Origin: Candidatus Scalindua rubra | GTDB taxonomy: Bacteria; Planctomycetota; Brocadiia; Brocadiales; Scalinduaceae | Length of the DNA stretch: 34,905 bases | Reading direction: 5' to 3' | Assembly (NCBI GenBank): GCA_001723765.1 | Contig: MAYW01000033.1 | Span: forward strand, 1-34,905 | The notes under the pieces: generated by a model | What the model saw: only the letters and a program-made list of their open reading frames with translations | The model's database searches: none | What the model was told of the DNA's origin: nothing | Translations under genes and position numbers: made by a program | Shown: positions 1 to 34,905 of the stretch, piece by piece | Numbering within the stretch: the stretch's first letter is position 1 | How the letters are laid out: each line of letters opens with the position of its first letter

Positions 1-177
1 GCAGTAGGAGTGCTTGCCATTCTTGGTGGATTTGTTCCTGGCAGGAATAGGGTTCCTGGAGTAGAAGTCATGTGGCGTGGTATACGCAGACTTGAAGATA
101 TAGCAATAGGAGTATTATTAATGAAGGAAGACCTTTCAGAGAAAGCTTTGAGCGCTTATTGTTTTGAATTTGGTTAG
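1..177 (+). pseudogene. IS4-family (Tn5-like) transposase, C-terminal fragment
   Basis: The frame is open from the first base to TAG at 175-177 and encodes 58 residues. It contains LGGF near residue 8, PGVEVMWRGIRRLEDIAIG at about 19-37, and a short polar tail. The LGGF...W-x-G-x-x-x-L pattern is the C-terminal signature of IS4/IS50-type DDE transposases, where this region makes dimer contacts. The catalytic residues would lie upstream, outside the window, so whether the element is intact cannot be judged. No convincing terminal inverted repeat could be fixed downstream; the nearest structure is an imperfect inverted repeat, 150-161 with 201-212. Identification rests on the short motif. Confidence 0.6.
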
Positions 178-212
178 CTGTCCGGCAAAAAATTGTCCAA
201 CAGTAAGCGCTC
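150..212. repeat. inverted repeat at the transposase 3' end
   Basis: GAGCGCTTATTG at 150-161 pairs with CAGTAAGCGCTC at 201-212, 11 of 12 positions plus one G-T, around a 39-base loop. It begins inside the last codons of the transposase fragment. It could be a weak transcription barrier or part of the IS end. No U-run follows it, so it is not called a terminator. Confidence 0.35.
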
Positions 213-277
213 TGCGTGGGAACGAAGGATCTTATAAATGGGATGTGTCCCTATTTTTATTAACGGAGGAGAAAAAA

Positions 278-532
278 ATGTTTGGTATGCCAGGAGGTAT
301 GGAATGGATAATTATCCTTATTGTGGCACTGCTTATCTTTGGCAAGAGGCTTCCAGAGGTAATGAAATCTATGGGAAGAGGTATCGTTGAATTCAAAAAA
401 GGTGTGAAAGGCGTAGAAGATGAAGTGGAAAGCTCTGTAGAAAAGAAACAGGATGAGATAGAAACACCTAAAAAGAAACATGAAAATATAGAAACAGACG
501 ACAAAGAACATATCAAAGAAATGAAAGGATAA
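278..532 (+). CDS. tatA: Sec-independent protein translocase TatA/TatE-like
   Basis: An 84-residue protein with the TatA layout. A short N-terminus (MFGMPGGMEW) leads into one membrane helix at about 9-22, then the FGKRLPEV hinge at about 21-28 with the FG-K-LPE signature, an amphipathic helix (MGRGIVEFKKG), and a highly charged Lys/Glu tail. TatA oligomerises with TatC to move folded proteins across the inner membrane. The ATG at 278 is preferred over an upstream in-frame ATG at 164, because GGAGGA lies at about 265-270 and the hydrophobic helix must sit at the N-terminus. tatC and tatB are not in the window. The gene stands just downstream of a transposase tail. Confidence 0.9.
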   Translation: MFGMPGGMEWIIILIVALLIFGKRLPEVMKSMGRGIVEFKKGVKGVEDEVESSVEKKQDEIETPKKKHENIETDDKEHIKEMKG

Positions 533-539
533 TAATCTA

Positions 540-638
540 ATGGCACATACCAGTAAAAGGCGAAAACTAAAATGGCGCAGTAAAAAAGCAAACCATGGTA
601 GAAAGCCAAATATGGGAAGACAAAAAGGGAAATTATAA
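540..638 (+). CDS. very small basic protein (32 aa)
   Basis: ATG at 540-542 opens a 32-residue frame ending TAA at 636-638. It is extremely basic, with a KRRKLKWRSKKANHGRKPN core at about residues 6-24, and has no acidic residue. It starts 7 bases after the tatA stop. A weak AAAGGA lies within the tatA 3' end about 11 bases upstream, so the two may be cotranscribed. The composition (Lys, Arg, Trp, Asn-His-Gly) resembles small ribosome- or nucleic-acid-associated proteins, but I do not recognise a named family. It could be a chance frame, though its length, regular composition and tight spacing argue for a gene. Confidence 0.5.
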   Translation: MAHTSKRRKLKWRSKKANHGRKPNMGRQKGKL

Positions 639-876
639 AATTAGCTCATTTTCAGCCTGCTTGAGTAACATCAATCAGAGAAAAATTATTTGCTTTCAAA
701 CTTGAGATTCTTCCCCCGCTGCTTCCTTGCGGAAGCAAGGATGCGGGGTCAGAATGACAAGGTGTTTCAATATGTCATTCTTTCGCTTCACTCAAGGACA
801 GGTCTGAGGGAGGATACGCCTGTCCTGACGACAGGAAGGGACATGAGCTAAGCTCAGCTTTGCCGAAGAATCTAAT
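638..876. repeat. intergenic palindromic repeat block
   Basis: No gene is seen. The block starts with AAATTAGC (638-645), as found beside three start codons elsewhere, and ends near CTAATTT (about 871-877). Inside are a GCTTCC...GGAAGC hairpin within a CCCCGC...GCGGGG context (about 715-748), GAATGACA and TGTCATTC in inverted orientation (about 752-781), a CTGTCCTGACGACAGG stem (about 820-836), and GAGCTAAGCTCAGC at 845-858. It looks like several small repeats inserted into each other. Confidence 0.5.
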
Positions 877-1416
877 TTACGTGACTTCCTTTAATACTTC
901 TTCATAAACTTTCAAGTCCCTTTCGCTAAACAGCGCAAATCGAACCTCTACAAAGTCGTATTCCTCAATAAATTCTTTTACCGTTGTAAGGGCAATTCTC
1001 GCAGCTTTATCTATCGGAAACCTGTAAACACCGGTGCTAATAGAAGGAAATGAGATAGACTTAATGCCATTTTCTTTTGCCAGGTTCAGACTGTTATAAT
1101 AAGCATTGCGAAGAAGTTGTTTTTCATCGCGGTTTCCTCCTGACCAGACAGGACCTACGGTGTGTATTACATATCTGGTCGCCATATTTCCACCAGAGGT
1201 TATTACTGCCTCACCAGTGGGACAACCGCCCTGTTTCGCACGAATCTCCTTACATTCTTCTAGAATCTTTGGTCCGCCGGCACGATGAATAGCGCCATCC
1301 ACACCCCCTCCACCCAATAGACTTGTATTTGCAGCATTGACTATAGCTTCAGTGTCCTGTAACGTTATGTCACCTTGAATCAAACTGAGTTTAGTTTTAC
1401 CAATCTTTGTTTCCAT
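877..1416 (-). CDS. macrodomain protein, ADP-ribose / O-acetyl-ADP-ribose deacetylase type
   Basis: A 179-residue single macrodomain of the YmdB/MacroD type, about the normal family length. Visible hallmarks are QGDIT at 14-18, VNAANTSLLGGGGVDGAIHR at 26-45 (catalytic Asn and Asp and the glycine-rich loop), GEAVITSGG at 68-76, VIHTVGP at 83-89 and SISTGVYRFP at 125-134, which binds the distal ribose/phosphate. These proteins bind ADP-ribose and commonly remove O-acetyl-ADP-ribose or mono-ADP-ribosyl esters in the cytoplasm. GGAGAT lies just upstream of the ATG. It stands alone, in the same direction as the TSUP gene but separated from it by repeats. Substrate is inferred from the family. Confidence 0.9.
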   Translation of the reverse strand: METKIGKTKLSLIQGDITLQDTEAIVNAANTSLLGGGGVDGAIHRAGGPKILEECKEIRAKQGGCPTGEAVITSGGNMATRYVIHTVGPVWSGGNRDEKQLLRNAYYNSLNLAKENGIKSISFPSISTGVYRFPIDKAARIALTTVKEFIEEYDFVEVRFALFSERDLKVYEEVLKEVT

Positions 1417-1454
1417 TTTCTTAATCTCCTATACATTAAATTATGGAATCAACC

Positions 1455-1550
1455 CTTCTACTTTCCCCGACCTCATGGACGGGGTTTGCTCAGGGTTGGA
1501 CATTCGGCTGAGCTCAGTCGAGGCCATACTGAGCGCCGTCGAAGTATCAA
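1455..1550. repeat. intergenic repeats between macrodomain gene and TSUP permease gene
   Basis: This stretch holds CCCCGACC...GGACGGGG and CGGCTGAGCTCAGTCGAGGCC followed by GAGCGCCGTCGAAGTATC. The GCTGAGCTCAGTCGAG core at 1507-1522 is one of several GAGCTnAGC-type motifs scattered through the window. The repeat ends at the stop codon of the permease gene. Confidence 0.45.
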
Positions 1551-2314
1551 ACAAAAAGTTTTATTACCATTGCAATAACACAGATTGTAAGTACTAAACG
1601 TATCCATCGCTCACCCTTGGCAACAGCCCAATGGCTGCCAATCCAACCCCCAAGACCCATCCCTGCAGCCAGACCTAATCCCACAGTCCAATATACCTTA
1701 TCATAGAAAACAAACACAATTAATGCAAATATGGTATAGATACCTACAATAAATACCTTGTGACTATTAGTGTCCACAAGATTTAATCCCGTAATCGTGG
1801 TCAGGGCAGCTATAATTATAAAACCAACACCAACCTGAATAAACCCGCCATAGATTCCGATAAAAAAGAAGACGATCATAGTAATAATGAGATGGCTGCG
1901 TCCTAAACTAATTAGACTACCATCACCATTTTGACGATTATCGCGCCATCTTTTAGCAGGATTCCATAAGATAAGCCCCAGGACAAGTAGCATGACAATG
2001 GCGAGTACTCTTTTGAACAGGATATCGGACATATCAACGGCAATCTGGGCACCGATGATGGCTCCTAAAAGTCCAGGTACTGACAATAGAAGACTCAACT
2101 TAAAATTAGAAACGCCCTCCCTCTTGAAGCCGGCAACTGCAAATAAACACTGAACTATAATTGCAAGACGATTAGTGCCGTTTGCTACCGCCGTTGGTAA
2201 GCCTAAGAAGATGAGTATCGGCAGGGTAAGCAGTGAACCGCCACCTGCAACGGTATTGATGAATCCGGCTATGACTCCAATGCTGAAAACGACAGGAATA
2301 TGCCAAATTTCCAT
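1547..2314 (-). CDS. TSUP (TauE/SafE) family membrane permease
   Basis: A 255-residue integral membrane protein with about eight hydrophobic segments in two related halves. The first half carries the family motif IAGFINTVAGGGSLLTLPIL at about 14-33 followed by ANGTNR at about 44-49. The second half repeats a similar hairpin around GIYGGFIQVGVGF at about 153-165. TSUP proteins export or import small organosulfur and organic anions such as sulfite, sulfoacetate or taurine-derived compounds. No sulfur gene is adjacent, so the substrate is unknown. The start has a GGCGGAG ribosome site lying inside the loop of the AAATTAGC inverted repeat described separately. Confidence 0.85.
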   Translation of the reverse strand: MEIWHIPVVFSIGVIAGFINTVAGGGSLLTLPILIFLGLPTAVANGTNRLAIIVQCLFAVAGFKREGVSNFKLSLLLSVPGLLGAIIGAQIAVDMSDILFKRVLAIVMLLVLGLILWNPAKRWRDNRQNGDGSLISLGRSHLIITMIVFFFIGIYGGFIQVGVGFIIIAALTTITGLNLVDTNSHKVFIVGIYTIFALIVFVFYDKVYWTVGLGLAAGMGLGGWIGSHWAVAKGERWIRLVLTICVIAMVIKLFV

Positions 2315-2369
2315 AAATTAGCTCACTCTCCGCCTTGAACGACATAGTCGGGCAGGCGTTCGCTAATTT
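2315..2369 (-). promoter_or_regulatory. AAATTAGC inverted repeat bracketing the permease gene ribosome-binding site
   Basis: On the coding strand AAATTAGC (2369 to 2362) and GCTAATTT (2322 to 2315) form a perfect 8-bp stem immediately before the ATG, with a GGCGGAG Shine-Dalgarno-like sequence in the loop. The same arrangement occurs before pilU and the RND gene. It may act as a translational hairpin, or be a mobile repeat that supplies the start region. Confidence 0.55.
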
Positions 2370-2522
2370 ATTCTGTTTTGCTCCGCAAAATGTTTATCAA
2401 AAACTTATACAGAATCTTTACCCGTCCCCGACTTTCATCGGGATAATGCTCTTAATATTTAATACTAGACATTGCTCTAATTGTTCAATAAAAGGTACAT
2501 TACTGAGATTTGGTTTTTGTCT

Positions 2523-3839
2523 TTAACCTTTATTCCCGGCAACATTTACAGACCTGAAATAAAATGGAGGGACTCTCAAGGCTCCATGCCAATCTGACTT
2601 ATCACCAAGAGCTATTATATTATTAAATACATCAAAAACATTCCCGGCTATCATGCAATCCTTTACTCTTCCAACGATCTCTCCATTTTCTACAAGATAG
2701 CCTAAATCAATATTTACAGAAAATTCTCCTGCAAGGACGTTACTTTGACCCCCACCAAGAACCTGGTCTACAAGTATTCCACACTTCATGTCTTTAGTCA
2801 TATCTTCAAATTTCATTTCCCCAGGTTCTATAATGATGTTAGAATTACCTGGAGAAGGTTGTGATGTAAAGCACCTTGTTCCGTTTCCGGTTGATTTAGC
2901 ATTCATAATACCAGCAGTTTGCAAATCATAAATATAGTTTTTAAGTACACCAAGTTCGATAAGAGGAGTCCTTTGGGCAGAGACTCCTTCACCATCACAA
3001 ATATAGCTTCCGTCAGCGTAATCAATTGTTGAATCGTCATACATACTGATTCTTTCATCTATTATTTTCTGCCCGAGTTTGCCCGTTAATGGAGAGGCGC
3101 CTTTTTGAACCATTTTTCCATTACATCCAGTCTCAAACGTTGCTAATAAAGTTCCAATAGCCTTAGAAGTAAAAACCACTGGATAACTAGCAGTAGATAT
3201 TTCAATCTCCTTCTCTGCTAATTTTAAACCACGAAGCGCTTTTTTTGTATGTTTATCAAGGTCATCAACTACTTTTGCAGAACTTTCACCTTCTCCCACC
3301 CATAACAAGCCTTTATCCTTAACCAGCAATATATCAATGCCTATCCCAAAAGAAGTTGATTGAGTGCTTACGTCTAAACCACTTGAACTAATTAAACGAC
3401 TTTTGCCAACTCCTTTCCCAATACTGACTCCACATTCATAATTTGGATTAACAGATAAGGCTTTTTCTATCGTCGCCTTCCCAATTTGTATACCTTTTTC
3501 AATAGGATAGCTCACTACTTTTTCATCAAATAGCTTGATGTCTTTAGAGTGGTTTTTTGATTGAAATTCAAATTTTGCCTCCTGTCCAAATTTAGCGCTT
3601 TCTATAGCATTTGAGACGAGCTGATCAGGTTTTCTAAAATCGGTGGTACTTGAAAATCCAATTTTCCCATCTTTAATTACTCGCAAGCCAATTCCTCTGA
3701 TTGACTTTGTATGAACATATTTTAATTTATTGTTTTCAAAACTGATTGATCTGGACTCCCCTTCTTCATAAATCACTTCTGCTGAATCAGAACTTTTTAG
3801 GGCCAGATCAAGCGCCTTTTCTTCTATTTTGTTATTCAT
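2523..3839 (-). CDS. pmbA: PmbA/TldE-type protein of the TldD/PmbA family
   Basis: A 438-residue protein, the usual length for PmbA/TldE. The N-terminal domain shows GIGLRVIKDGKIGFSSTTD at about 49-67. The C-terminal half shows the family glycine-rich segments TGNGTR, SQPSPGNSNI and GILVDQVLGGGQSN, then GEFSVNIDLGYLVENGEIVG near the end. No HExxxH zinc motif is visible, which fits TldE/PmbA, the partner that lacks the metal site, rather than TldD. The TldD-TldE complex is a peptidase that trims peptides such as microcin B17 and degrades CcdA. tldD is not in this window. It lies 70 bp downstream of pilU on the same strand and could be read through from it. Confidence 0.88.
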   Translation of the reverse strand: MNNKIEEKALDLALKSSDSAEVIYEEGESRSISFENNKLKYVHTKSIRGIGLRVIKDGKIGFSSTTDFRKPDQLVSNAIESAKFGQEAKFEFQSKNHSKDIKLFDEKVVSYPIEKGIQIGKATIEKALSVNPNYECGVSIGKGVGKSRLISSSGLDVSTQSTSFGIGIDILLVKDKGLLWVGEGESSAKVVDDLDKHTKKALRGLKLAEKEIEISTASYPVVFTSKAIGTLLATFETGCNGKMVQKGASPLTGKLGQKIIDERISMYDDSTIDYADGSYICDGEGVSAQRTPLIELGVLKNYIYDLQTAGIMNAKSTGNGTRCFTSQPSPGNSNIIIEPGEMKFEDMTKDMKCGILVDQVLGGGQSNVLAGEFSVNIDLGYLVENGEIVGRVKDCMIAGNVFDVFNNIIALGDKSDWHGALRVPPFYFRSVNVAGNKG

Positions 3840-3909
3840 TATTCTCTAATTTTGAAAGCAGGTTTATCCTTTGTTTCTTCCTCCTGTCCTGGAGTATCAA
3901 ATTTTATTC

Positions 3910-4947
3910 TTAAACGTAAGTCATTCGCACTATCTGCATAGCTATTGCCGTTTCAAAATCTAACTTTTTCTGCATATAAAAGTTATAGATGGCCTGGTCA
4001 AAGGTTTGCATACCTTCCTGCTCACCTTGTTTCATAGTCTCTTTCAGGAGGCCAATCTCCTTTTTGAGGATAAGATCCTTTATCCTGGGTGTGTCCAAAA
4101 GTATCTCTAAAGCAGCAACCCTTTTGTCATCCACAGCAGGGATAAGTCGTTGAGAAATAATACTCCTGAGATTAAGCGAGAGAAGCAAATATATCTGTTC
4201 ATGTCTTTCAGCAGGGAAGAAGTTTATGATGCGCTCTAAGGACTGATTGGCATTATTAGCGTGAAGGGTACAAAGACAGAGATGACCGGTTTCTGCAAAG
4301 GTTATGGCCGCCTCCATGGTCTCAGTATCACGCACCTCACCCACAAGTATAACATCTGGCGCCTGTCTCAAGGTATTTTTTAAGGCATCTCCAAAGGAAT
4401 TTGTATCAAGGCCTACTTCTCTCTGAGTAACAACAGATTTCTTATGAGGGTGTACAAATTCTACAGGATCCTCTACTGTGATTATATGTCCTGGTGAATT
4501 ACTATTTCTGTAGTCTATCATTGCCGCCAGTGTAGTAGATTTACCGGATCCCGTTGCCCCCACCACTATTACGAGCCCTCTCTTGGTCATCGAAACATCC
4601 TTTAACACCGGCGGTAATCCCAAATCATCCAAAGTTTGAATCTCAATCTTTATCTGGCGAATTACAAGACCTATACTGCTCCTTTGATAAAATATGTTCA
4701 CCCTGAAACGCCCGAGAGACGGATAAAATAAGGCAAGATTCATTTCCTTTGCTTCAAGGAAGGCCGCTTTCTGTTTTTCACTCATTACTGAAAAGGCAAG
4801 CCTTTCTGTGTCTTCCGGCTTCAATGCCTCTCCAGGTATAGGTTCCGTTTTGCCCTCTACACGATAAGCAGGCGCAATACCTGCTGTAATATAAATATCT
4901 GAGGCGTCCTTCTCTACCATTAATTTTAAGAGTTCTTCTATATTCAT
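3910..4947 (-). CDS. pilU: type IV pilus retraction ATPase, PilU-type
   Basis: A 345-residue PilT-family ATPase. It has an N-terminal PAS-like domain (1-100), Walker A GATGSGKST at 130-138, Asp box ITVEDPVE at about 156-163, Walker B DVILVGE at 198-204, and His box GHLCLCTLHANNANQ at 221-235, followed by ERIINFFP. The ETGHLC-TLHANNANQ...INFFP string is diagnostic of PilU rather than PilT. PilU works with PilT in pilus depolymerisation at the inner membrane. It follows pilT by about 150 bp containing small palindromes. A strong AAAGGAG precedes the ATG within an AAATTAGC hairpin. The C-terminus, with AIAMQIVRMTYV, matches a full-length protein. Confidence 0.93.
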   Translation of the reverse strand: MNIEELLKLMVEKDASDIYITAGIAPAYRVEGKTEPIPGEALKPEDTERLAFSVMSEKQKAAFLEAKEMNLALFYPSLGRFRVNIFYQRSSIGLVIRQIKIEIQTLDDLGLPPVLKDVSMTKRGLVIVVGATGSGKSTTLAAMIDYRNSNSPGHIITVEDPVEFVHPHKKSVVTQREVGLDTNSFGDALKNTLRQAPDVILVGEVRDTETMEAAITFAETGHLCLCTLHANNANQSLERIINFFPAERHEQIYLLLSLNLRSIISQRLIPAVDDKRVAALEILLDTPRIKDLILKKEIGLLKETMKQGEQEGMQTFDQAIYNFYMQKKLDFETAIAMQIVRMTYV

Positions 4948-4974
4948 AAATTAGCTCCTTTCTCTCGCTAATTT
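4948..4974 (-). promoter_or_regulatory. AAATTAGC inverted repeat around the pilU ribosome-binding site
   Basis: AAATTAGC and GCTAATTT (4974-4967 and 4955-4948 on the coding strand) are perfect 8-bp arms around an 11-base loop holding GAGAGAAAGGA, directly abutting the ATG. If the stem forms, the Shine-Dalgarno is displayed in or next to the loop. Confidence 0.55.
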
Positions 4975-4982
4975 ATTATTAT

Positions 4983-5092
4983 TTTGCTTAAGCAAAACTT
5001 TTTTCTGTCATTCCCGCAAAAGCGGGAATCTAGTGTTTAGTTATAATAATCTATATTTCAATAAATTCGAACCTAAATTGAGCAATTTAGGT
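4983..5092. repeat. three small palindromes between pilT and pilU
   Basis: Three separate palindromes lie in order: TTTTGCTTAAGCAAAA (4983-4998), TGTCATTCCCGCAAAAGCGGGAATC (5006-5030), and ACCTAAATTG-AG-CAATTTAGGT (5071-5092). The second belongs to a family seen at least five times in the window. The third is a collapsed form of the CCTAAATTGAGC element that fills other pil spacers. Confidence 0.6.
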
Positions 5093-5101
5093 AAAAAATA
5101 T

Positions 5102-6154
5102 TTATACACCATAGGAAGACAGGACTGATGGATTAGTCAGGTATGGTGTTACCGCCTCTTTAGAAACTATGCCTTTTTTAAACATATCCACAAGAGTTGC
5201 ATCCATTGTCTGCATCCCAAATTGCTTTCCCGTCTGCATAATTCCCGGTATCTGAGCTATTTTACCCTCTCTTATGAGGTTTCTTACAGCAGGTGTCCCT
5301 ATCATTATCTCTAAAGCCGCCACCCTGCCTTTACCATCTTTCTTTTTCAGCAAATTCTGGGTAATGACAGCTATAATAGATTCGGAGAACATGGTTCTTA
5401 TCTGGTTCTGTTGCTCAGGGGGAAATACATCTATAACCCTGTCTACGGTCTTAGCAGCGCTTGAGGTATGTAAAGTGCCAAAAACAAGGTGACCGGTTTC
5501 AGCAGCAGTCATAGCCAGAGAAATTGTTTCCAGGTCTCTCATTTCACCAACAAGTATGACATCAGGGTCTTCCCTCAGGGCAGAGCGAAGTGCGTTAGCA
5601 AAACTATGTGTGTTAGTTCCTAATTCTCTCTGGTTAATGAGGCTTTGCTTTGGTTCATAAACAAATTCGATGGGATCCTCTATGGTTAGAATATGAGCCT
5701 TTTCATTCTGATTTACATAATCCATCATGGCTGCCAGTGTCGTAGACTTACCAGAACCAGTGGGACCCGTTACCAGAACAAGGCCTTTTGTTTTCTTTGT
5801 CAGATCAGCAAGTATCATGGGAAGACCTAACTCTTCCAGTGTCATTACTTTAGTGGGAATTGTCCTAAAAACTATTGCTTCCCCCTTAGATTGATAAAAG
5901 GCATTTACCCTGTAGCGGGCTATCCCCTTGAGATCTAAGGCAAAGTCTATTTCCTTTTTTTCCTCAAAGATCTTACGTTGCTGATCATTGAGAATATCAT
6001 AGAGCATTGTGTGAACGTCATCTTTGGGAAGGGATGGCATGTCTACCTTCTGGATATCACCGTGTATTCTAACTATGGGAGGTTCGCCAGAGCTTATGTG
6101 CAAGTCAGAAGCCCCTTGGTCTTTTGCAAATGTAAGAATTTCACTAATATCCAT
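5102..6154 (-). CDS. pilT: type IV pilus retraction ATPase PilT
   Basis: A 350-residue protein with the canonical PilT order. The N-terminal domain has GASDLHISSGEPP at 14-26. Walker A TGPTGSGKST is at 129-138, Asp box LTIEDPIEF at about 156-164, Walker B DVILVGEMRD at 198-207, His box GHLVFGTLHTSSA at 221-233, and the PilT-specific AVRNLIREGK with a following GMQTMD. It powers pilus disassembly for twitching motility and DNA uptake at the inner membrane. AAAGGAAAGG lies upstream of the ATG. It is followed by pilU and preceded, across a 586-bp repeat-rich spacer, by pilB. The two ATPases are clearly distinct paralogues, not a recent duplication. Confidence 0.95.
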   Translation of the reverse strand: MDISEILTFAKDQGASDLHISSGEPPIVRIHGDIQKVDMPSLPKDDVHTMLYDILNDQQRKIFEEKKEIDFALDLKGIARYRVNAFYQSKGEAIVFRTIPTKVMTLEELGLPMILADLTKKTKGLVLVTGPTGSGKSTTLAAMMDYVNQNEKAHILTIEDPIEFVYEPKQSLINQRELGTNTHSFANALRSALREDPDVILVGEMRDLETISLAMTAAETGHLVFGTLHTSSAAKTVDRVIDVFPPEQQNQIRTMFSESIIAVITQNLLKKKDGKGRVAALEIMIGTPAVRNLIREGKIAQIPGIMQTGKQFGMQTMDATLVDMFKKGIVSKEAVTPYLTNPSVLSSYGV

Positions 6155-6740
6155 AGTTTTCCTTTCCTTTAGTCTCTAAGTCGACAATTTCTTGCTTTTT
6201 TTGACTGGAAATTTGTCACCTTAGACTGTTCTACCACACCGAAGGTGTGGTAAAGAAAATGATTAATAACAAAGCTGTGGAATAATAAAGAGTTCTTTGA
6301 GTTTTAAACCAGTAACAACCCGTTTGGGCCAAAATCAAACAGCTTTATATTTAGCTATTCTTTATTATACTTAAGGGAAAGTTTGAAAACCGTAGGTTTT
6401 CATTTGACAACCTGGCAACCAGAACATATCAGAAATTTATCCCTTTTTGGTTCTGGCTCGGCCAGGTTGGGTTGTTTTATGATTAAACTCTCATGCCACC
6501 TGGTGGCGCCACGAATGATGAAAACATGTCCTGACGAAAGTCAGGATCAGATTCCATGTCTGCTTCCCAAGTAGGCATCGCTCGGGAATGACATATAAGT
6601 TGAATTGAGGAAACAACTTAGAACTATACAAGTTGCCATTCCCGACATCGACAAAGCTGAGCTTAGCTCACGTCGGGAATCTATTTTCGGATCAAAATGT
6701 ACAAGCAAAAATGTATGAAGTACCCTGCTCATTGTCTTTC
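6155..6740. repeat. 586-bp repeat-filled spacer between pilB and pilT
   Basis: No gene is seen. Items in order: a CCACACC-GAA-GGTGTGG hairpin (about 6234-6251); one copy of a dispersed repeat of about 95 bp (about 6381-6475) whose second copy lies inverted at about 32738-32842; a TCCTGACGAAAGTCAGGA stem (about 6529-6546); a palindrome with GATTCC...GGGAATGACAT (about 6549-6593); and CCCGAC...GTCGGG (6641-6676) carrying GCTGAGCTTAGCTCA (6656-6670) in its loop. The length suggests pilT and pilU may use their own promoter. Confidence 0.6.
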
Positions 6741-8486
6741 CTATGCCGCAGTAGCAACTGCAAGAACTTCTTCCACAGAGGTCAAACCTTTTTCTACTTT
6801 ACCTACACCATCTACTACGAGAGTCTTAAAATTCTGGGTTTCTTTGGCCTTCTTTGCAATGACGTGTGGAGTCTCTCGATTTATTATTAAGTCTCTCACT
6901 ATGTCATCTATTACGAGTATTTCGTAAAGGCCAACTCGACCCTTGTATCCCGTGTTCCTGCAATAGTCACAACCTTTTCCTTTTGAAAAGGTAATACCTG
7001 TTTTGTCCTGTAATCCAATGTCTCTTAGCAATTTCTCGTTAGGCACATAGTTTTCTGTACAGTGTTTACAATTACCTCTTACCAGTCTCTGCGCTACAAT
7101 GCCTATCACTGATGATGCTATAAGAAATGGCTCTACACCCATATCTATCAAACGGCTAACTGCTCCGGGGGCATCGTTGGTATGAAGCGTACTGAAGACC
7201 AGGTGGCCCGTCATTGCTGCCTGGATGGCAATTTCTGCTGTTTCCTGATCCCTCATCTCTCCTATCATAACTATGTCCGGGTCCTGACGAAGGATAGCCC
7301 TTATTGCAGAGGCGAAAGTAATTCCTGCCTTAACATTAATCTGAGTCTGCCGGATATATCTGAGGCGGTATTCCACAGGATCCTCTACGGTAATGATATT
7401 TACATCTGGATTATTAATTTTGTTTAGAGAAGCATAGAGAGTGGTGGTCTTTCCACTACCGGTGGGTCCCGTGATAAGGATAACACCGTTCGGCTTGTTT
7501 ATAAGTGATTGATATATTTCAAGAGAATTCTCTGCAAATCCCAGTTGTTCCAACTTCATAGCGGCAGTACTTTTGTCCAGGACACGCATAACCACACTCT
7601 CACCATAAACGGTTGGCATAGTTGAGACTCGGAAATCAAACTCACGCCCTTCTGTCTTTACTTTAAACCGTCCATCTTGTGGAGCCCTGCTTTCCGCAAT
7701 ATTCATACCTGAAAGCACCTTTATTCTAGATACCAGGGTAGTGCGGAGGGTTTTGGGGAGTGCAGATGCCTGAAACAAAACACCGTCCAATCTATACCTG
7801 ACCAGCATGGCATCTTCTTCTTGCTGAACATGTATATCACTTACTCCTTCTCTAATAGCACGGTGGAGAATAGTATTTAAAAGCTTTACCACCGGGGCTT
7901 TCTCCAGCATCTCCTCTGAGACTGTTTCAAGATTCACCTCCTTAACCTTCTCTACTTCTACATCTTCCTCAACTTCACCAAATTCAGACTGGACAATCTC
8001 GTCTACTATATCTGTTAGATCCTCCATAGCGCTGGTGCTACCGTAATACCTATCCAGTGCTTGGAGTATCTGATCCTCAGTAGATACCGTAACTTCTATA
8101 TCACAGCCTAGCTTGTCTCGTATCTCATCAATTCCAAAGAGATTCCTGGGATCAACAATAGCGATAGACAGGTTATTTGTTATTTTGAAGAGTGGTAGGA
8201 ACTTATACTTGCGTGCCAATCGCTCTGGTACCAATTTTATTACTTCAGCATCAATAACATAGTTATTTAAATCCATAAAAGGAGCGTTGTAATAAGATTC
8301 TAATGCCTTAGCGATGGATTCATAGGTCGCAAATTCCATCTTAAGAATAATTTGCTCAATGGATGTATCAGACTTCTGTTGCTCGGCCTCGCATTGCTTT
8401 AGCTGGTCTTTAGTCATTATCCCCTGGCTTACCAATATGTCTGCCAGTGTTACATTCAGTTCTTTTTTAACCGCTGCTTGAACCAT
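6741..8486 (-). CDS. pilB: type IV pilus assembly ATPase PilB (GspE family)
   Basis: A 581-residue extension ATPase. An N-terminal MshEN-type domain (about 10-150, with LADILVSQGIMT and PERLARKYKFLPL) precedes an acidic linker (160-195). The catalytic core has Walker A GPTGSGKTTT at 340-349, Asp box ITVEDPVEYR at about 365-374, Walker B DIVMIGEMRD at 404-413, and His box GHLVFSTLHTNDAP at 427-440. A four-cysteine zinc site follows at C473, C476, C506 and C509. It drives pilin polymerisation at the inner membrane. MshEN domains often bind cyclic di-GMP, so such control is possible but inferred. AAGGGAG lies within the last codons of the upstream TPR gene, giving translational coupling. Confidence 0.95.
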   Translation of the reverse strand: MVQAAVKKELNVTLADILVSQGIMTKDQLKQCEAEQQKSDTSIEQIILKMEFATYESIAKALESYYNAPFMDLNNYVIDAEVIKLVPERLARKYKFLPLFKITNNLSIAIVDPRNLFGIDEIRDKLGCDIEVTVSTEDQILQALDRYYGSTSAMEDLTDIVDEIVQSEFGEVEEDVEVEKVKEVNLETVSEEMLEKAPVVKLLNTILHRAIREGVSDIHVQQEEDAMLVRYRLDGVLFQASALPKTLRTTLVSRIKVLSGMNIAESRAPQDGRFKVKTEGREFDFRVSTMPTVYGESVVMRVLDKSTAAMKLEQLGFAENSLEIYQSLINKPNGVILITGPTGSGKTTTLYASLNKINNPDVNIITVEDPVEYRLRYIRQTQINVKAGITFASAIRAILRQDPDIVMIGEMRDQETAEIAIQAAMTGHLVFSTLHTNDAPGAVSRLIDMGVEPFLIASSVIGIVAQRLVRGNCKHCTENYVPNEKLLRDIGLQDKTGITFSKGKGCDYCRNTGYKGRVGLYEILVIDDIVRDLIINRETPHVIAKKAKETQNFKTLVVDGVGKVEKGLTSVEEVLAVATAA

Positions 8487-8491
8487 ATACT

Positions 8492-9460
8492 TTACTCCCT
8501 TAATATTTCCCCACTGGTTACTTTCAAATCCTTGATATGTTCGGTCACTTTTCCGGTTAAGGCAAGATGACCTTTTCCAGCATTATCAACAAAACGGGTA
8601 TAGTGCCATGTAGCCTTTTCCAGGTGCCCCAGTTCTTCATAAAGTATTGCCAGGTTATAATGCGCCTCTGGATGGAACGGGTCTTCGGAGAGAACATTCT
8701 CTATGGTATCTATAGCTTTTTTCCCCAGCCCTTGAGCCTTATATACAAGGCCTAAATTTACCTGACTTACTAGATTGCCAGGATTAAGTTTTAAGGCCTT
8801 CTGGTATTCTAGCACAGCCTCTCTTTGATCACCCCTGAGATAGTGTATTATTCCAAGGTTATTATGTGCCTCATCCATCCCTGGATTTATTGACACAACG
8901 TGCTGGAAGTGCTCTACTGCCTTATCAAGGTCACCCTGTTCTTTATAAATAACCCCAAGGTTATTGTGAGCCTCAGCATTGTCCGGGTCTAACCCTAATA
9001 CCTTCTCATATTCTTCGATGGCCTTTATTGTATTCCCCTGTTTCTGATGGTAAATTCCGAGATTAAAAGGACGGAGTACTTCCTTGCCGGGTGTATGCCT
9101 TTCCGTAGAGACTGAAACCGTTGGCTCTTCTTTTTTCTCAAAGAGCGGCGCCCGTTCATTTACTTTCTCTTTTATCTTCTCTTCTATGGCGGGTAGTACG
9201 GTTTCTGTATCAACTATCTTTTTTTCTATGGCGGGAATCACTTCTGAGCCATCAACATCCAGTACCTTTCCTTGCTTTTCTTTTCCTATTTGTTCCAGTT
9301 TTTCTTTCATGGCAGGAATTGCTTCTGAATCGTCAACATCTAAGACTTTTTCAAATTCTTGCATCTCCGGGGCAGCATAAATATCACTCATACTGCAGTT
9401 AAGATAGAAAGTACCTGCAATCAACACGGCAACACACACACACCTGATAATTTGTGACAT
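8492..9460 (-). CDS. secreted tetratricopeptide-repeat protein of the pilus operon
   Basis: A 322-residue protein. Residues 1-30 form a signal peptide or membrane anchor. Residues 35-110 contain three versions of a degenerate motif (VLDVDGSEVIPAIEKK and relatives), a low-complexity internal repeat. About four to five TPR units run from 130 to 300, shown by LGIYHQKQGNTIKAIEEYEK, AHNNLGVIYKEQGDLDKAVE and AHNNLGIIHYLRGDQREAV. It sits between the secretin and pilB. Its stop is 5 bp before the pilB start, so it belongs to the operon. By position it may play the part of the PilF/PilW secretin pilotin or another scaffold, but no lipobox is seen and that role is inferred. Confidence 0.82.
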   Translation of the reverse strand: MSQIIRCVCVAVLIAGTFYLNCSMSDIYAAPEMQEFEKVLDVDDSEAIPAMKEKLEQIGKEKQGKVLDVDGSEVIPAIEKKIVDTETVLPAIEEKIKEKVNERAPLFEKKEEPTVSVSTERHTPGKEVLRPFNLGIYHQKQGNTIKAIEEYEKVLGLDPDNAEAHNNLGVIYKEQGDLDKAVEHFQHVVSINPGMDEAHNNLGIIHYLRGDQREAVLEYQKALKLNPGNLVSQVNLGLVYKAQGLGKKAIDTIENVLSEDPFHPEAHYNLAILYEELGHLEKATWHYTRFVDNAGKGHLALTGKVTEHIKDLKVTSGEILRE

Positions 9461-9514
9461 AATTATCTCCTAAGCAAATTGTTACGACAACAAATGTTAC
9501 AAGTATGAAATTTC

Positions 9515-9611
9515 TAGATTCCCTGTCTGCTTCCCAAGCAGGTATTCCTCGGGAATGACATTTTGTTACCCTTTATGTCATTCCCGTGTTTTAGCCCTCA
9601 TGGCAAGGAAA
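9515..9611. repeat. 97-bp inverted-repeat element (TAGATTCCC/TGTCATTCCC family)
   Basis: TAGATTCCCTGT opens and ACAGGGAATCTA closes this block. Inside, GGGAATGACA (about 9551-9560) faces TGTCATTCCC (about 9577-9586). It is thus two hairpins in inverted order, the fullest copy of the TGTCATTCCC family here. It lies between the secretin and TPR genes. Confidence 0.65.
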
Positions 9612-9666
9612 CAGGGAATCTACAATTTTCACGCTTCCTAGTGCCCTGAAAGGGTATGAAGGTTTA

Positions 9667-11199
9667 TTATGGAAATTGTTTCTTTAGTATCTTGTATTTT
9701 TCTCTGATGGTGCCAAAGTCCTTAGCACGGGGGCCTACAATAGTAGGTGAAATAAGTATCACCAGTTCTGTTTTATTATTAGACTTCGTCTCTCTGCGAA
9801 AGGCCTTTCCGATGTAGGGGATATCACCTAGAAGAGGAATTTTAGATATATTCTCCTTAATATCATCCTTCATCAAGCCCGCTATTATAACCGTCTCTCC
9901 ATCCTTAATAGTAACTACAGTTTCGGTTTCGCGGGTATCTATAGCGGGTCTGGAGGCATCCCCAGATGTCCTAATTGCAATAAAGGAGGATACGCTGGGG
10001 TGAACTTCCATGGTAATCATTCCTTCAGAATCCACGTGCGGTGTAACATCAAGATATACACCGAAGGTAAAGGCTTCTGCGGTTATAGTAGTAAGTGGAT
10101 CTCCACCAGTTCCACTTTGTTGGGACTCAAAAAACACATCCTGAGTCACACTGCTAAGTATGGCCTTTTGACCATTCAATGTAGAAATCTCAGGGGCCGA
10201 AAGCACCGTTACTTTTCCCTGGGTCTCCAGTGCCCGGATGACGAAATCAAAATCCCTGTGGTCAATAGAAAGCTGAAAAAGTTCCGCTACATCGCCAGTC
10301 CTTGACTCACCGGTAGGACCAGTTTCCTGTTCTAATGCAGGGGCAAAGTCTTGGTTGATAGTTAAAGGGTTTGACTTGCCGGATAGAAATCCGATCTGCT
10401 TAAGTGTCGCATCCCAGTTTATGCCAAATTCACTCCCCTCTTTGAGGGTCACTTCCAACAACTTTGCCCTGATGTGTATCATTGTTTTTACCGACGTCTT
10501 GAAGAGGTCAATGTATTCCTCTATTCGCTTCATGTTTGACCGGTAATCAGTTACTGTTATATAGCCTACTCTTTTGTTTATAATTGATCTTCCAGTATCA
10601 GACAAAAGGTCTTTTATTCCTGACTCCAGTTCAACCCATACATCTACGGTTTCTTCAGTCTCAACAGAACCAAAACTTGCACCGCTACCTCCTTCTTCAT
10701 CTACAGCTCCTGTGACGGCCATGACTGTGCTTTTGGACGTTCTGGAAGCAGTGCTGTAAACAAATTCAAAGGTGCGAGTAACCATTCTGGGATTTGAGAT
10801 CCTGAGAAGGTTATCTTCTATGGTATACTCCAGATTTAATGGTTCCAGTAAAACAGCTAACACTTTACCCAGCGGGAGATCTTTAAAATCTACAGTTACT
10901 CTCCCTGTGACGTCAGGGTCAACTACTATATTATACTCCGGCAACTCCCTGGCAAAGACAAAGAGCACATCTCTTAATTTCATATCCTTCACTGACAGAC
11001 TGTAGAACTTCTCCCTTTCTTTCACCTCCTCCACCATCTGGGTCACGGGCAATTCTTCCATAGGCATAATCTCCCATGGCTTTTGAGTTGCCACATGGGG
11101 AATTGGCATCTTTTTTAAACCTTCCTTTTTTTTATTAAAGCAGGCAACCTTACTCCCCGCAAACAGGAAAATAACGATTAATAAAATAGTTTTCTTCAT
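9667..11199 (-). CDS. pilQ: type IV pilus secretin, PilQ/MshL family
   Basis: A 510-residue outer-membrane secretin. A hydrophobic N-terminus (1-20) ends in VAC, which could be a signal or weak lipobox. An STN/N0-like segment spans about 65-130 (SVKDMKLRDVLFVFARELP, then GRVTVDFKDLPL). LLSDTGRSIINKRVGYITV at about 197-215 resembles MshL. The secretin core covers about 320-495, with VTVLSAPEISTLNGQKA, VTPHVDSEGMITMEVHPSVS and the terminal IPLLGDIPYIGKAFRRETK signature. It forms the channel through which the pilus passes. At 510 residues, with no AMIN domain, it is closer to MshL than to long PilQ. A MITE-like repeat ends about 14 bp before the ATG and no clear Shine-Dalgarno remains. Confidence 0.9.
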   Translation of the reverse strand: MKKTILLIVIFLFAGSKVACFNKKKEGLKKMPIPHVATQKPWEIMPMEELPVTQMVEEVKEREKFYSLSVKDMKLRDVLFVFARELPEYNIVVDPDVTGRVTVDFKDLPLGKVLAVLLEPLNLEYTIEDNLLRISNPRMVTRTFEFVYSTASRTSKSTVMAVTGAVDEEGGSGASFGSVETEETVDVWVELESGIKDLLSDTGRSIINKRVGYITVTDYRSNMKRIEEYIDLFKTSVKTMIHIRAKLLEVTLKEGSEFGINWDATLKQIGFLSGKSNPLTINQDFAPALEQETGPTGESRTGDVAELFQLSIDHRDFDFVIRALETQGKVTVLSAPEISTLNGQKAILSSVTQDVFFESQQSGTGGDPLTTITAEAFTFGVYLDVTPHVDSEGMITMEVHPSVSSFIAIRTSGDASRPAIDTRETETVVTIKDGETVIIAGLMKDDIKENISKIPLLGDIPYIGKAFRRETKSNNKTELVILISPTIVGPRAKDFGTIREKYKILKKQFP

Positions 11200-11213
11200 T
11201 TTTTTTCTATTTA

Positions 11214-11372
11214 ACCTAAATTGAGTGATTTTATATTAATTACATGCCGTTGTAGCCGCTGGCTTTAGCCTGCGTTTTTCATCACTTGATGGGTCTGCGT
11301 AAGTTACGCAACCTCAAGGCATCGGCGTGAGCTCAGCCGAACGGTTGCGGCTACAAAATCGCTCAATTTAGT
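11214..11372. repeat. MITE-like element filling the pilQ-pilP spacer (CCTAAATTGAGC ends)
   Basis: The ends are CCTAAATTGAGTGATTTT (11215-11232) and AAAATCGCTCAATTTAGTTT (11355-11374), an imperfect terminal inverted repeat. The interior has TGTAGCCGC...GCGGCTACA and CAGGCTAAAGCC-type sequences. A GTGAGCTCAGCCGA motif lies at 11327-11340. The element runs from the pilP stop codon almost to the pilQ start. A related copy lies at 12134-12285. Confidence 0.7.
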
Positions 11373-11903
11373 TTAATTAGATACCGGCTTGACCCTCTTG
11401 ATTACCTTCAGTTCTGACTCAGCTTCCTGCAGAGAGAGTGTCCTCTTCTCTCCATCTTCTCTACTTAATATCACATTATCCTCTTGTATATCTATTACCT
11501 GCTCCTCGCCTACCCAATCACCTTCTTTTACCCAAATACCGTTGATGTTAGCCGTGGTATTCTTGCCGCTTTGGTAGATGCCATTCAAATTACTAGCCAC
11601 CATACCTTCTGGAAATTCTTGGTTAGCAGAGAGAATAACACCATCCCTTTTCTCCTTTTTCTTTTCCCGAAACCTCACCCCTACAGGGAGAGAAAAAGGG
11701 TCGCGATCCGTTTTTTCCGCCTCTACAGAGTCACCTTCACTGTCTTCCACTCTCTCCTTCTCTACAGAGCTTTCACTGTCTTCTGCTTTCTCCTCCGCTA
11801 CAGGACTTTCATCGCCTTTTTCTCTTTCCTTACCAAAAGAGGTAATACAGATGCCTATAATTACAAAGGATATTATGGCTACTAATAGCTTATTTCTATC
11901 CAT
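11373..11903 (-). CDS. pilP: PilP/MshK-like pilus assembly protein
   Basis: A 176-residue protein with an N-terminal membrane segment (about 6-22). A Glu/Ser-rich low-complexity linker spans about 25-68 (EEKAEDSESSVEKERVED). DPFSLP at about 68-73 follows, and then a small beta domain with LNGIYQ, TANINGIWVKEGDWVG and VILSREDGEKRTLSL. The DPF motif, the ING...GD order and the position between pilO and the secretin are typical of PilP, which links the inner-membrane PilN-PilO complex to the secretin. The start at 11903 has no clear Shine-Dalgarno, and an ATGGGA-GCAT-TCCCAT hairpin lies just upstream. The family is assigned mainly from context and motif. Confidence 0.78.
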   Translation of the reverse strand: MDRNKLLVAIISFVIIGICITSFGKEREKGDESPVAEEKAEDSESSVEKERVEDSEGDSVEAEKTDRDPFSLPVGVRFREKKKEKRDGVILSANQEFPEGMVASNLNGIYQSGKNTTANINGIWVKEGDWVGEEQVIDIQEDNVILSREDGEKRTLSLQEAESELKVIKRVKPVSN

Positions 11904-12306
11904 AAGTCACACACATGGGAGCATTCCCATTTTTTTGTAGATAATAAAGGTGGATTCGCCCTGTGGAGTAATATAGTAGCTCTACTCCACAGGGTTTAAT
12001 CCACGCTACAGCGTACCATACATGTATTTACATGTAGGGTGGATTAAGGTCAGAGTCCGAATCCACATATACACTAAGGATATATAATGTTGTATCCCTT
12101 TCTTCTATCTGTACCTTTAATACTTATGTTAATTTCAATCTAAATTGAGCGATTTGAGTAGCCGCAACCTTGAGGTTGCGTAACTTATGTGAAATTTCCA
12201 TATACCCGTTAGATGATGAGAAACGCAGGCTAAAGCCTGCGGCTACGATAATGTACAATATAAAATCGCTCAATTTAGGTTCAACATGTTGTATAAATTA
12301 GTAAAA
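11904..12306. repeat. 403-bp spacer pilO-pilP, filled with palindromes
   Basis: No gene is seen. It contains CCTGTGGAGTA...TACTCCACAGG (about 11960-11992), ACATGTA-ttt-ACATGT (about 12017-12032) inside a TGGATT...AATCCA context, and a second MITE-like element at 12134-12285. That element has ends CTAAATTGAGCGATTT and AAATCGCTCAATTTAGG and internal CAACCTTGAGGTTG and CAGGCTAAAGCCTG hairpins. Confidence 0.65.
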
Positions 12307-12951
12307 TTACTTATCAATATTGCTATTGTCAACTTCTTTTTTAGTAAACACATTCATTACAACTTTTGATTCTAACCTGGGATATAGCTTTTCATCGCTT
12401 ACTATATTCAATTTCTCAATTACAATGAAAGTTTCCAGGTTATGAAGTGTCTTTATGAAATCCTCTACTTTGTCATAATTACCTTGTATGTCAATATCGA
12501 AAGACACCCTGATGTACGTAGGCGTTTGCACCTTAGAAACTTGTTCCTTAGACTTTGAATCTCCTTCTTTAGGTTTGGGGGGAGGAGGTGGTTTATGGAC
12601 ACTGGTAGACATATTTATAACTTTTAGATCCAGCCTCTGAGCTTCATCCTCAATAGTCTTTACTAATGGAATAATCTCTCCACTTGTAGCTACTTTGACC
12701 CTGAAGGTGTTGAGTTGTTTCTCAAGCTCTGTTATTTCTTTCTTTAGCTTTTTGACCAAAGGAGCTTTCATAAGAGCAATTTTGATTTTCTTATCCTTTT
12801 CTGCAATCTCCTTGCGCATTGCAGTTATTTTCTTCTGTGAAGGGTCATAATAAAGCATATGAAATCCTGCTACCACAACTATTGCCCCCACAATGCCAAG
12901 CATAAGGCGTTTTTTCTTATCTAATTTAGAGATATCCAGCTTTAGGTCCAG
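12307..12951 (-). CDS. pilO: PilO-like pilus assembly protein, probable CTG start
   Basis: About 214 residues from the preferred start. A short Lys-rich cytoplasmic N-terminus (DLKLDISKLDKKKR) precedes a membrane helix (LMLGIVGAIVVVAGFHMLYY). A coiled coil with Lys/Glu heptads follows, then a proline-rich loop (KPPPPPKPKEG), and a ferredoxin-like C-terminal domain. This is the PilO layout; PilO pairs with PilN in the inner-membrane alignment complex. The in-frame ATG at 12903 has no Shine-Dalgarno and would cut off the basic N-terminus. A CTG at 12951-12949 has a perfect AGGAGG six bases upstream (12963-12958) and is preferred. CTG starts are rare, so this needs confirmation. Confidence 0.8.
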   Translation of the reverse strand: MDLKLDISKLDKKKRLMLGIVGAIVVVAGFHMLYYDPSQKKITAMRKEIAEKDKKIKIALMKAPLVKKLKKEITELEKQLNTFRVKVATSGEIIPLVKTIEDEAQRLDLKVINMSTSVHKPPPPPKPKEGDSKSKEQVSKVQTPTYIRVSFDIDIQGNYDKVEDFIKTLHNLETFIVIEKLNIVSDEKLYPRLESKVVMNVFTKKEVDNSNIDK

Positions 12952-12963
12952 GGTTAACCTCCT

Positions 12964-13370
12964 AACCTGTGCAAGTCCTGTTAAATAAATCGTATTTTCT
13001 TATTACCCAACCTGGACGAGCCCCGTTAGATAAAGGAACATCTTAACAAGTGAAATGTCTTACACTATGTATACACAACCTTTTAAGAAGTTATATAATT
13101 CTATATCTAACGGGGCGAGCCAGAACCAAACATGTTTAATAAATTACAAATCTCAAATTACAAATTCCAAACAAATTCCAAATTACAATTACCGAATGAT
13201 CCAAACCAGACTTCGGCGAGCTCAGTCGAGCCGTTTGTTTGTAATTTTGGATTTGGTCATTGGAATTTGTTTGTTATTTGGGATTTGTTATTTGGTGCTT
13301 ACCAGATATTCGGGAAAATTCCATTGATAAATATTTTGCCAAAAATGGTCAAAAAAATTTTATAAAGGTA
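12964..13370. repeat. spacer pilM/N-pilO: long imperfect inverted repeat
   Basis: No gene is seen. CCCGTTAGAT (about 13021-13030) pairs with ATCTAACGGG (about 13092-13101). A second block (about 13138-13300) has arms rich in AAATTACAAATTCCAAAC and their complement GGAATTTGTTTGT, with GGCGAGCTCAGTCGAG (13215-13230) at its centre. At 13335-13363 lies a 29-bp sequence repeated in inverted orientation at 33284-33312. Confidence 0.6.
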
Positions 13371-15071
13371 CTAAGGTACTAAAGGGTTATACTGACAGCT
13401 AAGCTGGAATTTTAATCCGTTCACAGTATAACTCTTGTCCTCTTCCACTAAAATCATTCGTACATCATCAAATATGGGAGATTCTTCCAGGGCAGCCATA
13501 AAATTTGACATAGACGGACCTCTTTCATCCAGAAAAAATGCTGTACCCCATATATCGATTATTTTTTTTCCAGCCTTCCTCCTCTTATGAACAACATCAA
13601 TCTGTTCCAGGCGGGTATTGTCCGGTATTGAAAGCCTTATCTCCTCTAATACCCTGGCAGAATCGATACTCTCTTTAAGAGCATGGGGAAAGGAATCTAA
13701 TTCTGCCTGCATTTCCCTCTTTTTTTTACTGAGTGTAATTGCCGCAGCGCTTATGGCGCTTAGAGATTTTAATTCTTTTACCTTTTTATCTAATTCTGCT
13801 CTTAAATTGGCCAACTCACTTGATGTGGTCCAGTAAAGGTAAAAAACCAGCAAAATAGCTAAACCGGCAGGGGCAATTAAAGTCATGGCAGGACTGAGAT
13901 CCTTCTTCTTTGCCTTTTTCCGAAGGAGACTCAGGTCACCCTTCTCCCAGGAAGCCAGCCCAAAAGGCATAACGAAGGCTGGAGCAATATCCACGATATC
14001 ATCTTTAGAAATTCCTCCTGCAAATTCTACTCCTTGAAAGGGATTAGCCAACTCTACCTCTATTCCCAATTCGCTGGCCAGGAATTCTCTTAAACCCTTC
14101 AACGTCGCTCCCCCACCAGACATAATAATTTTATCTACCCGGGGTATATGAAATTCCGCCACGTAAAAATTAAAGCTGGTCCTGACTTCGTCTAATAGCT
14201 TTTCTAAAACTGGCCTCATGAGTATTGATAGTTGATTAAGCGATATACCCTCCCTGGTGGTACCGGTCTCTGTAGAGGACGGAAATCCATATTCCTGTTT
14301 TATGTCTTCGGCTTCTTTATAAGTGAGCGTACGCAAACTTCCCTCACCCCCTCCCTTCACCAAAGGCACTGCCATTATTGACCTTGTAACTTCATCACCA
14401 CTTACCTTGATAGTCCTGGTAAATTCCAATAGTCTATTATTTAACAAAGCAATGGTAGTTCTCTCACAGCCTATATCAAGCATAGCTACCACTTTTTCCT
14501 CGGGTTTTTGAGTGCCAAGCTGTAAGGTTTTCCACAGAACCATAGGGGCAACAGTCACAGCCACAGGTCTCAGGCCTGCTGCGCGGACAATAGATTTTTG
14601 CTGTTCTACTACATCCTTTGGTATCGCTACAAGGAGGATATCCTGATTTTTTACACCATCAACCTCTTTTTCGCCTACAATTATATAATCCAATGCCAAC
14701 TGTTCTACAGAAAAGGAGACATGCTTCGTCGCCTCAAAAGGAATGACTTCAGCAAGTTCCTCCTGAGGCATTGGAGGCATGGTAATACGTCTTATAAAGA
14801 CCTGAGGCCCTGACACCATAATAACTACGTCCTTAGCTGAAATACTCCCTTCGGTCAAACAGGCCTTGATCACCTCTGCCACTGCCTTGGGATCTCTTTC
14901 CCCCTGCCTCATTTCTGGAGGCAATTCCTTCTTTACCAGACCTTTTACCTCTCGATCAGTCCTGGTAAGGTCTAATTCTAAGACCTTCACCCAGTAACTG
15001 CCGATATCAAGGCCTATTAATTGGCTTCCCCCGCCTTTTTTGAAAATTGATGAAAAATTCAGACCTAACAT
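13371..15071 (-). CDS. PilM-PilN fusion protein
   Basis: A 566-residue protein joining two normally separate pilus proteins. Residues 1-380 are PilM, an actin-like ATPase: GLDIGSYWVKVLEL at 20-33 (phosphate-1), RRITMPPMPQEEL at 94-106, VVAMLDIGCERTTIAL at 194-209 (phosphate-2), and IIMSGGGATLKGL at 315-327 (adenosine loop). A basic linker (LRKKAKKKD) leads to a membrane helix at about 395-414, a coiled coil and a PilN-type ferredoxin-like domain to 566. PilM is usually cytoplasmic and binds the PilN N-terminal tail (INLLP motif). Here a covalent link replaces that contact and no separate INLLP tail is seen. The ATG has only weak Shine-Dalgarno complementarity. Confidence 0.9.
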   Translation of the reverse strand: MLGLNFSSIFKKGGGSQLIGLDIGSYWVKVLELDLTRTDREVKGLVKKELPPEMRQGERDPKAVAEVIKACLTEGSISAKDVVIMVSGPQVFIRRITMPPMPQEELAEVIPFEATKHVSFSVEQLALDYIIVGEKEVDGVKNQDILLVAIPKDVVEQQKSIVRAAGLRPVAVTVAPMVLWKTLQLGTQKPEEKVVAMLDIGCERTTIALLNNRLLEFTRTIKVSGDEVTRSIMAVPLVKGGGEGSLRTLTYKEAEDIKQEYGFPSSTETGTTREGISLNQLSILMRPVLEKLLDEVRTSFNFYVAEFHIPRVDKIIMSGGGATLKGLREFLASELGIEVELANPFQGVEFAGGISKDDIVDIAPAFVMPFGLASWEKGDLSLLRKKAKKKDLSPAMTLIAPAGLAILLVFYLYWTTSSELANLRAELDKKVKELKSLSAISAAAITLSKKKREMQAELDSFPHALKESIDSARVLEEIRLSIPDNTRLEQIDVVHKRRKAGKKIIDIWGTAFFLDERGPSMSNFMAALEESPIFDDVRMILVEEDKSYTVNGLKFQLSCQYNPLVP

Positions 15072-15141
15072 AATATTATTCCAGGCAAAAGCTGTAATAT
15101 AAACTTAATATTGTCTATTGTCTTAATAAGTGAGCTAAAGT

Positions 15142-16512
15142 TTAAAGTGAACTAAAGTGACTAAAGTTAACAGCGAATATCGATTGTTGATTGTCAGTAG
15201 TCATATAATCAAGATACAAGTTACAAGAAACAAGATACAAGTTGCAAGAAACAAGATACAAGATACAATAACCAAATAAACACCAAATTCCAATAATCAA
15301 AAAAAGTAGTTCGGAAAATGTTTGGTTATTGGTATTTATTTGTATCTTGGTTATTGGTGATTTATTTATATCTTGTATCTTGTTTCTTTCTAAATTAACA
15401 ATCATCAATATTAAATAGACACTAATCCGCAGACACGGCTTCCTGCATGATAAAACTTTTATACTGGTTCGTATCGAATCCAGGGCATCGAAATAATCCT
15501 CCTTTATCGTAATATATACAGGGTTGCCTTTACCTTCCAGCAAGTTATCATCGCCGTAATGAATTATGCCACCATCAAGGCTTGGCTCATCGGCATTCCC
15601 TCCACCAGTCATCGTAATATCACCTTCAGATATTATTATACCTCTCACCACTGAATTACCTCTTACAGTTACATCCCCTTTTACCCAGAAAATACCCCAT
15701 ACCGTTCTATTTCCATGAACCCTAAGATCGCCACCAACGTAGGTTACATTTGGTATATCATCCGAATAGTAAAAACTACTGTTGGGATAATTATTATCAG
15801 GACTAAAGTTTCCACTATAATAGTGGTCTTCATCTTCTTCATCCTGGTCTCTGGCCTGGATATCAAAGATTTCGGAATCCAATGTATGTGCCGGTCGGTA
15901 CACTATACCCTCCTCGCTGGTTCCATTTGCAGGTTCATCCGCATGGTTGCCATAAGCAACGGTCGCATCTGTGGTATGATTACTCATATCAAAGTGTGCT
16001 CTACCAGTTCCTTTAATACTACCATCTGTATGTATACCAGGGGATACAGATAAATCACCGCTGCTTCCAACTTTAATTTCTACCTTGATCTTTATCTGCC
16101 TCTTTGCCACTGTCTTACCACCTCTTTTTACCATGCCCGTAGCCGTTATCGTATAATGCTTTGTTGATGAAGTACTATCATCATCCCCGTCATCATCGTC
16201 ATCATCATCCCCGTCATCATCGTCATCCCCATCGTCATCGTCATCCCCATCGTCATCATCATCGTCCCCACCAGCATAGGCATCCTGGAGGATAAACATC
16301 ATGGCTATTTCTGACAGATTAAATTTCTTGAGGGAATTTATGCCGATCCGAGTAGACACCTTCTGTGTACCCATTAAAGAACTAAAGACTCCCGCCATTG
16401 CTATCATTATGACCAATATCATTATGATGGCAAACAGGGAAATCCCTCCATTTCTATCGAATGATATTTTAAATTTCCCTAATAATCTGGTAAATCTATT
16501 TATTCCCGTCAT
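15142..16512 (-). CDS. PilX-like minor pilus-associated protein with Asp-rich tract; 3' end probably frameshifted
   Basis: A 456-residue frame. Residues 20-47 (RNGGISLFAIIMILVIMIAM) form a PilX_N-type hydrophobic N-terminus. Residues 83-112 are almost pure Asp with spaced Gly (GDDDDD units). A beta-rich domain follows with repeated GGDLRVHGN, KGDVTVRGN and EGDITMTGG strands, like a polymer-forming/cell-surface fold. About residues 352 to 456 read through a palindromic repeat and look non-native (YLVSCNLYLVSCNLYL). In a neighbouring frame, DTNQYKSFIMQEAVSAD ends at a stop at 15422-15424, the likely original C-terminus. It leads the pilus cluster, with AGGAGAAGG before the ATG. Confidence 0.72.
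   Translation of the reverse strand: MTGINRFTRLLGKFKISFDRNGGISLFAIIMILVIMIAMAGVFSSLMGTQKVSTRIGINSLKKFNLSEIAMMFILQDAYAGGDDDDDDGDDDDDGDDDDDGDDDDDDDGDDDSTSSTKHYTITATGMVKRGGKTVAKRQIKIKVEIKVGSSGDLSVSPGIHTDGSIKGTGRAHFDMSNHTTDATVAYGNHADEPANGTSEEGIVYRPAHTLDSEIFDIQARDQDEEDEDHYYSGNFSPDNNYPNSSFYYSDDIPNVTYVGGDLRVHGNRTVWGIFWVKGDVTVRGNSVVRGIIISEGDITMTGGGNADEPSLDGGIIHYGDDNLLEGKGNPVYITIKEDYFDALDSIRTSIKVLSCRKPCLRISVYLILMIVNLERNKIQDINKSPITKIQINTNNQTFSELLFLIIGIWCLFGYCILYLVSCNLYLVSCNLYLDYMTTDNQQSIFAVNFSHFSSL
15200..15402. repeat. long inverted repeat with ACAAGATACAAG-type tandem units
   Basis: The left arm (about 15208-15300) has GATACAAG-TTACAAGAAACAA units in tandem and then AATAACCAAATAAACACCAA. The right arm (about 15326-15390) is its near complement, with TTTGGTTATTGGTATTTATT and ATCTTGTATCTTGTTTC. 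It resembles the AAATTACAAATTCC block at 13138-13300 in composition and design. It currently encodes the last residues of the upstream frame. Confidence 0.6.
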
Positions 16513-16931
16513 TCTTGTACCTTCTCCTGTAATAGTTCACCGCAAAAACGCAAAGAGCGCAAAGTTTTTAAAAAAATAGTGAAAATACCCCAAAACCGTT
16601 TTTTTAGACGTTTTTGTAAGGGCGTATTGCAATACGCCCCTACTCAGATTCAATGATCCCCTCGTTCCCCCCGCATCTTGCTTTCAGCAAGAAAGCAGCG
16701 GGGGAGCGTGGGAACGAGGGGAATTAACGTTTATGTTTTTTTTCTCAAATTTTTCTTTGCGTCCTTTGCGTCTTTGCGGTGGGCTGAACTATTACAACAA
16801 CACAATATACTATGTTTTACAAATTCTGGATTCTGGTTTTTAAGAGTAGGGCGGCATTGCCCACCATCCCTTTTGTGAATAAATATTCTTTTTTGGTGGG
16901 CAATGCCCACCCTACTTTAAAACTAAGGTAA
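16513..16931. repeat. 419-bp spacer of nested palindromes
   Basis: No gene is seen. The outer arms are GTTCACCGCAAAAACGCAAAG (16537 onward) and CTTTGCGTCTTTGCGGTGGGCTGAAC (about 16763-16788). Between them lie GGGCGTATTGCAATACGCCC (about 16620-16639) and a CCCCTCGTTCCC...GGGAACGAGGGG structure with an inner CTTTCAGCAAGAAAG (16660-16722). Outside them is GTAGGGCGGCATTGCCCACC...GGTGGGCAATGCCCACCCTAC (about 16846-16914). Confidence 0.7.
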
Positions 16932-19900
16932 TTATCTAACAGGGTTAATCTCCGTGGTGAACCTTTCCCTCTTCTTTGCAAGAATCGTGTAAAGAGTAGG
17001 AATAACCAGCAAAGTCAAGAATACTGCACCCAATACACCTCCAATGATTGCCCTTGCAAGTGGTATATTTGCCTCACCCGAAGCTCCAATACCAACTGCC
17101 ATCGGTAAAAGCGCAAATATAGCAGCCAAAGCAGTCATCAAGATAGGCCTTAGGCGTATGCGCGCAGCTTGTACAATGGCTTCGTCCAACACAATCCCTT
17201 TCTCCCGTAACCTATTCGCAAACTCTACTAAGAGCACGCTGTATGCTACAACTATCCCTATCATCATAATAATTCCCATGAATGACTGAATATTTAGATT
17301 GATATTTGTAAAGTAAAGCATAAACGCAACACCAATAAAACCAAGGGGAACTGTAAACAGGATAATAAATGGGTCACGAAAAGACCTGAATTGAGCAACC
17401 ATAACCAGATACACAAGCATAGTTGCAATAGCCAAACCTGTTCCAAACTGCTTGAAGGATTCCTGCATACTCTGCACTTCTCCACGAATGTGATATGTAT
17501 ATCCCTTCGGTTTATATTCTGCCATCAACGCTTGAAGTTTTTCAGATCTCTCCAATCTTTTTTCTATATCTCCAGCAACAGAACCAACATCCCTACCAGA
17601 TACGTTGGCAAAGACATCAATGACCCTGGTTATGTTCAGATGATTCACTACCGCCGGCGCAGTAGTGCGCTGAAAAGTGGCAATATTCTTTAGAACGGTT
17701 ACCTCCTTTGTGCCTGAACCGGTAACAGGGATATTCTCCAGCGTTTGTAGAGATTGGATATCGTCTTCAAGGTATTGTGCCCCGATAAAATAATGATTAC
17801 CACTTCGGTGGTCAATCCAGAATGCAGGGTCAAAATTAATACTAGAATTGAGTGCCGTAACCACATTCTTAACCACATCCTCCTGACTTATACCCAGGTA
17901 AGCAGCTTTAACCCGATCTACTTTGACGTCTATTGCAGGATAATCAAGCCTCTGTGCGATACGAACGTCAGCAGCGCCAGGGACCTTCTTCACCTCACTT
18001 ACTATCGCTTCTGCTATTTTATAAGATGTCTCTAGTCGGCTACCTGTAACCTGGATGTTAATTGGTGAAGGTAGCCCAAAATTAAGTGCAGCCGTTAACA
18101 TACCACCGGTATCAAAGGCAAACTCCACTCCTGGAAACCTTTCTCTTAATCGTCCACGCAATTTATCAACATAATTGAAGGTCCCATTTTTTGCACCTTC
18201 TTTGAGCTGTACCAATATAAATGAATCCATAGGACCTGAATTAGGTGTATAAGCTGCAGGCCAATCCATAAGTACTCCAATGTTCGAAATCATCATACGC
18301 AGGTCTGAAGAAGGGGTTGTCTCTTCGGGATCCGCCTTCCCCATCACATCCTGAATTTCTTTCTCCACTTCCTTAATTATTCTTTCACTTTCTTCTATAC
18401 GAGTTCCTGAAGGGGCACGGACAAGTAACATAAACTGACCTGAATCAACTTGTGGAAATAGTTCTGTTCCAATCCTTTGAAACATAAAAATAGAAATCAA
18501 AAACAGGATAAAAACGCTCAGTAAAACTATTAGTTTTCTGTGTAAAATTATTCTTAAAATTCTTTCATAAAATGAAGCTATAACATCGAATCTTCCACTA
18601 TTCATATCTTGTGCATCTGTATCTTCTCGAACGCCGGTTTTTCGTAAGAACTTGGCACAACATGCAGGAACTAACGTCATCGTTATAATATAAGAAGCAG
18701 CAATAGCAAAAGTAGCGGCCAGAGCAAGTGGTGTAAAGAGGAACTTTGCCATTCCTGAAAGAAAGACTATGGGATAAAAAACCACGGCAAAAGTAATAGT
18801 CGAAATAAATATAGGACCGGCCACCTCTGTCGCACCATCCAGTGCAGCTTGCATGGGCGATTTTTCTTTCATTCGGAGATGTCTGACTATATTATCCAAT
18901 ACCACGATTGATTGATCAATCATTATACCTATAGACAGTGCAAGACCCCCTAGTGTCATGCTGTTTAACGAGTTCTCTGAAAAAAACAAACCAATAAATG
19001 CAGCAAGTATTGCTAATGGAAATGACAAAAGAATTATGACCGTTGAGCGCACATCGATTAGAAAAACGCCTACAACAATTGCTGCCAGTATCGCACCAAG
19101 GATACCTGCATATTTTAGCTCATTAATTGTATTCTTTACAGAAACTGATTGATCCATGACCACATCCATACGCAGATCCTTTGCTCGCGGGTCCATTTCT
19201 TTGAGCCTTTGCAGAATCCTTCCACTTCTCTCACGTACTTCATTCACTATTTGAATTGTATTAGCGCCCGGTTGACGATAAACAGGGATATAAACCTGTC
19301 TCTTTCCGTTGACACGAACTATATTTGTCTGAATCTGGTGAGAATCCTTTGCAGTTGCCACATCGCGAAGGAACACTGTAGCCCCTTTTTCAACCTTAAT
19401 AGGTATATCGTTAAGCTCGGCAACTTCCGCAACCATGGCGTTTGAGTTTATCTGATAATCAAGCGTACCAAGCTTGGCATTACCAGTGGGAATCATAAGG
19501 TTTGAACGTTTAAGCGCATTTACAACAGCCATTGGAGAAAGCCCACGAGCCTCAAGCTCATCACGATCAACATATGTAAGTATTCTCCTGAGTACGCCTC
19601 CATACACCGCAGGTGCAATTACTCCGGAAATACTCTGTAGGCGATTTCGAAGTTCGAAATATGCAACATCATAGAGTTCTTTTTCACTCATCGTTGGGCT
19701 GGAAATGCTTAACAGGCAAAGGGGTATTGAAGCTGTAGGATCAAAAGGCATTACCATTGGAGGGATTGTCCCTGGGGGCATGTAGAAGAGATCGGACATG
19801 GCAAGCGACGTAACCTGAGACATGGCCGTGTTTGGATCTATGTCTTCCCTGAAGAAGTCCTTTACCACGCAGACTCCTATCATTGCCTTTGCCTCTTGAT

Positions 19901-20135
19901 GCTCAATACCCATCGACTGCCCTGTCCAGCGTTCCAGACGCGACATAATGTCACGTTCCATGACCACTGCCGGCATCCCTGGATAAAACGTTAATATCTG
20001 CACTGCAGGAGTCTTAAATATCGGAAGTAAGTCTGCCGGCAAACGAATAAGTGATGATACCCCTATTACTACAATTGCCAGAGCCATTACAATAACCAAA
20101 TATGGATTTTTTAATGCTGCTTTAACAAGTCCCAT
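16932..20135 (-). CDS. RND-family efflux permease (AcrB/HAE1-like)
   Basis: A 1067-residue inner-membrane pump of normal length, with twelve predicted membrane helices in two halves and two large periplasmic loops. The N-terminus (MGLVKAALKNPYLVIVMALA...SLIRLPADLLPIF) is typical. TM4 has LSIGIMIDQSIVVLDNIVRH, where only one of the paired aspartates of AcrB (MID-Q) is kept, as in several divergent RND groups. TM10-11 contain GIVVAYSVLLVEFANRLRE, and the end has RPILMTALAAIFALLPMAVG. It exports lipophilic compounds with a periplasmic adaptor and a TolC-like channel; neither is here. The ATG lies next to an AAATTAGC hairpin carrying AAGGAAG. The substrate is not deducible. Confidence 0.92.
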   Translation of the reverse strand: MGLVKAALKNPYLVIVMALAIVVIGVSSLIRLPADLLPIFKTPAVQILTFYPGMPAVVMERDIMSRLERWTGQSMGIEHQEAKAMIGVCVVKDFFREDIDPNTAMSQVTSLAMSDLFYMPPGTIPPMVMPFDPTASIPLCLLSISSPTMSEKELYDVAYFELRNRLQSISGVIAPAVYGGVLRRILTYVDRDELEARGLSPMAVVNALKRSNLMIPTGNAKLGTLDYQINSNAMVAEVAELNDIPIKVEKGATVFLRDVATAKDSHQIQTNIVRVNGKRQVYIPVYRQPGANTIQIVNEVRERSGRILQRLKEMDPRAKDLRMDVVMDQSVSVKNTINELKYAGILGAILAAIVVGVFLIDVRSTVIILLSFPLAILAAFIGLFFSENSLNSMTLGGLALSIGIMIDQSIVVLDNIVRHLRMKEKSPMQAALDGATEVAGPIFISTITFAVVFYPIVFLSGMAKFLFTPLALAATFAIAASYIITMTLVPACCAKFLRKTGVREDTDAQDMNSGRFDVIASFYERILRIILHRKLIVLLSVFILFLISIFMFQRIGTELFPQVDSGQFMLLVRAPSGTRIEESERIIKEVEKEIQDVMGKADPEETTPSSDLRMMISNIGVLMDWPAAYTPNSGPMDSFILVQLKEGAKNGTFNYVDKLRGRLRERFPGVEFAFDTGGMLTAALNFGLPSPINIQVTGSRLETSYKIAEAIVSEVKKVPGAADVRIAQRLDYPAIDVKVDRVKAAYLGISQEDVVKNVVTALNSSINFDPAFWIDHRSGNHYFIGAQYLEDDIQSLQTLENIPVTGSGTKEVTVLKNIATFQRTTAPAVVNHLNITRVIDVFANVSGRDVGSVAGDIEKRLERSEKLQALMAEYKPKGYTYHIRGEVQSMQESFKQFGTGLAIATMLVYLVMVAQFRSFRDPFIILFTVPLGFIGVAFMLYFTNINLNIQSFMGIIMMIGIVVAYSVLLVEFANRLREKGIVLDEAIVQAARIRLRPILMTALAAIFALLPMAVGIGASGEANIPLARAIIGGVLGAVFLTLLVIPTLYTILAKKRERFTTEINPVR

Positions 20136-20140
20136 TTTTA

Positions 20141-20167
20141 AAATTAGCTTCCTTCGGTCACTAATTT
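20141..20167 (-). promoter_or_regulatory. AAATTAGC-type inverted repeat at the RND start
   Basis: On the coding strand AAATTAGT (20167-20160) and GCTAATTT (20148-20141) bracket GACCGAAGGAA, placing AAGGAAG 12 bases before the ATG. One arm base differs from the pilU copy (a G-T pair in RNA). Confidence 0.5.
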
Positions 20168-20184
20168 AGTTTGTTTAATTCGAA

Positions 20185-20395
20185 AATAAATCCCCGACGT
20201 GAGCTAAGCTCATCTTTGTCGGAGTCGGGAATGACAATTTGTTGTATTATCTGTCATTCCCGCAAAGCTGAGCTTAGCTCTGTGGCATTGCCCGCCCTTT
20301 AGTAAAGGGCTGAATCCCGCTTAATCCCCCTTTGAAAAAGGGGCTGAATCCCCCTTACTCCCCCTTTAGAAAAGGGGGAAATAGGGGGATTTGTT
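20185..20395. repeat. palindromic repeats downstream of the Cys-rich protein gene
   Basis: This part of the spacer contains CCCCGACGTGAGCTAAGCTCA...TCGGAGTCGGG (20192-20230), a TGTCATTCCCGC...GCTGAGCTTAGCTC copy (20252-20280), and several AATCCCCCTTTnAAAAAGGGG units (about 20317-20392). No coding frame is seen. Confidence 0.55.
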
Positions 20396-20436
20396 CTTTT
20401 ATTTGATTTTCTTTATGCAAAAACATTTTATAATCT

Positions 20437-20841
20437 TCATTCGGTACTCACCGGGGTAACACTCGTAACATCAACTACTCTCTCATCGAGATGAACATTT
20501 CCTTTGATACTTACAACTTTACCATGATATTCCTTGCCCTTGAAAAGTTCAACGCTAGCATCATTTTCCAGGTAGTGAAGGGTCAATCCCTTTAGCTCTG
20601 AAATTTCATTACCTGTAGAGTCTACGGCCTTTTCAACCTTAAGAACGTGCTTACAACCATAAATGCTGCATTGCGCCGCAGCACCTTCTGCCTTTTTAAG
20701 ACTGCATCCAATACAATAATTCTCACCTGTTAACGTCAATTCTTTTAAAGGTTTTGCCAGGACATTGTTTGTTACAAAAGCCACACCTACCATTACAACT
20801 AATACGTACAAAAATGAAATGTTTAAGGTTCTTCTACTCAT
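20437..20841 (-). CDS. Cys-rich periplasmic protein of unknown function
   Basis: A 134-residue protein. Residues 1-29 look like a signal peptide ending in VLA. The mature part begins with a cysteine knot, C43, C46, C58 and C63, in CIGCSLKK...CSIYGCKHVL, followed by H65. This could hold a metal or two disulfides. The rest is beta-rich, with VELFKGKEYHGKVVSIKGNVHLDERVVDV, like a small OB-fold domain. It starts 14 bp after the anti-sigma stop and is likely the third gene of the sigma operon. Its products may sense or bind what the regulator responds to. No named family is recognised. Confidence 0.72.
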   Translation of the reverse strand: MSRRTLNISFLYVLVVMVGVAFVTNNVLAKPLKELTLTGENYCIGCSLKKAEGAAAQCSIYGCKHVLKVEKAVDSTGNEISELKGLTLHYLENDASVELFKGKEYHGKVVSIKGNVHLDERVVDVTSVTPVSTE

Positions 20842-20854
20842 GATTATTCACCTC

Positions 20855-21682
20855 CTATGTTTTTGTAAAATTATTGGCAATCCATCTCAGCAATTCTATA
20901 TCATGGTCAGCAACTACACACACGCAGGTATCTTGATTTGCTGGAACTGCTATAAAAGTAGTTCCATCTGCATCCTTAGAAAGCATTCTGTCTCCTGCAA
21001 GATACCGCCTCATATCAGAAAAGTTTTCGACATCTTTTGTGTTTAAGATAAATACTGAAACAGGCGTATTACAGCAGTGGTACATAACATAAGCAGCCGA
21101 AATCCCGTTAAGATGACACACTTTTCCCCCAAAGAGTTTTACGTGATGTGACTTAATATCCGGTATCTCAGAAACTACTACGGGAAATGTAAATTTACCT
21201 GAAAAGTATCTGGACATCTCACCAGGAGATACAGATTCTATTGATGGTACTATCTTATTTGTTATATATTCTTTGTGACATCTTTGTGCTACTACTGTCA
21301 ATTTATCAGAATCTTGTCCGATATACATAATTAGCATTATTATCATGCCGATTATGGCTATAGTTGCAGGAACAAGATATCTTCTACCAGCCTGCCAAAG
21401 TCGTTCTGGCGGGAAAGACCGGTAACTCAAACGCGTCTCTTCTCTCGGCTCTGCTTGATGGTTGAACCTGGAAATGACTCTTTCCCATGTCTTCTCAGCC
21501 TTAGGATCTTTATCTTCCTTTAAGATTGACACAAATGATTTTTCAATCCTTTCTTCTTGCGTAAATCTTCTGTTACAGTCTTCACAAGATGAAAGGTGTT
21601 CTGATATCTCAAAGTTGGTTTTCGAATCCAGCTCAGAATCAAAAAACAAATTAATATATCTTCTTGCTTCTTTGCAATTCAT
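20855..21682 (-). CDS. membrane anti-sigma factor with zinc-binding N-terminus
   Basis: A 275-residue protein. Residues 1-40 form the ZAS (zinc-binding anti-sigma) motif with C3 and H29-xxx-C33-xx-C36 (HLSSCEDC). One membrane helix spans about 103-122. The periplasmic domain is unusual in having many cysteines (CHKEY at 135, KVCHLNG, YHCCNT, CVCVV), suggesting redox or metal sensing. The ATG follows the sigma stop by 2 bp, so translation is coupled. Such proteins hold their ECF sigma at the membrane until a signal releases it. The signal here is unknown; a metal or thiol cue is an inference from the cysteines. Confidence 0.87.
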   Translation of the reverse strand: MNCKEARRYINLFFDSELDSKTNFEISEHLSSCEDCNRRFTQEERIEKSFVSILKEDKDPKAEKTWERVISRFNHQAEPREETRLSYRSFPPERLWQAGRRYLVPATIAIIGMIIMLIMYIGQDSDKLTVVAQRCHKEYITNKIVPSIESVSPGEMSRYFSGKFTFPVVVSEIPDIKSHHVKLFGGKVCHLNGISAAYVMYHCCNTPVSVFILNTKDVENFSDMRRYLAGDRMLSKDADGTTFIAVPANQDTCVCVVADHDIELLRWIANNFTKT

Positions 21683-21684
21683 TG

Positions 21685-22302
21685 TTAAACTCCCTTATCA
21701 CGAAATAAACCTGTTTCTCTGGCATAATCACAGAGAGATTCGCGTAATTTTGCCCTTGCTCTATAAAGATGGCTCATTACCGTACCTATAGGTATTTCAA
21801 GGACATTTGATATTTCTTTATACGAAAGGTCTGTTAAAGACCTAAGCAAAAATACAGTTCGCTCTGCCGTATTTAACTTGAGTAAGGAGTCCTTCATGCT
21901 TTTATCCATTCTTTCCAGCAGCTTAAGCGGATTTTTCAGGATTTCGTGGTAGATATTTTCTTTTTCCAGTATTTCAAACATATCCAGGTTTTCATGCTCA
22001 TCATGAGAGGCTTTTGTGGTATCTAATATCTCTTCATGAAACGTTTCAAAAACACTTAGCCTTGTATACTTTTTATTAAAGTTAAATACTGTATTTATTA
22101 AGAACTTAAATATCCATGCCTTAAAGTTGGAACCCTCTTCGAATTTACCAAACGATTTATATGCACTTAGAATTGCTGTTTGTAACGCATCCTCAATATC
22201 GTTACTATTCCATATCAAATTCTTACAAACCTTATACAAAGTGTCTTTATGCGGTGTTAAGAGTTCAACAAATAACCTCTTCTTCTCATTTGATTTGGTC
22301 AT
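21685..22302 (-). CDS. ECF-type RNA polymerase sigma factor
   Basis: A 205-residue sigma-70 family member lacking regions 1 and 3. Region 2 is visible as NDIEDALQTAILSAYKSFGK followed by FKAWIFKFLINTVFNFNKKY (about 35-80). Region 4 is TAERTVFLLRSLTDLSYKEI then IPIGTVMSHLYRARAKLRE, with its helix-turn-helix (about 145-190). The linker between them is long, at about 60 residues. It directs transcription of a stress regulon and normally its own operon. It is cotranscribed with its anti-sigma factor. The RND pump 300 bp downstream of the operon is a plausible target but no matching promoter pair was found. Confidence 0.93.
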   Translation of the reverse strand: MTKSNEKKRLFVELLTPHKDTLYKVCKNLIWNSNDIEDALQTAILSAYKSFGKFEEGSNFKAWIFKFLINTVFNFNKKYTRLSVFETFHEEILDTTKASHDEHENLDMFEILEKENIYHEILKNPLKLLERMDKSMKDSLLKLNTAERTVFLLRSLTDLSYKEISNVLEIPIGTVMSHLYRARAKLRESLCDYARETGLFRDKGV

Positions 22303-22660
22303 AACGTCTTTCTAAGCTAAATCGCATTAACACTCAAGTCGAAATGTTATAAGGAGCTTATATATATTATATTTCACAAGGATTTCTTTTTATTGCAAAA
22401 AAATATTTTATACAATTCGGATGGATATTTCCGTGGTTAACTTTTCAAAATTCACCTCGGACGCTGTCCCTATTTTCCAAAACTTGTTGAATTTACTCTG
22501 CATAGATGCTAAGAATATTACAGGAAACACGACACTTTGTCATTCCCAACTCGATTGGGAATCTATTTACATTACCATTAGTATCCACTTGCCCTGTTAG
22601 ATAGTAAACATCTAACAGGGTGAATGCATATCTGTGTTAGTCTGTGGCCCATAATTTACA
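22303..22660. promoter_or_regulatory. divergent control region between sigma and TorD-like genes
   Basis: This 358-bp divergent spacer has an AT-rich part nearest the sigma gene (22340-22420), including TATAAT-like strings. It also has TGTCATTCCCAACTCGATTGGGAATC (22538-22562) and CCCTGTTAGATagtaaacATCTAACAGGG (about 22593-22621). The second hairpin resembles the CCCGTTAGAT one near 13021. A TGTCCCTATTTTCC string (about 22466-22480) recurs before tatA and near 25050. No promoter can be fixed with confidence. Confidence 0.4.
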
Positions 22661-23305
22661 ATGAAAAGAGAAATGAACGCAATAGCTGAGCACAGAAGTA
22701 ATTCCTATGGATTCCTGTCTATTGTTTATCTACAGGAACCAAACAAGGAATTTATTAAGTCACTCAGAGAGTCAAATATTTTAGATGTCTTGAATGAATC
22801 AGGTTTGCATTTTGATGAACAAATCACGAATGACGTTAGTGATAAATTTCATAATGATTTAGTATTGGAATATACACGTTTGTTTATCGGGCCGGGCAAA
22901 CATATTTCACCCTACGAGTCAGTATACAGAGATAATGAGGATGCTCTCTGGAGTGAAACGACCGTAGAAGTCAAAAAGTTCATTGAATCATTAGGACTGG
23001 AATATTCCAGTAACTGGTCAGGATTACCTGACCATATAGGAGTCGAGCTGGAATTTATGCAAAGGCTTACGTGTCGCGAAAAAGAGGCATGGGAACAGAA
23101 AGATAAAAAGACAGCCATTCGTTGCATGGAATTTGAGAAGAAATTTATCGATGAACACCTTAGTCAATGGGTACCCATTTTTTGTGACAAATTGAAGAAA
23201 GAATCACGGGTTGCCTTTTATCGAGAAATGGCAGAATTAACCAGGCAATTTATTGATTTTGATAGTAAACTAATTGATAAGAACCTGGCTATAATTACAA
23301 CATAA
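22661..23305 (+). CDS. TorD/DmsD-like molybdoenzyme maturation chaperone
   Basis: A 214-residue, wholly helical-looking protein with the TorD-family signatures. RSNSYGFLSIVYLQEP is at about 12-27, EYTRLFIGPGKHISPYESVY at about 70-89, and LPDHIGVELEFMQRL at about 122-136. These chaperones bind the twin-arginine leader and the catalytic subunit of Mo-bisMGD oxidoreductases (nitrate, DMSO, TMAO or related reductases) until cofactor insertion. No such reductase is in the window. The first ATG has no Shine-Dalgarno; a second at 22673 has AAAGAGAA upstream and is an alternative, but the longer N-terminus matches relatives. It stands alone and faces away from the sigma operon. Confidence 0.85.
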   Translation: MKREMNAIAEHRSNSYGFLSIVYLQEPNKEFIKSLRESNILDVLNESGLHFDEQITNDVSDKFHNDLVLEYTRLFIGPGKHISPYESVYRDNEDALWSETTVEVKKFIESLGLEYSSNWSGLPDHIGVELEFMQRLTCREKEAWEQKDKKTAIRCMEFEKKFIDEHLSQWVPIFCDKLKKESRVAFYREMAELTRQFIDFDSKLIDKNLAIITT

Positions 23306-23503
23306 TCATAAAGCTATTTTCCAGAGCTAAGATTTTTTAACCACAGAGAGCGGAGAGATAAACAGAGAATCATAAACATCAAGAAGCAAGATCTGACCCT
23401 GTCCTCCTGTCCTCGGACAAGTTGTTTAGCGGGCCCCCTATTTGTTTCCACATATTCCACCTCGTAGGTGGGATGGTTATTCATTAGGCTGTGTGCGAAA
23501 TGC
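23306..23503. other. spacer with small hairpins, no gene
   Basis: This 198-bp convergent spacer holds CCACAGAGAGCGGAGAG, a fragment of a repeat class seen elsewhere, and CCACCTCGTAGGTGG (about 23458-23472). The latter might limit read-through between the two converging genes, though no U-run follows. Confidence 0.4.
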
Positions 23504-24589
23504 TCATTCCAAAGTTTTGAAATAAATCGGGGTTAGAAATCCCATTAGAGTGGAAATGCCGACAATAGAGCCTCCTTTAAAGTAAGCTTCCGGCAACATG
23601 GTTTCTGCAATCATGGTCAACATCGCACCTGCAGCAATTCCTTCAATTAATGAAAAGAGCACTTCGGGGGCTCCAGCAAAAAACATATTTCCCAACGCCG
23701 CTCCAATGCCGGTAAAAATCATCAGAGAAGTCCACATTATCAAAACCCGTTTAAAGGACAGGCCCTGCTGTCGCATTCCCACTGAACTCGATAATGCCTC
23801 AGGATAATTGGAAAGAAATAATCCTGCTATTAATGAAAGGCCGATATGGCCTGTATGAATCATATAAGCTCCGATTACTAACGACTCCGGTATACCATCC
23901 AGAAAGATGCCGAGCCAAATGGCAACAGGCGCACCGGTATTCTCTTTGCAAACTTGTACCATCTCTTTAGCAGAGGGAATGTGCTTTCCATGCTCCATAC
24001 TTTTGACCGCTCTTTGTGTCCACTGAGCGGCCTGGTTGGTATCGAAATGTTGTTTCAGTGTTAAATAGCCTGAAACCTCTTCCTGTTTAATATAGTCCTC
24101 GACTGCACGTGCAAACTGAGGAGCGGTTTCGAGTAAGCGCTCAAAATCCTGCTTCTGTAAAACCCAAACCGTTGAGTCTTCGGCTGCTACCGCTGTCATT
24201 GTGTGCTGTGCCCCTGTTAAGAAAGACATGACTCCAAAAGCATCATAATCGGTTAAGGTCGTGAACATCCTCATTTTATTTTCATGGTCGATCAATGATA
24301 CTTCCCCATGATCAACAATGTACAATCTTTCTGCCGGTTCATGTTCATAAAAGAAGGTGTACCCTTTTTGATGGTGTTTGCGAAAGAATAATGATGCAAT
24401 TTCGTTGACTTCTTCTGATGGTAATTTTTGAAAAATAGGTACGCGTTTGATTTGTTCTAATATTTGCTTAAACTCCATTTCGGTTTGCTGTCCGTCTTTT
24501 TGAGATAGATATTCACCCCGGTAGTGTTGAATCATTCTGTTTATCCATTCTTCTGATCTCTCCGGAGACATCTCTTGACGTTCAATCAA
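23504..24589 (-). CDS. cyclic-nucleotide-domain / ZIP transporter, C-terminal part of a split gene
   Basis: 361 residues from a TTG; the frame is open further upstream to about 24700. A cNMP-binding domain spans about 45-165, with IFQKLPSEEVNEIASLFFRK, GYTFFYEHEPAERLYIVDHG and YDAFGVMSFLTGAQHT. ZIP metal-transporter helices follow at 215-361. They include LGIFLDGIPESLVIGAYMIH, whose D and E in FLDGIPES are metal-site residues, then LFLSNYPEALSSS and AAGAMLTMIAETMLPEA. It is the second half of a ZIP protein with a regulatory cNMP domain in the loop. The N-terminal part sits in another frame at 24613-24903. No good start codon exists for this part alone, so it is probably a frameshifted gene. 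Confidence 0.75.
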   Translation of the reverse strand: MIERQEMSPERSEEWINRMIQHYRGEYLSQKDGQQTEMEFKQILEQIKRVPIFQKLPSEEVNEIASLFFRKHHQKGYTFFYEHEPAERLYIVDHGEVSLIDHENKMRMFTTLTDYDAFGVMSFLTGAQHTMTAVAAEDSTVWVLQKQDFERLLETAPQFARAVEDYIKQEEVSGYLTLKQHFDTNQAAQWTQRAVKSMEHGKHIPSAKEMVQVCKENTGAPVAIWLGIFLDGIPESLVIGAYMIHTGHIGLSLIAGLFLSNYPEALSSSVGMRQQGLSFKRVLIMWTSLMIFTGIGAALGNMFFAGAPEVLFSLIEGIAAGAMLTMIAETMLPEAYFKGGSIVGISTLMGFLTPIYFKTLE

Positions 24590-24612
24590 ATATTTAGCAA
24601 CTTCATCTCCTT

Positions 24613-24903
24613 TTAATAATTCCCGTAACTTTTCAGCAAGGTGGGGTGTATGTTGAATGAGTATTTCAAAACTCTTTTCAGGATATGAAAATGACCTTTT
24701 TTAAGGGCAGATCCAACTAAATCAATCGTTAATGCTGCTAACAGCGCCCCGCCTCCAAAAGCCATTAAGAATGCCATAGCCCGATCTCCGGGTTTCCAAA
24801 ACGCTGAAGTAATGGTACCCAGCGGTAGAGAAAGAGCGCTGATCAGGCCTATAATAAATGCTACGAAGATATGCGGTTCTATTATATTTTTTAATATGTC
24901 CAT
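24613..24903 (-). CDS. ZIP-type transporter, N-terminal part of the split gene
   Basis: A 96-residue frame with two membrane helices: PHIFVAFIIGLISALSLPLG (10-29) and AFLMAFGGGALLAALTIDLV (44-63). These match the start of ZIP transporters fused to a cNMP domain. After GSALKKGHF (65-73) it continues in a changed, low-quality sequence to its stop at 24613. In the -1 frame, the sequence reading into SFEILIQHTPHLAEKLRELL continues without a stop into the downstream part. A one-base change between 24700 and 24613, near the T4 run after GHF or the A6 run before it, would rejoin the two. A helix usual in the family is also missing between them. Confidence 0.7.
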   Translation of the reverse strand: MDILKNIIEPHIFVAFIIGLISALSLPLGTITSAFWKPGDRAMAFLMAFGGGALLAALTIDLVGSALKKGHFHILKRVLKYSFNIHPTLLKSYGNY

Positions 24904-25398
24904 TTTCCGGGTTACTTAATTTCTGTTGAGGACCATATTCACCGCAGTGGGCGCAGAGATTTCAGATAAAAGGATATTCCTTAACCCATTTTAAAGCAAG
25001 AGCTGATTTATATTAAAGATGTGTACCTGACCGTAGGTCAAACTTTTACGGTCGCTGACCCTATTTTCCCTGATGGATTCAGCCATTTGTCCCACCTAAC
25101 CAAAGGTTAGGCATTATCATGGATATTTCTATTTTTCAGGATGTAAAATATAGTACAACAATATAATATAATAATGTGAGAAATATTATACATAAAATAT
25201 ATTGTTATAAATATTAAGGAAAAAACTATAGCCCTGATTGAATCGGTGTTAAGTAAATCATAAAAGAAAGACAATCAGGAAGACTTAAAAGATTTAAAAA
25301 AAATAAGACAAAATGCATAAATTTATAAATACGAACACGACACTCAGATTTTAGATCTTAAATCTTATTGCTATTAATCTTTATTACAGGAGGTTGAC
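24904..25398. other. 495-bp AT-rich intergenic region
   Basis: No gene is seen. It holds a CACCGCAGTGGGCGCAGAG repeat fragment (about 24941-24959), a CTGACCCTATTTTCCC string (about 25050), a perfect CCTAACC-AAA-GGTTAGG hairpin (about 25096-25112), and an AT-rich stretch (25130-25380) that probably contains the promoter of the following gene. AGGAGG lies five bases before the ATG at 25399. Confidence 0.5.
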
Positions 25399-26244
25399 AT
25401 GGCAGAGCGATCGCAGAGCGATTTTAAAGCATTTCAGAAAAGAATTGAACAAGAACTCTTGACCCATCGGGTTATTGTGAATAATGAGTACTGCAAATGG
25501 TTTGAAAAAGCAGATCTTACTCTCGAAGAGGTTCGATACTTTGTTGCTCAATTCTCCGTATTCTCCAATTTATTTCTTGTCGCTCAACTAAAAAAAACGA
25601 TAAATGCCGTTGATCTTGACGAAATGCATGCAGCCAAGGAGATCCTGGCCAATGAGATAGGTGTCATCTTCAGACCGCCAACCCGGGAATCAGAGATATC
25701 TCGATCAAAGAGAGCCGCTGACGCTGAAAATGAAGGCGACCCCGATCTGGTCAATACTGAAGGGACGGTGGATGGCGGAACCTTCAAGTTTAAGGCGGCA
25801 CATTTTGAATGGCTGCTGTTGATTGGTGAAAGGCTTGGTTTGACATTTCAAGATATGGGAAGACGTTCACACGGTTCCGAAGAACCCCTTTTCTTTTGTG
25901 ATGAACTTGAAAGACTTTATGGAAATGAGAACTTCTCAATTGGCGCCGGTGCCAGCTTTGCAGTAGAAAACTGGGCTGCGGCAGGCTTCTGGAAACAGCT
26001 TATAGCGGGCTTGAAGACTTTCAAAGAAACCACAATTCAAGACCTGCCGTTGGGTTTTTTTACCTGGCACGACAAAGTAGAAGGCCAGCATGCAACCCAC
26101 ACTCAGAAAGAGCTTGAAGACCTCTACTTTGGACCCCATGAATTTAACGAAGACCAATTCATCATTTCAGGAAAAGAAATGCTTGATGGAGTTGCTGCAT
26201 TTTGGGATGGACTGAATACCCACCGGCTTGCTCATACCAGATGA
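25399..26244 (+). CDS. haem-oxygenase-like di-iron (HDO-type / PqqC-TENA fold) protein
   Basis: A 281-residue helical protein. Candidate metal ligands are E86 (ANEIG), H135 and E138 (AHFEWLL), E190 (AVENWAA), and the closing helix H224-xxx-E228-xx-H231 (HDKVEGQH). The Hxxx(D/E)xxH helix is shared with haem-oxygenase-like di-iron oxidases such as CADD, UndA and the SznF core. This supports an O2-using oxidase or oxygenase, though the chemistry and substrate are unknown. A polar insert at about 95-125 (RESEISRSKRAADAENEGD) is unusual. AGGAGG stands five bases before the ATG. It stands alone, with neither PQQ nor thiamine genes nearby. Confidence 0.72.
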   Translation: MAERSQSDFKAFQKRIEQELLTHRVIVNNEYCKWFEKADLTLEEVRYFVAQFSVFSNLFLVAQLKKTINAVDLDEMHAAKEILANEIGVIFRPPTRESEISRSKRAADAENEGDPDLVNTEGTVDGGTFKFKAAHFEWLLLIGERLGLTFQDMGRRSHGSEEPLFFCDELERLYGNENFSIGAGASFAVENWAAAGFWKQLIAGLKTFKETTIQDLPLGFFTWHDKVEGQHATHTQKELEDLYFGPHEFNEDQFIISGKEMLDGVAAFWDGLNTHRLAHTR

Positions 26245-26627
26245 TAACCTGTCTCCAAAGGCATGCTTCCCCTGGTTACTTAATCCTCATTGTTTAATGG
26301 ATGTTGAGTCAAATCCTGAAATCAAAGTAACCGGGAGTCTTGAAAAATTTAGAAACAAGGCCTGACGGATTTGATCATTTGTCAATAGATTACAGGCTGT
26401 ACCAGAATTGTCATTTCCTGTCCGACAAATGGCAGTCGGGTCTATCCCCCATATGGGGAGAGGATTAAAGTGAGGGGGTGTTAAAAAGTGCCACAGGCAT
26501 GCTCGTGGGTATCTACTTTGTCAATAGGCATAAGTATGTCTGTATTTATTAATCAACTAACAAAAGTAACAACTTAGTTTAAATAATTATAATCACTAAT
26601 CAAGATTTGACACCGAAATACATTATT
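26245..26627. other. 383-bp intergenic region, no gene seen
   Basis: It contains a CCCCATATGGGG palindrome (about 26448-26459) and CCACAGGCATGCTCGTGG (about 26491-26508), then an AT-rich stretch. The genes on each side converge here. No U-run terminator was recognised. Confidence 0.45.
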
Positions 26628-27335
26628 TTAATATTTATGTCGCAAGTATCGTAAGACATAGATTCCGGATACAATAAGAATTATTACTATTACAAAGGCA
26701 ATGGAAGCATAGGGGCCATATTCCGCAACCCTGTCGTGAATATTTCGAAGTAGTATTGCCCAGCAGATTATTGCAAGGCAAGTGCTGGACAACACTATGG
26801 TCAGGTTTTTCCATGGACTAAGCCCCAAAAGGTATCCCACTGCACAGCCAACAACCGGTCCGGTCATCCAGAATGGTAACCATACAAACATAAAGAGTCC
26901 TATTATTCCATATTTACGTATGGTATCTTGATGGGCCTCAGCTGCAATACTTGTGCGTTTCATGATTCTTCTGAGAGGTTTGATTACCAGAATATTGCGC
27001 CAGCTGAATACAAAAAGCGGATAAAAGATAAGTACTAAAATGGTTTCGATTATTATATTGGTGATTATAACCAATACGTTCCCTAAATCAAAAGAGTAGC
27101 CAAATGAAATTCCGGCAGCCCTGCCGAAAAGGATATTTGTTGCGCTCATTCCTATAAAGACATGAGCTTTCTCTTGAAAACGGAGATAACCCAACCATAA
27201 CACTGAAATAAACAACAGAGCCATAATCAAACCTATCACAAGAATGCGGCCTTCCGGTGTAGCGAGTAATTTTTTCCAAATGTGCTTTTCTTCACATGAG
27301 GTGCTGTTTTCCAACTCATCGTCGTCTTCTACCAT
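26628..27335 (-). CDS. small multidrug export family membrane protein (PF06695-like)
   Basis: A 235-residue membrane protein with a charged acidic N-terminus (MVEDDDELENSTSCEE) and about five hydrophobic helices. The helices include GRILVIGLIMALLFISVLWL, FDLGNVLVIITNIIIETILV and ASIAFVIVIILIVSG. The conserved middle KPLRRIMKRTSIAAEAHQDT followed by KYGIIGLFMFVWLPFWMTGP and VGCAVGYLLGLSPWKN matches the Sm_multidrug_ex family. Its transport activity is not well established. It stands alone with a putative stem (27449-27485) upstream. Assignment is by pattern memory. Confidence 0.7.
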   Translation of the reverse strand: MVEDDDELENSTSCEEKHIWKKLLATPEGRILVIGLIMALLFISVLWLGYLRFQEKAHVFIGMSATNILFGRAAGISFGYSFDLGNVLVIITNIIIETILVLIFYPLFVFSWRNILVIKPLRRIMKRTSIAAEAHQDTIRKYGIIGLFMFVWLPFWMTGPVVGCAVGYLLGLSPWKNLTIVLSSTCLAIICWAILLRNIHDRVAEYGPYASIAFVIVIILIVSGIYVLRYLRHKY

Positions 27336-27874
27336 AATAAAAACCCTGTGATGATATAGGCGTTTATCCCTTGTCTTACAGGATGTAATTCTAGATTTTC
27401 TCGCAATCTTCCGGAAACTTAATGCTGACAGCTCAGTTGATCAATAATAACAGCCTGATGCGTCATGTTGACATATCAGGCTGTTCTTTAAAGTTCCTCA
27501 AAAGACGCAAACGCCTCGCCTTAATGAGGAAACATATAGTGTCAGATCTCGACAACATACTTAATATCTTCGGCAGTATGTGCAATTTTTTCAACAACTG
27601 AATTACGCTTTGAACAGGAACCTGTCAAGCTAAATTACTATGACCGCCTATTAGTATGGCGGGCCGTAATTCTTGGATTTGAAATTTATAAAACCAGTTG
27701 TTCTGACTTGTTTTGATTAGTCATTATAAAAGAGTGGGGTTGTTTTGCAAGACAAAAGACATTGGACGCGAATATACGCAGATTGATACTGAGGTTAAAG
27801 GAAAAAGAAGAGAAGCAAGATTCACCACAGAGACGCGAAGTACGCAAAGGAAAATATTTTGTTTAAGTTGTGTG
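27336..27874. other. intergenic region with hairpins and a 28-bp repeat
   Basis: It contains AACAGCCTGAT...ATCAGGCTGTT (about 27449-27485), TTCCTC...GAGGAA (about 27495-27531), ATTAC..GACCGCC...GGCGG..GTAAT (about 27635-27672), and a 28-bp sequence ATTATAAAAGAGTGGGGTTG plus 8 more bases (27723-27750) repeated directly at 28671-28698. A short minus-strand stretch encoding VVEKIAHTAEDIKYVVEI (about 27545-27605) might be a gene remnant but is too short to name. Confidence 0.45.
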
Positions 27875-28076
27875 TCAGACCCTTTTGACAGACCTGATTT
27901 GATCGTCCAGTGAGTACTTCCCGGGACCGATAAAAATCAAACTTAAGAACAGAATCCCTGCTTCCATTGCATGAGAATACTTGAGGAAGGGATCACCCTT
28001 GCTGATGTGCATAGACTTTGCCACGACCATAGTGGCAAGCAGAAATAAGCATGCAGGGCGGGTAAAAAAACCTAAT
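27875..28076 (-). pseudogene. DoxX-family membrane protein, C-terminal remnant
   Basis: The minus strand reads about 66 codons to TGA at 27877-27875, in a frame overlapping the 3' end of the cytochrome gene. It contains LGFFTRPACLFLLATMVV at about 1-18, GDPFLKYSHAMEAGILFL at about 27-44, and GPGKYSLDDQI at about 50-60. This matches the last third of DoxX proteins, where a TRPAA helix and a GPGxYSLD end are typical. The first two helices and any start are missing, so the gene was truncated, probably by the event that placed the cytochrome gene next to it. DoxX proteins are small membrane proteins linked to thiosulfate:quinone oxidoreductase or redox partners. Confidence 0.72.
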
Positions 28077-28449
28077 GACTCATATTTTTCAGATAGTCCT
28101 TTATCTTCTCATCTTCTTCTAACGTTATAAACTCACTGTATTCCCTGGGATTATGCATGGCATCGATTATGTTTACCCACTGTTCAGGGGTATAAGCATA
28201 GGCGTCAATGTCCGGTAGTTCGTGACAGGGAGAACATTTATCCTTGTAAAGCTTCTGGCTGACCAGGTCCGCTTCTTCCTTATTTAACTCCTCTTTGACC
28301 AAATCTTCTTTATGCGAATCCTCTCTGATTAACTCCTCCTTTTGCACATCCTTTGTCACCGTTGTCGTGCAGCCTAAAATAATCTGCTGAATAAGAAGCA
28401 GAAAAACTATTAAAATTGTATAAACATTAGAACGTTTCTTCATATTCAA
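28072..28449 (-). CDS. monohaem c-type cytochrome lipoprotein
   Basis: A 125-residue protein. Residues 1-27 form a lipoprotein signal ending in the lipobox ILGC27. A highly charged stretch spans about 33-62 (EELIREDSHKEDLVKEEL and so on). A single CxxCH haem site is at C72-xx-C75-H76 (KCSPCHELPD). The C-terminus DEKIKDYLKNMSH supplies M123 as a possible sixth ligand. It would be exported, lipid-anchored and act as a small electron carrier, the partner being unknown. A GAAAGGAG-like Shine-Dalgarno lies upstream of the ATG. Its 3' end overlaps the frame of the DoxX remnant. Confidence 0.82.
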   Translation of the reverse strand: MNMKKRSNVYTILIVFLLLIQQIILGCTTTVTKDVQKEELIREDSHKEDLVKEELNKEEADLVSQKLYKDKCSPCHELPDIDAYAYTPEQWVNIIDAMHNPREYSEFITLEEDEKIKDYLKNMSH

Positions 28450-28875
28450 TTCTCCTTTCTAGGTCTGTAGCTGGGGTCACTTGTAGCTGGGGTCACATCT
28501 CGCCACTTGACACAATAGGTATCTTGTTAATGAACTTATGGAAGCAAGCTTTTAAAGAAATAGATACGGCTTTAAATGAAGGCAAAACACTTAATAATAT
28601 ACGGGTAAGTATATTGAAGATATCTAAAATATGGTAAAAGTGATTTGTAACTGATTTATTGATTTAAATATTATAAAAGAGTGGGGTTGTTTTGCAATAA
28701 AATTCGTGTGCAGGAATCAAGTAGCAGACTAAAAGGAAGCAATAGACCACAGTGAAATAGATGAGTCATTTCACGTGGTGAACAGTAGGCCCTGAATCAT
28801 AACGGTTCAGGGTAAACAAGAAGCAAGAAATTCCATTTCTCAAGAATCTGTTTTGTCCTGCCAGAAAATCAACCC
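28450..28875. other. region with tandem duplication and hairpins, no clear gene
   Basis: It holds a 16-bp tandem duplication TGTAGCTGGGGTCAC(T/A) (about 28466-28497), the second copy of the 28-bp direct repeat (28671-28698), CCAC..TGAAAT...ATTTCA..GTGG (about 28746-28776), and CCCTGAA...TTCAGGG (about 28790-28812). A 35-residue plus-strand frame (28530-28637) has no ribosome site or recognised match and is not called. Confidence 0.4.
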
Positions 28876-28903
28876 TTGACATAAGTATCATTATTGATAC
28901 CAT
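28876..28903 (+). promoter_or_regulatory. promoter and probable operator of the hicB gene
   Basis: TTGACA (28876-28881) is followed after 16 bases by TACCAT (28898-28903). The spacer carries the perfect palindrome GTATCA-TTAT-TGATAC (28885-28900). A ribbon-helix-helix HicB typically binds such a site and represses its own promoter. The TACCAT ends directly at the ATG at 28904, and a second in-frame ATG is at 28910 with no Shine-Dalgarno, so a leaderless transcript is likely. Confidence 0.55.
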
Positions 28904-29248
28904 ATGTGTATGGCTAAAATGGTAAAGAAAAATGATCGTTATACCTACCGTGTAACCTGGTCTGATGACGATAATAAATATGTGGGACTATGTGCAGAAT
29001 TTCCAAGCTTAAGTTGGCTAGCGAGGACACCCGAAGGAGCTTTAAAGGGTATCCGCAATGTTGTCAAAGATGTTATCAGGGACATGCAAGACAATGGCGA
29101 AACTATTCCAGGGCCAATTGCCGGCAAACGATATAGCGGTAAATTTATGGTAAGGGTTCCACCAAAAGTTCATAGAGATCTTACTATCCAGGCAGCGGAA
29201 TCTGGAATTAGCTTAAATCGACTTGCTAGTTTAAAATTAAGTCAATAG
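28904..29248 (+). CDS. hicB: HicB-type antitoxin, orphan
   Basis: A 114-residue protein with two parts. A HicB fold (about 10-60) shows YTYRVTWSDDDNKYVGLCAE and FPSLSWLARTPEGALKGI. The C-terminal ribbon-helix-helix segment GKFMVRVPPKVHRDLTIQAA and then SGISLNRLASLKLS is normally used for DNA binding and autorepression. It neutralises HicA, an mRNA interferase. No intact hicA lies next to it on the same strand; the closest HicA-type sequence is in the chimeric gene at 29554-29904 on the opposite strand, in a separate unit. The start is either 28904 or the leaderless 28910. Confidence 0.85.
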   Translation: MCMAKMVKKNDRYTYRVTWSDDDNKYVGLCAEFPSLSWLARTPEGALKGIRNVVKDVIRDMQDNGETIPGPIAGKRYSGKFMVRVPPKVHRDLTIQAAESGISLNRLASLKLSQ

Positions 29249-29308
29249 TAAAAAAATAAAGTTTCTAAGCTTCTCCGCTTTCTTCAATGGATGTTCTACA
29301 GGCAGACT
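29249..29308. other. short spacer with no feature recognised
   Basis: Sixty bases of non-coding sequence run between hicB and the nucleotidyltransferase remnant. Nothing notable is seen. Confidence 0.3.
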
Positions 29309-29413
29309 TTATCCTAAAACGGCATATTGCACCTCAGTGTTATTAACCACTTCATCTCTAAAATAACGACTTAAGTCTCCGTCTGTACGCAAATCAACCT
29401 TACGGCCAATCAT
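29309..29413 (-). pseudogene. minimal nucleotidyltransferase (MNT) C-terminal remnant
   Basis: The minus strand reads 34 codons to TAA at 29311-29309. It contains [20 protein letters not shown] and then [10 protein letters not shown], matching the end of MNT-type nucleotidyltransferases (LxGRKVDL...LSRYFRDEV...AEVQYA), which act as antitoxins with HEPN partners. The GSxARG catalytic part is absent and a stop (TGA) lies a few codons upstream. The HEPN partner was not found. It is a scrap of a second toxin-antitoxin pair within a kilobase. Confidence 0.6.
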
Positions 29414-29553
29414 GGATTTTCAACCCTACCTGCCCCTGCCTACCTGAAGGCAGGCGTCGGGCATGCCCACCAAAAAAATAGGCGTTGAGGGATATACGCA
29501 GATACTTTAATCCGACCAGCACAAGTGGCTCGTCACATCTCACATCATATAGA
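29414..29553. repeat. CCTGCCT palindrome
   Basis: The CCTGCCT-acctga-AGGCAGG hairpin (about 29435-29454) is the only structure seen in this 140-bp spacer downstream of the HicA-HigA chimera. It might work as a barrier to transcription but has no U-run. Confidence 0.4.
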
Positions 29554-29904
29554 TTATTTTAATACCTCAACTTCCTCCTTAAGACTTGAACCCAACCGAT
29601 CTTTTTCTATTTCCAGGTCATACCTTGTTTGAAGATTAAGCCAAAAACGATCAGTTGTTCCAAAGAAACGTGACAAACGCAATGCCGTGTTCGCAGATAT
29701 AGAGCGTTTTCCATGTACGATTTCATTAATTCGCAGTGTACCAACACTAAGTTCATCATGATTAGGTACAGGAACTGTTATTATCTTTCCAGCATCCTTG
29801 CGTTGCATCACAATATGACTTCCACGTATTCGTACTTCCATAAAACCATGATTTGATAAAATTTTACAAACATCCTTACCGGAAAGTACTCGTAATTTAG
29901 CCAA
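29554..29904 (-). CDS. HicA-HigA chimeric toxin/antitoxin frame
   Basis: A 116-residue frame from a TTG at 29904 that reads MAKLRVLSGKDVCKIL. Residues 1-58 match a HicA toxin, with the helix RVLSGKDVCKILSNHGF and the catalytic GSHIVMQ (H30) and VPVPNHDELSVGTLR. Residues 59-116 instead match the C-terminal half of a HigA/VapI-type antitoxin (INEIVHGKRSISANTALRLS then FWLNLQTRYDLEIEKDRLG). The missing parts are the end of HicA and the N-terminal half of HigA, so the join replaces each. The start overlaps the stop of a truncated hicB (29897) and GAGGTGGAAG lies upstream. The frame is open and both halves keep their motifs, but function is untested; an in-frame deletion relic is the main alternative. 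Confidence 0.72.
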   Translation of the reverse strand: MAKLRVLSGKDVCKILSNHGFMEVRIRGSHIVMQRKDAGKIITVPVPNHDELSVGTLRINEIVHGKRSISANTALRLSRFFGTTDRFWLNLQTRYDLEIEKDRLGSSLKEEVEVLK

Positions 29905-30100
29905 CTTCCACCTCAAGCTGCGTTATATAAACTTCATTATGCAGTCGAGTTTTAACTTCTTCTGATGATGCGCATTCGAAAAATAACTCTAATGCCTCTT
30001 GAAGATTTCTTTTTGCTTCTTCGATAGTATTTCCCTGACTAGCAATATCCAGTTCAGGGCATAAAGACACATATCCCTTTCCTTCCCGGTACGGAGATAG
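29897..30100 (-). pseudogene. HicB-type antitoxin, 5'-truncated
   Basis: The frame from 30100 to TAA at 29899-29897 (67 codons) reads [20 protein letters not shown] near residues 9-28. It continues with AKRNLQEALELFFECASSEE, the short HicB (HicB_lk) form without a DNA-binding tail. The first beta strand and a start codon are missing: a TGA lies at 30103-30101 and ACR3 sequence begins at the same point. It would have been the partner of the HicA part of the next gene. Confidence 0.7.
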
Positions 30101-30317
30101 TCAAGGGTGGACAGGAAGTTGAATTATGGAGGAGTTACATCTCTGGGACTATTCTCCTGGGGATTGCTCCCTGTACGGCAATGGTATTGATGTGGAGTTA
30201 TCTGGCAAAAGGCAATGATGGTTTAAAGAAAAATTCTTGCATTGTCTTACGCCAATCAGCATAATTGCACTTTTAACCACATTAGTGCTTTTATTCTCTT
30301 TTAAGGGACGAAATTAA
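30091..30317 (+). pseudogene. ACR3-type arsenite transporter remnant with internal deletion
   Basis: Two segments survive. From 30091 the plus strand reads into [20 protein letters not shown], then [12 protein letters not shown], the APC-TAMVxxW-LAKG signature of ACR3 arsenite efflux proteins. From about 30228 in another frame it reads [19 protein letters not shown] then VLLFSFKG to a stop at 30315-30317, the family's C-terminal end. The roughly hundred residues between them are deleted with a frame change, and the N-terminal half is absent. The gene is dead. It lies directly upstream of the phoB-type gene and abuts the hicB fragment. Confidence 0.7.
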
Positions 30318-30349
30318 GGATTGGCTCAGAAAAACATTTGGTAAAAAAG

Positions 30350-31030
30350 ATGAATAAATTAATAGCAATTGTAGATGATGAACCTGATATTGTGGAACTG
30401 GTATCCATTAATCTAAAGAAGGCAATGTTTAAGGTCGACGGATTCTCTGATGCAGAGAGTTTTTATAGATTCCTTGATGTGAAAATTCCGGATCTTATTA
30501 TTCTGGACTTGATGCTGCCCAATGCAGATGGATTAGAAATATGTAAATATTTAAAAAGAGAAGATAAATTTTCTTCCATACCCATTATTATGCTTACGGC
30601 AAAGGGAGAGGAAACAGATAAGGTCTTAGGATTGGAATTTGGTGCAGATGATTATGTTACTAAACCTTTCTCGCCAAAAGAATTGGTTGCCAGAGTAAAG
30701 GCCGTCTTAAGAAGAAGACAAAAAGATGAAGGATCCAGGAAATTAGATATCGGTGGAATATTAACAATAGATCTTGAAACGTATGAAGTCGTTGTTGAAG
30801 GCAGAAAGATAGAATTGACTTCAACTGAATTCAGGATATTAAAATTACTTTTATCAAAAAAGAGTAAAGTGTTTCCAAGGCACGATATACTGGACCACTT
30901 ATGGGGACATGACAAGATTGTCTTAGACAGGACAATAGATGTACATATCAAAAATTTAAGAGACAAGTTAGGCAAAGCCGGACAGTTTATTAAGAATATC
31001 AGGGGTATAGGATATAAATTAGAAGAATGA
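30350..31030 (+). CDS. phoB: OmpR/PhoB-type response regulator
   Basis: A 226-residue regulator from ATG 30350; an upstream TTG at 30338 is the alternative. The receiver domain has D9-D10, the phosphorylated D53 in ILDLMLPNADG, TAK, and YVTKPFSPKELVARV. The winged-helix DNA-binding domain has LTSTEFRILKLLLSKKSKVF and the recognition part DRTIDVHIKNLRDKLG then IRGIGYKLE. It is a PhoB-type transcription regulator. It overlaps the kinase gene by four bases (ATGA), so the two are co-translated. Phosphate control is inferred from family and partner; no pst or phosphatase gene is nearby. No strong Shine-Dalgarno is seen at either start. Confidence 0.9.
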   Translation: MNKLIAIVDDEPDIVELVSINLKKAMFKVDGFSDAESFYRFLDVKIPDLIILDLMLPNADGLEICKYLKREDKFSSIPIIMLTAKGEETDKVLGLEFGADDYVTKPFSPKELVARVKAVLRRRQKDEGSRKLDIGGILTIDLETYEVVVEGRKIELTSTEFRILKLLLSKKSKVFPRHDILDHLWGHDKIVLDRTIDVHIKNLRDKLGKAGQFIKNIRGIGYKLEE

Positions 31031-32778
31031 AGAAGTCAATATTTGTAAAAGTATTTGGCGGGTATCTTTTAATTGTTCTCGTAATTCTTTCCATAACATT
31101 TTTCCTCTCTTTCAGAGTAATAAGGCATCATTATATAGATACATTAACTGGTAATCTAAAAAACCTTTGTTTTACATTAAAGTTAAAGATATCCCCACTC
31201 TTAGAAAATAATCGTATTGAAGAATTAGATACCCTTATAAAAAAGTTGGGCAGGCAGATAGAGACAAGGATTACGGTCATAAGCACTGAAGGTGTAGTCT
31301 TCGCAGATTCAGAAAAAGACCCAGCATTAATGGAAAACCATAAGAACAGGCTTGAAGTAATACAGGCCATAAAAGATGGTTTTGGCACATCGTTACGTTA
31401 TAGTACTACAGTAAAAGAAGAAATGTTGTATGTTGCTGTACCGATCGAGAAAGACGGTAAAATCTCTGGTGTTTTAAGAGCAAGTTTATTTTTAAAAGAG
31501 ATTAATAACCTGCTATACAACCTGAAAATGACGATTATTAAAACCGCAGTGATTATTGTAGTTATATTACTATTAGGAGCTTTTGTTTTTTCCCGTAATT
31601 TATCAAGACCTCTTAAAGAATTAAGTGCTGCTTCACGCAAGATAGCTCAAGGAGACTTTAACACAAAGGTCTTTCTGAATAATAAAGATGAAATAAAAGA
31701 ACTGGCAGATAGCTTTAATTATATGACAGATCAAATAAAAACCCTGTTTACACAACTGTCCTATCAGAAAGAAGAACTTAATAGTATTATATCATCAATT
31801 AAAGAGGGTCTGTGTGTGTTAGATAATGAAGGAAGGATTACAATCAGCAATGAAAGTTTTAGAAAATTTGTCCAGAATGATTCTGTCAAAGGAAAATTTT
31901 ACTGGGAAGTCTTAAGAAAAATCAAATTTGATGAATTGATAAATAAAGTGAGAGACGAGAAAACCAGCCTTGTAGATGAAATAGAAATAAACAGCAGAAC
32001 ATATTTATGCAGCGCCACTTTCTGCTCCAATAAAGAAGAAATAGTAGTAACCCTGCATGATATAACTAAGATCAAGAATCTGGAAGAGACAAAGAAGGAT
32101 TTTGTCTCAAACGTTTCCCATGAGTTACGAACTCCGCTTTCAGCAATAAAAGGATTTGTTGAGACTCTGGAAGAAGGGATAGATGAAAAGAACAAAAATT
32201 ATTTGGATATCATTAAGAGGCATACAGACAGAGTCATAAATATTGTTAAGGATTTACTGTTGCTATCACAGCTTGAAGAAAAATCAAGCAGCCTGGAGCT
32301 AGAAGAGGTAAACTTAAAGAGTTTAATAGAAAACATTCTAAAGATCTTTGATCAGAGTTTAAGGGAGAAGAATCTGGTTTTAAAATTTAATGCAGATGAT
32401 AATCTGCCTCTTATCAAGGCTGATCCTTTTAAACTGGAACAGGTCTTTATAAACCTGATAGATAATGCCATTAATTATACTGAAAGAGGCGAAATTAAAA
32501 TATACTTAAGCCAAAATGATAAGGCCGTAATAACAGAAATACAGGATACGGGAATATGCATTCCCCGAGAACACTTATCCAGGATATTTGAACGGTTTTA
32601 TGTAGTAGATAAATCCCGATCCAGAAAACTGGGCGGAACTGGTCTGGGATTATCAATCGTAAAACATATCGTACTCTTGCATAATGGAAAAATAGATGTC
32701 AAGAACGTCCCTGGAACAGGCACAAAATTTATTGTTACCCTGCCCAACCTGGCCGAGCCAGAACCAAAAAGGGGATAG
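31027..32778 (+). CDS. phoR: PhoR-type membrane sensor histidine kinase
   Basis: A 583-residue kinase. TM1 spans about 10-30, followed by a periplasmic sensor part (35-165), TM2 (about 170-188), HAMP (190-245), PAS (about 250-345), HisKA with H365 in FVSNVSHELRTP, and HATPase_c (about 460-573). The last contains N box FINLIDNAINYTERG and GGTGLGLSIVKHIV. In the G1 box the expected DxGxG reads DTGICI (C511 in place of Gly), which may affect ATP binding. After the usual end VTLPN a ten-residue tail (LAEPEPKRG) is encoded by a dispersed repeat, also present at 6381-6475. The start ATG overlaps the phoB-type stop. Confidence 0.92.
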   Translation: MKKSIFVKVFGGYLLIVLVILSITFFLSFRVIRHHYIDTLTGNLKNLCFTLKLKISPLLENNRIEELDTLIKKLGRQIETRITVISTEGVVFADSEKDPALMENHKNRLEVIQAIKDGFGTSLRYSTTVKEEMLYVAVPIEKDGKISGVLRASLFLKEINNLLYNLKMTIIKTAVIIVVILLLGAFVFSRNLSRPLKELSAASRKIAQGDFNTKVFLNNKDEIKELADSFNYMTDQIKTLFTQLSYQKEELNSIISSIKEGLCVLDNEGRITISNESFRKFVQNDSVKGKFYWEVLRKIKFDELINKVRDEKTSLVDEIEINSRTYLCSATFCSNKEEIVVTLHDITKIKNLEETKKDFVSNVSHELRTPLSAIKGFVETLEEGIDEKNKNYLDIIKRHTDRVINIVKDLLLLSQLEEKSSSLELEEVNLKSLIENILKIFDQSLREKNLVLKFNADDNLPLIKADPFKLEQVFINLIDNAINYTERGEIKIYLSQNDKAVITEIQDTGICIPREHLSRIFERFYVVDKSRSRKLGGTGLGLSIVKHIVLLHNGKIDVKNVPGTGTKFIVTLPNLAEPEPKRG

Positions 32779-32842
32779 ATACCTGAATATGTTCTGGCTC
32801 GACCAGGTTGTAAAATGAAAACCTGCGGTTTTCAAACCCTGG
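32738..32842. repeat. dispersed repeat at the phoR 3' end (inverted copy of the one near 6.4 kb)
   Basis: CCCAACCTGGCCGAGCCAGAACCAAAAAGGG and the following CCAGGTTG, GAAAACCTGCGGTTTTC parts match the reverse complement of 6381-6475 over about 90 bases, with small differences. It has internal palindromes (AACCTGG...CCAGGTT, GAAAACC-TGC-GGTTTTC). It overlaps the last codons of phoR. Confidence 0.75.
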
Positions 32843-33542
32843 CCCAGACCGCAGGGCGGGTCGCACCAGGGCAAGCTTTCCCTTATTAGTACAAAGATTA
32901 GGAGGCAGACCTCTCTTTCGAGAGGATTCCAATTCTGGAATCCTTTATGCTGGTTCAATCTTGAAGATTGAACCAAGACATTTCAGTTCAAGCTGCCCTC
33001 CAGAAAGACGTGTTCCCCGCCCAATTCAAAGCCACGCTGAAGCACGCCAGTTGGAACGAGTGATTGTGGTGGTTGCTACGTGCCTATTTTACCATTGAGA
33101 GGGCGCTTTGTGCTTTACGAGGAAGTTTGACAATGCTGAAGTACGATTCTGGATATAAGTAATCCTCTCCATTTCAACCCCTGAAACCTAACATAGACTA
33201 TATTGCCTAAACGCGGTATTATTTTACAGCTACTAAAAATATATATTTCGTAAGTAACTGGTATTCAGGATATTAATACTTTAATAAAATTTTTTTGACC
33301 ATTTTTGACAAAGCAAATCTTAGCTCTGCAAAAAATTAAAATTTAAGAATTCAGGAATTTTTTTAATCCCTCAATCCCTCAATATTATAATTCCGACTCG
33401 TTCGCGTTAGACCAATGAGTATGTAATAATCAAAATGCAAAAATACTAAAAGCAAGTTGTAAATAGCTGCTTCTACCTTACGGTGTGGACTTAAAGGTGT
33501 ACTCCTTCTTTTTTCTGGAGTGTCCCGATTATACTAAACAAA
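32843..33542. other. about 700-bp intergenic region, no gene seen
   Basis: It contains GGATTCCAATTCTGGAATCC (about 32924-32943), GGTTCAATCTTGAAGATTGAACC (about 32953-32975), an unresolved stretch (32995-33180) without a stop-free frame of useful size, and a 29-bp sequence ATAAAATTTTTTTGACCATT plus 9 bases (33284-33312) that recurs inverted at 13335-13363. A TCCCTCAA tandem pair lies near 33367-33381. No RNA gene is recognised. Confidence 0.45.
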
Positions 33543-34691
33543 TTATCTAATAATCTCGTTTTTCCATAACAGCCTTAAGAATTGCATTGCAGGATAAATA
33601 TCGATGCCATCCATGTGAACCGCCCTTTCACCGAGAAAAACACCCAGACATTTAACCTTTCCTTTTCCTATTTCCTCCCTTAATCTGTATAAACCTTTGC
33701 TATACCTTCTTTCCCAAACTAAAGTGCTTTTTAATTCTATAGCCAAAAACCCTTTTGATGTCTCTAAAAAGATATCAACTTCATTGCCGCCGTGGCTTCG
33801 CCAATAATATAACGGATATTCTATATCGTTGTAGTGCAAATATGCTCGTAATTCGTTCAGGATAAATGTTTCAAACAAAGACCCTAACTCCTCATGCAAA
33901 GGAGGGTACGCCAGTCTGCCGGACAATGAGCGAACAATGCCTGAGTCAAAGAAATAAAACTTGGGGTGGCTTACCTGTTTTGTGGACCTTTTCAGTTTCC
34001 ATGGATGCAGCCAGAATCCTATTAAGGTATCAATTAAAATTTCAAAATATCCCTGCACCGTTTGACGGGCGACCATTGCATCTCTTGATATGGAGGACAC
34101 GTTGGTTACTTGCCCGTTTTGCCTTGCTGCAACTTCTAGAAATCTTGCAAAATTCCCAATATTTCTGGTTAAAGCTTCCTCTTTAATCTCCTCTTTCAAA
34201 TAGGTTTCCGCATATGTTTTTAAAAACCTTTTTGGCTTTTCTGATAAAAAAGATAATGGCAGCATCCCATAAGTAATTTGATTCTTAAGGTCAAAGTTAA
34301 ATCCAACCTCTTTAGAAACAAATGGGAAAAGATAAAACGTAGTGGCTCTGCCTGCCAACAAATTCACATTTGAACTTCTTAATTTACGTGCGCTTGACCC
34401 TGATAGAATAAAAAAAATGTTTTTTTCCTCCATAATGCGATGCACTTCATTAAGCAGACCGGGAACCTTTTGAATTTCATCGATTACGACCCACGTTCTC
34501 GGTGTTAAATGTATGGTTTCATCGTATAACAAGGATGGTTGTCTGCTTAATCTAATAAATTCTGAAGTATTTAACAGGTCATACCTGATGGAATCAGGAA
34601 AATTATGCTTGATCCATGTAGACTTACCTGTGCCACGTGGGCCAAGTAAAAAAGCTGATGAAGTTGCTTTTTTTAGTAATCTTTTAAGCAT
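33543..34691 (-). CDS. AAA ATPase with DUF4143 C-terminal domain
   Basis: About 382 residues from ATG 34691; a TTG at 34700 gives three more. Walker A GPRGTGKSTWI is near residues 17-27, and Walker B WVVIDEIQKVP is near 66-76, followed by a sensor-like IFFILSGSSARKL. The DUF4143 part begins near 200 with SRDAMVARQTVQGYFEILID then FYFFDSGIVRSL. It ends in a nuclease-like segment FETFILNELRAY...GNEVDIFLETSKGFLAIELK with D and ExK residues that resemble a PD-(D/E)xK core. This family is common in bacterial accessory regions, and its function is unknown. It is a lone gene between repeats. Confidence 0.88.
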   Translation of the reverse strand: MLKRLLKKATSSAFLLGPRGTGKSTWIKHNFPDSIRYDLLNTSEFIRLSRQPSLLYDETIHLTPRTWVVIDEIQKVPGLLNEVHRIMEEKNIFFILSGSSARKLRSSNVNLLAGRATTFYLFPFVSKEVGFNFDLKNQITYGMLPLSFLSEKPKRFLKTYAETYLKEEIKEEALTRNIGNFARFLEVAARQNGQVTNVSSISRDAMVARQTVQGYFEILIDTLIGFWLHPWKLKRSTKQVSHPKFYFFDSGIVRSLSGRLAYPPLHEELGSLFETFILNELRAYLHYNDIEYPLYYWRSHGGNEVDIFLETSKGFLAIELKSTLVWERRYSKGLYRLREEIGKGKVKCLGVFLGERAVHMDGIDIYPAMQFLRLLWKNEIIR

Positions 34692-34777
34692 AGTCAGCAA
34701 TCTTACCGGATAAATGCCGATATGTCAACCATATAATGAGAAATTTAGAATTCTTTAAACACGGATTTTCATACAGA

Positions 34778-34905
34778 TTAATTACCCCTAAATTTTGACC
34801 TCAAACAATTCTCTAAAATGTTATGATATCACGCAAGTCCATTTTAATCAACGTGTTACAACATTATCAGAAAGCCTGTGGATATATCAAATTAGGGGTT
34901 ATTAA
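34778..34905. repeat. inverted-repeat-bounded stretch at the window end
   Basis: TTAATTACCCCTAAATTT (34778-34795) and AAATTAGGGGTTATTAA (34889-34905) are inverted copies with one mismatch and one indel. The 128-bp block could be a small MITE, though its right boundary coincides with the window edge and it may continue. Confidence 0.45.

Follow-up and report, generated by a model that had tools for sequence, protein, structure and literature searches.

The two palindromic elements that fill spacers of the pil operon of Candidatus Scalindua rubra are very probably MITEs that were mobilised by an IS1380-family transposase, carry REP hairpins as cargo and, having inserted in the operon, are tolerated there. 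The window, that is, the whole stretch of DNA analysed here, is contig MAYW01000033.1 at its full length of 34,905 nucleotides. In the origin that we propose, an IS1380-family DDE transposase would recognise the 17-bp ends of the elements and make 5-bp TNNNA duplications of the target; both copies would be non-autonomous, and their movement in trans is suggested by the common ends, the duplications and the existence of an autonomous partner. The cargo would consist of two unlike REP hairpins, tagged with GTAG and arranged head to head, whose origin lies outside the transposon. One copy would have landed in the pilO-pilP spacer and the other exactly at the pilP stop codon, where the duplicated target would preserve the TAA, leaving pilP intact and shifting pilQ from roughly 10 to 173 nt downstream. 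When transcribed, the element is predicted to fold as a closed stem with hairpins; it would be tolerated as a read-through RNA structure and at most decouple the translation of pilQ or modestly alter transcript stability.

The minus strand of the window carries a pilM-pilN ORF, pilO (12307 to 12903; Pfam PilO), pilP (11373 to 11903; assigned by its position and by its likeness to the gene of relatives, with no Pfam hit) and pilQ, for the secretin (9667 to 11199; Pfam Secretin and STN; ATG at 11197-11199). Copy 1 (11215 to 11372; 158 bp) lies in the pilP-pilQ spacer, upstream of pilQ, and copy 2 (12139 to 12279; 141 bp, the canonical form) in the pilO-pilP spacer, downstream of pilO. Both have inverted ends of 17 bp, CCTAAATTGAGCGATTT, with one mismatch in each end of copy 1. 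TTCAA stands on either side of copy 2 (12134 to 12138 and 12280 to 12284), and TTTAA on either side of copy 1 (11210 to 11214 and 11372 to 11376), TNNNA being the type of 5-bp target duplication found with these elements. The right end of copy 1 falls at 11371 or 11372; in strict register its flanks read TTTAA/TTAAT, with two mismatches, and the duplication is perfect only if the right end has been shortened by one terminal base. The right-hand duplication overlaps the pilP stop codon (11373-11375), and since this codon lies inside the duplicated target, the insertion would have rebuilt it; pilP is intact. In copy 1, hairpin A (11252 to 11274, plus strand) reads GTAGCCGCTGGCTTTAGCCTGCG, and hairpin B (11308 to 11355, minus strand) is formed by GTAGC and CGCAACC...GGTTGCG, with a nested 25-bp insert, the palindrome CGTTCGGCTGAGCTCACGCCGATG, in its loop. 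In copy 2, hairpin B (12158 to 12180, plus strand) reads GTAGCCGCAACCTTGAGGTTGCG and hairpin A (12224 to 12246, minus strand) GTAGCCGCAGGCTTTAGCCTGCG; TTTCTC follows the latter on the transcript strand, and this combination scored as terminator-like.

Part of this anatomy had been recognised in an earlier note on the same DNA. It placed both copies correctly, give or take the target duplications, had copy 1 reach, as it does, from the stop codon of pilP to some 14 bp short of the pilQ start, and described shared terminal inverted repeats and internal hairpins (GTAGCCGC...GCGGCTAC), which both copies indeed have. It also described a third site as a collapsed palindrome of the same ends. A 20-bp palindrome of two fused element ends is present there, between the two pilT-type genes (5072 to 5091), and its exact pattern is beyond chance (expected 0.01, for a pattern picked after it had been seen), but its flanks, TCGAA/TAAAA, hold no 5-bp duplication and leave its origin from a shrunken copy unproven; it is a possible remnant of an element. 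The window also has an ORF with a long Asp/Gly-rich run, with AT-rich inverted repeats near its 3' end (15142-16512).

Relatives show how the two spacers look elsewhere (G010 was taken as Scalindua OFTM1, pilQ agreeing between the two in contig number, coordinates and score; sequence identity shows G014 to be Scalindua sp. SI037_bin72 and G011 the Hainich Brocadiaceae bin). The comparison of pilP-pilQ spacing, suggested earlier as a check, uncovered uninterrupted junctions: pilP and pilQ are 173 nt apart here as against 9 nt, element-free, in Scalindua sp. OFTM1 (L131), and they overlap in L130 and L132, likewise element-free. In L129 and L133 (from G005 and G014), the spacers measure 699 and 978 nt, and a search of both for end-pairs found none. 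Because these wide, element-free spacers occur in two of the five relatives with a close pilQ, tight spacing is dispensable in the family. Copy 1 thus interrupts a formerly tight junction, in a family in which wide spacing is evidently tolerated; the pilP-pilQ junction is the one place where an empty site in relatives is demonstrated. At 403 nt, the pilO-pilP spacer here exceeds that of L130 and L131 (about 120 nt), copy 2 and other palindromes each contributing a part. A second nested palindromic repeat in this spacer (11945-12071), with outer arms around GTGGATTCG/CGAATCCAC and inner arms CCCTGTGGAGTA/TACTCCACAGGG, makes up much of its remainder.

The missing Shine-Dalgarno sequence of pilQ, to which the earlier note had drawn attention, is real: no GGAG-type site precedes the gene here or in L131, while L129, L130 and L133 have one. 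The proposed tie to the insertion is not supported. The bases directly upstream of the pilQ ATG fall outside copy 1 and the site is also missing in the element-free OFTM1, the closest of the relatives that have a short spacer and no element, so the insertion is not the cause of its absence. Folding of the element transcripts gave z scores of -5.2 and -6.5, and an effect on pilQ expression, through the lost tight spacing and the 158-nt folded insert, is possible. A stronger version, in which copy 1 polarises or decouples the operon, lowers PilQ and acts as a selected regulatory insertion, would draw on the increase in spacing from about 10 to 173 nt, on the folded insert itself and on the want of a Shine-Dalgarno sequence for a fresh start at pilQ. 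We consider it unlikely, given that G005 and G014 have 699 and 978 nt at this place with no element, and that the terminator-like score is limited to copy 2; copy 1 was dropped as a candidate terminator. For pil biology, the result is an ordinary one: an insertion that is seemingly tolerated.

Copies are numerous. With copy 1 as the query, 95 matching pieces were found in its own genome (5.19 Mb in 443 contigs; E up to 10). End-like sites with at most three mismatches number 124 in that genome, as against 20 for a reversed control, and the pattern of an end plus GTAGCCGC occurs 18 times, as against 0 for the control. The first 100 loci gave 35 end-pairs at most 400 bp apart, one of which is a spurious outer pairing; over all loci then collected there were 70, or 69 once the spurious pair at L070 1313-1641 was dropped. 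Perfect 5-bp duplications flank 36 of these 69 elements, as against a mean of 2.4 if left flanks are randomly assigned to right flanks, and 52 have duplications with at most one mismatch (mean of 14.0 with re-paired flanks). Among the 36 perfect duplications, the first base is T in 32 and the last is A in 35. Most copies measure 129-277 bp and have no coding capacity; the elements are thus short, non-coding and multicopy, with terminal inverted repeats, a target duplication and the ends of an autonomous transposon, as expected of bacterial MITEs. None of 38 own-genome elements is contained in an ORF of at least 80 aa (ORFs called mechanically). With ten elements at contig or locus edges set aside, 23 of the 28 that have a gene on each side lie between co-directional genes, a count that comes without a background rate and from which we claim no enrichment.

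The Scalindua family consists of anammox bacteria. The 141-bp form finds matches in all 17 genomes of the family of the window, which includes Candidatus Scalindua (in G004, G006 and G016 in part only), and in 39 of the 61 genomes searched overall; outside the family, most of the matches listed are short and span a hairpin. In named genomes, a pattern scan returned 23 stretches, mostly from Candidatus Scalindua, some labelled Brocadiaceae or Planctomycetota. Some other stretches bear the labels Desulfobacterales, Deltaproteobacteria or 'Bacterium BMS3Abin06'; elements on contigs so labelled (L110, L111, L116, L122, L112 and L124) may reflect either horizontal spread or mis-binning. In a plasmid collection, the element had no match and the IS one weak match.

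Full-length transposons of 1.7-1.9 kb with matching ends are present in G009, G005, G004, G021 and G019. Seven of the eight loci that contain both ends have perfect 5-bp duplications (L238, L239, L246, L250, L254, L242 and L243, but not L240), although L239 and L246 have the same flanks and may represent one event. The transposase of L239, from the relative G005, matches the NCBIfam IS1380 model NF033539 with 232.3 bits (cut-off 180) as well as Pfam DDE_Tnp_1_4. As these IS1380 transposons share both ends and duplications with the small elements, the latter are best read as IS1380-derived MITEs. The earlier reading of MITE-like mobile elements is thus supported, by the shared ends, the target duplications, the autonomous partner and the uninterrupted junction in a relative; what it missed is the REP-pair nature of the interior. 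Set beside the printed ends of the IS, this interior has no apparent sequence in common with it beyond the ends, and the element is accordingly probably not a simple deletion derivative. In the genome of the window, whose assembly is broken at repeats, no intact partner IS is assembled. A truncated transposase gene (Pfam 16.9 bits, below the cut-off of 34.7) lies beside one element end on contig C76, and the same end is also near several contig ends, which would be expected if a longer repeat interrupts the assembly there. The best own-genome match to PF13701, an IS1380-type gene on C288, was dropped as a partner, its locus lacking these ends. The transposase query matches only 9 of the 61 genomes and none of several element-rich relatives (e.g. 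G002 and G010), so that the transposase has a patchy distribution and the small element a general one.

REPs are common in bacteria. The interior of the elements is a head-to-head pair of unlike hairpins with GTAG at each outer foot, A GTAGCCGCAGGCTTTAGCCTGCG and B GTAGCCGCAACCTTCAGGTTGCG; judged from its sequence, it is a GTAG-tagged REP pair and probably not an IS remnant. In a survey of 122 elements (126 end-pairs minus same-locus repeats), 94 have a GTAG-tagged hairpin at both ends; of 221 GTAG tags in these 122 elements, 211 have 7-nt arms that pair at six or more of the seven positions, and 141 have arms that pair at all seven. Hairpin A has 57 matches in the own genome. Its 50 distinct readable contexts (with identical copies merged) include 27 that are enclosed by two IS1380 ends and 7 next to a single end, the rest being outside. 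Some of the hairpins ride in other elements: six near-complete copies of a second, unrelated MITE, T2 (L266, L268, L269, L277, L279 and L299; AACTTCAC ends and an apparent TTAG-type duplication), contain a shortened version of this REP pair. No T2 copies free of REPs were found; since all six near-complete copies contain the hairpin pair, they may go back to one capture followed by amplification. Three further contexts of hairpin A resemble, by eye, a third family. Conversely, a second subfamily with IS1380 ends (L080, L084, L085, L089 and L199) has GTCATTCCC...GGGAATGAC hairpins in place of the GTAG hairpins; these resemble CGTC REPs with T as the first tag base, a likeness that we draw from the published description rather than from an alignment. 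The elements of this subfamily are about 200-260 bp long and have a common non-palindromic tail.

An interior of this kind invites another reading, in which the element is itself a REP or REPIN that a RAYT (HUH tyrosine) transposase mobilises, with the CCTAAATTGAGC ends being merely the palindrome that this enzyme favours as a target. The GTAG tag and the head-to-head layout are those of GTAG REPs, dimers of which are on record within palindromes (PMC3733652); the genome has 25 Y1_Tnp matches; and hairpin A is found outside these ends too. We nevertheless hold this origin to be distinctly improbable. The 5-bp duplications lie at the outer ends, which are also those of a DDE transposon, and a look, not systematic, for end-pairs lacking any hairpin met none. 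Moreover, neither hairpin A nor hairpin B lies near any of the 25 own-genome Y1_Tnp loci (flanks of about 1.5 kb per side in L091-L100 and of about 0.6 kb in the other 15, cut at contig ends), and no perfect hairpin with a GTAG or GGAG foot turned up in the ten loci tried. A link of the hairpins to RAYTs was rejected on this count: of these 25 loci, none has the REPs of the elements on its flanks, as the cognate RAYT gene of a REPIN/RAYT system would. That these elements serve the pil operon as conserved regulatory RNA structures rather than being insertions, for which their strong predicted folding, their presence in one operon and the terminator-like score of one hairpin could be cited, is scarcely credible when dozens of copies lie near other genes, relatives lack the element at pilP-pilQ (uninterrupted in L131) and a search of Rfam gave no match up to E 1.

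The REP cargo of the IS1380-type MITEs is variable in an uncommon manner. Compared with the 141-bp reference, 58 elements contain 22 inserts of at least 15 bp, which are not independent events: two lie in the loop of hairpin A, six in the loop of B, eight at the B tag next to the end and six elsewhere. L123 has a palindrome inside a palindrome inside hairpin B. The palindrome at 22582-22630 of the window (GCCCTGTTAGAT/ATCTAACAGGG) has a word that is also nested in hairpin loops of L013, L024 and L062. Orthologous sites were sought among the 126 end-pairs and gave seven rows, of which four match a locus to itself and one (L341) matches two copies that lie next to each other; a pair between C108 of the own genome and S. 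sediminis is solid, and a pair between C219 and Scalindua OFTM1 comes from a separate comparison, with one end missing. Another own-genome candidate, C317 with G008, was discounted, as it matches on one side (77% over 270 bp) with unlike elements at different insertion points. At C219 and its OFTM1 counterpart, between the same flanks, hairpin A reads CGCAGGCTAAAGCCTGCG in one genome but CGTTCGCCCAGGCGGACG in the other, and different palindromes occupy the loop of B; a single base differs in the stretch that separates the hairpins. At C108, the flanks are 85-86% identical and the elements have opposite orientations; once inverted, about 100 nt match with two differences, one of them the outermost base, which is in register with the flank, and hairpin B is also different. 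This pair fits a single insertion followed by an inversion between the ends. In this orthologous pair, inverted between the genome of the window and Scalindua sediminis (L013 1502-1742 and L126 3021-3182), the interiors resemble each other far more than the flanks do.

Of the four hairpins compared at these two orthologous sites (C219 and C108), three have a wholly different stem or apex, as against one or two differing positions in the spacer. The cargo thus looks modular and interchangeable, which is unusual, and to judge from these sites, hairpins would change in their entirety rather than by single bases, a point that bears on the evolution of palindromic repeats. The alternative hairpins are present in other copies in the same genomes or family, which makes plain gene conversion between dispersed copies the cheapest explanation; it would swap hairpins with no new process. 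The wholesale changes, together with the C108 inversion, the same pair in T2 and the presence of GTAG and CGTC-like pairs within the same IS1380 ends, also prompt a tentative suggestion, which we lean against: that REP hairpins are exchangeable modules, with a structure-acting process that swaps palindromes at GTAG slots or inserts them into loops and an IS1380 transposase that provides long-range movement.

MITEs and REP dimers are known kinds of element; REP pairs enclosed by IS1380 ends may be new. Listings of open-licence papers on IS1380 MITEs, REP-MITE chimeras, anammox MITEs and nested palindromes showed no description of REP dimers within IS1380 ends, which is weak evidence of absence. 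Like IS1380-family insertion sequences, of which ISEcp1 is an example, the elements have the shared end sequence and the 5-bp duplication, and the transposase family occurs in relatives; unlike them, they are mostly 129-277 bp long and non-coding, with a foreign interior. REPINs and BIMEs are paired inverted REPs with a conserved spacer, an arrangement common to the elements described here, which differ in being enclosed by the ends of a DDE transposon, with no linked RAYT found. The Tn3-derived TIMEs are likewise miniature elements; they too carry the ends of a transposon, are presumed to be mobilised in trans and are predicted to form RNA structures, but they differ in having Tn3 ends and in being usually single-copy, and the account that we draw on does not mention REP cargo (PMC4133298). 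The nearest likeness is with the head-to-head tagged hairpins within a longer palindrome described for GTAG-15 dimers of A. variabilis and CGTC-1 dimers of H. neapolitanus, and with the GTAG-23 elements that small palindromes enclose in T. roseum (Di Nocera et al., 2013; PMC3733652). That description calls the palindromes targets and gives neither a transposase nor a target duplication, whereas here they are IS1380 ends with 5-bp duplications. CGTC repeats were reported there as having no association with transposase genes, a broad spectrum of transposases being allowed as their possible movers (PMC3733652). Here, in contrast, a GTAG pair and a CGTC-like pair both occur within the same ends, so that both hairpin types ride within the ends of one DDE transposon family; if hairpins are indeed exchangeable modules, the CGTC REPs, for which the 2013 survey described no associated transposase (PMC3733652), would gain a way to move.
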